A program made the translations under genes and the position numbers. From assembly GCA_021781455.1 (NCBI GenBank), contig JAJXWV010000043.1, positions 1-64,000 on the forward strand: a stretch of 64,000 nucleotides of DNA. The letters are read 5' to 3'. Positions 1-64,000 of the stretch are shown piece by piece. Below the pieces are notes generated by a model. The model was not told the DNA's origin. It searched no databases and worked only from the letters and a program-made list of their open reading frames with translations. Origin of the DNA: Acidobacteriota bacterium (GTDB lineage: Bacteria; Acidobacteriota; Thermoanaerobaculia; Gp7-AA8). The first letter of the stretch is position 1, and the number at the start of each line of letters is the position of its first letter.

Positions 1-204
1 CGCGACTAGATCTGGCGGCACGGGGCCGAATGGCGAAGCGTCCCCCAACGAACACGACCAAAGTGTCAGCCCAGCCTAACGTTCGCGTCACGGGGGATCG
101 CTTGTTTAAGGGCTAAGTGCTGTGTCCTCGGCCGCCACCCGTTGCGCTGAGGCGAACCAGGGGGCGGTCGCGGAAATTTTCGTGCGGTGCAAAGATTCAT
201 CAGA

Positions 205-238
205 TCTGTAATTCAGGACTCAGGACTCAGCACTCGGC
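205..238. repeat. ACTCAGN heptad array
   Basis: A short run of ACTCAGG and ACTCAGC heptads lies before the dipeptidase gene. The preceding bases (about 168-203, containing AAGATTCATCAGATC) resemble a copy near 26435-26482. No gene is visible in 1-238. Confidence 0.8.
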
Positions 239-295
239 ATGGAGTACCATACGCGGCTTCCCGACGTCGAAGACGCGGGAAAGATCGATAAACCG

Positions 296-1429
296 ATGCC
301 GGGTTCGACGACTGAAAACGCCCTTTCGCTGCACCGCCGCGCCATCATCGTGGACGGCCACTGCGACACGCCCTACCGGCTTCACCGCCGCAACGTCCAT
401 CTCGACGAGCACGACACCGAGGCGCAGGTCGACCTGAAGAGCCTCGAGGAGAGCGGCATCACCGCCTCGTTCTTCGCCGCCTACGTTCCGCCCCACTATG
501 CCGGCAGAGGGGCGGCGCGTTTCGCAGGGCGCCTCATCGACATCATCAAGACCGAAGCAGCTCGCCTCCCCGACCGGCTCGCCTTCTGCACCGATGCCGC
601 GGGCATCGACGCGGCCAAGCGCAACGGCAAGGTGGCGCTCATGATCGGCATCGAGGGCGGCCACGCCATCGAGCACTCGCTCGACCTCCTCCGCGATTTC
701 TACGCACGCGGCGTCCGCTACATGACCCTGACGCACGTCAATACCAACACCTGGTGCGACTCCTCGGGCGACGCGCCCGTCCACAACGGGCTCAACGACT
801 TCGGTCGTGACGTCGTCCGCACCATGAACGACCTCGGCATGATCGTCGACATCTCCCACGTCTCCGACAAGGCCTTCTACGACGTCATCGAGACGACCCG
901 TGTCCCGATCATGGCCTCGCACTCGTCCTGCCGGGCCCTCTGCAGCCATCCCCGCAACATGACCGACGACATGCTGCGCGCGCTTGCGAAGAACGGCGGC
1001 GTGTGCATGATCAACTTCTTCGCCGCCTTCCTGAACCAGAAGGCGGCCGAGGTGGTGATGCACGCCCAGAAGCGCTCGAAGGAGAGCGAGGCCTCGCCGC
1101 GCGGGGATACCGAGGAGATGCCCGACGACCGCACCGACTGGGACTCGTACCTGGAATGGTTCAACACGTTAGGCTGCCCGCAGGCCTCGATCGACGACAT
1201 CGCCGACCACCTCATCCACGCGGCCTCGGTGGCCGGAGCCGACCATGTCGGCATCGGCAGCGATTTCGACGGAGTGCCGGCGCTGCCCCACGATCTTCCG
1301 ACCGCCGCGCAATTGCCGCGAATTACCGAGCGCCTCCTCCAGCGCAAGGTCAACGAGGGCGACATCGAGAAGATCCTCGGCGGCAACTTCATGCGCGTGT
1401 TCCGGGCGGTGGAGGCGGGGCGAAAGTAG
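296..1429 (+). CDS. Membrane dipeptidase, peptidase family M19
   Basis: This 377-residue protein is a zinc dipeptidase of the renal-dipeptidase family, which hydrolyses dipeptides, including those with a D-residue. The family ligands are visible: HCDTP near residues 22-26 (H22, D24), EGGH near 120, DISH near 188 and ASHSS near 209, plus GIGSDFDG near the C-terminus. No clear signal peptide is seen, so a cytoplasmic location is likely. An in-frame ATG at 239 would add 19 residues but lies against a heptad repeat with no ribosome site, so 296 is preferred. It is a single gene, followed by a hairpin repeat. Length is typical of the family. Confidence 0.9.
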   Translation: MPGSTTENALSLHRRAIIVDGHCDTPYRLHRRNVHLDEHDTEAQVDLKSLEESGITASFFAAYVPPHYAGRGAARFAGRLIDIIKTEAARLPDRLAFCTDAAGIDAAKRNGKVALMIGIEGGHAIEHSLDLLRDFYARGVRYMTLTHVNTNTWCDSSGDAPVHNGLNDFGRDVVRTMNDLGMIVDISHVSDKAFYDVIETTRVPIMASHSSCRALCSHPRNMTDDMLRALAKNGGVCMINFFAAFLNQKAAEVVMHAQKRSKESEASPRGDTEEMPDDRTDWDSYLEWFNTLGCPQASIDDIADHLIHAASVAGADHVGIGSDFDGVPALPHDLPTAAQLPRITERLLQRKVNEGDIEKILGGNFMRVFRAVEAGRK

Positions 1430-1434
1430 GCTGA

Positions 1435-1528
1435 GGAGTGCGGGCGTCTCGCCCGCGCCCGCCCGGCGGTGTTCGGCCAAACCGCGGGACGAGACGTCCC
1501 GCGGACGCGGGCGAGACGCCCGCACTCC
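1435..1528. repeat. Dispersed hairpin repeat (GGAGTGCGGGCGTC family)
   Basis: Perfect 22-bp inverted arms (1435-1456 and 1507-1528) enclose a second, smaller palindrome built on GGGACGAGACGTCCC. Related copies are at 22420-22662 and 57363-57477. It follows the dipeptidase stop and could work as a terminator or mRNA stabiliser, although no T-tract follows. Confidence 0.85.
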
Positions 1529-1570
1529 TTTCACCGGCCGCTTGGGCGGCTGCTAGAATCGCGCTCGATC

Positions 1571-1945
1571 ATGGCAACCGAAGTCGAGCAGCTCCGCGAC
1601 CTGGCACGCGCGTACTGGAAGGACGGCTCCGCGCCGTGCCCGAAGCATCACGGCGTCACCATGACCGGCAACTTCGTGCAGACCACCTTCTCCGACCACA
1701 TCTACCTCACCTGCCCGCGCGGCCATGAGACCGTCACCATCCCCCAGCGGCCGAAGCAGACCGAGTTCCAGGCGCAGCAGGTCGAGGGATTCGTCGAGAA
1801 CCTGCAGCGCGGCGACGCCATCCTCTGCTACCGCTGCCAGTCGCCGCTCGAGGTCGATGCTCACGACGATCCCGTCACCGGCGCCAGCGAGTACACCTTC
1901 ACCTGCGTGCGCTGTCTGTCGTGGGGACGGTGGAAGTCGGATTGA
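1571..1945 (+). CDS. Zinc-ribbon protein of unknown function
   Basis: This 124-residue protein is not assigned to a named family here. It has four cysteine/histidine knuckles: CPKHHG near residue 18, CPRGH near 47, CYRCQ near 83 and CVRC near 114, which would bind one or two zinc ions. It is soluble, with no signal peptide or membrane segment. The ATG at 1571 is chosen because a -10-like TAGAAT sits at 1554-1559 and no Shine-Dalgarno is present; an upstream in-frame ATG at 1469 lies inside the hairpin repeat and is unlikely. Confidence 0.65.
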   Translation: MATEVEQLRDLARAYWKDGSAPCPKHHGVTMTGNFVQTTFSDHIYLTCPRGHETVTIPQRPKQTEFQAQQVEGFVENLQRGDAILCYRCQSPLEVDAHDDPVTGASEYTFTCVRCLSWGRWKSD

Positions 1946-1949
1946 AACG

Positions 1950-2010
1950 GTTGCGAGGTTGCGAGGTTCCGCGGTGTTCGATCGTCACTCCACCGCGTAA
2001 CCGCGCAACC
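1950..2010. repeat. GGTTGCGA/GGTTGCGC 8-bp repeat, inverted pair
   Basis: GGTTGCGA units on the left face CGCAACC units on the right, with ACCGCG motifs between them. It sits between two convergent genes. The same unit occurs at 56567-56645. Confidence 0.75.
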
Positions 2011-2018
2011 TCCCCCGT

Positions 2019-2474
2019 TCAGCTCCCCGCGGGCACCTTCATCTCCGTTTCCGGATGGTGAATCCTTCCGCCTAACATCGCCGTGTACGTCGAGGCGGCC
2101 GAAGAGATCAGGGCCAGGATGAGGACGAGCGTGATCGACCAGCGCGACAGCTCGCGGCGGCGAAAGATCCAGAGGCCGGCCAGGGCCGCGATCCCGGAGA
2201 TCACCATGATCGTCACCGTGACGTTGGCCGACTGGTCGTGCGGACTGATGGCCTGCCGGTTCACCCCCGGCATGTTCTTCACGATGTCGGCGGCTCCGTC
2301 ACCGCTGAGAAACGTCGGCACGGCCATCAGGCCGGCGAATGCCAACAGCACGAAACCGGCCCGGAGAAACTGATCGCTGCGCCAGAGCGCCCCGATGACC
2401 AGGATCAGCAGCGACGAGATGGCCACGATGGGCGGGAAATGATTCAGCGTCAGGTGGATGTATGCAGCGTTCAC
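2019..2474 (-). CDS. Small integral membrane protein
   Basis: This 151-residue protein has about four predicted membrane helices (near residues 12-32, 38-56, 84-104 and 117-140) and a histidine-containing N-terminus (IHLTLNHFPP). The GTG start at 2474 is supported by AAGGAG seven bases upstream; an in-frame ATG at 2501 has no such site. I do not recognise a defined family. The N-terminal HLTLNHFP and the central SPHDQSANVT stretch recall haem- or quinone-associated small membrane proteins, but this is only an impression. Confidence 0.65.
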   Translation of the reverse strand: MNAAYIHLTLNHFPPIVAISSLLILVIGALWRSDQFLRAGFVLLAFAGLMAVPTFLSGDGAADIVKNMPGVNRQAISPHDQSANVTVTIMVISGIAALAGLWIFRRRELSRWSITLVLILALISSAASTYTAMLGGRIHHPETEMKVPAGS

Positions 2475-2626
2475 TTCTTGACTCCTTCTTCCCTGGGTCA
2501 TAGATGCGCGGTTGTCCTTGCAGTATCCGGACCCATCCGTAGGTCGCGGCCGGCAGGAGGCAGCGGGCAGGGACGAGGAGCCCGCCTCTGCCATGTCTAT
2601 AACCTCAGGTCGGGTCATTCCTGCCC

Positions 2627-2751
2627 TCTGGCGTCTGCCGTCTGCCGTCGGCGGTGGATTCGGCGGCCTACTGGCGACAAGACGCCCGTGCTGCGGAAGT
2701 GACCCTTATTGCGGATTGCGAATTGAGTGGGCGCAATCCGCAATTCGCAAT
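2627..2751. repeat. Heptad arrays GTCTGCC and GCGGATT/GCGAATT
   Basis: GTCTGCC heptads occur at 2627-2652. GCGGATT and GCGAATT heptads at 2704-2751 form a facing inverted pair around AGTGGGCG, next to the stop of the lipoprotein gene. Similar GCGAATT units occur near 15540-15566. Confidence 0.7.
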
Positions 2752-3416
2752 CACCTTCCCGCTTTCGTCACCCTCATCTCGTACGACGGGAACGCGCCGT
2801 GTGCTTCGACTTTGACCTGGACGATGTGGCCGTCGGCCGTGCTGACCCAGACCTCGTGGAGATCGCCGCTGTTGGCGTCCGTGAAGCGGTAGCGGATGCA
2901 TTCCTCGCCGGCGATCCGTTCATTGCCGGCGCGCTGAGCCTCGCCTTCCTTCTTCTGCGCGTCGATATAGAGCGTCGTGCGCTGCCAGATGCGATCGGCA
3001 ACCGAGGGCTCGGCGGGAGTCCGCCGCCCGGCGTGCGTCCAGAGCACGCCCGTCACTTTCGCTTCGGCCGACCACTGGCCGTCGTCCTTTCCGGCGCCGT
3101 GAAGCGTGAAGCGCTCGCGCTCCGCCCCGATCGTCGATCGCGTCATTTCTCCTTCGGCGCGCAGGCCCTTCGGCTCCTCGATCGAGAACAGCAGGCGTGA
3201 GGTGGAGCGGAAACAGTCGACCGCCTGGCTGTATGAGCCGTCGCCTGCGCAGCGATCGGGCGTCGATCGATTCACTTTCGGCGGTGTGAGCGTCGCGGGG
3301 ACTGCTGCTGCAGGCTTCGGCGCCGGTGGGCGATTCTGCCGCGGTGCGGGAGGCACTGGACGCTCCTGTCGACAGGCCACGACGAGCAGGATCAGAGCGA
3401 GAGTCGCGCGGCGCAT
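2751..3416 (-). CDS. Putative lipoprotein of unknown function
   Basis: This 221-residue protein begins with two arginines, a short hydrophobic stretch and a lipobox-like LVVAC, so it is probably lipid-anchored after signal peptidase II cleavage near residue 15. A proline/alanine-rich linker follows, then a beta-rich C-terminal domain with ECIRYRFTDANSGD and SYEMRVTKAGR, which resembles proteins that describe how a measured value varies with treatment of a membrane lipoprotein (LolA/DUF4412-like), but identity is not certain. The ATG at 3416 has TACAAT six bases upstream and no Shine-Dalgarno, consistent with a leaderless transcript. Confidence 0.6.
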   Translation of the reverse strand: MRRATLALILLVVACRQERPVPPAPRQNRPPAPKPAAAVPATLTPPKVNRSTPDRCAGDGSYSQAVDCFRSTSRLLFSIEEPKGLRAEGEMTRSTIGAERERFTLHGAGKDDGQWSAEAKVTGVLWTHAGRRTPAEPSVADRIWQRTTLYIDAQKKEGEAQRAGNERIAGEECIRYRFTDANSGDLHEVWVSTADGHIVQVKVEAHGAFPSYEMRVTKAGR

Positions 3417-3500
3417 GGCCGGATTGTAATCGGTGACAGAGCGCGGCGCTCTCGCGCATGTTGATGGGCCGGTCATCGCACCTGTGCTACAAACGCGCCG

Positions 3501-3671
3501 GTGAAGCCGGAAACCTCAATCAAACTCGCCATCGCCGCCGTGGTCGTGCTCTTCTTCGCCGGCTTCGTGCTTAGAGCGGCCCTTCGCCTGGCGACGACGG
3601 CGATGCACTCGCTGTTCGGGATGCTCGTGATCGTGATCCTTGTGTTCCTGCTCTTCGCCAAGAGCAAGTGA
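3501..3671 (+). CDS. 56-residue two-helix membrane protein
   Basis: A short reading frame starts at GTG and encodes a 56-residue peptide with two hydrophobic segments (about residues 8-25 and 38-53) ending in AKSK. A -10-like TACAAA lies seven bases before the start, as at other leaderless starts in this window. It is divergent from the lipoprotein gene. The function is unknown; the coding call rests on the start context and the clean two-helix pattern. Confidence 0.45.
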   Translation: MKPETSIKLAIAAVVVLFFAGFVLRAALRLATTAMHSLFGMLVIVILVFLLFAKSK

Positions 3672-3676
3672 CCGAC

Positions 3677-3990
3677 CCCCGTCACTCTGAGCCGGTCGGT
3701 GTGGGGCAGGCTTTCCAGCCTGCCCTCCCTGGCGGGCTGGAAAGCCCCCACACGAGTCATTGGGTGGAGCGGCGGAGCGCGGCGAAGAGTCTCAAAATTG
3801 CACGATCGCGGTGAGCCACCGCTGTCACGCGCGATCCGCTCCCATCTCACAATCGTCCCGGTAAGAGATTCTTCGCCGCGCTTCACCGCTCCCGCCCATC
3901 CACCACCCCCGCGGTTGCGCCGGCTCAGAATGACGGACGCGCGGCTCCGCCGGCTCAGAGTGACGGGGCCGCGGTACCGATCGCGTGCGG
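3677..3990. repeat. Cluster of dispersed repeats (GGCAGGCTTTCC and CACTCTGAGCCGG families)
   Basis: This 330-bp gap holds no gene. It contains GTGTGGGGCAGGCTTTCC with its inverted partner, then GAGCGGCGGAGCGCGGCGAAGAGTCT facing AGAGATTCTTCGCCGCGCT, and CACTCTGAGCCGG units in both orientations. The same modules recur at 16877-17030, 18905-19056, 26106-26170, 34750-35036, 42418-42620, 48346-48530 and 51362-51443. Confidence 0.85.
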
Positions 3991-3999
3991 ACGGCACGC

Positions 4000-5943
4000 T
4001 CACTTCCCAGGCTGCTTCTCCTTTTTTTCCACCGGCTGCGGTGCGGTCGCATTCGCTTCGACGCCGCGGCGGGCCACGGGCTGATGCAGGCGCATGGCGG
4101 CGTTCATCAGGCCGATGTGCGTGAGCGCCTGCGGGAAGTTGCCGATCAGCGCGCCGCTGGCGACGTCGCATTCCTCGGAGAGCAGCCCGACGTCGTTCCG
4201 CCGCGCCAGGAGCTTCTGGTAGAGGTCGTGCGCTTCGTCGAATCGTTTGGCGATGGCGAGCGCTTCGACGAGCCAGAAGCTGCACGGCAGGAACGCACCC
4301 TCGCCCGGCGGAAGGCCGTCGTCGGTGTCCTGCGGATATCGATAGAGCAGGTCATCCTGGCCGAGGTGGCTGCGGATGGCGTCGATCGTGCCGAGGAGCC
4401 GCGGGTCGTCGCCCTCGAGAAAGCCGACGCGCGCAATGTAGAGGAGGCTGGCGTCGAGCTCGTCACCGCCGAGGATGCTCACGAAACTGTTCAGCTTCGT
4501 ATTGAACCCGTCGGCCAGGACGACTTTCTTGATCTCGTCTTTGGTCGAGGCCCAGAGCGAGGCATCGACCGGGAGGTGACCCTTTTCCGCGAGCCGTTCG
4601 GCGCAGTCGAGGGCCGACCAGGCCATGACCTTGGCGTGCACGTGCTGCACGCGGCCCGAGCGCTTCTCCCAGATGCCGCTGTCGGGCTCGCGCCAGCGCC
4701 GGACCACGATGTCGGCGAGCTTGCAGATCATCTTGCGCGTGTCGCGGTAGAGGTGCTCGCCGTGGTTGGTGTACTCCTCGACGGCGCCTAACACCTCGCC
4801 ATACACATCGAGCTGGAACTGACCATGGGCCTGGTTGCCGACGCGCACCGGCCGCGATCCGCAGTAACCGGCCAGCCGCTCGATCTCCTTCTCCGGGAGC
4901 TGGTACTCGCCGAAGACGTCATAGAGGATCTGCAGGCTGGGCTGGGTCAGCCGTGTGGCGTAGAGCAGCCAGTCTGCGAACGCGGAGCCCTCCACGTGAA
5001 AGCCGCAGTCGTAGAGAACTCCCACGGTGAAGGAGGCGTCGCGCAACCAGCAGTAGCGGTAGTCCCAGTTGCGAATGCCTCCGATCTTTTCGGGGAGTGA
5101 CGTGGTCGGCGCAGCGACGACACCGCCGGAGGGCGCATAGACGAGCAGCTTCAGCGCGAGCGCACTGCGCAGGACCTCGTCCGCATAGGGACCTTCGTAC
5201 TGGAACTGCCCGCACCACGCCCTCCACCAGGCGATGGTCCGCTCGATCTCGTCGTCGGCGGGGTCGCCAATCGCGCCAAACACGGCCGGCGCGTGCGTCT
5301 CGTACGAGAGCGCGAAGTACTTCTTCTCTCCACGGCGGAGCGCAAACGCCGCTCGGGCGGTGCCGCCCTCCGGATCGACATGCATCTCCGCATCCGACCG
5401 CATGTGCCAAACCTCGGGGCCATCCGCACACCAGATCGTGTCGCCGCGGCGCAGCTCCAGGACCGGCCGGATTCGCGCGTAGTCAGGGCGCGGCTGATAG
5501 ACGACTTCGATGTCGACGCTTCCCTCCAGCCCTTCGACACGGCGGAGGAGCTGCCGGTACGGAAGGAGGCGCCGCCGTTTCTCGTCTTCGTCCAGTGCCA
5601 GCATGAGGTCGAGGACGCGGACCCGGCCCGTCTCCGTCTCCCAGACGGTCTCGAGCACGTTGGTGTTCTCGATGTATCGGCGCTGCGCCCGCCCCGATCG
5701 CGGGCGGATCGAGAAGCAGCCGCCCTTCTCCGCGTCCAGGATGCGCGCGAAGATCGAGCGGCTGTTGAAACGCGGCCAGCAGAGCCAGTCGATCGATCCG
5801 TTTCGAGAGACGAGCGCCGCCGATCGCGTGTCACCGATGATCGCGTAGTCGCCGATGCGCTCGTTCCGCAGCTCCTCCGTCGCGACCCACATCGGCGCCA
5901 TACAACGACTGACCGAAGCATCAGCCGTGCCGGTGCGACGCAT
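4000..5943 (-). CDS. Glycoside hydrolase family 15 protein (glucoamylase/trehalase type)
   Basis: This protein of about 647 residues has the two-part layout of bacterial GH15 enzymes: an N-terminal beta-domain starting with GDYAIIGDTRSAALVS and GSIDWLCWPRF, then an alpha/alpha barrel. Barrel signatures include RNWDYRYCWLRDASF, QFQLDVYGEVL, a GIWEKR motif carrying the likely acid glutamate and LLSEECD carrying the likely base glutamate. It would release glucose from alpha-glucans or cleave trehalose; the substrate cannot be fixed by sequence alone. There is no signal peptide, so it is probably cytoplasmic, where GlgX at 46225 could supply substrate. The C-terminus has a lysine-rich tail. The start could also be the in-frame ATG at 5901. 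Confidence 0.85.
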   Translation of the reverse strand: MRRTGTADASVSRCMAPMWVATEELRNERIGDYAIIGDTRSAALVSRNGSIDWLCWPRFNSRSIFARILDAEKGGCFSIRPRSGRAQRRYIENTNVLETVWETETGRVRVLDLMLALDEDEKRRRLLPYRQLLRRVEGLEGSVDIEVVYQPRPDYARIRPVLELRRGDTIWCADGPEVWHMRSDAEMHVDPEGGTARAAFALRRGEKKYFALSYETHAPAVFGAIGDPADDEIERTIAWWRAWCGQFQYEGPYADEVLRSALALKLLVYAPSGGVVAAPTTSLPEKIGGIRNWDYRYCWLRDASFTVGVLYDCGFHVEGSAFADWLLYATRLTQPSLQILYDVFGEYQLPEKEIERLAGYCGSRPVRVGNQAHGQFQLDVYGEVLGAVEEYTNHGEHLYRDTRKMICKLADIVVRRWREPDSGIWEKRSGRVQHVHAKVMAWSALDCAERLAEKGHLPVDASLWASTKDEIKKVVLADGFNTKLNSFVSILGGDELDASLLYIARVGFLEGDDPRLLGTIDAIRSHLGQDDLLYRYPQDTDDGLPPGEGAFLPCSFWLVEALAIAKRFDEAHDLYQKLLARRNDVGLLSEECDVASGALIGNFPQALTHIGLMNAAMRLHQPVARRGVEANATAPQPVEKKEKQPGK

Positions 5944-5984
5944 CACCGATCCCAGGGATACCGTGTCTCACGGGGAAGCCGCAG

Positions 5985-6182
5985 CCCCGTCACACTGAGC
6001 CGGCGGAACCGCGGGGTGGTGGGGTGGTGGGGTGGTGCGAGATTCCCGACGAGCAACCTCGCGGAATTGATCGGCACGGGGCAAGGGGACGCATGAGGGG
6101 GCCTTCGGTTGCGGGCGAGCCTCGCGAGCCGGCGCTGTGTAGAAGCGAACCACACTCAGCACTCAGCACTCAGCACTCCGTA
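5985..6182. repeat. Short repeat modules before the broken glycosidase gene
   Basis: A CACTGAGCCGGCGG module with GGTGGGGT direct repeats lies at 5988-6035 and ACTCAGC heptads at 6155-6182. The rest of 5944-6264 shows nothing recognisable apart from an AGGAGGT ribosome site at 6249-6254. Confidence 0.7.
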
Positions 6183-6264
6183 CGCACCAACCCGAGAGCC
6201 TGCTGTCACATGTAAGGCCGAGCGCTGAAGTTATCGTCGCGGCATCCAGGAGGTCGTGTTGCCG

Positions 6265-7472
6265 ATGACCCGGCGTTGTCTCGTTCTCTTGCTCGCCCTG
6301 GCCGCCCAGCCGTTGATCGCCGCGGCAGCCGACGCGCCCGGAACGACGCATCCGAAATTCTGGCCGCAGTTCAAGCCTGCGGTCGCCCGCGACTCGAAGC
6401 TCGAGGAACGCGTCGACGCGCTTCTGCAGAAGATGACCGTCGAAGAAAAAGTCGGCCAGGTGATTCAGGCCGGCATCACCAAAGTCACTCCTGCCGACGT
6501 GGAGAAGTATCACCTCGGCTCAGTCCTCAACGGCGGAGGCGGATAGCCCGGCGACGTCCGCAAGGCGAAGCCCCACGACTGGCTCAGGCTCGCCGACGCC
6601 TATTACGTTGCTTCCATGGACACGTCCGGCGGCCGGGTGGCCATCCCGATCATCTGGGGATCCGACGCGGTGCACGGGCACAACAACATCGTCGGCGCCA
6701 CGCTTTTCCCTCACAACGTCGGCCTCGGCGCCATGCACCATCCCCTTCTGGTGAAACGCATCGGCGAGATCACAGCGGCCGAGATGAAGGTCACGGGCGC
6801 GGATTGGGACTTCCCCCCGACCGTGGCCGTGGCCCGCGACCGCCGTTGGGGACGGCGATCGCGCGAGCGATCACCTGGAACGGAAGCGGGTCGGGATCGG
6901 TCTATCTCGCCGCGAACGAGGCCGTCGACCTGACGCGCGAAACGAATGGCGACATGGCGCTCTCGTTCGACGTCCTGCCACGCACGCCTCCGAACGCGCC
7001 GGTGGCACTCATGGTCGGAGGCGCAGCCATCGACATCGGCCCGCAGCTCCGCGCTCTTCCCATCGCCGAATGGCAGACAGTGCGCATCCGCCTGCGATGC
7101 TTCGCCGATCGAGGAGCCGACATTGAAGCGAGTCAACTTCGTCTTCTGGCTGGAAACGCGCGGACAGATGTCGATGGTCCTCGGCGAGGTGAAGCTCGTG
7201 GCCGCCGATGCGAAGGACGTCTGCCATACTCGCTTCTGGCCCGGCAGTTCGTGGATCAGCAGGGTTTCAAGCGCCACTGGGATCGCACCGCACACGCGCC
7301 ATATCTCTGGAATCCCGATTCCCGAACGCTGATCTCGTACGACGACGCTCAGTCCCTCACGGAGAAGGCCCGCTACGTCCGCCGCCATCACCTCGGCGGC
7401 GTCATGTACTGGGAATACAGCCACGACCCGGACGAGGTGCTGCTGACCGTTCTGTATGACAACCTGCATTAG
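6265..7472 (+). pseudogene. Composite pseudogene: GH3 beta-glucosidase remnant joined to GH18 chitinase tail
   Basis: A signal-peptide-bearing GH3 N-terminus begins at ATG 6265 after a strong ribosome site, and shows MTVEEKVGQ and later GSDAVHGHNN. It is interrupted by TAG at 6544-6546, continues in the same frame to RDRRWG near 6855, then jumps into another frame and directly into the C-terminal ExoP-like domain of a GH3 enzyme (from about 6858), so some hundreds of residues have been lost. A further shift near 7125 restores LKRVNFVFWLETRG. From about 7221 a third segment matches the end of a GH18 chitinase (GFKRHWD, PYLWNP, YDDAQS, GGVMYWEYS). No functional product is likely. Confidence 0.8.
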
Positions 7473-7478
7473 CTTGTC

Positions 7479-7690
7479 ATCCCGAGCGCCAGCGAGGGAT
7501 CCGGGCGGCCGGGCGGCGCGCGAACGTGCCCTGAGCTACTTCACACAGCTTCCAAGAAACTCCCAGTGTTCATGCGAGCCCTGGCATTCGTTGCCCTTCT
7601 CCCCGCCGCAGCGGGGAGAAGGTGCCGAAGGCGGATGAGGGGCCTCCTTTTGAACGAGAACGGCCCTCTCCCCGCTGCGGCGGGGAGAGG
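7479..7690. repeat. Dispersed repeats (GTCATCCCGAGCG and CCGCAGCGGGGAGAAGG families)
   Basis: This gene-free gap contains GTCATCCCGAGCGCCAGCGAGGGAT, then TCTCCCCGCCGCAGCGGGGAGAAGG facing CTCTCCCCGCTGCGGCGGGGAGAGG across GGTGCCGAAGGCGGATGAGGGG. Nearly the same block is found at 11575-11845, and parts at 26220-26430. Confidence 0.85.
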
Positions 7691-7761
7691 AAGAACCATC
7701 GAACGTTTTTTCTCTCCCGTGTCGCGCCTGCACGATTCGAGTGCGCGGGATGACGTGTTCC

Positions 7762-8775
7762 TCAGCCGCCCTCCTCCAGCAGCTGCATTTCCCAGAGGTC
7801 ACGCGAGCTGCGGCGGAGGATCGGCGCGAGCGCCAGCAAACCGGTGCGGCCGATGGTGCTCTTCAGGTATCGCATCTCCTGGAGCTTGGCCGCGGTCTCG
7901 CTGTCTTTGTGCACGGGCAGGCCGGCTTCGCGCAGCATGAGAATTCCTTTCGCGCGCAGTGACAGCTCGGCGCCCAGCCGCAGGTAGCAGAGCATGTCCG
8001 CCACCACCGGCCCGTTGAAATGATTCCGCAGCGACTGCAGGTAGCGCCCCGAACGAGAGTCGCTGAAATTTCCCGAGCCGATGGCCTGCAGCAGATCGGA
8101 GTCGACATCGAATCCCCTGCCTAACCACGCCTGGACGTGCTTCTCGCTCTGCGCGAAGACCAGGACCATGACCGGCGGAAGGATCGCCACGATGAGCACG
8201 GCCGAGGTCAACGGAGAAACGAGGAAGCGGTTGAACAGCGAGTGAATCACGATCGCGACCAGCAGGCCGGGCAGCGCCGCTACGAGGCGCGTGGTCTCGC
8301 GCTCCTGACTGAGCGCCTGCGTGGCCATCGCCGCGATGGCCGTGGTCCCGCCGTGCATCACGGCCGTCCCGAAGCCCCGCACGGCCCAGAACGCGAGCTC
8401 CGGCCGCTGCAGCGTGGACAGGTAGTAAAGGTTCTCGATCAGGGCGAAGCCTGTCCCGGCTGCGAATCCGCAAATCGCCGCGTCGATGACGAAGGCCACG
8501 CGTCTCCTGCGCATCAGGAACAGCAGCGGAACGAGCTTGAGCGTCTCCTCGACGGCCGGTGCGACCAGGGTCGTCACCACGTCATAGTCGAAGATGTCGA
8601 GGAAGGCGTCGCTGACGAGATAGCTTGCGGCGCCGGCGACCGCGCCGGCGATGACGATGCGCAACAGCCGCGGCAGGCTCACGAGTTTGTAGCTGTCGAG
8701 GTAGACGAGACTCGCCAGAAACAGACACACGGGCGCGAAGGCCAGCGCCAGCCTGACGACGTCGGCGGCAGTCAT
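7762..8775 (-). CDS. PrsW-family intramembrane metalloprotease
   Basis: This 337-residue protein has about eight membrane helices in its first 230 residues and a soluble tail. It carries the PrsW hallmark EExxK (EETLK, residues 76-80), GFALIEN further on, and histidines in MHGGTTA and IHSLFN that complete the predicted active site. PrsW relatives perform site-1 cleavage of anti-sigma factors. It is upstream of, and in the same direction as, no obvious anti-sigma gene here, so its substrate is unknown. The C-terminal 110 residues are helical and not part of the core family. Confidence 0.85.
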   Translation of the reverse strand: MTAADVVRLALAFAPVCLFLASLVYLDSYKLVSLPRLLRIVIAGAVAGAASYLVSDAFLDIFDYDVVTTLVAPAVEETLKLVPLLFLMRRRRVAFVIDAAICGFAAGTGFALIENLYYLSTLQRPELAFWAVRGFGTAVMHGGTTAIAAMATQALSQERETTRLVAALPGLLVAIVIHSLFNRFLVSPLTSAVLIVAILPPVMVLVFAQSEKHVQAWLGRGFDVDSDLLQAIGSGNFSDSRSGRYLQSLRNHFNGPVVADMLCYLRLGAELSLRAKGILMLREAGLPVHKDSETAAKLQEMRYLKSTIGRTGLLALAPILRRSSRDLWEMQLLEEGG

Positions 8776-8862
8776 CTCAGGAGCTTCAGCGACGCCAGGA
8801 AACTGTCCATCTGCGCTCCGACATCGTACCGCCGCTGCCTCGGGTCACGGCGTCGACTGCTC

Positions 8863-9363
8863 CTACTCCAGCGGAACATTTCCCCGGATGACCTCACGAG
8901 TCCCCGCAAAAACCCTGACTTCCGCCGATTTCTGCGCGCCCCGCGCCCGAAGGGTCACGCTGCCACGATCGGCAGGAGTGGCCAGTGGCCAGGTGACCTG
9001 ACTGTCGCCGCTCCTTTTCTCATCGGTCGCTCCCGTGACCGCCACGACCGAGAGCACGCGCGGATCCCAGGCGATCGTGATCGTCACTGGCCGCACCGAA
9101 ACCTTCGGCTGGAGGATGACGAGGTCGCCATCGCGACCGACCGCCACGCTCAGCGGAAACGACGTGGAGTGAAGGGCCGTGACGACTCCCGGCAGAAACT
9201 GCCAGCGGGGAGCCGTGCTGCCGCCGGCGTTGGAGGCGGAGCGGCCGCGGAACAACCTCGGCGCGAGGAACACGATCGCTACGGCGATTGCCGCAGCGAG
9301 GGCCACGCCAATCGCCACGCGAAAGGTCGCTCTCGACCGGGATGCTTTCTCCGCGATGGACAT
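8863..9363 (-). CDS. Membrane-anchored protein with a cohesin-like beta domain
   Basis: This 166-residue protein has a basic N-terminus, a single helix near residues 15-34 and a periplasmic or outward domain of about 125 residues. The domain has the alternating pattern of an Ig or cohesin-like fold (VTITIAWDPRVLSVVAVTG, GSVTLRARG). No family is named with confidence. It lies between PrsW and the STAS gene on the same strand. Confidence 0.55.
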   Translation of the reverse strand: MSIAEKASRSRATFRVAIGVALAAAIAVAIVFLAPRLFRGRSASNAGGSTAPRWQFLPGVVTALHSTSFPLSVAVGRDGDLVILQPKVSVRPVTITIAWDPRVLSVVAVTGATDEKRSGDSQVTWPLATPADRGSVTLRARGAQKSAEVRVFAGTREVIRGNVPLE

Positions 9364-9437
9364 CTGCCTCGAGAGTCCGAAGAACGCTCAGGACTCAGGA
9401 CTCAGCACTCAGGACTCGAGCCCGCATCGGCGGGCCG

Positions 9438-9719
9438 CTAACCGATATCGAAGATCTGATCGAAACCGGAGAGATGGAAGACGTCGCGGATATGCCCGCG
9501 CACGTTGATCAGCCGCAGTCCCTTGCCGCGGTCGACGAGCTTCTTCTGCGCCGCCAGCAGGACGCCCAGGCCGGCGCTGGAGATGTACTCGAGACGGCCG
9601 AAGTCGACGACCTTCGCGTCCTCCAGGCTCAGGAAGATGCCGCGAGCCTTCTCCGCCTCGGCGGCGTCCAGCCGCCCGGTAAGAATGATCTCGTGCTCGC
9701 CGACGACGATGTCGAACAT
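9438..9719 (-). CDS. STAS-domain anti-anti-sigma factor (RsbV-like)
   Basis: This 93-residue single-domain STAS protein carries the phosphorylation loop ISSAGLG near residues 46-52. In partner-switching systems the unphosphorylated form binds the anti-sigma kinase and frees a sigma factor. Its ATG lies one base after the stop of the kinase gene, so the three genes 11456-9438 form one operon in the order phosphatase, kinase, antagonist. The sigma factor or other output is not in the window. Confidence 0.88.
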   Translation of the reverse strand: MFDIVVGEHEIILTGRLDAAEAEKARGIFLSLEDAKVVDFGRLEYISSAGLGVLLAAQKKLVDRGKGLRLINVRGHIRDVFHLSGFDQIFDIG

Positions 9720-9720
9720 G

Positions 9721-10134
9721 TCAGTCCATCCGCTTGTGCAGCGTGATCGTTCCGGTGCGATTGCTGTGACTGTACTCGATCCGGTCCATCATTTTCCTGA
9801 CCAGGTGAATGCCCAGCCCGCCGCTCTGCCGCTCGTCGAGTGGTTTGTCGATGTCCACGGGCGGCGCATCGGAAACGGGATCGAAGCGCGGCGCGTCGAA
9901 ATCGGTGATGCTGATGACGACGTCCTGCCCGGCCGTGCGCAGGTCGATGCGGATTGCGCCTGTGCCCTCACGGTTGTGGCGCACGATGTTCGTGAAGATC
10001 TCCTCGAGCGCGAGCTCGACCGGGAAGCGCACGCTCGCGCCGGCCGGTGCGCTGGCAAAGAACGCCTCGGCCAGGCGCATGACCTCCGGAAGAGCGCCCA
10101 GATTGCGCTTCACGCTCGCCGAGACTTCAGTCAC
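9721..10134 (-). CDS. Anti-sigma serine kinase, GHKL ATPase (RsbW-like)
   Basis: This 137-residue protein has the HATPase_c_2 fold: ELALEEIFTNIVRHN is the N box, ITDFDAPRFDP the G1 box and GGLGIHLVRKMMD the G2 box. It would phosphorylate the STAS partner and bind a sigma factor. GTG at 10134 overlaps the upstream TGA as GTGA, which supports translational coupling and this start rather than the longer in-frame ATG at 10170. Confidence 0.88.
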   Translation of the reverse strand: MTEVSASVKRNLGALPEVMRLAEAFFASAPAGASVRFPVELALEEIFTNIVRHNREGTGAIRIDLRTAGQDVVISITDFDAPRFDPVSDAPPVDIDKPLDERQSGGLGIHLVRKMMDRIEYSHSNRTGTITLHKRMD

Positions 10135-11456
10135 GACTCTGCTCCGGCGGAACCACAGTAGCGGATGCACATCATGGTGATGTCATCGGCCTGCGGCGCC
10201 TGATGGACGAACTCCTCGACTTCGGCCGTCACGACCGCCAGCACGCGAAGCACCGATTCCCGGCTGCAGCGCTCCAGGACCGTCCTCACGCGATCGACCG
10301 TGAATAGCTCGGAAGACCCGGAGGTCGCCTCGGTCACGCCGTCGGTGTAAAGGAACAAGGCATCGCCCGGCTCGAGCCCCTTCTGCTGCAGTGGATATCG
10401 AAATGCCGGAACGACACCCAGCGCGAGACCCGGCTGGCATTCGAGCATCTCGACCTTACCGTCCGCGTGCAGCAGAAACGGACGCTCGTGACCGGCGTTG
10501 CTGAACTGGAGCATCCCGTTGTGCAGATCGAGAAAGCCGCAGAACGCGGTCACGAACATCGTCGGGTCGGTCTCTTCGCAGAGGATGAGGTTGACCGCCT
10601 CCATCAGTTTCGCGGCGTCGGCGTAGTAGGGCAGGCTGGCCCGGAAGAGCGTCTTCGTCAGGGCCATGACGAGCGCGGCGCCGATTCCCTTTCCGGACAC
10701 GTCTCCCACGCAGAAATACAGACGATCCTGGGCCGCCGCGAAGTCGTACAAGTCGCCGCCCACCATCCTGGCCGGCCGAATGTAGGCGTGGATCTGGAAC
10801 GGTGCCGTGGTCTCGCTCCCGCCGGCGATGCCGCTGGGCAGCATCCTCATCTGAATGTCGCTGGCCAGCCTCAGGCTCTCGGCGAGCCGCTCGTGCTCGA
10901 GAACCGAGGCCGTGAAGCGGGCGCGCTCCATCGCCACAGCGGTATGCGAGGCCATCGCTCGGATCAGCGCCTCGTCATCTTCGTCGAAGCGCTCGGCGTT
11001 GACCTTGTTCACGCTCTCCAAGACGCCGAGCAGATTGCCGGAGGAGTCCAGGACAGGAGCAGCCAGGATGGATCGCGTGCGGAAACCGCTGTGGCGGTCG
11101 ACGTCGGGATTGAAGCGCGGATCGGCGTAGGCGTCGGAGACGTTGACGAGCTCACGACTTCGGGCGACGTCGCCTGCCAAGCCTGATCCGACCGGAATCT
11201 CGACGGTCGCTCCGAGGCCCTGGGCCGATCGGGTCCAGAGAACGTCCCGCCCCGCGTCGAAGACGAATACGCTCGTGCGCTCGGCGTCGACGACGAAGGA
11301 GGCCTTCTCCACGATTGCCGCCAGCAGTGAGTCGAGGTCGACCTCGGAGTTGAGCGCCTTCGCCAGGTCGAGAAGCGCGAACAACGCCCGGGCCAGGCGG
11401 CCGGTGTTGCCGAAGGCGCGAAAGTCGCGTGGCTGCATCGCTGCGGCGTCGGTCAT
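10131..11456 (-). CDS. GAF-SpoIIE serine phosphatase (RsbU-like)
   Basis: This 441-residue protein has an N-terminal GAF sensor domain (about residues 40-175; SVFVFDAGRD, SILAAPVLDSSG) followed by a PP2C-type SpoIIE phosphatase domain. Metal-binding signatures include GGDLYDF, GDVSGKGIGAALVMA and LFLYTDGVTE. It should dephosphorylate the downstream STAS protein in response to a signal bound by GAF. The ATG at 11456 is preceded by a consensus TATAAT at 11478-11483, giving a leader of about 15 bases. Confidence 0.9.
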   Translation of the reverse strand: MTDAAAMQPRDFRAFGNTGRLARALFALLDLAKALNSEVDLDSLLAAIVEKASFVVDAERTSVFVFDAGRDVLWTRSAQGLGATVEIPVGSGLAGDVARSRELVNVSDAYADPRFNPDVDRHSGFRTRSILAAPVLDSSGNLLGVLESVNKVNAERFDEDDEALIRAMASHTAVAMERARFTASVLEHERLAESLRLASDIQMRMLPSGIAGGSETTAPFQIHAYIRPARMVGGDLYDFAAAQDRLYFCVGDVSGKGIGAALVMALTKTLFRASLPYYADAAKLMEAVNLILCEETDPTMFVTAFCGFLDLHNGMLQFSNAGHERPFLLHADGKVEMLECQPGLALGVVPAFRYPLQQKGLEPGDALFLYTDGVTEATSGSSELFTVDRVRTVLERCSRESVLRVLAVVTAEVEEFVHQAPQADDITMMCIRYCGSAGAES

Positions 11457-11477
11457 GGGATGAGTCCGAGTAAAGCG

Positions 11478-11483
11478 ATTATA
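11478..11483 (-). promoter_or_regulatory. -10 element of the partner-switching operon
   Basis: On the minus strand this reads TATAAT, 22 bases before the phosphatase ATG. No good -35 hexamer is seen 17 bases upstream. Confidence 0.45.
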
Positions 11484-11502
11484 GGCCGCCCATTCACACC
11501 GT

Positions 11503-11845
11503 AGGGCGCAGCTGCGCTGCGCCGTGGATGCACTCGTTGCTTGGCATCCCGAGAGCTCAGAGGCGGTGAACTCCGCTGCTGTCATCCCGAGCGCCAGCGT
11601 GGGATCTGGGCGGTTGGGCGGCGCGCTCAGTAACCTGGAATCGCCCCGAATGGCGCGCCCGGCCCACCCAGGTTCCTCGCTGACGCATCTAAGAAACTCC
11701 CAGTGTTTATGCGGTTTTCGTGCTTGTTGCCCTTCTCCCCGCCGCAGCGGGGAGAAGGTGCCGAAGGCGGATGAGGGGCTCCTTGTTGAACGAGAACGAG
11801 ACCCCTCACCCCGGCCCTCTACCCGCTGCGGCGGGGAGAGGGGGA
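11503..11845. repeat. Dispersed repeat block, near-copy of 7479-7690
   Basis: A small GCGCAGCTGCGCTGCGC palindrome is followed by GTCATCCCGAGCGCCAGCGTGGGAT and by the CCGCAGCGGGGAGAAGG / CCGCTGCGGCGGGGAGAGG pair. The 400-bp gap between the phosphatase gene and the sulfatase relic has no gene. Confidence 0.85.
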
Positions 11846-11857
11846 ACGATCGATTTC

Positions 11858-12980
11858 TCAGCCTTTGATCATCGACCGGTAGTGCTCGCCCAGGCGCAAG
11901 GCGTTCTGCAGCTCCGCGCGCCGGCCCTCGCGCGAGTACACGTCCGCCAGCACGAAATACCCGAGCGCTTTCAGGTCGGGCTCCTTGGCGCGGTCCAGTC
12001 CGGCGAGCGCCAGCTTCTCGACTTCGCCGAGCCTGTCCGCGTCATTGAGCATCGCCCGCGCCAGGAGCAGATACGGGCGGGCGTTCTTCGGATCCTGCTC
12101 GATGAGGATGCGCATCTGCTTCTCGGCTCCGGCGCCGTCGCCTTCACGCAGCAGCAGATCGCCGAGATTGAATCGCGCCGCCTCGGACTTCGGATGGTTC
12201 TCGACCTCGGCCGCGTATGCCGCGCGTGCGTCCGCAAGGCGCCCCTGCCGTTCGCGCAGAAGGCCGAGGTTGTAGTTGGCCAGCGGAAACTTGGGGTATT
12301 CCGCGAGGATGCTGCGCAACAGGCTTTCCGCCTCGCCTAACTGACCCATTCCGATCAGGCAGGCCGCGAGATTGTTCCGGCTGCGAGCGCTCGTGTGCGG
12401 ACGCGCCGCCGACGTAGCCGAGCGAGGCCAGCTTCTGCAGCGTCTCGTGATCGAGACTGGCTTCCTGCGTGGCCGGCGCGTCGCGGGCGCTCTCGTCGCG
12501 CGCTCGCTGCAGCTCGTCCTTCACCTGGCGCGCCACACGGCGATTGCTCTCCATGACGTTCTTCAGCTCACGCGGATCCTTGCCCAGCTCGTACAGCTCG
12601 GCCCGGGGGGCGTCGATGAACTTGTAGTCGTTGGTACGCAGGCCGTAAAGCGCCGCCCATCCGTACTGGAGATTCGTCGCCATCGACTCGCTGTACGCGT
12701 AGCGCACGGCTCGTTCACCGCCGGACAACAGCGGCAGCAGCGACAATCCCTGAATGCGCTGCGCTTTCTCGCCGCTCACCAGATCGAGAACGGTCGGCGC
12801 AATGTCGATCGTGCGCACCTGCGCCGCGATTCTTTCCCCGCTCTCGCGTCCCGGGATGCGCACGAGCAGAGGGACGTGAACGGCATAGTCGTAGATGTAG
12901 TACCCGTGCTCCTTCTCGCCGTGCTCGCCGAGGCCTTCGCCGTGATCGCCGACGACGATGACGATCGTCTTCTCGACGGT
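11858..12980 (-). pseudogene. 5'-truncated, frameshifted sulfatase-TPR gene
   Basis: Reading leftwards from about 12980, a frame encodes the C-terminal half of a sulfatase-like enzyme (VVGDHGEGLGEHG, HVPLLVRIPG, DIAPTVLDL, ELYELGKDP, LASLGYVGG). Near 12380 a one-base shift moves the reading into another frame that encodes three or four TPRs (NNLAACLIGMG, NYNLGLLRERQGR, RFNLGDLLLREGD) ending at 11858. The N-terminal catalytic half, with the nucleophile motif, is missing; homology stops abruptly about 110 bp from the 3' end of tRNA-Glu. The architecture matches the intact gene at 61272-63482. Confidence 0.8.
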
Positions 12981-13090
12981 TCGACGTCACTTCATCAATC
13001 ATGGCCCTTCAGGGATTCGGCGAAATGCTGTAGCTCCTGGAGGGCTCGCCGGGCCGTTGCCCAACCAGCGCAGCCGGTCGGACGGAATGG

Positions 13091-13163
13091 CGTCCCCAAC
13101 GAGATTCGAACTCGTGTTGGCGCCGTGAAAGGGCGCTGTCCTAGGCCTCTAGACGATGGGGAC
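13091..13163 (-). tRNA. tRNA-Glu (TTC)
   Basis: The minus strand folds as a cloverleaf with a GTCCCCA/TGGGGAC acceptor stem, a GCGCC/GGCGC anticodon stem, the loop CTTTCAC (anticodon TTC) and a GAGTTCGAATCTC T-arm. CCA is not encoded; discriminator base is G. Confidence 0.95.
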
Positions 13164-13321
13164 GGGATGAGGCGATCCGGCGCCGCGCCGGGAGGGCGCT
13201 GCCGCGAGGAGCGGCGGACGTTAGCACGCCCCTCGTGACGCGTCAACGGAGGCTAAACAGCCGGTCCGGAGCGAAATTCCGCAGCGGCCGCGCCGGACGA
13301 CGCCGTGTCCAGCCTCCGTTC

Positions 13322-13412
13322 AAAGTTCAACCACAGAGACGCAGAGGCACAGAGATTCACAGAGAGAAACTCTGTGTACCTCGATGTCTCTGCGTCCCTG
13401 TAGTGAAAACTC
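13322..13412. repeat. CCACAGAGACGCAGAGGCACAGAG-type inverted repeat
   Basis: CACAGAGACGCAGAGGCAC units face CTCTGTG and TCTCTGCGTC units, forming an imperfect palindrome between tRNA-Glu and the epimerase gene. No gene is visible in 13164-13459. Confidence 0.8.
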
Positions 13413-13459
13413 AGTGGCCGGAGTCGCCGACTGGGATTTCTGCACAGCCTCGCGTTCGT

Positions 13460-14395
13460 CTACCTCGGCGCCGCGGCCGCGAGGGTCTCGCGCATCCAGG
13501 AGATCGTCCGCTCCAGGCCGTCGCGCAGCGGGAGCGGCTCCGGCAGGCCGGCCAGGCGGCGCAGCTTCGTCCCGTCGAGCGCGCTCCGCAGCTGTTCGCC
13601 CTTTTTCGCGTCTACGTGTTCCGCGGAAACGGAAACACCGCAGATCGAGCGCAGAACTTCGAAGAGCTGTACGACCGAGGTCTCCACGCCGGTTCCGACG
13701 TTGAACGCGCCGCTCACCTCGTCGCGCAACGCGGCGAGGTTCGCGCGGACCACGTCGTCGACGAACACGTAGTCGCGCGTCTGCAACCCGTCGCCATTGA
13801 TCACCGGCGTCTCCCCCGCCAGCAGACGGCCGCCGAAGATCGCCACGACCCCGGCCTCGCCATCCTTCCGCTGCCGCGGCCCGTAAACGTTCGCATAACG
13901 CAGCGCGACATACGGCAGCCCGTGCACTTCGCGGAAGTAGAAGAGGTAGTGCTCGACCGACAGTTTCGCGATTCCATAAGGCGACAAGGGCCAGGTGGAA
14001 TGCTCTTCCGTCTGCGGATGGGTGACCGGCTCGCCGTAGATGACCCCGCCGCTCGAGGCAAAGATCACCTTCTTCACGCGATGCTCGAGCGCCGACTGCA
14101 GGACTTGCAGCGAGCCGATGATGTTCGTGTCGGCGTCGAACACGGGATCGGCCACGGAGCGGCGGACATCCATCTGCGCGGCATGGTGGTTGACGATGTC
14201 GACGCCCTTCATCGCCTCCGCAACCGTCTTCGCGTCGCGGACGTCGCCCTCGATGAAATGCGCCTTCGGATGCACGTTGCGCCGCTCGCCGGTCGAGAGG
14301 TTGTCGATCACGACCACGTCCAGACCTCGTGCGATCCAGGCATCGACGATGGCCGAGCCGATGAAGCCGGCGCCGCCCGTGACCAGGACTCTCAT
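13460..14395 (-). CDS. NAD-dependent sugar-nucleotide epimerase/dehydratase (GalE-like)
   Basis: This 311-residue extended short-chain dehydrogenase has TGGAGFIG (residues 6-13) for NAD binding and the catalytic SPYGIAK motif (Y140, K144), with SSGGVIYGE before it. It is most like UDP-glucose 4-epimerases, though related enzymes act on other UDP-sugars. Together with the NusG paralogue immediately upstream it suggests a surface-polysaccharide role. GNGxxxRDYVxVDD is present (GDGLQTRDYVFVDD), as in true members. Length is full. Confidence 0.88.
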   Translation of the reverse strand: MRVLVTGGAGFIGSAIVDAWIARGLDVVVIDNLSTGERRNVHPKAHFIEGDVRDAKTVAEAMKGVDIVNHHAAQMDVRRSVADPVFDADTNIIGSLQVLQSALEHRVKKVIFASSGGVIYGEPVTHPQTEEHSTWPLSPYGIAKLSVEHYLFYFREVHGLPYVALRYANVYGPRQRKDGEAGVVAIFGGRLLAGETPVINGDGLQTRDYVFVDDVVRANLAALRDEVSGAFNVGTGVETSVVQLFEVLRSICGVSVSAEHVDAKKGEQLRSALDGTKLRRLAGLPEPLPLRDGLERTISWMRETLAAAAPR

Positions 14396-14400
14396 CGGGT

Positions 14401-14445
14401 CAACCGAGAGCGCAGAGGGCAGAGCGCGGAGCGCAGATCAACTCT
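14401..14445. repeat. GCGCAGAGG-type short repeats
   Basis: GAGCGCAGAGGGCAGAGCGCGGAGCGCAG lies in the 92-bp gap between the NusG paralogue and the epimerase. Its reverse-complement relatives (CGCGCTCTCGCCCTC) occur at 17036-17098. Confidence 0.6.
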
Positions 14446-14488
14446 CATGATGGTCGTTCGCAGCATGACACAAGGTCGCGGCGCCGTT

Positions 14489-15058
14489 TCAGCCGCGGAT
14501 GGTCGCGTGGTGGTCAGGGGATTTGTCCGGCTTGATGTACTCGCGATCGATCTCCACCGCCACCGACTGGCGGATGAAGGAGACCGAGACCACCAGCCGC
14601 TCGGCGTTCTTCTCGCGCACCACGACGCCCCGGCAGCCGGCGAAGACGCCCTCGGTGATGACCACCGCGTCCCCCGTCCCGATGTACGGATGCGGGATCA
14701 GCTTGCGGTTGCTCTGCTGCAGGATCCAGATCTGCTTGATCTCCTCTTCGAAGGAGGCCTGATCGGGAGGGGTGAGGAAGTTGACGACCAGGTGGCTGCG
14801 CACCGCCTGAGCGGTGGCCGCATTATCGGCACGCATGAAGACGTATCCCGAAAAAAGGGGAAGGTGGGAAGTGAACGTGCGGCCGCTTCGCTTCGTCACC
14901 TTCACGACCTGCGGCAGGTAGAACGGGATCTCGTAGTGGAGGATGTAGCGGGCAAACGACTTTTCCTGGCGGCTGCGGAGATACGCAACGACCCACGGCT
15001 GATCGAGCTCGAACAGCGAGTCCGGGAACACGTCGGGCTCGCGCTTCAGAATCGGCAT
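14489..15058 (-). CDS. NusG-family transcription elongation factor (specialised RfaH/UpxY-like paralogue)
   Basis: This 189-residue protein has an N-terminal NGN domain (WVVAYLRSRQEKSFARYI, LPLFSGYVFMR) and a C-terminal KOW domain (GDAVVITEGVFAGCRGVVV). Specialised NusG paralogues prevent early termination in long polysaccharide operons. AAGGA lies just before ATG 15058. It follows tRNA-Lys by 126 bp on the same strand and precedes the epimerase gene, which fits a polysaccharide role. The housekeeping NusG is not in the window, and no ops-like element was recognised. Confidence 0.8.
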   Translation of the reverse strand: MPILKREPDVFPDSLFELDQPWVVAYLRSRQEKSFARYILHYEIPFYLPQVVKVTKRSGRTFTSHLPLFSGYVFMRADNAATAQAVRSHLVVNFLTPPDQASFEEEIKQIWILQQSNRKLIPHPYIGTGDAVVITEGVFAGCRGVVVREKNAERLVVSVSFIRQSVAVEIDREYIKPDKSPDHHATIRG

Positions 15059-15183
15059 GGTTCCTTCCCTGTCGGGCTGCTCACCCTCGGGCAAGGAGAG
15101 AGCAAAAAATGGTGATTTGGTCTGAAAATTATATTGGATGAACCGTGCCGCGGCAAACGGCCGGCGAGTCACTTCACAGGAAC

Positions 15184-15258
15184 TGGTGAGCCCGGTAGGG
15201 ATCGAACCTACGACCAACTGGTTAAAAGCCAGCTGCTCTACCACTGAGCTACGGGCCC
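15184..15258 (-). tRNA. tRNA-Lys (TTT)
   Basis: The minus strand folds as a cloverleaf with GGGCCCG/CGGGCTC acceptor arms, the loop CTTTTAA (anticodon TTT), GGTTCGATCC in the T-arm and an encoded CCA at 15184-15186. Confidence 0.95.
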
Positions 15259-15412
15259 GGGAAGAATCCGGCGACGCGGAGGCGCCGCCGCCGCGGAGGC
15301 CGCCAACATAAAGAGCGATGCCGCGCGTGTCAACCGTGGAACGCGGCATCGGCGGGTCGTATTCACGCGGCGCAGCCCAACATCAGTGTGCTCCGGCCCG
15401 GTCGAACCCGGG

Positions 15413-15566
15413 TATTGCACCCGCAGGGACGCGCAGCAGCGCGTCCGCAGCTCTCGTCGGGTCCCGGTCGTTCACCGGAGTTGCGGACGTGCTGCGCGTC
15501 CCTACATTCTGCGAACAGACGCCGGAAACCGGTAACGCAAATTTCGATGCGCAATTCGCAATCACG
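15413..15566. repeat. GGGACGCGCAGCAGCGCGTCC-type hairpin repeat
   Basis: CAGGGACGCGCAGCAGCGCGTCCGCA faces TTGCGGACGTGCTGCGCGTCCCTAC across about 40 bp. Related copies occur at 38647-38768, 39592-39618 and 45545-45620. GCGAATT-type heptads follow. No gene is seen in 15259-15592. Confidence 0.85.
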
Positions 15567-15592
15567 TGCCCCCGTCGTAGGATGCAGCGACG

Positions 15593-16870
15593 ATGAACGT
15601 AGCCGCCGAAACTTACGTGAAGCTCGTGCTGGCAATGGGAGAGCACGATCGCGATTACGTCGACGCGTACTACGGGCCAGCCGCATGGCGTTCGGCCGCG
15701 CAGTCGGAGAAAAAACCGCTCGATCGGATCCGGGCGGAAGCGGTTGCATTGATCGAATGGCTGAGCGCTGCGGAGGATCACTCGGGAACTGCCGCCACCA
15801 GCCCACGGCGCACCGCAGCTGCGCCATACGACGTTGCGGATGCGATACTGGAGATGCGCCGCCAATTTCTCGCCCGGCAGACCGAGGCGCTCGTGGCAAG
15901 AATCGACGTGGTCGGCGGGAAGCGCATGAGTTTCGACGAGGAGTCGAAGGCGCTCTACGACGCGGTGGCGCCGCATCACTCCGCCGAGCACTTTCAGGAG
16001 CTGCTGCACGACCTCGAGGGCGAGCTGCCGGGACCAGCCAGCCTAACCGCGAGGCTGGAGGCGTTCCGCGGAAAAGTGATCATTCCCCGCGAAACGCTGG
16101 ATGCGGTCTTCAACAAAGCGATCGACGCCTGCCGGTCGCGGACGCTGCAGCACATGGACCTCCCGGCGGATGAGACCTTCATCGTCGAATACGTCACGAA
16201 CAAATCGTGGTCCGGGTACAACTGGTACCAGGGGCACTACCACAGCCTCATTCAGGTCAACACCGATCTGCCCATCTACATCGATCGCGCCATCGACCTC
16301 GCCTGCCACGAGGGCTATCCCGGTCATCACGTCTACAACTCGCTGCTCGAGAAGAACCTCGTGCATGACCGGGGGTGGATCGAGCTCACGGTCTATCCGC
16401 TCTTCAGCCCGCAATCGCTGATCGCCGAGGGAAGCGCGAACTACGGAATCGAGGTGACCTTCCCGGGCCGTGAGCGGATCGAATGGGAGAAGGAGCACCT
16501 CTTTCCGCTCGCCGGGCTCGATTCCTCCAATGCAGAGCGCTACTACCGCATCCTGAAGCTGACCGATCGGCTGAGCTATGCGGGGAACGAGGCGGCGCGG
16601 AGGTATCTCGACGGAGAGATCGATGCGGCGGCCGCGGCGGGGTGGCTCGAGCGATACGCGCTGATGTCGCCGGCGCGCGCGAAGCAGCGCGTGGCTTTCA
16701 TCGATCAGTACCGGTCGTATGTGGTCAATTACAACGTGGGGAAGGATCTCGTGCGGACGTACGTCGAGAGCCGCGCGGCGGGTGACGATGGGAAGCGCTG
16801 GCGCGTCTTCGAAGAGCTGCTGGCATCGCCAAAGCTGCCGGCGGCGTTAGGCGCACCACTGCCCTCGTGA
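15593..16870 (+). CDS. DUF885-like putative metallopeptidase
   Basis: This 425-residue protein carries CHEGYPGHHV (about residues 239-248), the HExxxGHH variant of a zinc site used by DUF885 proteins, and later LIAEGSANYGIE with a conserved glutamate. It has no signal peptide or membrane helix. DUF885 proteins are thought to be carboxypeptidase-like hydrolases; the substrate is unknown. It is shorter than typical DUF885 members (about 550-600), lacking part of the N-terminal domain. TAGGAT at 15577-15582 lies ten bases before the ATG and no ribosome site is seen. Confidence 0.75.
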   Translation: MNVAAETYVKLVLAMGEHDRDYVDAYYGPAAWRSAAQSEKKPLDRIRAEAVALIEWLSAAEDHSGTAATSPRRTAAAPYDVADAILEMRRQFLARQTEALVARIDVVGGKRMSFDEESKALYDAVAPHHSAEHFQELLHDLEGELPGPASLTARLEAFRGKVIIPRETLDAVFNKAIDACRSRTLQHMDLPADETFIVEYVTNKSWSGYNWYQGHYHSLIQVNTDLPIYIDRAIDLACHEGYPGHHVYNSLLEKNLVHDRGWIELTVYPLFSPQSLIAEGSANYGIEVTFPGRERIEWEKEHLFPLAGLDSSNAERYYRILKLTDRLSYAGNEAARRYLDGEIDAAAAAGWLERYALMSPARAKQRVAFIDQYRSYVVNYNVGKDLVRTYVESRAAGDDGKRWRVFEELLASPKLPAALGAPLPS

Positions 16871-16876
16871 GGCGGC

Positions 16877-17098
16877 CGTGTGGGGCAGGCTTTCCAGCCT
16901 GCCCTTCTTGGCGGGGCTGGAAAGCCCACCTCACACGATCGGCGGCGTAGGGCGGCGAAGAGTCTCCAGCCTGCGGATCGTCCCGGTAAGAGACTCTTCG
17001 CCGCGCTGCGCCGGCTCAGAGTGACGGGTGCTGCCCTCCGCGCTCTCGCCCTCCGCCCGCGCTCTCGCTCTTCGCGCTCTCGCCCTCTGCGCTCTACT
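16877..17098. repeat. Dispersed repeats (GGCAGGCTTTCC, GGCGAAGAGTCT and GCTCTCGCC families)
   Basis: The gap holds a GTGTGGGGCAGGCTTTCC hairpin, GGCGGCGAAGAGTCT facing AGACTCTTCGCCGC, a CTCAGAGTGACGG unit, and then a run of GCTCTCGCCCTC heptad-like units ending at the stop codon of the LuxR gene. Confidence 0.8.
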
Positions 17099-17672
17099 CT
17101 TTCTTCCCACGGCGGCTCAGCGCCTTGGCCACGAACTCCGCGCGGGTGTGCATGCCGGTCTTCTCGAGGATGCGGCGGACGTGGGTGCGCAGGGTGTTCG
17201 AGGCGATGCCGGCGCTCTTGCAGATGTCGTCGCTCGAGGAGCCGCGAAGCAGGTGAAGAGCGACCTCGCGTTCGCGCGGCGTGAAGGCCCACTCGTTCAT
17301 CAGGACCTCTTCGTCGACCGCTGCGTCGGGGGGAGCGGTCTCGACGAGGAGCAGGAGCCAGCGCTCCATTCCCTTTTCCGAGGGACGGGAGACGCTGACC
17401 TGGTAGCGGTTGCCCGAGGGGAACGAGAGGATCTGGTCGGAGCTGTAATCGGGACCACCATTGCGATCGATGGAGCGGATCAAACGGGCAATGGGGTGTG
17501 TGCGATAGCTTTCGAGCAGGTCTGACTGCAGCGCCTCGGTCTCGAACAGCCGTTCGGCTTTGCGATTGAAGGGGCGCAGATTCCGTTTTTCGTCGACGAT
17601 GACGATCGCCATCGGCAGCCGGCCCAGGGCCGACTGGAGAGCGTCGTTCTGATCACGTGATTGCGTTGCCAT
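17094..17672 (-). CDS. PAS-LuxR transcriptional regulator
   Basis: This 192-residue protein has a PAS-like sensory half (residues about 15-110: MAIVIVDEKRNLRPFNRKAERLF) and a C-terminal LuxR/GerE helix-turn-helix (FTPREREVALHLLRG, NTLRTHVRRILEKTG). There is no receiver domain, so it senses directly rather than through phosphorylation. ATG 17672 follows a TTATAAG sequence 17 bases upstream. Targets are unknown; the divergent side has no gene and the next gene on the same strand is the serine hydrolase upstream. Confidence 0.8.
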   Translation of the reverse strand: MATQSRDQNDALQSALGRLPMAIVIVDEKRNLRPFNRKAERLFETEALQSDLLESYRTHPIARLIRSIDRNGGPDYSSDQILSFPSGNRYQVSVSRPSEKGMERWLLLLVETAPPDAAVDEEVLMNEWAFTPREREVALHLLRGSSSDDICKSAGIASNTLRTHVRRILEKTGMHTRAEFVAKALSRRGKKE

Positions 17673-17887
17673 GGTCAAGGGTTCGCAGCTTATAAGCGGA
17701 TTCCGCGCCTAACGCAAGGACATAAGTCACCGCACCGTCGATGTATGGCGAGGAAATGTGCGCTTGACCACCTGACGCCGCTTCGATTGAGGAACCCAGC
17801 TGACAGTTTCGCACGTTCGGTCCCGACTTCGAGCGTGATTTTGATACCAAAGGGTTCCGGCAAAACAATCCGAACGCTCGCTCGGCT

Positions 17888-18865
17888 TCACTTTCCCGTC
17901 GTCGTCGTCGCCGTCGCCGGCAGCGGAGCCGGAGGAGGTGGCGGCGCCGGCGTCTCCCCGAATTCACCGAGCAGAATGCGCGTGATCCCGGGGATCAGCG
18001 TCACGTCGTCGGCCGCGCCGCGCGTGCACACCACCAACACCATCTTCCTGCCGTCCGGCAGCTCCACGTACGCGGCATCGTGGCGCACTTCGCCCGTCCA
18101 CCCTGCCTTCGACCACAGTTTCGATCCCGCGGGAAGCGCCTCGCCGATGAACTCCTTGACCTGGTTCTCGTCCTTGCGCAGCGGATTCAGCGGCCGCTCC
18201 AGCAGCGCCATCATGGCCTCTGATGCCGCGGCGCTGACCGCCCGCCGGCGCGCGATCCACATCATCAGCGCCGCCCCGTCGTTGGCCGTCATGCGGTTTC
18301 GCCGCTCGGCATTCGTTCCGAGAAGCTGCATGTCGCGGCCATACGGACCAAAGCTCATCGGCTTCATCATGGCGCTGATTCCGTAGCCCATCGCGGCGAA
18401 GGTGCGGTTGACCACTCCCCTCTTGTCGATGAACCGCCGCAGCGCTCTTCCCTCCAGCTCCGGCCCGCTGCACGTATCGGTGATGAGGTCGACGATGAAC
18501 GCGGCGGCATCGTTGTCCGAGATGCCGATCATCTCCTTGAGCGCGTGCGGCACGTCGGGGTCATTCTCTTTCCGCTGGCGGAACGTCTCGGTCATGAAGA
18601 AGATCTTGATCACCGACGCGGGATAGAAGGCCACCGCTCCGTGATAATCGCCGCGGCCCATTGTTGCGGGCTTGGTCAGGTCGACCACGCTGATGGCGAG
18701 GTTGTCCGCCGTCAGCTTCGGATACTGCTTGAGCACCGCGTCGGCCACGTGCTGCAGCTTCGATTCGATCGAAGGGTCAACGGGAACGTTCTGGAACTCC
18801 CGGAAGTCGGCGCGAGCAACGACGGCGATGAGGAGACAGAAGGCGAACGCGATTCGGATGCGCAT
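17888..18865 (-). CDS. Secreted class A beta-lactamase-related serine hydrolase
   Basis: This 325-residue protein has a signal peptide (about residues 1-19, cleaving after VARA) and the penicillin-recognising fold: S84-V-I-K87 nucleophile motif, S116-D-N118 and KAG near residue 262 in the place of KTG. It may be a beta-lactamase or a D,D-peptidase-like enzyme; the active-site motifs are consistent with either. A proline/alanine/threonine-rich tail ends the protein. The start at 18865 begins MRIRIAFAF; a much longer open frame upstream is antisense to transketolase and not real. Confidence 0.82.
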   Translation of the reverse strand: MRIRIAFAFCLLIAVVARADFREFQNVPVDPSIESKLQHVADAVLKQYPKLTADNLAISVVDLTKPATMGRGDYHGAVAFYPASVIKIFFMTETFRQRKENDPDVPHALKEMIGISDNDAAAFIVDLITDTCSGPELEGRALRRFIDKRGVVNRTFAAMGYGISAMMKPMSFGPYGRDMQLLGTNAERRNRMTANDGAALMMWIARRRAVSAAASEAMMALLERPLNPLRKDENQVKEFIGEALPAGSKLWSKAGWTGEVRHDAAYVELPDGRKMVLVVCTRGAADDVTLIPGITRILLGEFGETPAPPPPPAPLPATATTTTGK

Positions 18866-18904
18866 GGCGGGAGTGTATCGGAGGTGGAGATTGCAGGGGT
18901 GGCC

Positions 18905-19058
18905 TCCCCCGCCACTCTGAGCCGGCGGTGTGGGGCAGGCTTTCCGGCCTGCCCTCCCTGGCAGAAAACGGCGGTGTGGTGGTGACGCACGCGCCACGTG
19001 TGGGGCAGGCTTTCTAGCCTGCCCTCCCTGGCAGGCTGGAAAGCCTGCCCCACACCTC
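18905..19058. repeat. GGCAGGCTTTCC hairpin repeats, three arms
   Basis: CACTCTGAGCCGGCGG is followed by two forward GTGTGGGGCAGGCTTTC modules and one reverse GGCTGGAAAGCCTGCCCCACAC module. It fills the gap between two same-strand genes. Confidence 0.85.
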
Positions 19059-19062
19059 AGCC

Positions 19063-21162
19063 CTACTTCCGCCACTTCCGGATCTTCTCCGCCACCTGAT
19101 CCGGAGTGAAGCCGAGGTGCTCGGCGATCTGTTCGTAGGGAGCGGAGGCTCCGAAGCGATCGATGCCGATGACGAGTGCGTCGTGGTTGACGTACTTGTA
19201 CCAGCCCGACGAACGGCCGGCTTCGATGGCCACGACGCGGCTGCGATCGCCGAGGACTTCGTTCTGGTAGTCGTCCGGCTGGTGGTCGAACAGATCGAGG
19301 CAGGGCGCCGACACGACGCGGGCGTTCACTCCCTCTTTCTTCAGAAGCTCCGCAGCCTTGATGGCCAGCGGCACTTCCGAGCCTGTGGCGATGATCGTGA
19401 AATCGCCCTGGTCCCAGCCGCTGAGGACGTATGCGCCACGCCAGATGAGGTGCGGATCGAAATCCAGCGGGTGCTGGACCGGATCGAGCTTCTGTCTGGT
19501 CAGAACGATCAACGTCGGACCGTGCGCCTTCCCCACCGCCCACGCCCAGGCCATCGCCGTTTCGGCGCCATCGGCCGGGCGGAACAGGGTCATGTTCGGG
19601 ATGAGCCGGAGCGCCCAGAGGTGCTCGACCGGCTGGTGGGTCGGCCCGTCTTCGCCGAGAAACACCGAATCGTGCGTGTAGACGAAGATCGAAGGGATAT
19701 TCATCAATGCCGCGAGCCGCACCGACGGCCGCATGTAGTCGGAGAAGATCAGGAACGTCGCGCCGTAGGCCCGCCAGCTGCCGTACAGCGTCAGGCCGTT
19801 GACGATCCCGCCCATGGCGTGCTCGCGGATTCCGAAGTGCAGGTTGCGCCCCGCAAAATCGGATTCCGGCGGCGGGTCCTTGCGATCGTCCTTGGAGCGC
19901 TCGATGCTCCCGGCGTCCTTGATCAAGGTCAGAGTCGACGGCGCCAGATCGCCTGCCCCGCCGACGACGAACGGAGCGACGAGCGCGAGCTTCTGAATCA
20001 CCTGCGACGATAGTGCGCGCGTCGCCACAGGTTTGTCCGACTTCGCACCTTCCAGCAGCACGGTCTCGTATCCCGCGGGCAGCCGCTGCGACCAGTAGAT
20101 GTCCCACTGCTCGGCGAGCTGCGGATTGCGGGCGCGCCACTCCCCCATCCGCTTGTCCCACTTCTTCCGTTCGCGGGCGAGCTTTTTCGTTTTGCGGGCG
20201 AACTCCTCGCGCACCTCGTCGGGAACGTAGAACTGCGGCTCCTGGGGCCAGCCCAGCGCCGTCTTGGTGGCCTTCACCTCGTCGACGCCGAGCGGCTCTC
20301 CGTGTGCGCGCGCCGTGCCGTGGTACTTCGGGCTGCCATATCCGATGACGGTGCGGGCGATGATCAGCGAGGGTTGATCCTTCACCTTCTGCGCGCGCCG
20401 CAGCGCCTTGCGCACCTGGTCGCGATCATGTCCGTCGATCTTCTGGACGTGCCATCCATAGGCCTCGAACCGCTTGCGCACGTTCTCGGAGAACGCCAGG
20501 CGCGTCTCCCCTTCGATGGAGATGTGGTTGTCGTCATAGAGGTAGATGAGATTGCCCAGCCCGAGGTGTCCGGCGATCGAGGCCGCCTCGGAGCTGATCC
20601 CTTCCATCAGGTCGCCGTCAGAGCAGATCGCGTAGATGTAGTTGTTGACCGGCTGGAACTCGTCCTCGTTGTTGAAGCGCGCGCCCAGCATTTTCGCGGC
20701 CAGCCCCATGCCCACCGCGTTCGCGAATCCCTGCCCCAGCGGACCGGTGGTCACCTCGATTCCCGGCGCCTCGCCGTACTCGGGATGCCCGGCCGTCTTC
20801 GATCCCCACTGCCGGAAATGCCGAAGCTGATCCATCGTCATCTCCGCGTAGCCGGTCAGATGCAGGAGCGAGTACAACAGCATCGAGGCGTGGCCCGCCG
20901 AGAGCACGAAGCGGTCGCGGTTCTTCCAGTGCGGCTCGGAAGGATCGTGGTGCAGGAACTCCGTCCAGAGCACGAAGGCCATGTCGGCCATCCCCATCGG
21001 TGCTCCGGGATGTCCGGAGTTCGCCTTCTGCACGGCGTCGACGGCCAGGAAGCGGATCGTGTTGACGCAAAGCTCCTCGAGCTTGTCCTTCGATCCGATC
21101 TTCGGCTCGTTGCTCTCCGCGGCTGTCTCGATCGCGGCCGCCGCGCCTGTCTGCTCGTCCAT
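19063..21162 (-). CDS. tkt: Transketolase
   Basis: This 699-residue enzyme transfers two-carbon ketol units in the pentose phosphate pathway, using thiamine diphosphate. The N-terminal PP domain shows [27 protein letters not shown] and the diphosphate motif GDGDLMEG-like CSDGDLMEG; the Pyr domain shows [10 protein letters not shown] with the catalytic glutamate, and [19 protein letters not shown]. Length is slightly above the usual 660 because of a charged insertion around residues 320-350 and an N-terminal extension of about 30 residues. AGGAGG lies close before the ATG. Confidence 0.97.
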
Positions 21163-21175
21163 GAGGCCTCCTCTT

Positions 21176-21252
21176 TCGAAGCGGGTAGCGGGTAGCGGGT
21201 AGCGGGTAGGAAAAGCGCAGCTCCTACACGCTACCCGCTACACGCTACCCGC
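21176..21252. repeat. GCGGGTA heptad array, inverted pair
   Basis: Four GCGGGTA heptads face CTACCCG / CTACACG heptads across about 20 bp, between the divergent transketolase and sensor genes. Confidence 0.85.
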
Positions 21253-21308
21253 TCTCGGATGGCGGATTATACTCACCGCATCGCAGCGAATCGGATGATG
21301 AGAAACGG

Positions 21309-21878
21309 ATGACGATCGACGAAACCGTCACGGTGAAGGGCTCCCCTGTCCGGAGCCTGCAGAGGTTCATCGAGGCGGAGCTGACACCGGCGCAGCGTGA
21401 CGAGGTCTTCAGCAAGCTGCCGCCGGATTTCGCCGCCCGTTTCGGATCTCCCGTGCTGGCGACCGAGCTCATCCCGGTGTATCTCCTCAACCGCGTCACG
21501 GAAGAGGCTGCGAAGATCAAGGGCGAGGCGCTCGACTCATTTGCCCGCCGGGCGGGTCGCGAAGCAGCGAGCGACGCGGTCAAGGGCATCTACCGTTTCT
21601 TCGCACGGGTGCTGACACCGCCGGCGCTGCTCTCGAAGGCCTCGCAGATGTGGAGCTCGCTCTACAGCCGCGGCGAGCTGCGCGTGGACAATCAGACGGA
21701 ACGCAGCGCGCGCCTGCGTCTTCTCAACTACCCGACCGAGACCGCCAACTGCCTCCGCATCACCGGCTGGCTCGAGCGGATGGCCGAGATGACCGGCTCA
21801 AAGCAGGTCCAGGTGACACAGACCCAGTGCTTCGCCAAGGGTGCACCGCATTGCGAGTGGATCGTGGAATGGGGATGA
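21309..21878 (+). CDS. Putative V4R/DUF2378-like sensory domain protein
   Basis: This 189-residue alpha/beta protein ends with CFAKGAPHCEWIVEW, a paired-cysteine C-terminal motif typical of 4-vinyl reductase (V4R)/haem-NO-binding-like sensory domains and of the related DUF2378 family. The two cysteines may bind metal or a small ligand. It lies 111 bp before a cyclic-nucleotide-binding protein on the same strand, which suggests a small signalling unit. No output domain is attached. The assignment is by motif and fold pattern. Confidence 0.6.
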   Translation: MTIDETVTVKGSPVRSLQRFIEAELTPAQRDEVFSKLPPDFAARFGSPVLATELIPVYLLNRVTEEAAKIKGEALDSFARRAGREAASDAVKGIYRFFARVLTPPALLSKASQMWSSLYSRGELRVDNQTERSARLRLLNYPTETANCLRITGWLERMAEMTGSKQVQVTQTQCFAKGAPHCEWIVEWG

Positions 21879-21883
21879 GACGA

Positions 21884-21960
21884 GTGCTGAGTACTGAGTG
21901 CTGAGTACTGAGTCGTCGCCTTGGCACACTCAGTACTCAGCACTCAGCACTCAGTACTTC
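21884..21960. repeat. ACTCAGT/ACTCAGC heptads, inverted pair
   Basis: GAGTGCTGAGTACTGAG units face CTCAGTACTCAGCACTC units across CGTCGCCTTGGCAC, forming a long hairpin between two co-directional genes. Confidence 0.9.
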
Positions 21961-21989
21961 GAGAACCAGAAGAAACGGACGAATCGATC

Positions 21990-22421
21990 ATGAACGTGTT
22001 CCCGCCACAATCCGATCACCCGCTGTTCCGCTACTTCACGGCCGAGGAGCGCAAGCGCATCGAGCGGCTCGGCAAGATGCGCCGGCTTCTGGAGGGTGAT
22101 TACCTGATCAAGGCCGGCGACAACGACTCGACGGTCTACACCGTCGAAGAGGGCCATCTGCACATCCTCGGGGTTCGCGACGGCAAGCCCTCGATCGTGG
22201 CCACGGTCGGCCCCGGAGACGTCCTCGGCGAAGTGTCGTTCGTCGACGATTCTCCGCGAACCGCATCAGTCAAGGCGGACGAGGAGACTCTCGTACGCGC
22301 CTGGGATCACAAGACCCTGGGGGAGGCGCTGGCGTTCGAGCCGCAGCTTCTGGCGAAGTTCTCGGTCGCGCTCTGCGAGCTGCTCGTGGAGCGGCTGCGG
22401 GACAACGCGCGGCGGGTGTAG
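21990..22421 (+). CDS. Cyclic-nucleotide-binding domain protein
   Basis: This 143-residue protein is a single cNMP-binding beta-roll: GDYLIKAGDNDSTVYTVEEG and the phosphate-binding cassette GPGDVLGEVSFVDDSPRTASVKA. The cassette keeps G-E and R-T-A/S but no DNA-binding domain follows, so it is not a full CRP. It probably gates a partner protein. The ATG at 21990 is the first one outside the preceding heptad repeat. Confidence 0.8.
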   Translation: MNVFPPQSDHPLFRYFTAEERKRIERLGKMRRLLEGDYLIKAGDNDSTVYTVEEGHLHILGVRDGKPSIVATVGPGDVLGEVSFVDDSPRTASVKADEETLVRAWDHKTLGEALAFEPQLLAKFSVALCELLVERLRDNARRV

Positions 22422-22662
22422 GAGTGCGGGCGTCCCGCCCGCATGCGCCGGGCGTCTCGCCCGGCGCTCATTGCCACCGGCCGCGGCACGAGACGTGCCG
22501 CGGGTGCTGGCGTCTCGCCCGGCGCGTGTAGGAGTGCGGGCGTCCCGCCCGCATGCGCCGGGCGTCTCGCCCGGCGCTCATTGCCACCGACCGGCGCTCA
22601 TTGCCACCGACCGCGGCACGAGACGTGCCGCGGGTGCGGGCGGGACGCCCGCACTCCTACGG
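22420..22662. repeat. Duplicated GTGCGGGCGTC/GCGCCGGGCGTCTCGCC hairpin repeat
   Basis: A block of roughly 85 bp at 22420-22505 is repeated at 22528-22612, with an additional short partial duplication (CGGCGCTCATTGCCACCGAC). The far end carries the inverted arm GCGGGCGGGACGCCCGCACTCC. Same family as 1435-1528. Confidence 0.85.
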
Positions 22663-23946
22663 CCTCCACAGCTCGTTCGGCTTCCCCTGCTCCCACGGTT
22701 TGTAGTGGAGCACGAACTCGATGCGCTTCGTGAGCGATGGATGGCTGTACCGCCAGAACTCGATGAACGCGTTCGGCGAAGGGTCGACTTTCGAATCCTC
22801 GGCGAGCTTGACGAAGGCGCTGGCCATCGGCTCGTTCATGTGCGTCAGCTCGAGGCCGAAGATGTCGGCCTGATGCTCGATGTGCCGCGAATAGCCGTTC
22901 GAGACGGGCGAGAGCAGGAAGCCGATGACGGAGACGACGATCAGCAGCCACGGCATCGCGGCGGGATCACTCGGCTCTTCGATCTTCCACCGGCCGCCCC
23001 ATCGCTTCAGGCCCGCCTCGTAGCCGCGCTGGCCGACGAAGCAGACGATCAGCGAAACGAGCAGGCCGAAGCCCACGCCCTTCCAGACGTGGTTCAGGAC
23101 GTAGTGCCCCATCTCGTGACCCATGACGGCGAGGATCTCGTCGCGGCTCATCTTCTGGAGCGTCGTATCCCACAGGACGAGGCGCTTGGTCGGGCCGATG
23201 CCGGTCACGTAGGCGTTCATCGTCGTGGTCTGCTTCGACTTGTTGACCTGGTAGACGCTCCCGCCTTTGATCCCGGCGCGCGTGGCCTCCTCCAGAAGAG
23301 CCTGCCGCAACGAGGCGTCCTTCAGCGGCTCGAACTTGTTGAAGAGTGGATCGAGCAGCACCGGCGCGATCACCACCAGCAGGATGATCAGCGGAATCGA
23401 TCCGAGCCACAGCGCCAGCCACCAGCGGCGCACTTTGCGGATGCCGAGAAGAGCCAGGCCGACCACGAGACCGCCCAACACGATGCTCACAGCGAGACCC
23501 TTGGCCTGATCGCCCATCCACGAGGCGAAGGTCTGCGTGCTGAGGTTGAACTGGTGCGGCACGGCGAAACCGCTGTAGTAATCGAGCGGAAATTCGAGAA
23601 TCGCGATCGCCACCGACAGCACGGCGAAGTAAAGGAACGCGGTCAGATACCGCCAGCGCGTCTTCACCAGGTCGCGAATGCGGTGCGAGAGTCCCGTGGC
23701 CAGCACGAACAGCAGCACGATGAGGCCGTACGCGGTGCCGACGAAGTACAGCGCGTCGAGGATGCGGCTGTGTTCCCGCATCTCCGGCGTGACCGTCACT
23801 TCGAACCGCTTGTCCGCCTGCGATGCCTGCGGCTGCGAGCCCTGCGGCGGTTGCGGCGGCTGCGACGAGCCCTCGCCCGATGACGCGCTTGCGGCCAGGG
23901 CCACTCCGAAGACTGCAATGCCGAGGAGGATGCGGAGGGATCTCAT
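22657..23946 (-). CDS. M48 family zinc metalloprotease (Ste24/CAAX-protease type)
   Basis: This 429-residue protein has a signal-like N-terminus, five to seven membrane helices and the catalytic HEMGH at residues 277-281, with a later E in HQADIFGLELT. The NAYVTGIGPTKRLVLWD segment is typical of Ste24 homologues. Such proteases act at the inner membrane in protein quality control. A poly-P/Q stretch (residues 29-43) follows the first helix. TAAACT at 23953-23958 lies six bases before the ATG and there is no ribosome site. Confidence 0.9.
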   Translation of the reverse strand: MRSLRILLGIAVFGVALAASASSGEGSSQPPQPPQGSQPQASQADKRFEVTVTPEMREHSRILDALYFVGTAYGLIVLLFVLATGLSHRIRDLVKTRWRYLTAFLYFAVLSVAIAILEFPLDYYSGFAVPHQFNLSTQTFASWMGDQAKGLAVSIVLGGLVVGLALLGIRKVRRWWLALWLGSIPLIILLVVIAPVLLDPLFNKFEPLKDASLRQALLEEATRAGIKGGSVYQVNKSKQTTTMNAYVTGIGPTKRLVLWDTTLQKMSRDEILAVMGHEMGHYVLNHVWKGVGFGLLVSLIVCFVGQRGYEAGLKRWGGRWKIEEPSDPAAMPWLLIVVSVIGFLLSPVSNGYSRHIEHQADIFGLELTHMNEPMASAFVKLAEDSKVDPSPNAFIEFWRYSHPSLTKRIEFVLHYKPWEQGKPNELWRP

Positions 23947-23974
23947 GAGGGTAGTTTACCGAGATCGCAGATGG

Positions 23975-24101
23975 TTCACCCGCGGTCTGCGGTCTGCGGT
24001 CTGCGGTCTGCGATCTGCGGTCTGCGGTCTGCGATCTGCGGTCTGCGGTCTGCGGTCTGCGGTCCTCGGTCTGCGGTCTGCGGTCTGCGGTCTGCGGTCT
24101 A
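23975..24101. repeat. GTCTGCG heptad array, about 17 copies
   Basis: An almost uninterrupted head-to-tail array of GTCTGCG, with a few GATCTGCG and TCCTCGG variants, fills the space between the divergent M48 protease and peroxiredoxin genes. It ends at the -10-like TACAAT of the peroxiredoxin gene. Unlike most arrays here it is in one orientation only. Confidence 0.95.
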
Positions 24102-24105
24102 CAAT
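24100..24105 (+). promoter_or_regulatory. -10-like TACAAT of the selenoprotein gene
   Basis: The hexamer lies six bases before ATG 24112, placing the transcription start at or next to the start codon. A -35 element would fall inside the GTCTGCG array. Confidence 0.45.
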
Positions 24106-24111
24106 GAGCCC

Positions 24112-24606
24112 ATGTCCCTCTTCGGAGCCCTGAGGTTCGCGATCAAACAGATCGCGGGAGGAGCACGCATGCTCGAGCCGGGAGATCCCGCACCCGATTT
24201 CGAAGCCGTCGACCATGAAGGAAAGAGCATCCGCCTGCGCGATCTGCGCGGAAAGAAAGTCGTCCTCTGGTTCTATCCAAAGGCCGACACACCCGGGTGA
24301 ACCGCGGAAGGGACCGGGTTCCGGGACCTGACCGAGGAGTACAGGAAAAAGAACGCCACGATCATCGGGGTCAGCTTCGACACGTCCGAAGAGAACCGGA
24401 AGTTCGCCGCGAAATACTGGTTCGGATTTCCGCTGATCGGCGACACGGATCGGAAGATCGGCATTGCCTACGGTGCCGCCGGCGGTCCGAAAGACGAGTA
24501 CGCCCGCCGCATCGCGTACCTGATCGACGAGAACTGCCGCATCGCCCAGGCCCATGCGAAGGTGGATGCGCGGACCTATCCGCAGGAGCAGCTGAAGACT
24601 ATTTGA
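24112..24606 (+). CDS. Bcp-type peroxiredoxin, probable selenoprotein (TGA at peroxidatic position)
   Basis: The frame encodes a 164-residue thioredoxin-fold peroxiredoxin: PGDPAPDFEA, VVLWFYPKADTPG, then TGA at 24298-24300 (residue 63), then TAEGTGFRDLTEEY, VSFDTSEENRKFA and a complete C-terminal part to 24606. In Bcp/PrxQ enzymes the residue after TPG is the peroxidatic cysteine, so TGA here most likely encodes selenocysteine. The usual resolving cysteine five residues on is Thr, so the enzyme would be one-Sec. A hairpin with a GTT loop follows the TGA. It would reduce hydroperoxides. ATG 24169 after GGGAGGAG is an alternative start. A nonsense mutation is the alternative reading. Confidence 0.82.
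24301..24337 (+). promoter_or_regulatory. Candidate bacterial SECIS hairpin
   Basis: Directly after TGA, CCGG (24314-24317) and CCGG (24321-24324) close a GTT loop that begins 17 nt after the TGA. Below it, tandem A-G/G-A mismatches are followed by GGA pairing with TCC. Bacterial SECIS elements have a short loop starting with G within about 16-37 nt of the TGA, so position and loop fit. Confidence 0.55.
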
Positions 24607-24610
24607 GATT

Positions 24611-24673
24611 TGAGATTGATGATTGATGAACCGAAGAGAGTCGCCGTCTTCGGTTCATCAATCATCAATCTCA
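24611..24673. terminator. Perfect 27-bp inverted repeat between convergent genes
   Basis: Arms 24611-24637 and 24647-24673 are exactly complementary (TGAGATTGATGATTGATGAA...), with a 9-base loop. It lies between the convergent peroxiredoxin and acetyltransferase genes and could stop transcription from both sides, although no T-run follows. It is built from GATTGAT-like 7-bp units, as are other repeats in the window. Confidence 0.6.
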
Positions 24674-24689
24674 GATCATCAATTTCATC

Positions 24690-25151
24690 TCACTTCATCC
24701 ACTCGAACACCTGGTAATGCTCGCCGTTCATCCCCAGGCGTGTGTAGACCTCCTGGGCCCGGGTGTTGCGGCGGTCGACGTACAGGCGGATGCCGCGCAC
24801 CCCGTCGTCGAGGTCGACCAGGCTTCTGATGTAGTTATAGAGCCCCGCGTAGACGTGCTGCCGGCGGGCCTCGGGGCGGACGTAGACACTCTGGATCCAC
24901 CACACCACGCCATTGCGCCAGTCGCTCCACTCGTACGTGATCAGGAGCGAAGCCACGACGCATTTCCCCTGCTCGGCCACGAAGTAACGGCCTAACGAGG
25001 GATCGGCGAAGATCGCTTCCACTCCGCGGGTGCACGTCACGCGATCGAGATCGACTTCCTCGGTCTCGCGCGCCATAGCGATCTGAAAATCGACGATGGT
25101 CTGGCGATCATCGATGTGTGCTCCGCGATAACTGACTGCGCTGTCCTGCAT
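24690..25151 (-). CDS. GNAT-family N-acetyltransferase
   Basis: This 153-residue protein has the GNAT core: VVASLLITYEWSDWRNG, the acetyl-CoA loop region VYVRPEARRQHVYAGLYNYI (the Q/RxxGxA site is degenerate, RRQHVYA) and a C-terminal NTRAQEVYTRLGM. The substrate is unknown. Its start codon overlaps the proposed start of the divergent transporter gene, so the two share a very short or absent promoter region, or one start is wrong. Confidence 0.82.
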   Translation of the reverse strand: MQDSAVSYRGAHIDDRQTIVDFQIAMARETEEVDLDRVTCTRGVEAIFADPSLGRYFVAEQGKCVVASLLITYEWSDWRNGVVWWIQSVYVRPEARRQHVYAGLYNYIRSLVDLDDGVRGIRLYVDRRNTRAQEVYTRLGMNGEHYQVFEWMK

Positions 25152-26100
25152 GCGTTACCCTTGCGCTCTCTTGAGCGGCGAGACGATACCAGACAGCGCA
25201 TACGACCGCAGCGCCACCAACCGGGCCCTACTCCTCATGACCGCATCGGCCACGCTGTTCGGCTTCATGGCCTATGCGGCGAAACTGGCCTCGACCCGGC
25301 TGTCCGGGCCCGAGGTAGCGATGATCCGCTTCGCCTTTCACCTCACGCCGGTCCTGCTGGTGGCCCGCTATCGCCACGCCGCTGTCGACTTTCGCCGCTG
25401 GGACCTCCTGCTCTACCGCGGCTTCTTCGGCGGCCTGGCGGTGCTGCTCTACTTCGTCGCCATCGCCCACATCAACGTAGGCATCGCCACCCTGCTGAAC
25501 TACTGCTCGCCGATCTTCAGCGGCGTCTTCTCTATGATCTTTCTCCACGAGCACGTCAGCAGCCGCGTGCTGATTCCGCTCCCCGTCGCGCTGGTAGGCA
25601 TCATTCTCGTGGTGCATGCCCACGCGAATCCCGGCGACCTCCTCGGCTTCGGCCGCTGGGAGCTCGTTGGACTGCTCTCCGCGATTGCCTCAGGTGCCGC
25701 CGTGTCTGCCATGCGCGCGGCGCGTCAGTTCGAAAACTCCTGGTCGGTCTACGGCAGCTTCTGCCTCCTCGGCCTGCTGACCTGCCTGCCGCAGGGCCTC
25801 TCTTCGTGGCAGACGCCGACAGCCGGCGAATGGAAGTGGCTCGTCCTGATGTCGATCTTCGCGATCGGAGCGCAGCTGCTGCTCACGTTCAGCCTGCGCT
25901 GGGTGGACGCCATGACCGTCGGCGTGATCTCGCAGCTGGCCGTGCTCGTGTCGATGGCCCTCGGCGCCACGCTCCTCCACGAGAGCATCACCGCCACGGC
26001 CGCGATCGGCAGCGTGCTCACCATCGGCGGTGTCGTCGGCGTGGTCTACGTGACCTCGATGCACAAGCGCGCCAGCGCGGACGAGATCGTTGTGGACTGA
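25150..26100 (+). CDS. EamA/DMT-family transporter
   Basis: This 316-residue protein has ten predicted helices in two EamA repeats (about residues 27-160 and 175-305), with ATLLNYCSPIFSGVFSMIFLHE and the equivalent LVSMALGATLLHE near the end of each repeat. It exports an unknown metabolite. The first helix begins near residue 27; TTG at 25171 is an alternative start that would separate it from the divergent acetyltransferase gene. A histidine-lysine-rich tail follows the last helix. Confidence 0.85.
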   Translation: MRYPCALLSGETIPDSAYDRSATNRALLLMTASATLFGFMAYAAKLASTRLSGPEVAMIRFAFHLTPVLLVARYRHAAVDFRRWDLLLYRGFFGGLAVLLYFVAIAHINVGIATLLNYCSPIFSGVFSMIFLHEHVSSRVLIPLPVALVGIILVVHAHANPGDLLGFGRWELVGLLSAIASGAAVSAMRAARQFENSWSVYGSFCLLGLLTCLPQGLSSWQTPTAGEWKWLVLMSIFAIGAQLLLTFSLRWVDAMTVGVISQLAVLVSMALGATLLHESITATAAIGSVLTIGGVVGVVYVTSMHKRASADEIVVD

Positions 26101-26105
26101 GCCTA

Positions 26106-26482
26106 ACGCCCGTCACTCTGAGCCGGCGGAGCCGCGGGGAAGGTGGTCGGGCGGAGCGGCGTAGCGCGGCCGATGGCCGCAACCCAGCAGGCTGAGGCAA
26201 CCGTGATCGCTGATTGCAGGCTCGCCCCCTCATCCGCCTTCGGCACCTTCTTCCCCGCTTTGATGGTCGCGAGAGCAAGAGCAGCGTAACTCCTCGCGGG
26301 GGAGAAGGTTCTCGGTTTTGGTGATTCGCGAAACACGTGAAATCGAGATCCTTCTCCCCCGCGTCAGCTCGCGCAGAACGGGCAGCCGGCCATCACAGAG
26401 CGGGGGAGAAGGTGCCGAAGGCGGATGAGGGGGCGTTCGCGAAAATCTTCGCGTAGTACGAAGATTCGTCAGATCAGTAGTT
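26106..26482. repeat. Dispersed repeat cluster between convergent units
   Basis: This gene-free region has a CACTCTGAGCCGGCGG module, CCCCCTCATCCGCCTTCGGCACC facing GGTGCCGAAGGCGGATGAGGGGG across about 190 bp, with GGGGGAGAAGG arms inside, and an AAGATTCGTCAGATCAG unit also seen at the start of the window. Confidence 0.8.
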
Positions 26483-26524
26483 CAGAGTAACGGGCTGGGG
26501 TTCAGGATGAGGGGCCGCGTGATG

Positions 26525-27340
26525 TCACGCTCTCGTGCCGTCCTCGATCCGACCTAACAGCCGCAACAGCCCGTCGAGGATCGTCAGCGGATGCGGCGGG
26601 CAGCCGGGAATGAACATGTCGACCGGAACGGTGCCGGCGGCGCCGTCGTGCTGCTCGGGATGGCCGGCGTAGATGCCGCCGGAGATCGCGCAGGCACCGA
26701 CGGCGATCACGATCTTCGGATCGGAGATCGCCTCCCAGGTCTTCTTCAGCGCCAGACGCATGTTCTCGGTCACCGGTCCCATGACGACGAGCCCGTCGGC
26801 ATGGCGCGGTGAGGCGACGTACTGGATACCGAACCGACCGATGTCCCAGCCGATGGTGGAGAGGACGTTGACGTCGGCCGCGCAGGCGTTGCAGTCGCCC
26901 GCGCTGACCACGCGCAATTTCAGCGAGCGCCCGAAAAGCCGGCGGAGCTTGTCGTCCAGAGCCGCGGCAAGCTCGAGGTGTGCAGCAGACCCGGCCACGA
27001 GATCGCCGCGCGTTCGCGTCGCCAGTCGATAGTCGTCGCTGAACGCGATCGCTTCCTCGGGGCAGGCGTTCTCGCATTCGGGACAGAAGATGCAGCGGCC
27101 GAGGTCCAGAGAAACGAGTGCTGAGTACTGAGTGCTGAGTACTGAGTCCGTCGGGCGTTGAGAGATGGTGATGGCGTTGGTCGGGCAGGCGTCGGCGCAC
27201 TCGCGACAGCCGTCGGGGCAGCGCGAGGCATCGATGCGCGGCGCTCCACGGAAGTGCGCGGGCATTGCAGGGGGCGCAGCATCGGGATACTTGATCGTCC
27301 GATGGCCCTGCCGTGCGCGTGTGAGGAGTGTCTTCAGCAT
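26525..27340 (-). CDS. Ferredoxin-NuoB-like subunit of Ehr-type complex (HyfH/HyfI-like fusion)
   Basis: This 271-residue protein joins two 4Fe-4S motifs (C41, C45, C48, C52 and C83, C86, C89, C93) to a NuoB/HyfI-like small subunit with cysteines C150, C153, C217 and C247. It would pass electrons to the membrane arm of the complex encoded upstream. Between the two ferredoxin motifs, residues about 65-77 (DSVLSTQYSALVS) are encoded by an ACTCAGT heptad array (27111-27150). ATG 27340 lies next to a further heptad array whose AGGACT could serve as a ribosome site. It is the last gene of the operon. Confidence 0.85.
   Translation of the reverse strand: MLKTLLTRARQGHRTIKYPDAAPPAMPAHFRGAPRIDASRCPDGCRECADACPTNAITISQRPTDSVLSTQYSALVSLDLGRCIFCPECENACPEEAIAFSDDYRLATRTRGDLVAGSAAHLELAAALDDKLRRLFGRSLKLRVVSAGDCNACAADVNVLSTIGWDIGRFGIQYVASPRHADGLVVMGPVTENMRLALKKTWEAISDPKIVIAVGACAISGGIYAGHPEQHDGAAGTVPVDMFIPGCPPHPLTILDGLLRLLGRIEDGTRA
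27111..27150. repeat. ACTCAGT heptad array inside a coding sequence
   Basis: Five ACTCAGT/ACTCAGC heptads lie in frame between the two 4Fe-4S motifs of the ferredoxin-NuoB gene, adding about 12 residues to the loop. Confidence 0.9.
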
Positions 27341-27423
27341 GAAGTCCTGAATCCTGAGTCCTGAGTCCTGAGAACCGAATCGTGAGTGACCCACTCAGGA
27401 CTCAGCACTCAGGACTCAGGACT
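27341..27423. repeat. ACTCAGG heptads, inverted pair
   Basis: TCCTGAGTCCTGAGTCC faces ACTCAGGACTCAGGACT across about 25 bp, between two genes of the same operon. The AGGACT unit is next to the downstream start codon. Confidence 0.9.
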
Positions 27424-28932
27424 TCACAAATCATGTCCACAGTAAGAAAGGTTGAAGCTCTTGTTGCAGAGCGGGAAGTCGGAGATCTCGCCGTCGCGAA
27501 GCGCCAGGGCGAGGCCGAACCAGTTGTGGAACGAAGGATCGGTGATCTTGTAGCGCGACAGCGTGCCGTCGCTGCCCGTGATCGCCACGTGACAGATCTC
27601 GCCACGCCAGCCCTCGGTGAGCGAAGCCACCAGCGTGTCGGCCGCGAGCGGCGGGACCGTGGCGCGCACGGGAGTTGCGGGCAATGCCTGCAGCTGCTCG
27701 CGAACGAAATCCGCGGAGCGCTCCAGCTCCAGCCAGCGCACCGAGGCGCGGGAATTGACGTCGCCGTAGTGCGCGGTCATGACGGGCACGTTTGCAAAGC
27801 GATAAACCCCGGTGGGGAAATCGTGGCGAACATCGATGGCCCGGCCGCACGCACGCGCCGCCACGCCGACCATCCCGATCTCCTCGGCCAGCTCCGGCTC
27901 GATCACGCCGGTGTTCTCGAAGCGCTCCGTGACCGTGGGAGTGCTCCACAGCAGCGCGATCGATTCCACGGCGTCGCGCGTGGCATTGTCGAGGCGCTCG
28001 ATGAGCGTTGCGATTCGATCGTCGGTCAGGTTGAAGAGCACGCCGCCGGGGCGTAGCAGCCCGCGGCCGAAGCGCGAGCCACACAACTCGGCGCTCAGGT
28101 TCAGGTAGTCGCCGCGGATGCGGCCGCAATACGAAGCGGTCGGCAGAAAAGCCACGTCGCCGCTGAGCGCGCCGAGGTCGCCGGTGTGGTTGGCGAGGCG
28201 CTCGAGCTCGAGGGCGATGCCGCGAAGCGCCTGGGCGCGGGCGGGAACGCGGGCGCCGCTGAGGCCCTCGACCGCGTGGCAATACGCCAGCATGTGCCCG
28301 ATGGTGGTGTCGCCGGCGACGGTCTCGAGGTAGTACGGCGTCTTCTTCTGCGGCCCGCCGATGAGCGCCCGCTCCAATCCGCGGTGCTGGTAGCCGAGCG
28401 CGATCTCGAGGTGGAAGACTCGCTCGCCGTGGCATTGAAAGCGGAAGTGTCCCGGCTCGATGACGCCGGCGTGCACCGGGCCGACCGCGACTTCGTGCAC
28501 TTCCTCCCCTTCCACGCGGAAGAAGTCCGTCACGCCGGCGACGGGCGCGCCCTCGAATACGGACGCGCCGAGCCGCAGCGGCTGCTGAAAGCGCACCCGC
28601 TTCATCCAGGGGTGGCCGGTCATGCGGATGCCGTACTGCTCGGCGATCTCGCGCTCGAAAAGGTGAAGCTGCGGGCACTCGGGCGTGAGGGAGAGGAATT
28701 CGTCGCCTGCCAGTCGCGTGCGCGCAATGCCGAGCTGGCCCGCGCCATCGTTGGCCATGACGACCACCAGCTCGACGTGGCCGTCGGCCTCGCGTCCGAA
28801 CAGCGTCGACACGCGCCACTCGTTCCAGACCGCATCGAGGATGGCCGTGCGGAACAGCGGAATCGACAGCAGCGGCACGTCGGCGAGACGTGCCGGCTGG
28901 GCGTTGCGGAGAAGGAGTAGCTCGCCTGCCAT
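27424..28932 (-). CDS. HyfG/NuoCD-like subunit lacking NiFe ligands (Ehr-type)
   Basis: This 502-residue protein has a NuoC-like N-terminus (LFEREIAEQYGIRMTGHPW, about residues 91-109) fused to a large-subunit/NuoD-like domain (GPVHAGVIEPGHFRF, ALGYQHRGLE). The CxxC pairs that hold the NiFe centre in hydrogenases are absent: the N-terminal site reads TVAGDTTIGHML and the C-terminal site DPSFHNW, with a distinct CNKSFNLSYCGHDL end. It therefore cannot be a NiFe hydrogenase and belongs with energy-converting hydrogenase-related subunits. It starts two bases after the HyfF-like stop. Confidence 0.85.
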   Translation of the reverse strand: MAGELLLLRNAQPARLADVPLLSIPLFRTAILDAVWNEWRVSTLFGREADGHVELVVVMANDGAGQLGIARTRLAGDEFLSLTPECPQLHLFEREIAEQYGIRMTGHPWMKRVRFQQPLRLGASVFEGAPVAGVTDFFRVEGEEVHEVAVGPVHAGVIEPGHFRFQCHGERVFHLEIALGYQHRGLERALIGGPQKKTPYYLETVAGDTTIGHMLAYCHAVEGLSGARVPARAQALRGIALELERLANHTGDLGALSGDVAFLPTASYCGRIRGDYLNLSAELCGSRFGRGLLRPGGVLFNLTDDRIATLIERLDNATRDAVESIALLWSTPTVTERFENTGVIEPELAEEIGMVGVAARACGRAIDVRHDFPTGVYRFANVPVMTAHYGDVNSRASVRWLELERSADFVREQLQALPATPVRATVPPLAADTLVASLTEGWRGEICHVAITGSDGTLSRYKITDPSFHNWFGLALALRDGEISDFPLCNKSFNLSYCGHDL

Positions 28933-28934
28933 CG

Positions 28935-30362
28935 TCAGCCTCCCAGCAGCCGCACCGCTTCGTGCAGCAATCTGGCGAGCGGCGCCGGGATCCACACTCC
29001 CATCAGCACCACCACCGCGAGACTGGCCACAATCGGCAGCGTCTTCAGCAGCGATTCCCGGTAGTGGATCCCCTCGGCGTCCTCGGGCGGCGTCCCCTGA
29101 ACCACCGCCAGAACCGTGTGGCCCATGCCGACGAAGACGATGAACAGCAGGGTCAGGTACGCAGCGGCAATCCCGTACCGATGCGCATTCACCGCGCCGA
29201 TGAGGATCAACAGCTCGCTGATGAACGGACCGAAAGGGGGCGAGCCGGTGATGGCGAAGAAGCCGGCCAGGAAGAGCCCGCCGGAGACCGGAAGGCGTCG
29301 CATCGCGCCGGTGACGTCCTCGAGGCGCTTGCTCTTGAATGCCCGGTGGATGTTTCCGGCGGCGAGGAAGAGCGCGGCCTTGGTCAGGGCGTTGTTGATG
29401 ATGTGCAGCAGCGCGCCGTATGTGGCCAGGCCGCCGATACCGATGCCGAGCGCGAGGATGCCCATGTGCTCGACGCTCGAGTACGCCAGGAGCCGCTTGA
29501 AATCGCGCTGTCGGACCATGAGCGCCGCCGCTGTTCCCATCGACACGAGGCCGAAGGCGACGAGCAGCTCCCGTGCGAAGTCTCCCTGTCCCGCGGCCAC
29601 GACGATCATGTAGATCCGCATCAGGGCAAAGAATGCGCAGCTGGTCAGGCCGCCGGCGAGCAGCGCGCCGACCACGCCGGGCGCTTCGCCATACGCGTCC
29701 GGCTTCCAGGTGTGCATCGGCGCCAGTCCCATCTTCGTACCGTAGCCGACGAAGAGAAACACGAACGCCGCCCGCACCCACGGCTGCGACAGATGTGAAG
29801 CTCGGCGGACGAGATCCGGAAAGACGAGCGTCGGGTCGCCGAGCCCGATCAGCGCCGCGTAAGCCATGAAGAGCGTGCCCAGCAGCGCCAGCGCGATGCC
29901 AACCGAGCCGATCATGAGGTACTTCCAGGTCGCTTCCAGCGAACGCCGGTTCTGGTTGAAGTACAGCAGCAGAGCCGTGGTCAGCGTGGTCCCTTCCATG
30001 GCCACCCACATCACCGTCAGGTGCTGCGCCAGGATCACGGTCGTGGTCGTGGTGAGGAAGATGAGCAGTGACGTGCAGAAGATCCGGTTCGGTCGTTCGG
30101 CCCGGACGCGCAGGTAACCGATGCTGTAGACGGCGCAGACCAGAAAGAGCGATGAGACGACCATCAGCACCACGCGGCCGAACGCGTCGAGGCCCAGCCA
30201 GTCTGCAAGCGTGCCGCTCGGCGACGTGGCCGCAGCAGTGAAGGTGATGGCCGTATGAATGGCTGCGGCGACCGCCACGAACCACGGCCGGACGGAGTCC
30301 TTCGGAACGAGGAACGTCACCAGTGCACCCACGAGCGGCACGACGACGAGGGCGAGGATCAT
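28935..30362 (-). CDS. HyfF-like antiporter-type membrane subunit
   Basis: This 475-residue protein has about 13-14 membrane helices and the proton-translocation module of NuoL/M/N and Mrp antiporters (TVMWVAMEGTTLTTALLLYF, KMGLAPMHTWKPDAYGEAP, RLLAYSSVEHMGILALG, NALTKAALFLAAGNIH). Lysines and glutamates in these helices form the ion path. ATG 30362 overlaps the preceding stop (ATGA), indicating coupled translation. Confidence 0.9.
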   Translation of the reverse strand: MILALVVVPLVGALVTFLVPKDSVRPWFVAVAAAIHTAITFTAAATSPSGTLADWLGLDAFGRVVLMVVSSLFLVCAVYSIGYLRVRAERPNRIFCTSLLIFLTTTTTVILAQHLTVMWVAMEGTTLTTALLLYFNQNRRSLEATWKYLMIGSVGIALALLGTLFMAYAALIGLGDPTLVFPDLVRRASHLSQPWVRAAFVFLFVGYGTKMGLAPMHTWKPDAYGEAPGVVGALLAGGLTSCAFFALMRIYMIVVAAGQGDFARELLVAFGLVSMGTAAALMVRQRDFKRLLAYSSVEHMGILALGIGIGGLATYGALLHIINNALTKAALFLAAGNIHRAFKSKRLEDVTGAMRRLPVSGGLFLAGFFAITGSPPFGPFISELLILIGAVNAHRYGIAAAYLTLLFIVFVGMGHTVLAVVQGTPPEDAEGIHYRESLLKTLPIVASLAVVVLMGVWIPAPLARLLHEAVRLLGG

Positions 30363-31000
30363 CGCTCCTCCCGCAGCCGTGACAGCCGCTCGGTGTCGAG
30401 CGAGGAGAACTCGCGCTGGATGTGGTTGAGCACGATGCCCATCACGAAAATACCGACCAGCAGGTCGAGCAGGATCCCCACCTCGACGACCATGGCCTGA
30501 TAGAGCAGGAGGCCGAAGACGTAGATCCCGTTCTCCAGCATCAGGTATCCGGTGACCTGGGAGATGGCTTTCCGGCGAGTGGTCAACACCAGGAACCCCG
30601 CCAGGAGCGTGGCCAGCGACGCGGGGACGAACATCGACCCGCGGTCGGCCGCCGCCAGCGGCAGGTGATCGGAGAAGAGCAGGGCCAGCCCCGTTCCCGC
30701 CACGCACAGCAGCAGCGACGGCACAAAGCCGAGGTACGGCTCGATCTCGTGGCGGATATGCACGTCGCGAAGGGCCTTGAGAAGCATCATCGGGATGAGG
30801 AAGCCCTTGATGACCATGGTCACGAGCACGAGGAGGACGAGCCGGATGGTGGCCTGCGACTCGATCTGCAGCGGCAGGATGCTCAGCAGGATTCCCTGCA
30901 GGGCCACGGCGCGGATGGAGGCGCGCAGGTTCGCCGTGCCGAGAATGAAGAAGTTCGTCAGCAGGAGAACGATCAGGATCGGGTCGGCGATATTCGGCAT
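30359..31000 (-). CDS. HyfE-like membrane subunit
   Basis: This 213-residue protein has six or so helices and resembles HyfE, a NuoK-like subunit with an N-terminal extension. NuoK-type features include GYLMLENGIYVFGLLL near residue 150 with the buried glutamate. It overlaps the HyfF-like gene by four bases. Confidence 0.85.
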   Translation of the reverse strand: MPNIADPILIVLLLTNFFILGTANLRASIRAVALQGILLSILPLQIESQATIRLVLLVLVTMVIKGFLIPMMLLKALRDVHIRHEIEPYLGFVPSLLLCVAGTGLALLFSDHLPLAAADRGSMFVPASLATLLAGFLVLTTRRKAISQVTGYLMLENGIYVFGLLLYQAMVVEVGILLDLLVGIFVMGIVLNHIQREFSSLDTERLSRLREER

Positions 31001-31004
31001 CGGG

Positions 31005-31901
31005 TCACTTCAGCACCAGGACGACGGCAAAGGCGGCGATCAGCGTCGCCGTGATCAGCAGTTGAGGAATACGCACGAGCCGCAGCCGTCCCATGGCGCT
31101 CTCGACGATTCCGATGAAAACGCCGATGACGAGGACGGCGGCGAGATTGAGGGCGGCATGGGCGGCGGTGTTCGCCGGATGCGGCAGAACGACCGCCGCC
31201 ACGAGCGCTCCGAACACGAACAGCTTCACCGCGCCGGCGTACAACACGAGGCCGAAGGCCGGACCGCCGTGGTCGAGCACCATCACCTCGTGGATCATGG
31301 TCAGCTCGAGGTGCGTGTTGGGATCGTCGAACGGTACGCGGGAGTTCTCGGCCAGAAGGACGATCACCCAGCTGGCCACGATCAGCACGAGGGCCGCACT
31401 GGCCGTCCGCCACGTGGGCCCGCTCACGGTCAGCAGCGACGAGAGCGTGAGCGAGTGGGCGAGGCGGGCCAGAGCGAGAAGGCCGAGGAGCAGAGCCGGC
31501 TCGGCGAGACAGGCGAAGGTCACTTCGCGCGCCGCTCCCATCCCCTCGAAGGCCGAGCCGGTATCGAGCGCAGCCGACGTCGTGAAGAAGCGCGACAGGG
31601 CGAAGACGTAGACGAACAGGATGAAGTCGCCGGTAAACGCGATCGGAGCGCTGCTGCCGATCAGCGGCAGCATCAGCGACGCCAGGAGTGCCGCGGTGAG
31701 GGCGATGGCCGGGCCTGCGAGAAACACCAGCGTGGTCGACTTGCTGAGCACTGATCCGCGCCGCAGCAGCTTGGCGACGTCGTAATAGAGCTGCAGCAGG
31801 GGCTGGCCTCTGCGGCCGGCGATGATCGCTTTCGTGCGGTTGATGACGCCGAGCATCAGCGGCGCGAGGGCGATGACCACGATCAGCTGAAGCACGATCA
31901 C
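31005..31901 (-). CDS. HyfC/NuoH-like membrane subunit
   Basis: This 298-residue protein has eight helices and the NuoH signatures GRRGQPLLQLYYDVAKLL and ENSRVPFDDPNTHLELTMIHE. It anchors the soluble arm to the membrane arm. GTG 31901 overlaps the HyfB-like stop as GTGA. ENSR-PFDD instead of the NuoH E-R-PFDLTE pattern is as in HyfC/HycD. Confidence 0.88.
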   Translation of the reverse strand: MIVLQLIVVIALAPLMLGVINRTKAIIAGRRGQPLLQLYYDVAKLLRRGSVLSKSTTLVFLAGPAIALTAALLASLMLPLIGSSAPIAFTGDFILFVYVFALSRFFTTSAALDTGSAFEGMGAAREVTFACLAEPALLLGLLALARLAHSLTLSSLLTVSGPTWRTASAALVLIVASWVIVLLAENSRVPFDDPNTHLELTMIHEVMVLDHGGPAFGLVLYAGAVKLFVFGALVAAVVLPHPANTAAHAALNLAAVLVIGVFIGIVESAMGRLRLVRIPQLLITATLIAAFAVVLVLK

Positions 31902-33850
31902 ATCGCGCTCCAGAAGAGGAGGACCAGCAGCGTCGCCCCGATGTAGAGGAGGTAGGCGTGCATGCGGCCGCTCTGGATGTGCCGGGCCACCATCAGCGTG
32001 CGCCGGATGCGGCCGCTCAGCGGAATGAGCAGGCGGTCGAGCACCGTATCCGGAACGTGGGTCTCCAGGCTGGCCTCGGTCGGAAACAGCGGCAGGCGCT
32101 GCGGAGCGTGGACGACCGGCGGCATGGCCCAGGCGAAAAACGCCACCAGACCGCGGGCAAACGACGAAGAGGTGTACTGCATCCGCGCGGTCGGCGCCGC
32201 GTATCCGCAATCCCAGGTCAGATTGCGCGGGGCGTTTCCGACGCGGAGCTTCACCATGATGATCGCGATCACGGCCAGGACCGCTAGCACCATGGCCATG
32301 GTCTGTACCGGCGCGAGCGCAGTCGTGATCGTGCCGTGCAGCCCGCTGGCGACGGCCGCTGCGCGATCGACGGCAGGCGCGATCGTCCGCGGCAGGATTC
32401 CGATGGCGAAGCAGCCCACCACCAGCGGCAGCATCGCCCAGCGCATCGAGCGAGGCGCTTCGTGCGACCGTGCCGCTGCGGCCGTGCGCGGCTCGCCGAG
32501 GAACACGGCACCGAAGGCCTTGACGAAGCAGGCCAGGGCCAGCGCCCCGGTCAGGGCCAGGGCCGGCGCGACGACCACGAGCGCCGGCGAGACCCATCCG
32601 CCTGTCACGCGCTGAATGCTGGTGAAACTGCCCAGGTAGATCAGCCATTCGCTCACGAATCCGTTGAGCGGAGGAAGGCCGCAGATGGCCACCGCACCGG
32701 TGAGGAAGGCTGCGGCGGTCCAGGGCATCCGCCGGGCCAGGCCCCCCATGCGGTCGATGTCGCGCGTCTCGGCCGAGTGGATGGCCGAGCCGGCGCCCAG
32801 GAACAGCAGCGCCTTGAAGAGGCTGTGATTCCAGACGTGCAGCAACGCCCCGGCGTAGCCGAGGAAGGCGATCGTTGGATATCCATGCGATCCGGCCACC
32901 ACTCCCACGCCCAACCCCGTCACGATGATGCCGATGTTCTCGATGCTGTGGTAGGCGAGCAGGCGCTTGAGGTCGTGCTGCGCCAGAGCGAAGGCCACGC
33001 CGAAGATGCTCGACACCAGGCCGAACACCAGAAGCGTCGCACCGAACCACGCCGGTGGAACGTCGAAGAGCGTCAGCACGCGGAAGATCCCGTACACGCC
33101 CATCTTGATCACCACGCCCGACATCATCGCGGAGACGTGGCTCGGCCCGCCCGCATGCGCGCCGGGAAGCCAGACGTGGAACGGCATCAGCCCGGCCTTG
33201 ATCCCGAATCCGACGAGCGCCAGCCAGCAGATGGCGTGACCTGCGGCCGTGAGAGCCGTTCCGGCCGGCAGCGCCGCGAAGTCCCAGCTTCCCGTCGTGG
33301 CGTGCAGCAAGGCCACGAGCGCGAAGAGCGACAGTGTCGAGACGTGACTGGCCACTAGGTAGAGCCAGGCCGCATTCCGCACCGTCTCGTCGTCGTCGTC
33401 CGTGACCACGGCGAAGTACGCGGAGATTGCTACGATCTCCCACGCCGTCAGGAAGAGCAGCAGGTTCTGCGCGGTCATCACGATGGCCAGGCCGCCGGCC
33501 AGAAGGCCGTAGAAGAATCGGACGTAGCCCGCGCGCGGCCTGCTCGCCGGCCAGTAGCCTTCGCTGAACAATGCGCCGACGCCGGCCAGAAGAAAGACCG
33601 GGGCAGCGAAGAACGCCGACAGCGCGTCGACACGAATGCGCAGTGCGCCTCCGGGAATCGCCCATGGCGCCGAGAGCGTGGTGGTCGGACCGGCCAACCC
33701 AAGGCCGGCGCCGACGAGCCCGATCGCTCCGGCCGTCATCAGCAATGCCGTCGAGATGCGGCAGGCCACGCGCGACCGCCGCGAAAGCAGCGCAGGCAAT
33801 CCGCTGAGGGCACAGAGGACTGCGGCCGCGGTGATCAACGCCGCGCTCAC
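31898..33850 (-). CDS. HyfB-like antiporter-type membrane subunit
   Basis: This 650-residue protein has about 16 helices with the same antiporter core (NLLLFLTAWEIVAISAYF, KAGLMPFHVWLPGAHAGGPSHVSAMMSG, RLLAYHSIENIGII, HSLFKALLFLGAGSAIH). The long C-terminal part includes the HyfB-type NLTWDCGYAAPTARMQYTSSSF segment. GTG 33850 overlaps the regulator's stop by four bases. Confidence 0.9.
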   Translation of the reverse strand: MSAALITAAAVLCALSGLPALLSRRSRVACRISTALLMTAGAIGLVGAGLGLAGPTTTLSAPWAIPGGALRIRVDALSAFFAAPVFLLAGVGALFSEGYWPASRPRAGYVRFFYGLLAGGLAIVMTAQNLLLFLTAWEIVAISAYFAVVTDDDDETVRNAAWLYLVASHVSTLSLFALVALLHATTGSWDFAALPAGTALTAAGHAICWLALVGFGIKAGLMPFHVWLPGAHAGGPSHVSAMMSGVVIKMGVYGIFRVLTLFDVPPAWFGATLLVFGLVSSIFGVAFALAQHDLKRLLAYHSIENIGIIVTGLGVGVVAGSHGYPTIAFLGYAGALLHVWNHSLFKALLFLGAGSAIHSAETRDIDRMGGLARRMPWTAAAFLTGAVAICGLPPLNGFVSEWLIYLGSFTSIQRVTGGWVSPALVVVAPALALTGALALACFVKAFGAVFLGEPRTAAAARSHEAPRSMRWAMLPLVVGCFAIGILPRTIAPAVDRAAAVASGLHGTITTALAPVQTMAMVLAVLAVIAIIMVKLRVGNAPRNLTWDCGYAAPTARMQYTSSSFARGLVAFFAWAMPPVVHAPQRLPLFPTEASLETHVPDTVLDRLLIPLSGRIRRTLMVARHIQSGRMHAYLLYIGATLLVLLFWSAM

Positions 33851-34527
33851 AGGGCAGCCTCCGCATCAGCCGCCGCCTGCACGATGTCGACGCCGTTGCG
33901 GCGGCGCTTCACTGCGGTGTGGAATCCGTCGTCGTTGACACACGCCGTGAGCTTCGCCAGGACGGCCAGGTGACTGGTCACCGTCGGCGAGATCAGGAAG
34001 AAGATCGAGTCCACGACGCGGTTCTTCTCCGAGGAGATCAGCAGAGGCCGCGTGAGAAACGAAAGCGAAAGGAGCGATCCCGACGAGCCGCTTCGCAGCG
34101 GAAGCACGACCGGCGTTCTCACCTGGGGGATGGCGATGCCGTCTCCGATGACCGCCAGCCCGAAGGCCTCGCGCGCCAGGACGAACTGCTGGAGAGCCTC
34201 GCGATCGCCCTCATCCGCCAGTGGCAGCGAGGCAACGATCTGCCGGATTGCGGCGCCGGCATCGCTCGAAGGGATGTCGTATGCCACGCCCCCCGCCAGC
34301 AGCGCCGCGGCCACCGAGGTGATGCCGCTGCCGCCCAGCGAATCGGCGAAGACGCGTGGAGCAAGAGCCACCTCGCGCGCGGTCGCCCACTCCAGCAACT
34401 CGGTGCGATTGATCCGGTACTCGCCGCGGATGCGCTGCGCCGGAAGCTGGCCGTCCTCGATCCAGTCGTAGACGCGCTCTTCGCCGGCGTTGAGCAGCGA
34501 TGCGACCTCGCTGACGGACAGCCTCAC
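33847..34527 (-). CDS. HTH-PTS EIIA domain protein, first gene of the Ehr-like operon
   Basis: This 226-residue protein joins an excisionase/MerR-like DNA-binding domain (residues 1-50: SVSEVASLLNAGEERVYDWI) to a PtsN/fructose-type EIIA domain (about 65-215). The EIIA phosphorylation-site motif is GIAIPQVR instead of GIAIPHG, so the phosphorylatable His is Gln135. HLAVLAKL, conserved in the family, is kept. It is probably a ligand- or partner-dependent regulator rather than a phosphocarrier. It overlaps the HyfB-like gene by four bases, so it is co-expressed with the complex. Confidence 0.8.
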   Translation of the reverse strand: MRLSVSEVASLLNAGEERVYDWIEDGQLPAQRIRGEYRINRTELLEWATAREVALAPRVFADSLGGSGITSVAAALLAGGVAYDIPSSDAGAAIRQIVASLPLADEGDREALQQFVLAREAFGLAVIGDGIAIPQVRTPVVLPLRSGSSGSLLSLSFLTRPLLISSEKNRVVDSIFFLISPTVTSHLAVLAKLTACVNDDGFHTAVKRRRNGVDIVQAAADAEAAL

Positions 34528-34749
34528 CGCTTCACCTCGGCGACGCCAGGATTTTCAGCAGTGGAGCGGGAGAGAGCCATCGAGGCCGCAGAGCCGCGGC
34601 GGAGGACCACCGTGATTGGGCAACTCTCCCGAAAACTGAGAGCCGATTTCGGGACGAACAAACCGCCGCGTATTGTACGCCGCCCCAGCCAGACAACAGT
34701 GAGCAGGACGCTTGCGGATGGGGGCTGCGTTTGCTACGCGCGACGCCCC

Positions 34750-35036
34750 CCGTCACTCTGAGAGGCTATGCAGAAATCAAAAACGGTGCGAACGCGCCCT
34801 TGTCATCCCGAGCGTGAGCGAGGGATGACAAGCAATCGTGGTGAGGAGCCTTCTCACCGGCGACCGTGATCAAGGGCAAGACTCCACAATCGTGCAATTT
34901 TGAGACTCTTCGCCGCGCTCCGCCGCTTCCACCCAACCCACCTCCCCGCGGCTCCGCCGGCTCAGAGTAACGGGGGCTCTGCTCCGTTGGCTCACGGGCC
35001 CGCGGCTCCGCCGGCTCGGAGTGACGGGGGCTCTCC
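34750..35036. repeat. Dispersed repeats upstream of the Ehr-like operon
   Basis: The 520-bp gap 34528-35049 has no gene. Its left part shows nothing recognisable. The right part holds CACTCTGAG, GTCATCCCGAGCGTGAGCGAGGGAT, AGACTCTTCGCCGCGCTCCGCC and several CCGCGGCTCCGCCGGCTC units. Confidence 0.8.
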
Positions 35037-35049
35037 GGCGGTCGAGTCG

Positions 35050-35793
35050 TCACTGCGGCTTGAACGCCACGGTCAGCTCGAACCAGGTGTCGACCGGCTG
35101 GCCGCGGAAGATGCCCGGGGCGAACCTCCACTGCCGCAGCGCTTCGAGAGCCGGCTGATCGAAGATGGACATCGTGCTGCTCACCACGTGCGCATCGCGG
35201 ATCTGTCCGCTCTTGTCGACGATGCACAGCAGCACGACCTGGCCCGGCAGATGTGAGATCAATGCAGCGCGCGGGTACAGGGGGTCGACTCTGTGCAAGG
35301 CGATCGGGCCGTGCACTTCACCTCCGGGCTGGTAGACCTGCGGCTCCGGAGCGACCGTCGCCGTCACCGGCTGCGGCACTGCGGTATCGACTCCGCCCGG
35401 CACTCCGTTCGGATCGCCGTAGCCGGTGGTCGCCGGGTTGCCGGCAGGAGCGAGTGCATCGCCGTTCGACGGCCCGACAGGCGCGATCGTGTCGGGGATC
35501 CGGTCAGGTGCGGTGACCAGGTTCGGCGCCGTTCGCGCGGGCGGCCGCTGCGCCGGTGCCGCGCTGGTCGGGTGAGGCGCCGTGCGTACTCCGAGAGGCG
35601 GCGGGATGACGACAGGGAGAACGCCGGTGAACAGGGGCATCTCCCTTGGCGCACGCGTCGGCAGCGAGAGCGAAGTCACGCTCATGACGATCACCGCGGT
35701 GATGACGGCGGTATGGGCGGCGAGGGATATGGTCAGCAGGCCGTAGCGGCGCTGCGCGACCGCATGCGCCCTGATCTGCGAGGTCTCGAACAT
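35050..35793 (-). CDS. TonB-family energy transducer
   Basis: This 247-residue protein has one N-terminal helix (about residues 22-42), a proline/alanine-rich periplasmic spacer and a C-terminal TonB domain with VDPLYPRAALISHLPGQVVL, VSSTMSIFDQPALEALRQWRF and a final FELTVAFKP. It would couple the inner-membrane proton gradient to outer-membrane receptors such as the one at 57534. AAAGGAGG precedes the ATG. No ExbB/ExbD genes are in the window. Confidence 0.88.
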   Translation of the reverse strand: MFETSQIRAHAVAQRRYGLLTISLAAHTAVITAVIVMSVTSLSLPTRAPREMPLFTGVLPVVIPPPLGVRTAPHPTSAAPAQRPPARTAPNLVTAPDRIPDTIAPVGPSNGDALAPAGNPATTGYGDPNGVPGGVDTAVPQPVTATVAPEPQVYQPGGEVHGPIALHRVDPLYPRAALISHLPGQVVLLCIVDKSGQIRDAHVVSSTMSIFDQPALEALRQWRFAPGIFRGQPVDTWFELTVAFKPQ

Positions 35794-35867
35794 GCGCTCC
35801 TCCTTTGACCGTTCGACCCGGTGCAGCGCACGGGAAGAACCATCGAAGGGGCGAGTTCACGCGACCG

Positions 35868-35962
35868 TGACACGGGCTCTTGGCTGTTGGCTCTTGGCTC
35901 TTGGCTCTTGGGGGCCGGGGTTTGCAAGAGCCAAGAGCCAACAGCCCACAGCCTCGTGACCG
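35868..35962. repeat. GGCTCTT heptads, inverted pair
   Basis: GGCTCTT heptads (with one GGCTGTT) face AAGAGCC heptads across GGGGGCCGGGGTTTGC, between divergent tonB-like and pilT-like genes. Confidence 0.9.
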
Positions 35963-35993
35963 CTGGCATACTTCGTTCGTATAACGTTGGGCA

Positions 35994-37181
35994 ATGACGA
36001 GGCTGACAAGAGACGAGCATCTCGAGCAGCTCGTGCGCGAGTTGAACGAGCGCGACGAGCGGTGCGGTGCGCCCGAGCTGCCGCCGGCCAGCGTGCCCGA
36101 AGGCAATCCGCTGGAGCGCCTGCTGGTGGAGATGACGCAGCGCGGAGCAAGCGATCTGCTGCTCATCGCGGGCAATCCTCCGATCCTTCGCATCGGCGGG
36201 CGCCTGGTGCGAACGGAAGCGGACGTGCTCGACGGCGGCGACGTGGCCGCCCTCTTCCACGGCTTGATCGGGCTGCGCTTTCGCACGCAGATCGAGGACG
36301 ACGGCGCCGCGGACTTCTCACTTCGCCTGGCCAGCGCCGTGAGCACAGACGAGCGGCGGGCACGGCGTTTCCGCGTCAACGTGCACCATCAGCGCGGCAC
36401 GCTGGCCGCGGCGATCCGATCGCTGCCGACCGAGGTGCCGACGCTCGGGCAGCTGAACCTTCCGCCGTCGCTCGCCGAGATGGTGAAGCCGACCCGCGGT
36501 CTGGTGCTCGTCTGCGGGCCGACCGGCGCAGGCAAGACCACAACGCTCGCGGCGATGGTGGGCGAGCTCAATCGCACCGAGGCGCGGCATGTCGTGACCA
36601 TCGAAGACCCGATCGAGTACGAGCATCGCAACAGCAAGTCGGTCATCGAGCAGGTCGAAGTGGGTCGCGATGCTCCGTCGTTTGCGGCGGCGCTCCGCGC
36701 GGCCCTGCGGCAGGATCCCGACGTGATCCTCGTCGGCGAGATGCGCGATCTGGAGACCGTGTCGATCGCTCTCACCGCCGCGGAGACCGGCCACCTGATC
36801 CTCTCCACTCTGCACACGAGCGACGCCGCACAGGCCATTCACCGCATCATCGACGTCTTCCCGCCGGAGCAGCAGAGCCAGATCCGCCAGCAGCTGGCGC
36901 TGTCGTTGAACGCCATCGTCTGCCAGCAGCTGATCCCGCGCTCGGACGGCCCGGAGCGGGCTGTCGCCGTCGAGGTGGTCATCGCCAACCAGGCCGTGCG
37001 CAACCACATCCGCCAGGGAAAGCTGCAGCACCTGGCCACCGAGATCACGATCGCGAAGCGGCAGGGAATGATCTCCCTCGAAGACTCGCTGGCGCGCCTG
37101 GTCAAGCAGGGAATGATCACGCTCGAAGACGCGCGGAACCGGGCCACGAGACCGGACGAGCTGGAGAGTCTGCTGCGGTAG
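35994..37181 (+). CDS. Type IV pilus retraction ATPase (PilT-like)
   Basis: This 395-residue AAA+-like ATPase has Walker A GPTGAGKTT (residues 175-183), the Asp box ATIEDP-like VTIEDPIEYEH, Walker B DVILVGEMRD and the His box LSTLHTSDA. It closely follows PilT, which retracts type IV pili, though no pilus genes are nearby. The C-terminus carries two copies of a GMISLED/GMITLED motif, where PilT has one AIRNLI-type region. TATAAC at 35980-35985 lies eight bases before ATG. Confidence 0.9.
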   Translation: MTRLTRDEHLEQLVRELNERDERCGAPELPPASVPEGNPLERLLVEMTQRGASDLLLIAGNPPILRIGGRLVRTEADVLDGGDVAALFHGLIGLRFRTQIEDDGAADFSLRLASAVSTDERRARRFRVNVHHQRGTLAAAIRSLPTEVPTLGQLNLPPSLAEMVKPTRGLVLVCGPTGAGKTTTLAAMVGELNRTEARHVVTIEDPIEYEHRNSKSVIEQVEVGRDAPSFAAALRAALRQDPDVILVGEMRDLETVSIALTAAETGHLILSTLHTSDAAQAIHRIIDVFPPEQQSQIRQQLALSLNAIVCQQLIPRSDGPERAVAVEVVIANQAVRNHIRQGKLQHLATEITIAKRQGMISLEDSLARLVKQGMITLEDARNRATRPDELESLLR

Positions 37182-37192
37182 GCGAGCGTGCA

Positions 37193-37291
37193 CTCGGTCA
37201 CCGAGTCACCAAGTCACCTGTGCCCATCAGGCGCGTTATGGGAACGTCGCCGACTCGGTGACCCGGTGACCCGGTGACCCGGTGACTCGTA
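37193..37291. repeat. GGTGACCC/AGTCACC 8-bp repeat, inverted pair
   Basis: CACCGAGTCACCAAGTCACC faces GGTGACCC tandem units across about 35 bp. The array stops exactly at the -10-like TACAAT (37290-37295) of the next gene. Confidence 0.9.
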
Positions 37292-37302
37292 CAATCCGGC
37301 CG

Positions 37303-38562
37303 ATGCGCCTCCCTCGCGCCAGGTTCGACCTCACGATCCTGGTTTTCCTCGCTCTCGCCGCCCACTTCCTCTACCTCCACTACAGCGGCGACTTCTTCTT
37401 CCCCGACTCGGTCACCTACCTCACGCCTGCGCACAATCTGCTCCGGGGCCTTGGCTTCTCGGTCGAGAGGGATTTGCCGGAGACCTTCCGCACGCCCGGC
37501 TATCCCCTGTTTCTGCTGCCGTTTCTCGCGGCCACGCTGAACGTCGTTCCGATCGTCGTCGTGCAACACCTGCTCGCCGTGGCCCTCGTGCCGGCCGTCT
37601 ACCTCGTGGCGCGCCGCATCACGGGCAGCCGTCCGGGCGCGCTCGCGGCCGGGCTGATCATGGCCCTCGACATTCCGACCATTCACTACGCGAACAAGGT
37701 CCTGACCGAGAGCCTGTTCACCTTCGTTCTGTTCGGACTTTTCGTTCTCGTCCTTCGCATCCGCCGGCGCGGCGCCACGATCGCGCTGATGCTCGCCAGT
37801 GGCGCGATTGCCGGCGTGCTCGTGCTGATCCGTCCGGCGGCGATCCTCTATTTCCTCGTTCCAGCGCTTTTTCTCGCGCTGACGGAAAACCTTCGCAAGG
37901 TGGCTGCGTTCACGGCCATTGCCGTCCTCATCCCGGCGGTCTGGGGCATCCGCAACAGCGTCGAGGCCGGCGGTTTCACCGTGTCGTCCGTCGCCGGGAT
38001 CAACATGCTGCTCCATCGCGCCGCCCCGTCGATCGCCATCTTCGAGAAGGGCGCATTCCAGGATGATCTGGCGATGTGGCAGGAACGGCTCACGGCGGCT
38101 GCCAACCGGGAGATCGTCGAAAGGGAACACGTGAGATCGATCGACGACGTCGACGGTCCGGTAGCGGCCCGGTATTACGGCGAGATCGGCGGGCGCATTG
38201 CCTTCGAGCATCCGTGGGGACTGACGCTGGTGGTCATCCGGGGCGTGCTGGTCGACCTTTTCGAGACTGATTTCGAAGCGATCGTCATGGTCAGTCGCAT
38301 CCCGTCGACGATTCTCGAGGAAGTGATCGGCGCGGTGACGGTCGGGGTCACGCTTCTGGCGCTTCTCGGCGCGGTCGCTCTCTGGAAACGCGATCGCGCC
38401 GTCGCCGCGCTGATCGTTGCCACGATCGGCTACTTCGTGCTGATCTCGGCCGGCGGCGAGTCCGAGGCGCGGTTCCGAGTTCCGGTGGTGCCGATGATCG
38501 CGATTGCCGCCGGCGCGGGAGTGGAAGCCATGCGGCGGGGCGTGCGGGAATCGGCGAATTGA
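37303..38562 (+). CDS. GT-C fold glycosyltransferase (ArnT/PMT-like membrane protein)
   Basis: This 419-residue protein has about ten helices and an acidic first extracytoplasmic loop (FFFPDSVTYLTPAHNLLRG followed by FRTPGYPLF), the typical D-x-Y-x(n)-PGYP pattern of lipid-linked sugar transferases of the GT39/GT83 class. It would transfer a sugar from a polyprenyl carrier to protein or lipid. TACAAT lies seven bases before ATG 37303, so a leaderless mRNA is likely. Confidence 0.8.
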   Translation: MRLPRARFDLTILVFLALAAHFLYLHYSGDFFFPDSVTYLTPAHNLLRGLGFSVERDLPETFRTPGYPLFLLPFLAATLNVVPIVVVQHLLAVALVPAVYLVARRITGSRPGALAAGLIMALDIPTIHYANKVLTESLFTFVLFGLFVLVLRIRRRGATIALMLASGAIAGVLVLIRPAAILYFLVPALFLALTENLRKVAAFTAIAVLIPAVWGIRNSVEAGGFTVSSVAGINMLLHRAAPSIAIFEKGAFQDDLAMWQERLTAAANREIVEREHVRSIDDVDGPVAARYYGEIGGRIAFEHPWGLTLVVIRGVLVDLFETDFEAIVMVSRIPSTILEEVIGAVTVGVTLLALLGAVALWKRDRAVAALIVATIGYFVLISAGGESEARFRVPVVPMIAIAAGAGVEAMRRGVRESAN

Positions 38563-38569
38563 GGCCGCC

Positions 38570-38770
38570 GTCACTCTGAGCCGGCGGCTACGACGATTTC
38601 GTCGTGGGATGGTCGACCGATCCCAACAGACGTACGGCCGATAGCTGTAGGGACGCGCAGCAGCGCGTCCGCAGCTCTCGATCCCAAAAACCAGGTTGCG
38701 GACGCGCTGCTGCGCGTCCCTACAGCTCACACCTCGCTTTGCGGACGCGCTGCCAGCGCGTCCCTACAAT
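38570..38770. repeat. GGGACGCGCAGCAGCGCGTCC hairpins and CACTCTGAGCCGG unit
   Basis: A CACTCTGAGCCGGCGG unit is followed by one forward and two reverse copies of the TGCGGACGCGCTGCTGCGCGTCCCTACA module. Confidence 0.85.
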
Positions 38771-38833
38771 CCACACCTCGCCCGCAAATTGCAGGGTGAA
38801 AGGGACAGGCACTCCATCAGAAAGGGAGGGGCA

Positions 38834-39157
38834 ATGGCACAGAAAAAAAAGGTGAAAAGAGCTCCGGCTGGGGTCGTCGAGGGCGGAGACGGCCGCGAGC
38901 AGACTCGTCGTTCAGGCAGTCAGATCGCCGATCCCGTCCCGCTCGCGCAGATCTACACGCCGACGCAAACCAGCCTCAAGGCTTCCTTCCGCGTCGACGG
39001 AAGCGATCAGCAGAGCGATCAGGACATAGCGGATGCCGCAGCCGACAACCGCTGGAGTGACGAGGACCGCTACACCAACCATTCCGGCGACCCGCGCATC
39101 GGCACTCATCGAAGAGCCTGCCAGGACGCAAGAGGACTCGACCGCGACAAAGAGTGA
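38834..39157 (+). CDS. Small charged protein of unknown function
   Basis: This 107-residue protein is highly charged and probably disordered, with a lysine-rich start (AQKKKVKRAP) and a D/R/H-rich end. No domain is recognised. GGGAGGGG ends four bases before the ATG, and the next gene starts 21 bases after its stop, also with a strong ribosome site, so the two form a small operon. Confidence 0.55.
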   Translation: MAQKKKVKRAPAGVVEGGDGREQTRRSGSQIADPVPLAQIYTPTQTSLKASFRVDGSDQQSDQDIADAAADNRWSDEDRYTNHSGDPRIGTHRRACQDARGLDRDKE

Positions 39158-39178
39158 TGATGAAAAGGAGAACCGACG

Positions 39179-39556
39179 ATGGCACAGGACACACCCAGCA
39201 GTGGATTCACCGCGCAGGCGGGAAGTGACGGTACGATGGACACAGCCGGCACCGGATCGTCCGCAGGCGTCGGGACCGACGTCTGCCCGCATTGCGGCGC
39301 TTCGAAGAATCCCGTCAACGGACTCGAGCAGTTCCTGGGCCGCCTCGGCCTCAGCGACGACGCCATCACGAACCTGAAGAGCTCGATGCAGAACGTGAAC
39401 GTCGAGCAGTACCTCGACACGGCTCGCGACTACTTGAAGGACAGCAGCGGAAAAGCGAAGAGCTTTGCCAAAGAGAACCCCGGCAAGGTCGCCGCCGGCG
39501 TGGCCGTGCTCGCAGTCGGCGCCGGCCTGCTGATCAGCGCGTTGAATCGGGAGTGA
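39179..39556 (+). CDS. DUF883/YqjD-like small stress protein with zinc knuckle
   Basis: This 125-residue protein has a low-complexity Gly/Thr/Ser start, a CPHC knuckle near residue 36, an amphipathic central helix (DDAITNLKSSMQNVNVEQYLDTARDYLKD) and a C-terminal membrane helix (VAAGVAVLAVGAGLLISAL). The last part resembles ElaB/YqjD proteins that tether ribosomes to the membrane in stationary phase. Only one CxxC is present, so metal binding would need a partner or dimer. Confidence 0.6.
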   Translation: MAQDTPSSGFTAQAGSDGTMDTAGTGSSAGVGTDVCPHCGASKNPVNGLEQFLGRLGLSDDAITNLKSSMQNVNVEQYLDTARDYLKDSSGKAKSFAKENPGKVAAGVAVLAVGAGLLISALNRE

Positions 39557-39587
39557 AGTCTGCGGCTGTCCGGCGGGGAGAGACGAG

Positions 39588-39618
39588 AGTTGCGGACGCG
39601 CTGCTGCGCGTCCCTACG
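39588..39618. repeat. GCGGACGCGCTGCTGCGCGTCCC hairpin
   Basis: A single TTGCGGACGCGCTGCTGCGCGTCCCTAC module follows the stress-protein gene. A GGGCGCCGGTTGCGGCGCCC hairpin at 39625-39645 lies between it and the convergent S1 gene and may be a terminator. Confidence 0.75.
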
Positions 39619-39691
39619 GAAAAGGGCGCCGGTTGCGGCGCCCTTCAATCGCCCGAGCATTCGGGCAGGCTGCGTTCAGATGACCTGAGCC

Positions 39692-41089
39692 CTACTTCTT
39701 CTTTTCCATCGCCTTGCGGAAGGCGAGAGCCATGGCGCTCTCCCCTTCGCCTTCATGCTGCTCGTCCATGAACTTCGAGTACTCCTCGCGCTCGGCGGCG
39801 GCCTTCGCGGCGTCGTGGCTGAGGGAGATGCGCTTGCGGTTCGTGTCGACGCTCATGACTCGGATGACGATCTTCTCGCCCGATTTCAAGGCACCGCCGT
39901 CGGACGTGGTCAACTCCGAGTTCGGCACGAGGCCGACCAGGCCGGGCTCGAGCTGAACGAAGAGTCCCGGCTGGCCGGCGTGGTCGATGACGCCTTCCAC
40001 GACTTTGCCGATCGGGTATTTCTGCGAGGCCGTTTCCCACGGGTCGCTGATGGCCACTTCGCGGAGGGAGAGAGACAGGCGGCGCTTGGCGGGGTCGACT
40101 TCCCTGATCCAGCCCGAGACGGAGGAGCCGATGGCCACCGATGGGTCGTTGGTCTTGATGCCGAGGGGGAGCTGCGAGACGTGCACGAGTCCGTCGAGGC
40201 CCGGCTCGACTTCGACGAAGAAGCCGAAATCGGTGGAACGGACGATCTTGCCGATGAACGGCGTTCCCGGCGTGTAACGCTCCGCCACATCGGTCCAGGG
40301 ATCGCTTTCGAAATCCTTCATCGAGAGCGAAATGCGCTTGCCGTCGTTCTCGACTTTGATGACCTTGACGCGGACTTCCTGGCCGATGGAGACCATCTCC
40401 TTCGGGTCGGTGACGCGGCGGCGGCTCATTTCCGAAACGTGAAGCAGGCCGTCCACTCCGCCGAGATCGATGAACGCACCGAACGGCGTGAGCGTCTTGA
40501 CCTTGCCCGTGAGCTCAGCGCCCGGAACGACGATGCGGCGGGCTTCTTCGGCGCGGGCGGCGGCGGCTTCCTTGAGCAGCGCAGCGCGGGAGACCACGAT
40601 GCGGCGTCCGTCGTCGGAGAGCTCGGTGACCCGGAACTCGAAGGTCTGGTTCAGGAAGGCGTCGGGGTTCTCGATCTTCCCGAGCGCGATCTGGGACAGC
40701 GGGCAGAAGGCACGCAGGCCGCTGACGTTGACTTCGAAGCCGCCCTTGTTGCGCCCACTGACCTTCCCTTCGACGGGAAGGCGGTTGACATACATCTGCC
40801 GGAGCAGCTCGAGAGAGGCCTTGCCTTTGGCGAGCTTCCGGGAGATGCGGATCTCAGGTGTGGTCTTGACCACGGTGCCCTCGATCGTGTCGCCGATGTC
40901 GAGTCCCTCCAGCTCCGCAGCAGCCATGACCGCTTCCGAGGGCCCTCCATACGACACGAAGGCGTCGTCTCCTGAGATCGACACGATCGTTCCTCGCAGC
41001 AGTTCACCCTGTTCGGGAGTTTTGAAATTCAGACTCGCTTCGAACGCCTCTGCAAACGTAGCCTCGGCGTTATCTCTCGACTGGCTCAT
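39692..41089 (-). CDS. rpsA: S1 RNA-binding domain protein (ribosomal protein S1 type)
   Basis: This 465-residue protein has five S1 beta-barrels (about residues 30-90, 105-165, 190-265, 280-350 and 365-435), for example GKVKTLTPFGAFIDLGGVDGLLHVSEMS. The first two are the divergent ribosome-docking type (SYGGPSEAVMAAAEL), as in bacterial S1, which binds mRNA on the 30S subunit. Five to six repeats is within the range for S1. The C-terminus ends in FRKAMEKKK. The upstream region is long and gene-free, which is typical of an autoregulated S1 gene, but no control element could be identified. Confidence 0.85.
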   Translation of the reverse strand: MSQSRDNAEATFAEAFEASLNFKTPEQGELLRGTIVSISGDDAFVSYGGPSEAVMAAAELEGLDIGDTIEGTVVKTTPEIRISRKLAKGKASLELLRQMYVNRLPVEGKVSGRNKGGFEVNVSGLRAFCPLSQIALGKIENPDAFLNQTFEFRVTELSDDGRRIVVSRAALLKEAAAARAEEARRIVVPGAELTGKVKTLTPFGAFIDLGGVDGLLHVSEMSRRRVTDPKEMVSIGQEVRVKVIKVENDGKRISLSMKDFESDPWTDVAERYTPGTPFIGKIVRSTDFGFFVEVEPGLDGLVHVSQLPLGIKTNDPSVAIGSSVSGWIREVDPAKRRLSLSLREVAISDPWETASQKYPIGKVVEGVIDHAGQPGLFVQLEPGLVGLVPNSELTTSDGGALKSGEKIVIRVMSVDTNRKRISLSHDAAKAAAEREEYSKFMDEQHEGEGESAMALAFRKAMEKKK

Positions 41090-41394
41090 GGGGTTTTTTG
41101 TACCTTTCGTGAAGTCTCTCGGTCCGTGAGGACGGATGGGAACGCGTATGTTACTCGCGCTACGAGATACGTCGCAACAGCAGCCCGCACGCGAATTGTT
41201 CCGCATTCGAACGGTAATCGCCACCAGAGGGCGAAGTTGTGAGTCCGGAGCGTGAGAAGCGCCACAAAGATGCGATGGGAGCGGCCTCTGTTCTGTGTTT
41301 GCGCGATGACGAACGCGGCGACCGCGCAAGAGCCTCCAAGGCCGCTGAGCGGCCGGAGAGGTGGCGAACCTGATCAAGAAAGTTTTCAGCCCTC

Positions 41395-41423
41395 TTGCGC
41401 GACTCAGGGAGCGAACCTAGATT
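41395..41423 (+). promoter_or_regulatory. Putative sigma-70 promoter of the candidate RNA
   Basis: TTGCGC (41395-41400), 17 bases, then TAGATT (41418-41423). A start near 41430 would fall just before the first hairpin of the candidate RNA. Confidence 0.4.
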
Positions 41424-41429
41424 AGCTTC

Positions 41430-41660
41430 ACTCCGGTTCGGATGCCCCACGCGGATGTCAACGAACCGAAGGAGAAGCGTTTCGGGATGCGTAGGATCCC
41501 GAAACGAAGCGATCCGAAAGCGCCTTGCAGATGTGAACGGATCGCGCGGCGTCCCGGGAAGCAAAGGTTCGTCGGGACGGTCGGTTCGGATGCTCTCTGG
41601 TAGCTGTCAACGAACCGAGAGTGGGCTCGCGAGACCAGAGATCGCGAGCCTCTTTCTTTA
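41430..41660 (+). ncRNA. Candidate structured non-coding RNA with terminator
   Basis: This gene-free stretch folds into five consecutive hairpins: CGGTTCG/CGAACCG (41434-41468), CGTTTCGGGAT/ATCCCGAAACG (41478-41506), GATCCG/CGGATC (41510-41543), GTCCCG/CGGGAC (41551-41578) and a second CGGTTCG/CGAACCG (41582-41617), followed by a terminator. The first and fifth hairpins share GGTTCGGATGC and TGTCAACGAACCGA, so they look like copies of one module. No known class (6S, tmRNA, RNase P, SRP) was recognised. The opposite-strand open frame across it has no protein-like features. Confidence 0.5.
41624..41660 (+). terminator. Rho-independent terminator
   Basis: GGCTCGCGA (41624-41632) pairs with TCGCGAGCC (41642-41650) around a nine-base loop and is followed by TCTTTCTTTA. 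It lies upstream of the phosphatase gene, where no protein gene ends, which argues for a separate upstream transcript. Confidence 0.75.
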
Positions 41661-41713
41661 GGTGGCAGCGGGCAAAGAAATCCGGGAGCCATTCCGCTCG
41701 CTTAAAATACGGC

Positions 41714-42391
41714 ATGACCACCCGAGTCTTTCTCATCCGCCATGGCGCAACGGAGCTGACGGACGAGGACCGCTTCGCCGGCGCAGTCAATGTGATGCTC
41801 TCCGCCGCAGGCCGAGAGCAGGCCCGCCTCCTCGGCCAACGCCTGTCGAAAGAGGGGCTCGTAGCCGTCTACTCGAGTCCGCTGCAGCGAACCGTCGACA
41901 CGGCGGAGTACGTTGCCAGGCCGCACTCGCTGACCGTGGAGAAGATCGACGCGATGCTCGAGATCGCTCACGGTCACTGGGAAGGAATGCGCCGCGCCGA
42001 TGTCGAGCACGACTTCGCCGAGGAGTACCGCCGCTGGGAAAACGACCCGTACACCTTCGCGCCCTCTGGTGGAGAAAGCGGGCTCGACGTCACAGCACGC
42101 GCCCTTCCCGCGTTGATTGCACTCGTCGAGAAGCACTGCGACCAGCGTTTCGCGATCGTCTCGCACAAAGCCACCATCCGCCTGCTCCTCAGCTCGCTCC
42201 TCGGATTCGACCCGCGCCGCTACCGCGACCGGCTCGACCAAAGCCCCGCCGCGCTCAACGTCCTCGACTTCAAAGACGTGTCGGCCCCGCGGCTCACGCT
42301 CTTCAACAGCGTCTCGCACTACGCCGACGTCGGACTCCCGGAAGTACCGCACAGGAGACTGTCGAAGGTGTGGGGGAATGAAGAGTCCTGA
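41714..42391 (+). CDS. Histidine phosphatase family protein (phosphoglycerate mutase-like)
   Basis: This 225-residue protein has the catalytic RHG motif (LIRHGATELT, residues 6-15), a second arginine in SSPLQRTVDTAEY, a glutamate in EIAHGHWEGM and the second histidine in IVSHKATIRLLL. Family members include GpmB-like mutases, alpha-ribazole phosphatase and other phosphatases; the exact substrate is open. TAAAAT at 41703-41708 lies five bases before the ATG, with no ribosome site, so the mRNA is probably leaderless. Confidence 0.88.
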   Translation: MTTRVFLIRHGATELTDEDRFAGAVNVMLSAAGREQARLLGQRLSKEGLVAVYSSPLQRTVDTAEYVARPHSLTVEKIDAMLEIAHGHWEGMRRADVEHDFAEEYRRWENDPYTFAPSGGESGLDVTARALPALIALVEKHCDQRFAIVSHKATIRLLLSSLLGFDPRRYRDRLDQSPAALNVLDFKDVSAPRLTLFNSVSHYADVGLPEVPHRRLSKVWGNEES

Positions 42392-42735
42392 GTCCTGAGT
42401 GCTGAGTCCTGAGTCGCGCCCGTCACTCTGAGCCGGCGCAACCGCGGGGGTGGGCGGTTGGGTGGAGCGGCGGAGCGCGGCGAAGAGTCTCCAGCTTGCA
42501 CGATCGCGGCGAGCCTGCCGTCATGCGAGCCTCAATCGTCCCGGTAAGAGATCCTTCGCCGCGCTCCACCGCTCCCGCCCGCCCACCCCCGCGGTTCCGC
42601 CGGCTCAGGATCAGGATGACGGGCACACTGTTCCGCCCGCTCCGAATGAAGCTGCTCAGTACTCAGTACTCAGCACTCAGTACTCAGCACTCAGTACTCA
42701 GCACTCAGCACTCAGCACTCAGCACTCAGCACGGT
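42392..42735. repeat. Dispersed repeats and a long ACTCAGT/ACTCAGC heptad array
   Basis: ACTCAGG heptads (42388-42415) are followed by CACTCTGAGCCGG, GGCGAAGAGTCT facing AGATCCTTCGCCGC, and about eleven ACTCAGT/ACTCAGC heptads at 42655-42733, which run into the stop codon of the next gene. Confidence 0.9.
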
Positions 42736-44294
42736 CACTGCACGCGGAAGCTCACGTTCGCCACGACCGGATCGGCGATGGTGTAGATCTTCAGGTTGTT
42801 GGCCCTGTCGAGAATCTGCACCTGCTCGAGGCGCCACACGCCGACCGCTTCGTTGGCTGGAACGGCGACAGAGCCGCTCCAGGTCTGCGGATCGGTGGCC
42901 GAGCATGCGAACCAGAGCCTCGGCGGCTGCATGCCCGCGATCTTGCCCGTAAAGACGAAGTGGCCGTTCACGCTCGAGACGCCGGAGATGTCATCGCTGG
43001 CCGTGACACGGACGACGATGGTCCCGGGGGCTGCGGTGACGGGGCGATCGAGCGTGATCATGTCGACGCTCGGCGGATGCGAATCGCATTGATCGGCGAG
43101 GACGGTCAGGTGCACGGCTGCCACGAGCGGGTTGTCACGGCGCACCGCCACCATGTTGTTGGCCTTGTCCTGAAGCTGCACCTGTTCGAGCTGCCAGTCT
43201 CCGCAATCGGAGTTGGCCGGCGGGACGAAATCGCAGGCCCAGGCGTCGGCGCCCTCGCCGAGGCGGCAGCCGAAGCCGACGCGGGCGAATTTCGCAGGGC
43301 TGAGAAAAACGCCGCTGATGAGGTTCACGCCCGACTTGTCGTCGTCCGCCTGAACGAAGACCGTGTTCTTCTCCCCCGCCTTCATCGAAGGGTGGTCGAG
43401 CCAGATGGCTCGAAGCGTGGGAGGCGTGGAGTCGGCGTCTGAGGAGATGACGCGGAACGAAGCGCCCGAAAGCGTGCCCTGGCCGTAGCTGAACATGGCG
43501 GTGTTGTTCGCCTTGTCCGTCAGGCTCAGGTAGTTGACGTGCCATATCCCCTCGGCGGCGTTCTTCGGGATGGCGATGCGGGTCGTGTATCGGTTGGTGT
43601 CTCCCTCGCGCTGGACCGCGAAGCCCTGAAGAGCACCGCTGGGACTGATCACGTTTCCGGCGATGCTGGCGATGCCGCTCAGATCGTCGGTGGCGGTGAT
43701 CGCCAGGATCGTCGATTCGCCGTCCTTGACGGAAGGCGGGATGAACTCGGCGCCGAGTAGTTGCGGCGGCGTGATGTCGGAGTCCGGGTTTTTGGGATCA
43801 CGTGGGTCCTGCGCCGCCGCGCTGCTGGTCTGGGCGGGAGTCCTAGCAGCGGGCGCCGACGAAAACGCGTTGACGATCGGCGCCACGACGCGGGAGAGCA
43901 GCGACGGTTGCTTCTGCGGTGCCTTCGGAGTGGCGGCCGGCTGCGGCTTCGCGGCGCTCGATCCGGCGTTGCGACCGGCCTGCCCCGCCGAAGGCAGCGG
44001 CTCGTGAAGGAGCCGGTTGTAGCGCTGCTCGCGCTCACGCTGCCGTTCGCTTTCGGCCATCGTGGTGGAGGCCCCTTTGCCGGCCGGCGCCGTTGCCGCC
44101 GCCGCGCCGCTTTCCGCGACCGGCGAGGAGATCGCACGCGTGTCTGTTGTGGACGCGCCCCGCTCGGCGGCTCCGTCCGCACCGGCAGACACGCTTCCGG
44201 CGTAGCGGTGAATCCGCATGGCCACGGCCACGGCGAATGCCACGATGAGGAGCGTGAAGAACAGAGGGAGAAACCGGATGCGCGGTCGGTCCAT
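42735..44294 (-). CDS. Membrane-anchored protein with three tandem Ig-like repeats
   Basis: This 519-residue protein has one N-terminal helix (residues 8-26), a low-complexity linker to about 165, and then three homologous beta domains of about 110 residues (near 175-285, 290-400 and 405-519). Each repeats DDxSGVxSxxG and ends with a WxLEQVQxxDKANN-type strand. The repeats resemble bacterial Ig-like domains found in surface proteins. It lies eight bases after the ApaG stop, in one operon. The function is unknown. Confidence 0.7.
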   Translation of the reverse strand: MDRPRIRFLPLFFTLLIVAFAVAVAMRIHRYAGSVSAGADGAAERGASTTDTRAISSPVAESGAAAATAPAGKGASTTMAESERQREREQRYNRLLHEPLPSAGQAGRNAGSSAAKPQPAATPKAPQKQPSLLSRVVAPIVNAFSSAPAARTPAQTSSAAAQDPRDPKNPDSDITPPQLLGAEFIPPSVKDGESTILAITATDDLSGIASIAGNVISPSGALQGFAVQREGDTNRYTTRIAIPKNAAEGIWHVNYLSLTDKANNTAMFSYGQGTLSGASFRVISSDADSTPPTLRAIWLDHPSMKAGEKNTVFVQADDDKSGVNLISGVFLSPAKFARVGFGCRLGEGADAWACDFVPPANSDCGDWQLEQVQLQDKANNMVAVRRDNPLVAAVHLTVLADQCDSHPPSVDMITLDRPVTAAPGTIVVRVTASDDISGVSSVNGHFVFTGKIAGMQPPRLWFACSATDPQTWSGSVAVPANEAVGVWRLEQVQILDRANNLKIYTIADPVVANVSFRVQ

Positions 44295-44302
44295 GGCCGG
44301 CG

Positions 44303-44686
44303 TCAGTTGACGCTCCCCGGTACCGCCAGTGTGAACGGATCGATCTGCGCGTCGAACGAGTCGCCGCTCGACAGCCGCATCGTGTAGTGTCCGCCCATCG
44401 ATCCAACCGGGGTGCGCAACGGGCAGAAGCTCGTGTACTCGAACGACTGGCCCGATGCGATGATCGGCTGCTCACCGATGACCCCCGCCCCCGCCACTCG
44501 CTCGCTGTTCCCGTCGAGGTCGGTGATGATCCACTCCCGGCTGAGCAGTTGCGCGGATTCGGTTCCCATGTTCGTGATTCGGACGCGGTAAGCGAAGAAG
44601 AAGTAATGCTCTTCGGGGTCGCTCCGTTCAGGGACGTAAACGCTGCTGACCTGAATGCGAATCCCGCGGGTGGTCGTGTCGCTCAC
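44303..44686 (-). CDS. apaG: ApaG domain protein (Co2+/Mg2+ efflux protein family)
   Basis: This 127-residue protein matches ApaG over its full length: TTRGIRIQVSSVYVPERSDPEEHYFFFAYRVRITN, SREWIITDLDG, GVIGEQPIIASGQSFEYTSFCPL and GSMGGHYTM. It is a fibronectin-like fold linked to metal resistance and Ap4A metabolism. GTG 44686 is preceded by TACAAT seven bases away (44694-44699), which fixes the start; in-frame codons further upstream lie in a repeat. Confidence 0.9.
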   Translation of the reverse strand: MSDTTTRGIRIQVSSVYVPERSDPEEHYFFFAYRVRITNMGTESAQLLSREWIITDLDGNSERVAGAGVIGEQPIIASGQSFEYTSFCPLRTPVGSMGGHYTMRLSSGDSFDAQIDPFTLAVPGSVN

Positions 44687-44699
44687 TGACGAGATTGTA

Positions 44700-44806
44700 A
44701 GTCGGGGTGTCGGGTCTCGGGTGACGGGTGTCGGGTGACCGGTGACCGATGACGGGTCTCGGGTCTCGAGGGACGGGTCTCGAGAGACGGGCCCGACACC
44801 CGTCAC
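44700..44806. repeat. GTCGGGT/CTCGGGT heptad array, inverted end
   Basis: GTCGGGT, CTCGGGT and GACGGGT heptads run from 44701 and end with the opposite-strand ACACCCGTCACCC. The array abuts the -10-like element of the ApaG gene. Confidence 0.9.
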
Positions 44807-44809
44807 CCA

Positions 44810-45520
44810 TCACGCGCTGATCACCGAAACCAACGCTGCAACCGCCGTTTCCACGCGCAGGACGCGCGGTCCGAGGGAAACAGGGCGGAAGCCGGCGCGA
44901 TCGAGGGAAACCAGCTCGGCCTCGATGAAGCCGCCCTCCGGTCCGATGGCCAGGGTCACGTGGCCGGCAATGCTGCGCGGACAGGGATCGGCGGCGTAGG
45001 GATGGGCCACCAGGCACGTCGAATCGCGGGCGATCTCCGGCAGCTCGTCCTCGACAAAGCGCCGGAAGAAGCGCCTCACCTCGATCGAGGGAAGGATCGT
45101 GTCGCGCGACTGCTCCAGTCCCGCGATGGCCTGCTCGCGAAGATTGGCCTCAGAAAGCCGCGGGCTGCTCCAGTAGCTCTTCTCCACACGCCAGGCGTTG
45201 ATCAGGAAGAGGCGCTTGATGCCCAGCGAAGTGGCGCCGGCGATCACGCGATTCAGGACTTTCGGGCGAGGCACGGCGACGACGAGCGTAAGCGGCAGCG
45301 GAGGAGGCGGGTCGCGATCGAGAGCAACGCTCATCTCCACCGATTCACCGTCGATGCGCAGGATCGTCGCCGCGCCCATCCTTCCGTTCGCCACACCCGC
45401 TACGAGCACGTCGCCGGCCGCGGCGCGATGGACTCCTGCGATGTGCTCACGCCGCCGCCCCCGCAGCACCACGCGATCGTCGGCGACAAAGTCCTCGGCA
45501 AAGAGCAGCACCAGATTCAC
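44810..45520 (-). CDS. rsmE: 16S rRNA (uracil-1498-N3)-methyltransferase
   Basis: This 236-residue SPOUT methyltransferase has an N-terminal PUA-like domain and the trefoil knot signatures LAIGPEGGFIEAE and LGPRVLRVETAVAAL. It methylates U1498 of 16S rRNA using S-adenosylmethionine. GTG 45520 gives the standard length; further upstream in-frame codons are in a hairpin repeat. Confidence 0.92.
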   Translation of the reverse strand: MNLVLLFAEDFVADDRVVLRGRRREHIAGVHRAAAGDVLVAGVANGRMGAATILRIDGESVEMSVALDRDPPPPLPLTLVVAVPRPKVLNRVIAGATSLGIKRLFLINAWRVEKSYWSSPRLSEANLREQAIAGLEQSRDTILPSIEVRRFFRRFVEDELPEIARDSTCLVAHPYAADPCPRSIAGHVTLAIGPEGGFIEAELVSLDRAGFRPVSLGPRVLRVETAVAALVSVISA

Positions 45521-45544
45521 GAGGCGTATGTTCGCATGTGCGCT

Positions 45545-45620
45545 TGCAGGGGCGCACAGCAGTGCGCCCGCAGCTCCCGTGGACGGGAGAGCGGACGCGC
45601 TGCTGCGCGTCCCTACAGGA
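45545..45620. repeat. GCGGACGCGCTGCTGCGCGTCCC hairpin repeat
   Basis: CAGGGGCGCACAGCAGTGCGCCCGCAG faces GCGGACGCGCTGCTGCGCGTCCCTACA between the divergent RsmE and STAS genes. Confidence 0.85.
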
Positions 45621-45651
45621 CTCGTCCGGTCGTTGGTATGATTCCCCCCGC

Positions 45652-45993
45652 ATGAACATTTCCGTCCGAAAGACAAAAGACGTTGCCATCGTCGACTTCG
45701 CGGGGCGCCTCGCCGTCGGTGTCGGTGACGCTGTGCTCCCCGCGGTCGTCAACGAGCTCCTCGACTCCGGTTTCAAGAAGATCCTGCTGAATCTCTCCGA
45801 GATGGATTACATTGACAGCAACGGGCTCGGCGAGCTCGTGCAGTCGCTCAAGACCTCCCGCCGCTATGGCGCCTCACTGCGTCTGCTCAAGCCTCAGGAC
45901 CGCGTCGCCAAGACACTCCGGCTGACCAATCTCCTTCCCATGTTCACCGTCTACGACACCGAGTCGGAGGCGATGCACGCCTTCGAATCGTGA
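45652..45993 (+). CDS. STAS-domain anti-sigma factor antagonist
   Basis: This 113-residue protein is a single STAS domain with MDYIDSNGLGELVQSL around the phosphorylatable serine. It resembles RsbV/SpoIIAA. No kinase or phosphatase is adjacent, but the operon at 9438-11456 could provide them. TATGAT at 45637-45642 lies nine bases before the ATG; no ribosome site is seen. Confidence 0.88.
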   Translation: MNISVRKTKDVAIVDFAGRLAVGVGDAVLPAVVNELLDSGFKKILLNLSEMDYIDSNGLGELVQSLKTSRRYGASLRLLKPQDRVAKTLRLTNLLPMFTVYDTESEAMHAFES

Positions 45994-46019
45994 ATCGGCT
46001 CATGGTGATCGGACGGTAG

Positions 46020-46165
46020 ACGAGTGCTGAGTCCTGAGTGCTGAGTCCCGGAGCAGGATGCTCCTCACCCCTCAAGACTTACCGGCACTTCACCCACTCC
46101 ATACTCAGTACTCAGCACTCAGTACTCAGCACTCAGTACTCAGCACTCAGTACTCAGCACTCAGT
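46020..46165. repeat. ACTCAGT/ACTCAGC heptad array, inverted pair
   Basis: GAGTGCTGAGTCCTGAGTGCTGAG at the left faces about nine ACTCAGT/ACTCAGC heptads at the right, across 60 bp. Confidence 0.9.
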
Positions 46166-46224
46166 GGCACACCACTTGCCCTCAGACGAGCTGGTCCTCA
46201 AGAACGGGGTGAGGTGAAGCAGCA

Positions 46225-48333
46225 GTGAAGATCTGGCCCGGGACAGCGTTTCCCCTCGGTGCCACGTACGACGGCGCCGGGACGAACTTCTCCGTCTTTT
46301 CCGAAGTGGCCACGCGCGTCGAGATCTGTCTGTTCGACGACAACGGCAACCAGACGGCCATCGATCTTCCGGAGATGACCGCCTTCTGCTGGCACGGCTA
46401 CCTGCCGAATGTCGGCCCCGGCCAGCGCTACGGCTATCGCGTGCACGGCCCGTGGGATCCGCCGAGCGGCCACCGCTGCAACCCGGCCAAGCTGCTTCTC
46501 GACCCGTACGGGAAAGCGGTCGACGGGCAGGTGCAGTGGAACGAAGCGGTCTTCCCCTATTACTTCGCCGATCCGGAGAGATCAAAGAACGACCTCGACA
46601 GCGCTCCCTTCATGCCGAAATCGGTGGTCATCAATCCCTACTTCGGCTGGGGCAACGATCACCACCCGCGCACTCCGTGGCACGACACGATCATCTACGA
46701 GCTGCACGTCAAGGGATTCACAAGGTTGCATCCGGACGTGCCCAAACCGTTGCGCGGCACGTACGCGGGCCTCGCCCACCCCGCGGCCATCAAGCACCTC
46801 AAGACCCTCGGCGTCACCGCCGTGGAGCTTCTGCCCGTGCACCAGTTCATCCAGGACTCCATCCTCCTCGACCGCGGCTTGCGGAACTACTGGGGCTACA
46901 ACTCCATCGGCTATCTCGCGCCGCACAACGAGTACTCGTCCGGCGGTCAGGCAGGTCAGCAGGTCCAGGAATTCAAGCAGATGGTGAGGACCCTGCACGA
47001 ACGAGGGATCGAAGTCATCCTCGACGTCGTCTACAACCACACCGCGGAAGGCAACCACCTCGGCCCCGTCCTGTCGATGAAAGGCATCGACAACGCCGCC
47101 TACTACCGGCTGGTCGACAGGCAGAAGCAGTACTACATGGACTACACCGGCACCGGGAACAGCCTGAACATGCGCCACCCGCACGTGCTGCAGCTGATCA
47201 TGGACTCGCTGCGCTTCTGGCACCTGGAGATGCACGTGGACGGCTTCCGCTTCGACCTCGCGGCGACGCTTGCCCGTGAGCTGCACGACGTGGACCGGCT
47301 GTCGGCGTTCTTCGACATCATCCAGCAGGATCCGGTGATCTCACAGGTGAAGCTGATCGCAGAGCCGTGGGACGTCGGCGAGGGCGGTTATCAGGTCGGC
47401 AACTTCCCTCCGCTGTGGTCGGAGTGGAATGGCAAGTACCGCGACACCGTGCGCGACTACTGGCGCGGCACCGACCGGACCCTCGGCGAATTCGCCAATC
47501 GCCTCACCGGCAGCTCCGACCTCTACGCCCTGACCGGGCGGCGCCCGCACGCCTCGCTCAACTTCATCACTGCGCACGACGGCTTTACGCTGTCCGACCT
47601 CGTCTCCTACAACGACAAACACAACGAGGCCAACGGAGAGAACGGCCAGGACGGCGCGAACAACAATCGCTCCTGGAACTGCGGTGAGGAGGGGCCGACC
47701 GATCGAGAGGACATCAACATCCTCCGCGCCCGCCAGCAACGGAATTTCCTCGCGACGCTAATGCTCTCCATTGGCGTCCCGATGATCGCCGGCGGCGACG
47801 AGATCGGCCGGACGCAGGGCGGCAACAACAACGCCTATTGCCAGGACAACGAGATCTCCTGGTACGACTGGGAGCACGCCGATCATGCGCTCCTGGCGTT
47901 CGTCTCGCGCATCGTGCAGTTCCGCAAGAGGCACGACATCTTCCAGCGCCGCCGCTGGTTCGTCGGCCGTCCGCTCCACGGCGAGAACGTCAGCGACGTC
48001 GGCTGGTTCAAAACCGACGGCGAGCAGATGACTGACCAGGACTGGCAGTCGGGGTTCGCCCGCAGTCTGGGCGTATTCCTCAACGGCAGCGCCATCCCCA
48101 CCCCCGATTCCCACGGCGAGCCGATCGTCGACGACAGCTTCTATCTTCTGTTCAACGCTCATTACGAGCCGCTGACGTTCAAACTGCCGACCGGTGCCTG
48201 GGGAGACCGCTGGGTGAAGGTCATCGACACGAGTCACCCCATTCCCGATCTGCGGGAAGGAGCCGAGTTGCACGCCGGCGACGACATCAAGCTGCCGTCG
48301 CATTCGATGGTCGTGCTGCGAAAAGTGGCGTGA
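46225..48333 (+). CDS. glgX: Glycogen debranching enzyme GlgX (GH13)
   Basis: This 702-residue enzyme has an N-terminal CBM48-like domain (about residues 10-100), a GH13 barrel and a C-terminal beta domain. Catalytic residues are D344 (GFRFDLA, nucleophile), E380 (LIAEPWD, acid/base) and D452 (TAHDGFT). It removes alpha-1,6 branches of limit dextrins in glycogen breakdown. It starts at GTG 46225 after GGTGAGGTGAAG. With the GH15 enzyme at 4000 it indicates glycogen turnover, though no other glg gene is here. Confidence 0.95.
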   Translation: MKIWPGTAFPLGATYDGAGTNFSVFSEVATRVEICLFDDNGNQTAIDLPEMTAFCWHGYLPNVGPGQRYGYRVHGPWDPPSGHRCNPAKLLLDPYGKAVDGQVQWNEAVFPYYFADPERSKNDLDSAPFMPKSVVINPYFGWGNDHHPRTPWHDTIIYELHVKGFTRLHPDVPKPLRGTYAGLAHPAAIKHLKTLGVTAVELLPVHQFIQDSILLDRGLRNYWGYNSIGYLAPHNEYSSGGQAGQQVQEFKQMVRTLHERGIEVILDVVYNHTAEGNHLGPVLSMKGIDNAAYYRLVDRQKQYYMDYTGTGNSLNMRHPHVLQLIMDSLRFWHLEMHVDGFRFDLAATLARELHDVDRLSAFFDIIQQDPVISQVKLIAEPWDVGEGGYQVGNFPPLWSEWNGKYRDTVRDYWRGTDRTLGEFANRLTGSSDLYALTGRRPHASLNFITAHDGFTLSDLVSYNDKHNEANGENGQDGANNNRSWNCGEEGPTDREDINILRARQQRNFLATLMLSIGVPMIAGGDEIGRTQGGNNNAYCQDNEISWYDWEHADHALLAFVSRIVQFRKRHDIFQRRRWFVGRPLHGENVSDVGWFKTDGEQMTDQDWQSGFARSLGVFLNGSAIPTPDSHGEPIVDDSFYLLFNAHYEPLTFKLPTGAWGDRWVKVIDTSHPIPDLREGAELHAGDDIKLPSHSMVVLRKVA

Positions 48334-48345
48334 TCGGCGCCCCCC

Positions 48346-48530
48346 GTCACTCTGAGCCGGCGGAGCCGCGTGGGCGGTGGTTGGGCGGAGCGGCGCAGCG
48401 CGGCGAAGAGTCTCTTCCCGGGACGATCAGCAGGTTAGAGACTCTTCGCCGCGGTACGCCGCTCCAACACCCGCTCGCGTGGCTTTCCATCGCGCCAAGG
48501 AGGGCAGGCTGGAAAGCCTGCCCCACACGC
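48346..48530. repeat. CACTCTGAGCCGG, GGCGAAGAGTCT and GGCAGGCTTTCC repeat modules
   Basis: CACTCTGAGCCGGCGGAGCCGCG is followed by GGCGCAGCGCGGCGAAGAGTCT facing AGAGACTCTTCGCCGC, and a reverse GGCAGGCTGGAAAGCCTGCCCCACAC module. No gene. Confidence 0.85.
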
Positions 48531-48594
48531 AGGCTCAGAGCCGATTCCAGGAATGCCGTAACATTGCGCCCGCCTGACCGTCTCACCAACGAAA

Positions 48595-49380
48595 ATGAAC
48601 CTGCGCAAGCACCTGCTCGAAGCAGCCACGCTGATCGTCGCCGCCGTCCTCTGCGCGCTGGTGTCGAACGCCATCGCCTCACGCGAGCGGAAGCTCGCGC
48701 TGGTCGGTTCCTATCCGAATGCTCAGAAGGTGCCGGAGGAAAGTGCCGCTCCTGGGCCGACGGCATCTCCTTCGCCGGCAACGGAGACTGCATCGGCAAC
48801 GGTGGCCGTGCAGCCGGAGACCACCGCGCCCCTGACGATGACGATTGCGCCGGTCACGCAGACCGTGGTCTCCACCACCACTGCGCCGCCGAAAGCCGCG
48901 GCGCCACGCACGGCTGCAACGCCGACTGCACCGACTGCCACGGCACCGCCGCCCGCGCCGGCCGCCACGGCGAAGAGCACGCCCGCCGACCTGACCAAAC
49001 GCTTCCCTCCTCATCCCGACAAGGCGTACGTCGAGATCGCCTACGCTGACGCCGACGCGCTGCACAATGCCGGCGCGCTCTTCCTCGACGCCCGCCGCAC
49101 GTCGGTCTACGAGCAGGGCCACATCGCCGGTGCCCGGCCGTTTTCCGTTTGGGAATCCGACATCGACGACAAAGTCCGCAAGCTCTTCGACGAGCGCAGC
49201 GATGTCGCCACGCAGGCCCTCCCCATCGTGGTCTACTGCTCCGGCGGCGAATGCGAAGACTCGCACATGCTCGCCCAGAAACTGTGGGGCATCGAGTTCA
49301 ACAACGTCTACGTCTACCGCGATGGCTTCCCCGACTGGCAGAAGCGTGGGGGAGCCGTGCACACGGGCCAAACTCCTTGA
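48595..49380 (+). CDS. Membrane-anchored rhodanese-domain protein
   Basis: This 261-residue protein has an N-terminal helix (about residues 10-28), a long Ala/Thr/Pro-rich spacer (to about 135) and a C-terminal rhodanese domain with the active cysteine in VVYCSGGECEDS. Conserved FLDARRTSVYEQGHIAGA is present. It lies 98 bp before the MauE-like gene; this pair (rhodanese, then MauE/DoxX) is common in this type of genome and suggests sulfur or thiol redox work in the periplasm. Confidence 0.88.
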   Translation: MNLRKHLLEAATLIVAAVLCALVSNAIASRERKLALVGSYPNAQKVPEESAAPGPTASPSPATETASATVAVQPETTAPLTMTIAPVTQTVVSTTTAPPKAAAPRTAATPTAPTATAPPPAPAATAKSTPADLTKRFPPHPDKAYVEIAYADADALHNAGALFLDARRTSVYEQGHIAGARPFSVWESDIDDKVRKLFDERSDVATQALPIVVYCSGGECEDSHMLAQKLWGIEFNNVYVYRDGFPDWQKRGGAVHTGQTP

Positions 49381-49470
49381 AGTGCTGAGTACCGAGTGTC
49401 AGAACGAGTGCTCAGCACGGACACTCAGTACTCAGCACTCAGTACTCAGCACTCAGTACTCAGCACTGGT
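49381..49470. repeat. ACTCAGT heptads, inverted pair
   Basis: GTGCTGAGTACCGAGTG faces ACTCAGTACTCAGCACTCAG units between the rhodanese and MauE-like genes, within one likely transcript. Confidence 0.9.
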
Positions 49471-49478
49471 TTCTAGCG

Positions 49479-49946
49479 ATGAAACGATTGACCGAGTCCC
49501 TCACCCACCCCTGGCTGACCATCCGCGTGCAGCTCGCCCTCGGCATCTTCTTCGTCGTGGCTGCCCTGCCGAAGATCGTCGACCCGCCCTCGTTCGCGCA
49601 CATGGTCTACAACTACCGCATCCTTCCCGGCGCACTCGTCAATCTCATGGGCCTGACCATGCCGTGGGTCGAGCTTCTCTGCGGCCTGGCGTTGATCCTC
49701 GGCATCTGGACCGGTACGGCGCGCACGCTGATCGGGGCCATGCTCGTCACGTTCATCATCGCCATCTCGATCAACCTCGCGCGCGGCAATGCCATCGACT
49801 GCGGTTGCTTCGACCCGACTCCCGTGCCGAAGACCCGCGTCGAACGCCTCCAGGACATGCAGTTCGTCGTCCTCCGCGACCTCGGCATGCTGCTGATGGT
49901 CGGGCAGCTGTGGTGGGCCGAACGAGTCCTGAGTCCTGAGTCCTGA
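49479..49946 (+). CDS. MauE/DoxX-family membrane protein
   Basis: This 155-residue protein has four helices and the MauE-like NAIDCGCFDP motif between helices three and four, whose cysteines resemble a redox-active pair. MauE-type proteins help disulfide formation in the periplasm. The final residues (VLSPES) are encoded by the start of an ACTCAGG heptad array that also holds the stop codon. Confidence 0.82.
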   Translation: MKRLTESLTHPWLTIRVQLALGIFFVVAALPKIVDPPSFAHMVYNYRILPGALVNLMGLTMPWVELLCGLALILGIWTGTARTLIGAMLVTFIIAISINLARGNAIDCGCFDPTPVPKTRVERLQDMQFVVLRDLGMLLMVGQLWWAERVLSPES

Positions 49947-49967
49947 GTTGGTGCCACTCAGGACTCA

Positions 49968-49994
49968 AAAGGCCGGCTCACGCCGGCCTTTCTC
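49968..49994. terminator. Bidirectional Rho-independent terminator
   Basis: AAAGGCCGGC (49968-49977) pairs with GCCGGCCTTT (49982-49991) around TCAC, with an A-run on the left and TCTC on the right. It separates the convergent MauE-like and DUF3617 genes and is preceded by ACTCAGG heptads (49925-49966). Confidence 0.8.
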
Positions 49995-50015
49995 ATGATG
50001 TGGATTGAGTGAGGG

Positions 50016-50465
50016 CTACTTCTTCTCGGTACCGTTGCAGTCGCCGATCCGTTTACCGGTCAGCTTCTGGTCGACTTTCATGCTCTCTCCCGAACGCGGA
50101 TTCTTCATGACCAGGTTCATCTCTTCGTCGAATGTTTCCGCCGCGTAAGTGATCTTCCCCTCGCCGCTCATCTGCGGCTTGTCGCAGTTCACTTTCCACG
50201 TCGCGATCTTGCCGTCGATCCTGTAATCGGTGACCTTACAGGTCTCGTTCTTGCCCTTGGGCGGCTCGGTCGTCCCGGCCTTTTCCGCCTCTTCCGGCGT
50301 CACGCAGCGCTCGAAGGTCATGGCCGGCATCTTCATGTTCATGCCTTCCATCTTCGTCTCGGCCGTGATCTGCCACTTGCCCGCTTTCATCGGACCGCCC
50401 GCTGCAAATGCGGGAACAGCGAGAGCGGCCACCGCCACATAGAGTGCCATCTTGCGAATATGCAT
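50016..50465 (-). CDS. DUF3617 family secreted protein
   Basis: This 149-residue protein has a signal peptide (about residues 1-21, cleaved after AFA) and the DUF3617 pattern: GKWQITAETKMEGM, FERCVTPEEAEK, CKVTDYRIDGKIATWKVNC and SGEGKITYAAETFDEEM. Two cysteine pairs probably form disulfides. The function of the family is unknown. GGAGGA precedes the ATG. Confidence 0.85.
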   Translation of the reverse strand: MHIRKMALYVAVAALAVPAFAAGGPMKAGKWQITAETKMEGMNMKMPAMTFERCVTPEEAEKAGTTEPPKGKNETCKVTDYRIDGKIATWKVNCDKPQMSGEGKITYAAETFDEEMNLVMKNPRSGESMKVDQKLTGKRIGDCNGTEKK

Positions 50466-50734
50466 TGATCCTCCAGTCTGGTTGCGAATTCGCGAAAGTA
50501 TAGCGGTTCAAAGTGGAATATCGGCCGTCGAAACCGCCGTTTGTCGGATCGCGGCCCAGGCTGGCATGCCCGGCCGGAGACCGCCCGGCGGATCGGTTCC
50601 GCTGCTTCCGTTCGCGGATAGAATGCCGCGTTTTCAGATCGACTCATTCCGATGGAGACGGCTGGCGATCATCCGCCGGTCGAAAAACGGCAGAGCCGCC
50701 TTCGATCCACGATCACGAAAGGATTTTTCGATTC

Positions 50735-51292
50735 ATGCAGGCCAATGACATCCGTAAAGGCATGGTCATCACGTTCAACGGAGACCTCTGCAAGGTGATG
50801 GAGTTCCGGCACCACACGCCCGGGAACCTTCGCGCCATGGTGCAGGCCAAGCTCCGCAACATGCGGACCGGCAACCAGTTCGAGCATCGCTTCCGATCGC
50901 AGGATCCGATCGAGCCGGCTTACATCACGCAGCACGAGATGGAGTACCTCTACTCCGATGGCCACGCCCATCACTTCATGAACACGGAAACGTACGAGCA
51001 GATCGAGATCTCCGAGGAGGACCTCGGCGACGCCTCCGCGTGGCTGGCGCCCGGAATCAAGATCCAGGTGCAGTTCCACGAAGGCCGGCCGCTCGGAGTC
51101 GAGCTTCCGAAGACCGTCAAGGCGAAGATCGTCAACACCGAGCCGATGGTGAAGAGCTCCACCGCGTCGGCCTCGTACAAGCCGGCCACCCTGGAAAACG
51201 GAGTGGTCGTGCAGGTCCCGCCGTTCGTCACCGAAGGCGAGGAGATCGTCGTCGACCCCGCCGAGAACCGCTACATCGAGCGCGCACGGTAA
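50735..51292 (+). CDS. efp: Elongation factor P
   Basis: This 185-residue protein has the three EF-P domains (KOW-like, OB, C-terminal) and ends with PPFVTEGEEIVVDPAENRYIERAR. It relieves ribosome stalling at polyproline. The tip loop of domain I reads HHTPGNLRAM, so the residue usually Lys34 or Arg32 is Asn31. That rules out standard EpmA or EarP modification at this position. AAGGA lies 11 bases before the ATG; TAGAAT at about 50618 may be the -10. Confidence 0.93.
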   Translation: MQANDIRKGMVITFNGDLCKVMEFRHHTPGNLRAMVQAKLRNMRTGNQFEHRFRSQDPIEPAYITQHEMEYLYSDGHAHHFMNTETYEQIEISEEDLGDASAWLAPGIKIQVQFHEGRPLGVELPKTVKAKIVNTEPMVKSSTASASYKPATLENGVVVQVPPFVTEGEEIVVDPAENRYIERAR

Positions 51293-51318
51293 CGCACAGC
51301 TGATCCGCGATTCGATCG

Positions 51319-51344
51319 ACGCCGGCCAATCGCCGGCGTTTTTC
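51319..51344 (+). terminator. Rho-independent terminator of efp
   Basis: CGCCGGC (51320-51326) pairs with GCCGGCG (51332-51338) around CAATC, followed by TTTTT. Confidence 0.85.
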
Positions 51345-51361
51345 GTTTCTGTCCACCCTTC

Positions 51362-51443
51362 GTGTAGGGCAGGCTTTCCAGCCCGCCCTTCGTGCCTTTC
51401 CATCCCGCCAGGGAGGGCAGGCTAGAAAGCCTGCCCCACACCG
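51362..51443. repeat. GGCAGGCTTTCC hairpin repeat
   Basis: GTAGGGCAGGCTTTCCAGCCCGCCC faces GGCAGGCTAGAAAGCCTGCCCCACAC between two convergent genes. Confidence 0.85.
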
Positions 51444-51446
51444 CGT

Positions 51447-51887
51447 TTACCGGTGCGCTTCTTCCGCTCCGGGAGGTGCGGCACCGTAGACGTGGCGATC
51501 GTGGGTGGCAAGGTCGAATGGTTTGAGAGCGGGGTTCTCGGGATATCCGCGGTGAACCGCCTGGCATCGATAGCAGACGATCACGTTCTTGACGATCTTC
51601 CAGACGATGTAGTCGAGGATCGTCACGCCGAGGAGGCTGAGGCCGTACGTCCACGGGACGAAGATCGAGCCGAGGACGACGAGAGCGATGCCGGTGGTGC
51701 GGTTGAAGTCCTTCTGGAAGTAGAGCTCGATGTGGCCGCAGGCTGCGCAGTGATCGATGACGCTGTTCTCCGGCGGCGCCACGACCTCGCTGGGTTCGCC
51801 GCAGAACTCGCAGGGGCGGGCCGGCCCGCCCGCTTCCCGCGCGAGCCGCGCCTCGCATTTTGCGCAGAGGAAGTGGACGGAGCCCAT
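51447..51887 (-). CDS. Zinc-ribbon membrane protein of unknown function
   Basis: This 146-residue protein has three cysteine knuckles before the membrane part (CAKC near residue 8, CEFC near 26, CAAC near 47), a helical hairpin of two membrane segments (about 65-100) and CYRC near 106. The ribbons probably bind zinc on the cytoplasmic side. No family is named. TACAAT at 51896-51901 lies eight bases before the ATG with no ribosome site. Confidence 0.65.
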   Translation of the reverse strand: MGSVHFLCAKCEARLAREAGGPARPCEFCGEPSEVVAPPENSVIDHCAACGHIELYFQKDFNRTTGIALVVLGSIFVPWTYGLSLLGVTILDYIVWKIVKNVIVCYRCQAVHRGYPENPALKPFDLATHDRHVYGAAPPGAEEAHR

Positions 51888-51931
51888 GTGTGGACATTGT
51901 AGGGCGGTGAAGGGTGAGGACAGCGGTCACT

Positions 51932-52004
51932 AGGTTTCGAGGTCACGAGGCAGCCAGGCACGACCTCGTGACCTCGTGACCTCGTGACCTCGTGACCGGG
52001 TGGG
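51932..52004. repeat. GACCTCGT 8-bp repeat, inverted pair
   Basis: TTTCGAGGTCACGAGG faces four GACCTCGT units across about 10 bp. Related arrays lie at 61238-61266 and 63350-63417. Confidence 0.9.
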
Positions 52005-52012
52005 CGGTGGAT

Positions 52013-52756
52013 TCACACCGGCAGATGGGCGATCGTGGACAGCCAGGCGCCGAGGACTTCGCCGATGACCACGGCCACGACCTCGACGTAGAGAATTCCG
52101 GTGGCGGCCATCGTGGAACGGATCTTCACGGTTCCCCAGACCATCGGGAAGAGCATGAGCGGTCCGAGCAGGCCCCATCCGGCGCGCATCCAGAAGAAGA
52201 TTCCCTGGCGCACCATCATCTCCTCCGCCAGTCCGCCTAACATGATCGAGGCGACCACGACGGCGATCTTCACGATCGTGGTGGCGAGCGTCGCGATCGT
52301 CAGGCGCCGCAGCGGGTCGATGGCCATCCCGCGCACCACCAGGTACCAGTGTCCGAGAGTCATGGCCAGGTTGACGCTGCCGAGGAGCGCGGCGCTGGAG
52401 AGCGCGCCGACGATGCTCCAGACGAAGTGCGTCGGCCGTACCGCCTGATCGAATGACCAGACTGCCGCGATCAGATACGCGATCCCCAGAAGAACGGCCG
52501 ACGCGCGGAAGATCAGCCGCTTCGGATAACGGAGCACCAGGTACACGAGAATCGTCAGCACCACGACGGAGGCGTCGGCGATCGCAAGGTCGGGTCGATG
52601 GGCCATCAGGTGCGCCGCCGTTGCGAAGAACGCCAGCGCCGCCCCGATGATCAGCACCAGCCGCACGAATTTCACGCCCGCAGTCCGCCGCCCCACCAGC
52701 GGCAGGAACAGCACGAGCCCGGCGGCGAGATCGATCAGGAAGAGGGCGAGAAGCAT
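52013..52756 (-). CDS. Multi-pass membrane protein of unknown function
   Basis: This 247-residue protein has about eight hydrophobic helices with scattered histidines (TAAHLMAHRPD, LGHWYLVVRGM) but no motif that fixes a function. The ATG at 52756 follows directly on a heptad array (52757-52800). It could be a quinol- or haem-associated anchor, which is only a guess. Confidence 0.6.
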   Translation of the reverse strand: MLLALFLIDLAAGLVLFLPLVGRRTAGVKFVRLVLIIGAALAFFATAAHLMAHRPDLAIADASVVVLTILVYLVLRYPKRLIFRASAVLLGIAYLIAAVWSFDQAVRPTHFVWSIVGALSSAALLGSVNLAMTLGHWYLVVRGMAIDPLRRLTIATLATTIVKIAVVVASIMLGGLAEEMMVRQGIFFWMRAGWGLLGPLMLFPMVWGTVKIRSTMAATGILYVEVVAVVIGEVLGAWLSTIAHLPV

Positions 52757-52928
52757 ACGGAGTGCTGAGTACTGAGTGCTGAGTACTGAGTACTGAGTGA
52801 TGTCGCGCCCACGGACAGAAAAGGTCACTTCTCGAAGCCCTCCCTCCCAGATCTCTCGCTCACGCTCGTGATGACAAATCTCGTGCGGACGCACGACTCA
52901 GTACTCAGCACTCAGTACTCAGCACTCG
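52757..52928. repeat. ACTCAGT/ACTCAGC heptads, widely spaced inverted pair
   Basis: Heptads at 52759-52800 face those at 52897-52928 across about 95 bp of unassigned sequence that includes CGCTCACGCTCGTGATGAC. Confidence 0.85.
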
Positions 52929-53852
52929 TTACTGTACAGCCTCGCTGGCCCGCACGAACCGGATGCCTTCCGCTCGAAGGTTAGGCACCTCTTCGGTCAG
53001 GACTCGGATGGTCACCGGGTACATGTGGCCGATGCCGATGGCCACTCCGTCACGACGTGCGGCGGCGGCAAGAGAAGCGAGCTGCTGCCGCACGGCGGCC
53101 TCGCTCTGGACGTCGTCGAGGAAAACGTGACGCGATCCGGTGCGGATGTTCATCTCGTGTGCGAGCCGCTCGCCCACCGATCCCGTCGTGGTCCGCGAAT
53201 CGATGAAGAACATCCCCGGCGGCAGCGCGCCGAGCACCTTCGCCATCACGCGCGGATCGCGCGTGGCGCGGGAGCCCATGTGATTGTTCACGCCGGCGGC
53301 GTGCGGCACCGCGGCGATGTCCTCGCGCGTGAGCTCGGCGATCCGGTCGTCGTCCATGGAGATCATGATCGCCTTCGCCCCCGGCGATTCCCGCGGGTAG
53401 TCGAGCGGCTCCATGGGCAGGTGGCAGAGGACCTCGAAGCCGTTGCGGTGGAGTGTCTCGGCAAACGCGGCGGCGTTTGCGGCGTTCGGCAGGATCGAAA
53501 AGTCGAGATGCGGATCGATGCGCATGGCGCTGGCGAGGGGCTGGTGATCGAAGCCGACGTCGTCGAGGATGAGCGCGATCGATCCCGGCTCGCCCGCAAT
53601 GTGCCTGGCCGGCCGTCGAGGCGGGACCGCCTTCGGCTTTGCTTCAGGAACAGGGGCCGGTCGCGGAAGCGAAATCGCCGAGGCGCGCTCCTTTGCGCGG
53701 CCGGCGGCGGGAGTGCGGATGAGCTGGTCGCGGAAGAAGCGGTAGCCGAGGAAGAGGACGAACCCGGTGACGGGGATCAGCATCAGGAGGGCGACGCTGT
53801 GGAACGAGCTCTTCCGCGCCACCAGCTTCCTCCTCCCCTCCCGAGCGGGCAT
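52929..53852 (-). CDS. Divergent polysaccharide deacetylase (YibQ/DUF610-like)
   Basis: This 307-residue protein has one N-terminal helix (about residues 20-38), a Pro/Arg-rich linker and a deacetylase-fold domain: SIALILDDVGFD, LDFSILPNA, VLCHLPMEPLDYP, GVNNHMGSRAT, FFIDSRTTTGSV and IGIGHMYPVTI. Family members act on envelope polysaccharides. TAAAAT at 53859-53864 lies six bases before the ATG. Confidence 0.85.
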   Translation of the reverse strand: MPAREGRRKLVARKSSFHSVALLMLIPVTGFVLFLGYRFFRDQLIRTPAAGRAKERASAISLPRPAPVPEAKPKAVPPRRPARHIAGEPGSIALILDDVGFDHQPLASAMRIDPHLDFSILPNAANAAAFAETLHRNGFEVLCHLPMEPLDYPRESPGAKAIMISMDDDRIAELTREDIAAVPHAAGVNNHMGSRATRDPRVMAKVLGALPPGMFFIDSRTTTGSVGERLAHEMNIRTGSRHVFLDDVQSEAAVRQQLASLAAAARRDGVAIGIGHMYPVTIRVLTEEVPNLRAEGIRFVRASEAVQ

Positions 53853-53907
53853 GACGGTATTTTACCGTGGCGGGCGGGGCGGGGAACGGCTAAAACTGGA
53901 CGGATTC

Positions 53908-54121
53908 AAGGCGGCGTAGCCGCCGTAAGAATTTAGCGGCGGCCCTCAGGCCGCCGGAACAAGCGATCGCATCAGGGTAGGAGGGCAGAAGTGCCCGACA
54001 GAAGGCCGGGGAAACAGACCGAGGATCTGTCGCGCGCTGCGCGCGCTCGTACGCTGGGTCGGGCCGATCGGTCGGCGGCCTCACGGCCGCCGCTAAATTA
54101 TTTCGGCGGCTCCGCCGCCTC
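53908..54121. repeat. 48-bp imperfect inverted repeat element
   Basis: Arms 53908-53955 and 54074-54121 are about 48 bp each with only a few mismatches, rich in GGCGGC/GCCGCC and carrying TTTAGCGGCGGCC / GGCCGCCGCTAAA. The 118-bp interior holds no open frame and a GCGCGCTGCGCGCGC palindrome. It is unlike the heptad arrays and may be a non-autonomous element. No gene is seen in 53853-54238. Confidence 0.75.
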
Positions 54122-54238
54122 GACAAAGCCCCGCTGACCCAACATTCAACATTTGATCCTGGCATCCACGCGCTGGACCGCAGAATGGGTTGCGGCCACG
54201 CTGCTGTGCGTTCCTGCAGGCCGCGCCAGTTCGCCAGA

Positions 54239-55435
54239 CTAGGCCGCTTTCTTCGCCTCGGCGGCCAGCGAGGCGTTCTCGCCGTAGAGCGACAGCGCCT
54301 TCTCGAGGATCAGATCCTCGCGATCCTCCGGCCTGATCAGGTTGTTCGGATCGCGGAGAGCCTGGGCGGTGAGGTCGACCGTGACGTCGGGCTTGACGCC
54401 GCCGTCCTTGATTGCCTTCAGCTCGGGCGTGGTGTAGTGGCCGATGGTCATGAAGACGCCGCCGCCGCTGTTGAGCGGGATGAAACGCTGCACGATGGCC
54501 TTGCCGTACGTGGTCAGGCCGACGGTCTTGCCGCGGCCGTTGCCCTTGATGGCCGCCGCGAAGATCTCGGCGCCGGACGCGCTGGAGGCGTCGGTGAGCA
54601 CTTCGAGATCGCCGTCGTAAACGGTGGCGCGGTCGGCCTGCCACTGCCTCTTGTCGGCGTGGCGGCCTTCCAGCGACGTGATCAGGCCGCTGGTCAGGAA
54701 CTCATCGGCGGAGTTGATCGCTTCCTGGACATCGCCGCCGGCGTTGTTGCGAACGTCGACGATGAGCTTGCGCGTCCCATTCTTCCGCACCTGCTCCAGG
54801 ATCGTGGCCAGCTGCGCGGCCGTCCCTTTTTCGAAGTACGGGATCTTCACGTAGGCGACGCTGCCCAGCTGCTGCTCGGTGATGGCGAGCGGGTGGAACT
54901 GCGCGCGCTGGAGGGTGAACTCGTCGCGCTTGGTCTGGCCGCCGCGGAGGACCTGCAGGTGCACCGGGCGGTTGCTGTCGAGGGCGCTGCGGACCTGCCA
55001 GATGACCATCTTCTGGGTCGGCTGGCCGTCGACCTTCTCGATGAAGTCGCCGCGCTCGATGCCTGCCTTGGCGGCCGGCGAGCCCGGAACGGTGGACATG
55101 ACGAACGCGTATCCGAAGCGCTTCGTGACGATGAGGCCCATGCCGTTGTCGTCGCCTTCGGAGAAGTTCTTGTACGCCGCCATCTGCGACGGCGGGACGT
55201 AGTAACTGAACTCGTCGATGGCGTCGGTAACGCCGCTGAAGGCGCCGTCGAGAAGCTGGTCGGAGGAGACCGGCTCGACGTAGTTGCTCCGCACCAGGTC
55301 GAAGACCTCCGCGAAGATGCTCAAGGGGCGGTAGATGTTGCTCTTCTGCCTCGACTGACCGAACACTGCGCCGCCGAGAAGCAGCACCAGAAGGGCTACC
55401 GAAATCGAGAGGAAAGCGATCTTGCTCTTCGTCAT
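54239..55435 (-). CDS. S41 family carboxy-terminal processing protease (CtpA-like)
   Basis: This 398-residue protein has a signal peptide or anchor (about residues 8-26), a PDZ domain (about 95-175; GMGLIVTKRFGYAFVMSTVPGSPAAKAGIERGD) and the S41 core with catalytic Ser in DASSASGAEIFAAA and Lys in TTYGKAIVQ. It degrades or trims periplasmic proteins, often peptidoglycan hydrolases; the EnvC-like gene lies six bases upstream, as is common. Confidence 0.93.
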   Translation of the reverse strand: MTKSKIAFLSISVALLVLLLGGAVFGQSRQKSNIYRPLSIFAEVFDLVRSNYVEPVSSDQLLDGAFSGVTDAIDEFSYYVPPSQMAAYKNFSEGDDNGMGLIVTKRFGYAFVMSTVPGSPAAKAGIERGDFIEKVDGQPTQKMVIWQVRSALDSNRPVHLQVLRGGQTKRDEFTLQRAQFHPLAITEQQLGSVAYVKIPYFEKGTAAQLATILEQVRKNGTRKLIVDVRNNAGGDVQEAINSADEFLTSGLITSLEGRHADKRQWQADRATVYDGDLEVLTDASSASGAEIFAAAIKGNGRGKTVGLTTYGKAIVQRFIPLNSGGGVFMTIGHYTTPELKAIKDGGVKPDVTVDLTAQALRDPNNLIRPEDREDLILEKALSLYGENASLAAEAKKAA

Positions 55436-55441
55436 ATCAGC

Positions 55442-56650
55442 TCAACGCAACCATTTCTGAGGGTCCTCGGGGCGATTGTCCTGCCGGATCTCGAAATAGA
55501 GAAAACCCGGCGGTGAATCCTCGCTCTCGCCGACTCCTGCAATCGTCTGGCCCGCCGCAACGTGCTCGCCAACGGCGACGTTCGGTGACTTCAGGTTGCC
55601 GTAAAGCGAGAACACGCGGTTTCCGTGGTCCAGGATGATCAGGTTGCCATATCCCTTGAACCACTGTGAAAACAGAACTGTTCCCTGGAAGACTGCCTTC
55701 ACAGGCAGGCCCGGCGCGGCGGCGATCTTCAGCCCGTTGTTGTTGGTCAGAGTGTCGAACTTCGGATCGCGCTGACGGCCGAACCGTTCCACGACCTTTC
55801 CCTCGACCGGCCACGCCAGAGCCCCCTCGAACGCGCGGATGTCCTGCGCCACGGCACCGCCTGCCTGCTGCTGCGAGAGGAGATTGATCAGCCGCTCCAG
55901 CCGCCGAGCCTTCTCCTCGAGCTCGGTGAGGCGCTGCTGCGAGCCCGATTCCTGTGACCGGAGCGACACCAGAAGCTGTTCCTTCTGTGCACGAGCGGCG
56001 GCCACGGCGGCGCGGCGCTCCTCGACCACGCGGCGCATGGCCGCCAGCCGCTGCTGCCTGTCCGCGAGCTCAGCATTCCGGGCGGCGAGCTGCTGCTGCA
56101 TGCCCTGAAAATGCGAGACGAGCCGCGCATCGCGCGACACGAGATAGCTGAGCATCGACAGCGCTTCGATCGGGTCGCGCCGCTGGTCGATGTTCATGAG
56201 CATGCGCAGGTAGGTCAGCCCGCCGAACCTGTAAACGGAGGCGAGACGCCGGCCGAGAGCCTTCTTCTGAGCGGCGATGCGCGGCGTGAGCGAGGCGATC
56301 TGCCCCTCGATGGAGAGCCGCTCCGCCGCCAGCCTCGCTTCCATGTCAGTGGCCAGGGTGAGCTCGTGGTTGCGGATCTCGAGCTCCAGGCTGACCTCCT
56401 CGAATTCCTGCTGCACCGACTGCTTCTGCCGTCGCACCTCGTCGAGCCGCGACTTCAGCCGGGAGATCTGGCCACGCACACGCTCGAGATCGGCATCGTT
56501 GACAACCTGGGCATCGAGAGGGGCCCAGGCAATCAGCGCCGCTGCAATCACGACAAGCAACAGGACCGGTTGCGCGGTTGCGCGGTTTCGCGGTTCCGCG
56601 GTCTCCCACCGCGCGACCGCGAGACCGCGGAACCGCGCAACCAGTGTCAT
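55442..56650 (-). CDS. EnvC-like murein hydrolase activator (degenerate M23 domain)
   Basis: This 402-residue protein has a signal-anchor (about residues 28-47), long coiled coils (50-275) and a C-terminal LytM/M23 domain. The zinc ligands are missing: NNNGLKI replaces HxGxD, and LYFEIR replaces LHFEIR, so it should activate amidases rather than cut peptidoglycan, like EnvC. ATG 56650 overlaps the rnc stop by one base. Residues about 4-28 before the hydrophobic segment are encoded by a GGTTGCGC repeat array. Confidence 0.88.
   Translation of the reverse strand: MTLVARFRGLAVARWETAEPRNRATAQPVLLLVVIAAALIAWAPLDAQVVNDADLERVRGQISRLKSRLDEVRRQKQSVQQEFEEVSLELEIRNHELTLATDMEARLAAERLSIEGQIASLTPRIAAQKKALGRRLASVYRFGGLTYLRMLMNIDQRRDPIEALSMLSYLVSRDARLVSHFQGMQQQLAARNAELADRQQRLAAMRRVVEERRAAVAAARAQKEQLLVSLRSQESGSQQRLTELEEKARRLERLINLLSQQQAGGAVAQDIRAFEGALAWPVEGKVVERFGRQRDPKFDTLTNNNGLKIAAAPGLPVKAVFQGTVLFSQWFKGYGNLIILDHGNRVFSLYGNLKSPNVAVGEHVAAGQTIAGVGESEDSPPGFLYFEIRQDNRPEDPQKWLR
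56567..56645. repeat. GGTTGCGC/GGTTCCGC 8-bp repeat, inverted pair inside a gene start
   Basis: GGTTGCGC, GGTTTCGC and GGTTCCGC units face GCGACCGCGAGACCGCGGAACC across CTCCC. The array is translated as the N-terminal basic region of the EnvC-like protein. Confidence 0.85.
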
Positions 56651-57342
56651 CAGCGCTCCGCCGATTCGTCCAGTGCATGCCTGGCCGCCTGCTGCTGCGC
56701 TTCCTTCTTCGACGACCCTTCCCCGCGCGTGATCAGGCTGCCGACCTTCACTTCCACGATGAAGGTCTTGTCGTGATCGGGACCCACTTCATCGATGACG
56801 TGATACTCCGGCAGTGGCAGCCCGCGGCCCTGTGCCAGCTCCTGCAGGGCGGTCTTGTAATCCTGGAACAACAGGTCCTGGTCGTCGATCGCCTCGATGT
56901 CCTGCCGGAACGAGCGCTCGATCAGCTGGCGGGCGGCGTCGATCCCGCCGTCGATGTACACGCCGGCGATCATGGCCTCGTAGAGGTTGGCCAGCAGCGA
57001 GTCCTTCTTCCGGCCGCCGGTCTTCTCCTCCCCGACGCCGAGGCGGATCACGTCGCCCATGCCGAGATCGCGCGCCTTCGCGGCGAGGCTCGTGGCGCTG
57101 ACCAGGTAGGCCTTGATCTTGGAGAGCGCGCCCTCGTCGAGCGCCGGGAAGTGGCGGAAGAGCATGTCCCCCATGACGAAGCCGAGGACGGCGTCACCGA
57201 GGAACTCGAACGTCTCGTTGTGCCGGACGTTCTCCTGCTTCGCCTCGTGCGAGTACGACTTGTGGGTGAGTGCGCGTGTCAGCACCTCGCGGTCGACGAA
57301 CGAATAACCGAGGCGCTGTTCGAAATCCTGAAGGTCGTCCAA
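56650..57342 (-). CDS. rnc: Ribonuclease III
   Basis: This 230-residue protein has the RNase III catalytic domain (HNETFEFLGDAVLGFVM, residues about 38-55; KKDSLLANLYEAMIAGVYIDGG) and a C-terminal dsRNA-binding domain (about 155-225; DYKTALQELAQGRGLPLPEY, GSSKKEAQQQAARHAL). It processes rRNA precursors and other duplex RNA. TTG 57342 fits the family length and lies eight bases after TATACT (57351-57356), the leaderless pattern. Confidence 0.93.
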   Translation of the reverse strand: MDDLQDFEQRLGYSFVDREVLTRALTHKSYSHEAKQENVRHNETFEFLGDAVLGFVMGDMLFRHFPALDEGALSKIKAYLVSATSLAAKARDLGMGDVIRLGVGEEKTGGRKKDSLLANLYEAMIAGVYIDGGIDAARQLIERSFRQDIEAIDDQDLLFQDYKTALQELAQGRGLPLPEYHVIDEVGPDHDKTFIVEVKVGSLITRGEGSSKKEAQQQAARHALDESAER

Positions 57343-57362
57343 TCGGGCGAAGTATAGACGCT

Positions 57363-57477
57363 GAAGGAGTGCGGGCGTCTCGCTCGCCGCGATCGGGCGT
57401 CCCGCGCCCGATCGCTTCCTTCTTTGCGGCCGGCCGCGGGACGGCCGGCCGCGGCGGGCGAGACGCCCACACTCCCA
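57363..57477. repeat. GGAGTGCGGGCGTCTCG-type hairpin repeat
   Basis: GGAGTGCGGGCGTCTCGCTCGC faces GCGGGCGAGACGCCCACACTCC, with inner GGCCGGCCGCGGGACGGCCGGCC. Same family as 1435-1528. Confidence 0.85.
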
Positions 57478-57512
57478 AAAAAAACCGCCGGGGCAACTGC
57501 CCCCGGCGGTCC
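57476..57512 (-). terminator. Rho-independent terminator of the TonB-receptor gene
   Basis: On the minus strand ACCGCCGGGGG pairs with CCCCGGCGGT around CAGTTG, followed by seven or eight T residues, 22 bases after the receptor stop codon. Confidence 0.88.
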
Positions 57513-57533
57513 GGTTTACCACCGCAATGAACG

Positions 57534-60515
57534 TTAGAACGAGAGACGCGCTCCGAGCCGGAGCACGCGCGGTGACATCGTTTCCGTGATGCGGTTCGCG
57601 GAGCCGAGGTTCACACGCGTGACGTCGCGCTGGAGGATCGTGTTCCTGTTCATGATGTTGAATGCATCGACCGACAGCGTGAGCGCAGCCTTCGAAATCT
57701 GGATGTCCTTCGCCAGACGAAGGTCGAGCTCCATGATGTTCGGGTTGCGGTATGTGTCCGTCGCGTTCTCGATCAGAACCGGCTTCGCGCCCTCGCTGGT
57801 GCTCACGCGATAAACGTACGGAACCGCGAAACCCTGACGCCCGGTGAGGTTGAAGCCGAGGCTGGTTTCGATGACCGGGATCTGGTACGCGCCGGTGATT
57901 GCATAGGACCACTTCGAGTTGATGTAGATGCCGCCCTTCGCACCGCTGCCGCTGCCGGAGCCCTGCAGGACTTCGGTGCCGTTGCAGGTCGTGCAACCGT
58001 AGCTTGTGCGCTGGCGCGTCGGATCGACGATGCCGGAGTCGCTGACGTGCTGCTTCCAGTTCTGAAGCGTGACGTTCCCGCGCAGCATCCAGCGGTTGCT
58101 CATGCGCTTGGTGGCAGTGAGCTCCAGGCCCTCATAAGTCTGGTAGTACCCGGGGCGGTTCTGCCAGACGAAGTACGTTGCCGGGTCGAGCCCCGGTTTC
58201 AGCTTGTAGTACGTCACGGGCATGCTCGTCTGACCGCCGGGGAGGAAGTACGAAGTGCAGCCTTCCGTCGGCCGCAGACACGCCGTCGTGGTGACCGGGA
58301 CGTAATCCGCAGACGTGTAATAGTCGCCCATGCCCTGCGTCTTCTCGCCGCGAGTCCAGAGGAAGTCGTTGAGTTTCCGGTAGGTGGCGTTGACGCCGAA
58401 ACTGAAGTCCTGAAGCAGCTGATGCTCGAAGCCGAGGACGAATTCATCCGTCGTCGGGGCCTTCAGGTTCGAATCCCAGCGATACAGCTGGTTCGCAACC
58501 GTCGACTTGTTGGGATCGATGCCGTAGTAGGAGACCAGGTTCGCGAAGTCGATCTCGTTCCTCTGTGCGATGTGATCGTTGTTGGCATCGGTGAAGTAAT
58601 AGTAGAGATAGTTGTACGCGCCCGGAGAGGTGCTGTAGACCTGGCTGCCGCCCATCTGGTCGACGTACCGGCTGTAAGCCGCGCGAAGGAGCGTCCGTTT
58701 GTCGGCGCCCAGCGCGTACGTGAGGCCAAGTCGCGGAGAGATGTTGTTCCACTTGAGGCCGCTGATGTTGCCCCACGTGATGGAGGGCAGGATGTCCGGC
58801 GCGACCGCGTTCGCGGGCACCGTACCACCGTTGACGGCTCCCTTCTGCTGGTCGAAGCGGAGGCCGGGTTGCAGAGTGAGGTTACCGAACATGATCGTGT
58901 CGCCGACGTACGCGTCGAGCGATTTCACGGAGTACGTGAAGTCGACTTTCCGCAGCAGATACGCACCGCCGGTGCCGTCGCCGAAGTCGACCGTGTACTG
59001 GTCACCCGGCCAGACGCTGATGGAGCGGACCTTGGCGTTGCGATAGCCGGCGCCGAACTTCAGCTCATTGTTCACGTCGCCGATGTTGAAGAACGTCGAC
59101 CCGTCGAGTCGTTCCTGCGTGGTCGGACGGATGGTCGGATAGCTGAGATACGACCGCTGCCACGTGCCGTCGGTATCCAGCCACGCCGGCAGAGTATTGA
59201 GCCCGCACGCGAGGGTCTTGCAGTCGACGCCGTTGTTCGCGATCAGCTGGAAGCCGCCCTGGACGCGGGAGACGAGGCCCGTCAGGTAGAAGTTCGGGTT
59301 GAAGATCTGCGTGTCCTCGATCTTCCACATGGTCGGGTTCACCAGGTTTCCGGGCTTGTCGCTGTCGTACAGGTTGCTCTGGTCCCACGTCGTTGCCGGA
59401 GAACGCGAGGTACTGGCGTTACGCCCGATCTTCACTTTGTTCCCGAACATGTCGGCGATGCTCAGGCTGTTCGAAGCGATCGGCTGAGCATTGATCTTGA
59501 TGTTCTCGTCCTCGAGGGTGGTCTTGTCGAGGAAGCGGATACCGGTGCTCAGCAGCGTCGGCGTGAGCAGATCGATCTGCTGCTTCGCATACGCGCCCCA
59601 CACCCACAGCCGGTCCTTGATGATCGGCCCGCCAACGTCGGCGCCGTAGTCGTCGACCTTGTCGATCTGGTTGACGTACTTCAGGTAGCTCTGTGCTTCG
59701 GCCGGGATCTTCGGATCCGACTGGAGCGAGCTGGAGGTGTTGAAGAAATGAGCCGCACCCCTGAAGTCGTTCGTGCCGCGCTTGGTGACCATGTTCAGCT
59801 GCACGCCCGGCGTCATGATGCGCGGATCGGTGCCGGCCGTCGTGACCTGCATTTCTTCGAACGAGTCGAAGTCGTAGTAGGTCGGGGAGGAGCCGAGGGC
59901 GCCGACGTCGGTGATGTTCACCCCGTCGACGTTCCACGTGGCCTGCTCAGAGCGCGTGCCCTTGCCCACGTAGTACGACTGCTGGCCCGACTCGTTGCCG
60001 CCGACGTTGACGCGGTCGAGAAGGACTCCCGGCGCCTGCTGCAGGATGACCCAGGGGTCGCGGCCGGTCGGCACCTTTTCGAGCTCGACCTTCGTGATAT
60101 CCGCGCCGCTCCCGGCCTTGCGGACGTCGAGCAGCGGCGCTTCCGCCGTGACCGTGATCGACTCAGCGGTCGCCGGGTTCAGCGTCATCGTGACGTCCGC
60201 GTTGCGGTTGATGCTCACGCCGATGCCCTTGCGCATCGTCGTGCCGAAGCCGGCCAGTTCCGCCTTCAGAGCGTACGTGCCGGGTGAGAGGTTGAGGAAC
60301 CGGAACGATCCCATGCCGTCCGTGACGAACGTCTGCGGAGCGCCGACGCCGGACAGAGTGACGGTGACGCCCGGGAGCACCGATCCGTCCTTCGCCACGA
60401 CCTTGCCGTAGATGTTGCCGCTCTGGAACTGCGCAAATCCGCTGACGGCAAACAGAGAGATGAGCATTGCGGCTGCGATGGCCGCGAGGAACCTCGGGGG
60501 TGGGCACCGTTTCAT
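57534..60515 (-). CDS. Oar-like TonB-dependent outer-membrane receptor
   Basis: This 993-residue protein has a signal peptide (about residues 1-28), a carboxypeptidase-regulatory-like domain (about 33-110; GVTVTLSGVGAPQTFVTDGMGSF), a plug (about 118-240) and a large beta-barrel ending in LRLGARLSF with a terminal Phe, as outer-membrane proteins have. Such receptors, numerous in Acidobacteriota, import large or scarce substrates using TonB. The start ATG follows AGGAGGGA. The upstream 600 bp is gene-free, and the gene has its own terminator. Confidence 0.9.
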   Translation of the reverse strand: MKRCPPPRFLAAIAAAMLISLFAVSGFAQFQSGNIYGKVVAKDGSVLPGVTVTLSGVGAPQTFVTDGMGSFRFLNLSPGTYALKAELAGFGTTMRKGIGVSINRNADVTMTLNPATAESITVTAEAPLLDVRKAGSGADITKVELEKVPTGRDPWVILQQAPGVLLDRVNVGGNESGQQSYYVGKGTRSEQATWNVDGVNITDVGALGSSPTYYDFDSFEEMQVTTAGTDPRIMTPGVQLNMVTKRGTNDFRGAAHFFNTSSSLQSDPKIPAEAQSYLKYVNQIDKVDDYGADVGGPIIKDRLWVWGAYAKQQIDLLTPTLLSTGIRFLDKTTLEDENIKINAQPIASNSLSIADMFGNKVKIGRNASTSRSPATTWDQSNLYDSDKPGNLVNPTMWKIEDTQIFNPNFYLTGLVSRVQGGFQLIANNGVDCKTLACGLNTLPAWLDTDGTWQRSYLSYPTIRPTTQERLDGSTFFNIGDVNNELKFGAGYRNAKVRSISVWPGDQYTVDFGDGTGGAYLLRKVDFTYSVKSLDAYVGDTIMFGNLTLQPGLRFDQQKGAVNGGTVPANAVAPDILPSITWGNISGLKWNNISPRLGLTYALGADKRTLLRAAYSRYVDQMGGSQVYSTSPGAYNYLYYYFTDANNDHIAQRNEIDFANLVSYYGIDPNKSTVANQLYRWDSNLKAPTTDEFVLGFEHQLLQDFSFGVNATYRKLNDFLWTRGEKTQGMGDYYTSADYVPVTTTACLRPTEGCTSYFLPGGQTSMPVTYYKLKPGLDPATYFVWQNRPGYYQTYEGLELTATKRMSNRWMLRGNVTLQNWKQHVSDSGIVDPTRQRTSYGCTTCNGTEVLQGSGSGSGAKGGIYINSKWSYAITGAYQIPVIETSLGFNLTGRQGFAVPYVYRVSTSEGAKPVLIENATDTYRNPNIMELDLRLAKDIQISKAALTLSVDAFNIMNRNTILQRDVTRVNLGSANRITETMSPRVLRLGARLSF

Positions 60516-61271
60516 ATTCCCTCCTGTGTTCGAGGTTTGTTCGGTGGAACTGCGTGGACGGGAAATGGATGTGGTCTTAAGGCTCTGCAATCTCGCGCGC
60601 CGGTGAAACGGGCGTAGCTCGAAAGAGAAGCTCGGCGATTTCCTCCTCTGCGCGACAGACACTCGCCGCTCGAGCGCGGCAAAACGTCGCCTAACATGAA
60701 ATGAATCGTTCTTGGGCCGTATTCGAAGAGCGTTTCAATGCACGTCCGCCGCCGCAACGCGGCCGCGGCGAATCATCAATGGAGGAAGGAAGTTAGGCCG
60801 AAGAGAGGCCGAGCCGTCGCAAGGGTGCAATCCAAAAAACCGGCTCACGTCCACTCGCGATGATCAGCACATGTCATGAGCAGGATGGTGACGGCCAGAA
60901 ACAGCTCATTTCACTCGATCGGAGCCCGCCGTCCGCAGTCATCCGTCTACGTGACGAAACACCCAATTACGGCATGTCCGCGCGCGCCATCGCACTCACA
61001 TCTTGTTGCGATGTCACCGGTTCAAAACTTCCGCACAAGAATCGGAAAAGTGAACGCGATAGCAAAGTGATGATGCGCACGCGCCGCCGTCGTGTTAGGC
61101 GGGTCGATCGCTGCGTCGCCGATCGCTTTCAGTCTCTCGGCCTCGCAGATCGCAGATGGCAGATCGCGGATCGCAGATCGCAGGAAATCCGCGCGGCACC
61201 TGCGACCTGCGATCTGCCATCTGCGATCTGAATGACGCCGTGACCTCGTAACCGTGCGACCTCGTGAACTC
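60516..61271. other. Gene-free interval upstream of the receptor gene
   Basis: No convincing gene is found. It contains two GTTAGGC and one GCCTAAC sequences, GATCGCA heptads as an inverted pair at 61139-61232 (CGCAGATCGCAGATGG facing GATCTGCCATCTGCGATC) and a GACCTCGT array at 61238-61266. The receptor promoter must lie here, but no clear elements are seen. Confidence 0.6.
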
Positions 61272-63482
61272 TCACCGCAGCTCCGCGAGGCCGCGCTTCG
61301 CCTTGGCGATGTCACTCGCATAGCGCTCGGGCGGCGCCGTATTGACGAACCGTGTGAGTGCCTCGCGCGCGGAATCGCGGTGGCCGAGGCTTCCTTCGAT
61401 GAGACCGGTGTTGAAAAGCGCGTCGTACTGCCGCGGGTCGACGCTCACCGCCTGCTTCCACGCGCTCACCGCCTCGGCATACTGCCGCTCCTGCGCATAC
61501 AGGACGCCGAGCGTGTTCAGTGCGTTCGGCAGCCGCGGGTTCAGCGCGAGCGCTCGCGTGAGGTACGTCAGCGCGTTCGTGCGGTCCCCCCTCTTGAGCG
61601 CCGAAATGCCGAGGTTCTGCAGCGCGGGCGCGTTGTTGGCGTCGATCGTCAGGACGTGCTGGAACTCGCGATCGGCCTCGGCGCCGCGGCCGGAGTCCAG
61701 AAGCGCGATGCCGTAGGCGTTCGTCAGATCGGGGTCGCGTCCGCCCGCACGCGACTGCAGAAGCGCGACCGCTTCCTGTGCCCGGCCGGTCTCGCAGTAC
61801 AGCAGCGCCAGCTGCACACGGTCGTCGTCGTTCGCGTTCGGATCGCGGAGGATCGTCTTCAGCTGCTCGATGGCCTCGGGCACGCGCTCGTTCTGCTGGA
61901 GCATGAAAGCGAGGATCTCTCGGCCCGCGGTCATGTCCGGGCGCTCCGCGACGACCTCGCGGGCGATCTCGAGTGCCCGCGCCGGCTGATGGCGCTCGAA
62001 GGCGTCGATGGCCTGGTGCATCTTCGAATCGAGTCCGACGAGGTTCTTCGGGTCGTCGGCCGCGGTGAACGTCTTCTTCTTCCCGCCGGATCCGGAGATG
62101 TAGCCGAGGCTCCGCAGATTCGCGAGCGTGGCGGCGTCGACGGTGCGCTCGCCGGGCGCGACGATCATCGGCGCGAGGAGCTTGCGCGCGGCGTCGACGT
62201 CGCGGCGGCGCTCGTCGCGCAGGTTCGTCGTTTCCTTCGGATCGCGCGGCAGGTCGTAGAGCTCAGCGATCGGCAGGTCGATGTACTTCTCACCGGCGTG
62301 GATGATGCCGGTGAGCGGCGCCCAGTCGCGGTTGAGCGAGGCCGAGAGCGATTCGAAGTAGCTGTCGCGCGATCCGATGGCCGCCGTCAGCGGCGCGCCT
62401 CGAAGGTCGGCCGGCGGACGGCCGCCCACGGCCGCGAGGATCGTCGGCACGATGTCGATGTGGCGGACGTACCCGTTCTCGGTGCGGTGCTTCAGGCCTG
62501 CGCCTTCGACGATCAGCGGGATCTTCAGCGTCGACTCGTACGCGAAGAGACCGTGCGTCAGCTCGCCGTGATCGCCCAATGCCTCGCCGTGATCGCCGGT
62601 GACGATGACCAGCGCGTCGGGATCCTGGGCGAGGATCGGCCCGAGCTGCGCCTGGAGCTGGCTGTCGACATACGCGATCTCGCCCAGGTACTCGTTGTCG
62701 CGGTACTGCGAGAGGAACGGCTCCGGCGGCTCGTACGGTGCGTGGGGGTCGAACAGGTGGACCCACATGAAGCGCTTCTGGCCGGCGTGGGAGCGCCACC
62801 AGGTGGTGGCGGCATTGAGCACGGCATCGGCGCGCCGTTCCTGGAGGACGAAGTCCACCGTGGCCTGACCCTTGCCGTAGTTGTCGTCGTACGTGTCGAA
62901 GCCCTGGTTGAGGCCGAAGCGAGCGTCGAGCGGAAACGCGCCGACGAACGCGCCGGTGGCGTAGCCGAGAGGCTTCAGCATCGTGGCCACGGTGGGGATC
63001 TTGGGGCTGAGCGTGAATCCCGCGTTGTCGCGCACCCCGTGCTGGAACGGGTACAAACCGGTCAATATGTTGACGTGGGAGGGAAGCGTAATGACGTTGT
63101 GCGCGTGCGCGTTCGTGAAGACGATCCCGCGCGCCGCCAGCGAGTCGAGGAACGGCGTCCTGACGCGCGCATTGCCGGCAAAACCGAGGGAGTCGGCGCG
63201 CAGCGTGTCGATAGTGACGAGAATGACGTCGCGCGGCGCGGGCTCGAGGACGGAGGCCGAGGCTGTCGCCCTGGTGCGGAAATGCAGGATCACTGCAGCG
63301 ACAATCGCGAGCACGACGATCCCGCCGCCGATCGCGATCGCGGTCACGAGCTTGCGAGGTCGCGAGGTCGCGAGGCCCCGTGACCCCGTGACCTCGTGAC
63401 CTCGTGACCCGTCGCCGGGAGGAACCGCGGCTCCGTTGCCGCTCCCGTTCCGCTTCGCCGGCGGCCGCTGTTTCTTCGCCAT
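61272..63482 (-). CDS. Membrane-anchored sulfatase/phosphodiesterase-like enzyme with TPRs
   Basis: This 736-residue protein has one helix (about residues 46-67), an alkaline-phosphatase-superfamily domain (about 84-440) and five to seven TPRs (about 485-725). Metal sites are seen at VTIDTLRAD (D92) and VTGDHGEALGDHGELTHG. The nucleophile motif reads T132-LPSH rather than C/S-x-P-S-R, so formylglycine activation does not apply and phosphodiester or phosphonate substrates are possible. Residues about 23-44 come from a GACCTCGT array. It ends nine bases before a same-strand TPR gene. Confidence 0.85.
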   Translation of the reverse strand: MAKKQRPPAKRNGSGNGAAVPPGDGSRGHEVTGSRGLATSRPRKLVTAIAIGGGIVVLAIVAAVILHFRTRATASASVLEPAPRDVILVTIDTLRADSLGFAGNARVRTPFLDSLAARGIVFTNAHAHNVITLPSHVNILTGLYPFQHGVRDNAGFTLSPKIPTVATMLKPLGYATGAFVGAFPLDARFGLNQGFDTYDDNYGKGQATVDFVLQERRADAVLNAATTWWRSHAGQKRFMWVHLFDPHAPYEPPEPFLSQYRDNEYLGEIAYVDSQLQAQLGPILAQDPDALVIVTGDHGEALGDHGELTHGLFAYESTLKIPLIVEGAGLKHRTENGYVRHIDIVPTILAAVGGRPPADLRGAPLTAAIGSRDSYFESLSASLNRDWAPLTGIIHAGEKYIDLPIAELYDLPRDPKETTNLRDERRRDVDAARKLLAPMIVAPGERTVDAATLANLRSLGYISGSGGKKKTFTAADDPKNLVGLDSKMHQAIDAFERHQPARALEIAREVVAERPDMTAGREILAFMLQQNERVPEAIEQLKTILRDPNANDDDRVQLALLYCETGRAQEAVALLQSRAGGRDPDLTNAYGIALLDSGRGAEADREFQHVLTIDANNAPALQNLGISALKRGDRTNALTYLTRALALNPRLPNALNTLGVLYAQERQYAEAVSAWKQAVSVDPRQYDALFNTGLIEGSLGHRDSAREALTRFVNTAPPERYASDIAKAKRGLAELR
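63350..63417. repeat. GACCTCGT/GACCCCGT 8-bp repeat inside a coding sequence
   Basis: GAGGTCGCGAGG units face GACCCCGTGACCTCGTGACC units. The array is translated in the cytoplasmic N-terminus of the sulfatase-TPR protein. Confidence 0.88.
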
Positions 63483-63490
63483 CGTCCGGC

Positions 63491-64000
63491 CTAATGCGAA
63501 GCCCGCGCGGCGTAGCGTTCCGCCAGCCGCCGCAGTTCTGGATCACTCGGATATTTCTGCAGTCCCTGCACGGCCCAGTAGAGCGCGCCGTTCGAGTCGC
63601 CCATGGCCTTGAGTGTGTCGGAAACCACGGCGTACGTCTGGGCGCCCGGCGCCGCTTTGACGAACTCGTAGACGAGGTTCGTCGCCTCCTGCAGCCGCTG
63701 CTCGGACGCCAGCAGCAGCATGAGCGACGAGTAGGCGCGCGGATCGGTCGGAAAATCGGCGATCTCGGCGCGGAACTCCCGCTCGGCGTCGGCGTTGCGC
63801 CCCAGTCGCGCCAGGATGTCGCCGCGGTCGAGGTGCAACTCCTGTTCGCGCGGAGGCCGCTTCTTCGCGACCCGCTCGGCAGCCTGATCGAGGTACTGCA
63901 GCGCGCCGGTCAGATTCCCGTCGTCCTTGGCCATCCCCGCCAGGAGCAGCAGCGCCGGCGTCGGATCGGGCATCGAACTGATCGCGGTCTTCGCCTCCTG
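63491..64000 (-). CDS. TPR-repeat protein, 5' end outside the window
   Basis: The visible 169 residues form about four TPRs (GNLTGALQYLDQAAER, RLGRNADAEREFRAEI, SEQRLQEATNLVYEFV, GDSNGALYWAVQGLQKYP). The frame stays open to the window edge (QEAKTAISS precedes the first Met), so the protein starts outside. It lies directly upstream of the sulfatase-TPR gene and may be the TPR tail of another such enzyme. Confidence 0.75.
   Translation of the reverse strand, partial: QEAKTAISSMPDPTPALLLLAGMAKDDGNLTGALQYLDQAAERVAKKRPPREQELHLDRGDILARLGRNADAEREFRAEIADFPTDPRAYSSLMLLLASEQRLQEATNLVYEFVKAAPGAQTYAVVSDTLKAMGDSNGALYWAVQGLQKYPSDPELRRLAERYAARASH

What the first reader, a model, noticed from the sequence alone, without database searches (positions are those of the whole stretch)
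27105..27155. Heptad array inserted in frame between two 4Fe-4S motifs
The ferredoxin part of the HyfI-like subunit carries DSVLSTQYSALVS between its two cysteine motifs, encoded by five ACTCAGT/ACTCAGC heptads. The frame is kept and both cysteine sets are intact, so the repeat has invaded a functional gene and is tolerated as a surface loop.
Basis: seen in the sequence. Interest (0 to 1): 0.7.

Follow-up and report, generated by a model that had tools for sequence, protein, structure and literature searches.

The report
Repeat arm inserted in ferredoxin loop
A 31-letter repeat that this one bacterium has scattered about 200 times through its genome has also landed, in frame, inside a gene for an iron-sulfur protein, adding about 12 amino acids to a loop without breaking the gene; it matters as a clean case of a small dispersed repeat becoming part of a protein.

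Summary
The gene (26525-27340, minus strand; fused two-[4Fe-4S] ferredoxin plus 20-kDa hydrogenase/complex-I-type subunit) carries a 31-mer, ACTCAGTACTCAGCACTCAGTACTCAGCACT, at 27117-27147. All 16 orthologues in the class-level alignment lack it. The gap between the cysteine sets is 30 residues here, 16-21 in nearly all of about 90 orthologues from several phyla. Net gain: 12 aa, 36 nt.

The 31-mer is not a local slippage product. It has 216 exact hits in this genome and none in 20 relatives, same genus included. Related arrays have fixed ends, mostly four units, and sit as inverted pairs in one polarity (53 of 58) with unrelated spacers. The gene holds one arm of such an element. A full pair would put TGA in every frame; the sense arm alone is open in all three frames.

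Two further cases suggest a general pattern: a Geobacteraceae orthologue has heptad arrays in the same loop, and RecJ in four related genomes carries hairpin-forming inserts, with different words, at one site.

Best filing: new variant of a known kind (in-frame small palindromic repeats such as RPE/REP; paired heptad arrays as in Xanthomonas). The dispersal mechanism is unresolved. Protein function and expression are inferred, not shown.

The parts
26525..27340 (-). gene: fused 2x[4Fe-4S] ferredoxin + Oxidored_q6 (HyfI/MbhJ/NuoB-like) subunit, stop included
   Evidence: Pfam PF01058 7.8e-27, Fer4 models; start ATG by orthologues; solved relatives MbhJ, FHL subunits 6 and 7
27117..27147 (-). 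exact 31-mer ACTCAGTACTCAGCACTCAGTACTCAGCACT, single arm, in frame
27116..27160 (-). expanded inter-cluster loop (residues QRPTDSVLSTQYSAL, P0001 79-93); net +36 nt / +12 aa relative to orthologues
27185..27220 (-). first [4Fe-4S] cysteine set C-x3-C-x2-C-x3-CP
   Evidence: invariant
27062..27094 (-). second [4Fe-4S] cysteine set C-x2-C-x2-C-x3-CP
   Evidence: invariant
26561..26893 (-). Oxidored_q6 domain downstream of the insert, same frame
   Evidence: residues 168-278
27343..27372 (-). G-type arm of an inverted pair in the 5' intergenic gap, ending 2 nt before the ATG
27393..27423 (+). opposite G-type arm of the same intergenic pair, directly after the stop codon of the upstream gene; the pair folds at -64.8 kcal/mol
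21883..21958 (.). inverted pair (minus arm, 14-bp spacer, plus arm); the minus arm is the same 31-mer, for comparison
52761..52926 (.). another inverted pair with the same 31-mer in both arms

Best explanation
One arm (31 nt plus about 5 nt) of a species-specific dispersed repeat element was inserted into the loop between the two iron-sulfur cluster motifs of this subunit and was kept because it does no visible harm. Shown: the repeat is a dispersed unit with fixed ends; relatives have the empty site; the insertion is in frame; all cluster ligands and the downstream domain are intact. Also shown: the sense strand of the arm is open in all three frames and the other strand has TGA in all three, so only a lone arm in sense orientation can be kept inside a gene. 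Inferred: the elements spread as inverted pairs (REPIN-like), insertions that broke the frame were lost by selection, and the extra residues form a flexible turn that does not alter electron transfer. Not known: which enzyme spreads the element.
For: 16 class-level orthologues lack the insert. Loop lengths in 90 parsed sequences: 16-21 in 87, 24 in one, 30 here, 33 in one Geobacteraceae copy. Exact 31-mer: 216 hits in this genome, 0 in 20 relatives. Of 150 arrays, 78 have exactly four units and 93-97% end in ACT. Adjacent arrays: 53 of 58 in minus-plus order, p = 1e-26 against 1/4. The two arms of a pair share type in 53 of 57 cases against 50 of 91 for unrelated neighbours. Sense open, antisense with stops in all frames. 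Model: residues 65-77 lie between strands 57-60 and 75-79, block pLDDT 59. Same behaviour elsewhere: RecJ and apparent linkers of a 14,052-aa PKS-like frame.
Against: Net gain is 36 nt, not 31, so the ancestral loop is not restored simply by removing the 31-mer; the nearest relative is only 80% identical, so the other 5 nt may be drift or filler. The gene may not be expressed. The element is REPIN-like by geometry only: arrays are not enriched beside Y1 transposase genes.
Confidence: 0.85

Rival explanations
1. Contingency locus: the heptad array is a simple sequence repeat whose unit gains and losses (7 nt each) switch the subunit in and out of frame (phase variation).
For: A 7-nt unit shifts the frame at every single-unit change; phase variation by repeats of this kind is reported for an adhesin gene in Haemophilus influenzae (PMC8262952, found, abstract only).
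Against: Four units is the commonest length across the genome (78 of 150), which points to a copied fixed unit rather than a length-unstable tract. The T/C alternation makes it only two copies of a 14-mer. The gene is a respiratory-type subunit, not a surface structure.
Confidence: 0.05
2. Local origin: the loop gained the repeat by replication slippage in place, unrelated to the dispersed arrays.
For: The loop naturally varies in length (16-21 residues).
Against: The sequence is identical, with the same two ends, to the commonest of the dispersed arms in this genome (36 exact isolated four-unit copies in the 1.55 Mb sample; 216 hits in all).
Confidence: 0.03
3. The insert has been taken into service: the peptide changes docking or cluster tuning in the complex and is kept by positive selection.
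For: An independent heptad-derived expansion in the same loop of a Geobacteraceae orthologue (L127, 33 residues).
Against: Only 2 of about 90 orthologues have it; the words differ; the sequence is identical to non-coding copies, so there has been no coding refinement.
Confidence: 0.05

Closest known systems
Rickettsia palindromic elements (RPE)
   Same: Small repeats found both between genes and in frame inside conserved protein genes; tolerated inserts (PMC2229807; PMC3733652).
   Different: RPEs are 105-146 bp palindromes; here a 31-nt single arm of tandem heptads, with no palindrome inside the gene.
REP / REPIN elements and RAYT transposases
   Same: Inverted doublets (93% in SBW25, PMC3116915; 91% here), singlets also present, hairpins, some inside repair genes such as recB (PMC3733652; compare RecJ here).
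   Different: Arms are tandem 7- or 8-mers with unrelated spacers of 7-97 bp and independent unit counts; no enrichment of arrays at Y1_Tnp genes.
GGGAATC heptad repeats of Xanthomonas (and GGGGA(C/T)T of Nostoc)
   Same: Heptanucleotide arrays, preference for four units, non-coding bias, 70-75 close inverted pairs per Xanthomonas genome (PMC4692102).
   Different: The word here has no G-tracts for quadruplexes; many words coexist in this genome; in-frame carriage in conserved proteins is shown by orthologue alignment.
TAACTGA direct repeats of marine Beggiatoaceae
   Same: Abundant intergenic heptads, often just upstream of start codons (PMC4679880).
   Different: TAACTGA carries a stop in forward orientation; nearly all are direct arrays, one inverted case.

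Membership tests
REPIN (REP doublets) | two inverted copies in one polarity | tested here: met
   53 of 58 adjacent pairs minus-plus; all other word families also one polarity
REPIN (REP doublets) | pair can fold into a hairpin | tested here: met
   mean MFE -55.4 against -20.7 shuffled for 50 pairs
REPIN (REP doublets) | copies next to a RAYT (Y1_Tnp) gene | tested here: not met
   14 Y1_Tnp places in the genome, most stretches of about 3.6 kb have no array; 9 arrays in about 48 kb in all, background 23 per 100 kb
REPIN (REP doublets) | arm is itself a palindrome of 20-40 nt tagged GTAG or CGTC | tested here: not met
   arm is (ACTCAGN)n ACT with no such tag
Rickettsia palindromic element | in-frame insertion in conserved genes, absent from orthologues | tested here: met
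Rickettsia palindromic element | 105-146 bp palindrome | tested here: not met
   31-nt arm with no inverted partner inside the gene
Xanthomonas-type heptad repeat | 7-nt unit, about four units, non-coding bias, frequent inverted pairs | tested here: met
Xanthomonas-type heptad repeat | G-tracts that can form G-quadruplexes | tested here: not met
   ACTCAGN has no run of three G
phase-variable simple sequence repeat | unit number varies between cells | not testable with these tools
   no population reads available
telomerase-like reverse transcriptase product (DRT10) | a matching reverse transcriptase in array-bearing genomes | tested here: not met
   RVT_1 not found in array-bearing G002, G003, G004, G007; the only one in the window's genome looks like an RT fused to a Cas1-like part, judged by eye from its sequence

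The most novel reading that the evidence does not exclude
An unknown writing machine adds species-specific 7- or 8-nt words in one strand polarity at breaks or nicks, giving paired arms of the same word around unrelated filler; words turn over between species while sites persist (RecJ, the gap before this gene), and proteins repeatedly absorb the product in frame. Fixed polarity, shared word within a pair, independent unit counts and unrelated spacers fit such end-addition at least as well as copying of one ready-made element, but no candidate enzyme was found.
Probability: 0.12. Interest if true: 0.85.

Novelty: new variant of a known kind. Interest (0 to 1): 0.5.

Why it matters
It gives a clean, recent example of a dispersed non-coding repeat becoming protein sequence: the coding copy is still identical to the non-coding ones, the empty site is known, and the strand rule (one strand open in all frames, the other closed in all) predicts which insertions can survive. 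The genome around it shows that short tandem-repeat arrays here behave like mobile paired elements with fixed ends rather than slipping microsatellites, which makes the old question of why heptamers dominate bacterial repeats testable.

Tried and rejected
Telomerase-like RT (DRT10-like) as the source: unsupported, no RVT_1 match in several array-bearing genomes and only an RT-Cas1-like gene here. The idea that arrays beginning and ending with the same 2-4 nt is itself meaningful was dropped, because any periodic stretch of length 7n+k does so by arithmetic; only the fixed phase and fixed ends carry information. RAYT link by gene proximity: no enrichment; array density does tend to be low in genomes without Y1_Tnp, but the samples are small and follow the tree. 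Sense-only orientation of in-gene arrays as independent evidence was dropped, because filtering for open frames forces it. The codon-score scan for in-gene arrays gives candidates, many of them upstream extensions of frames, so only orthologue-checked cases (target, RecJ) are claimed as inserts; the PKS linkers are likely.

Full report
What is there. The gene at 26525-27340 (minus strand) encodes a 271-residue protein: two [4Fe-4S] motifs followed by an Oxidored_q6 domain. Its best solved relatives are MbhJ and formate hydrogenlyase subunit 7 for the second half and, for the first half, proteins such as formate hydrogenlyase subunit 6. The neighbours are a fused 30/49-kDa-type subunit and an antiporter-type membrane subunit. 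Between the two cysteine sets lies an array of four heptads plus ACT, 27117-27147. In the gene's frame it reads (D)SVLSTQYSAL. All eight cysteines and the downstream domain stay in frame.

Is it an insertion? Sixteen orthologues from the same class, including one of the same genus at 80% identity, share a loop that is 12 residues or more shorter, and none has the heptads. In a wider set (Acidobacteriota, Planctomycetota, Geobacteraceae, Verrucomicrobiota and others), 90 sequences could be parsed: 87 have 16-21 residues between the cysteine sets, one has 24, the window's has 30, and one has 33. The 33-residue one, L127 from a Geobacteraceae MAG, is itself made of two short heptad arrays (CGGGACT x2.4 and GGACTAG x2.4), so the same loop was expanded by heptads twice. 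Support for L127 is weaker: its genome has only three other places with a long GGGACTN array.

Is it local or dispersed? Dispersed. The exact 31-mer of the gene has 98 hits on one strand and 118 on the other in this 4.88-Mb genome and not one in 20 relatives, the same genus included (overlapping hits in longer arrays are counted). The looser pattern (ACTCAGN)3 is found in many members of the family and almost nowhere else in the class.

Anatomy of the element, from 1.55 Mb of the genome. Tandem repeats of 7 and 8 nt stand far above all other periods, with 14, 16 and so on as multiples. ACTCAGN arrays start exactly at ACTCAG and end in ACT in 93-97%. Four units is the mode (78 of 150). They are mostly intergenic. 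Adjacent arrays within 600 bp are in minus-plus order in 53 of 58 cases, with a median gap of 26 bp. Every other word family with several pairs (AAAATTG, AATTCTC, ACCGCAG, ACCCGCT, AAGAGCC, AACCGCGC) also forms inverted pairs in a single polarity. The two arms of a pair are of the same 7th-base type in 53 of 57 cases, against 50 of 91 for neighbouring separate elements, yet their unit counts often differ and the spacers are unrelated. Pairs fold strongly (mean -55 against -21 kcal/mol).

Why a single arm in the gene. The sense strand of the arm is open in all three frames; the other strand has TGA in all three. An inverted ACTCAG pair would therefore end the protein. The gene carries one arm in the open orientation. 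This follows from the words and needs no special function. The net gain is 36 nt, about 5 nt more than the 31-mer, which keeps the frame; whether these are filler or later drift cannot be told.

Same process in another gene. RecJ of this genome carries an in-frame inverted octad pair in the loop before VLVLAGENWHRGVVGL. Three relatives (G001, G007, G008) have array-like, hairpin-forming inserts of other words at the same place; six others have a short loop with none. The hairpin signal is strong in G000 and G008 (-62 and -71 against about -40 shuffled) and modest in G001 and G007. A 14,052-residue PKS-like open frame has several arrays in apparent linkers. The short gap before the target gene is filled by an inverted heptad pair here, by CTTCTGC-type heptads in G014 and by CTTCATC-type heptads in G005, and is short and array-free in the others looked at. 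So sites recur while words change.

Structure. An AlphaFold model from 26 sequences (mean pLDDT 82.6) places the added residues (65-77 of the model) between strands 57-60 and 75-79, in the block of lowest confidence inside the fold (pLDDT 59). That fits a flexible turn. It says nothing about contacts inside the complex.

Mechanism of spread. The one-polarity doublets, hairpins and lone arms resemble REPINs (PMC3116915), but the arms are not tagged palindromes and arrays are not enriched at the 14 Y1_Tnp places. A telomerase-like writer, as known for DRT10 (PMC12632851), would fit the polarity and shared words, but several array-bearing relatives lack any RVT_1 match and the only one here looks like an RT-Cas1 fusion. 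The mechanism stays open.

Known or new. In-frame small palindromic repeats are known (RPE, REP; PMC2229807, PMC3733652), and four-unit heptad arrays in close inverted pairs were described in Xanthomonas (PMC4692102). This case joins the two: a heptad-array arm carried in frame inside a conserved iron-sulfur subunit. Hence a new variant of a known kind, of moderate interest.

Limits. No expression or protein data. About a third of the genome was read base by base.

Noticed in passing
window 27338-27390: The intergenic heptad arm ends 2 nt before the ATG and supplies an AGGA a few bases upstream, so the repeat may serve as the ribosome-binding site of this gene.
   Followed up: no
L300 (RecJ, genome place C10:38618-40387), L301, L302, L305: In-frame hairpin-forming array inserts of different words at one site of RecJ in four related genomes; empty in six others.
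   Followed up: partly
G000 C40:11207-53362, minus strand (L183, L206, L207): A single open frame of 14,052 codons, PKS-like, with several repeat arrays in apparent linkers.
   Followed up: partly
window 27427-28941, minus strand: The 49-kDa/hydrogenase-large-type subunit has no CxxC motif at all, so the usual Ni-Fe ligand motifs seem absent; the complex may be a hydrogenase-related complex without the Ni-Fe site.
   Followed up: partly
L127 3174-3227: Geobacteraceae orthologue with two heptad arrays (CGGGACT and GGACTAG) in the same inter-cluster loop.
   Followed up: yes
L274 55-3402, minus strand: RT apparently fused to a Cas1-like C-terminal part (1115 aa), the only RVT_1 gene found in this genome.
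   Followed up: no
window 3908-3974, 34945-35028: A different repeat, CCCGCGGCTCCGCCGGCTC..., of about 24-30 nt occurs at two places.
   Followed up: no
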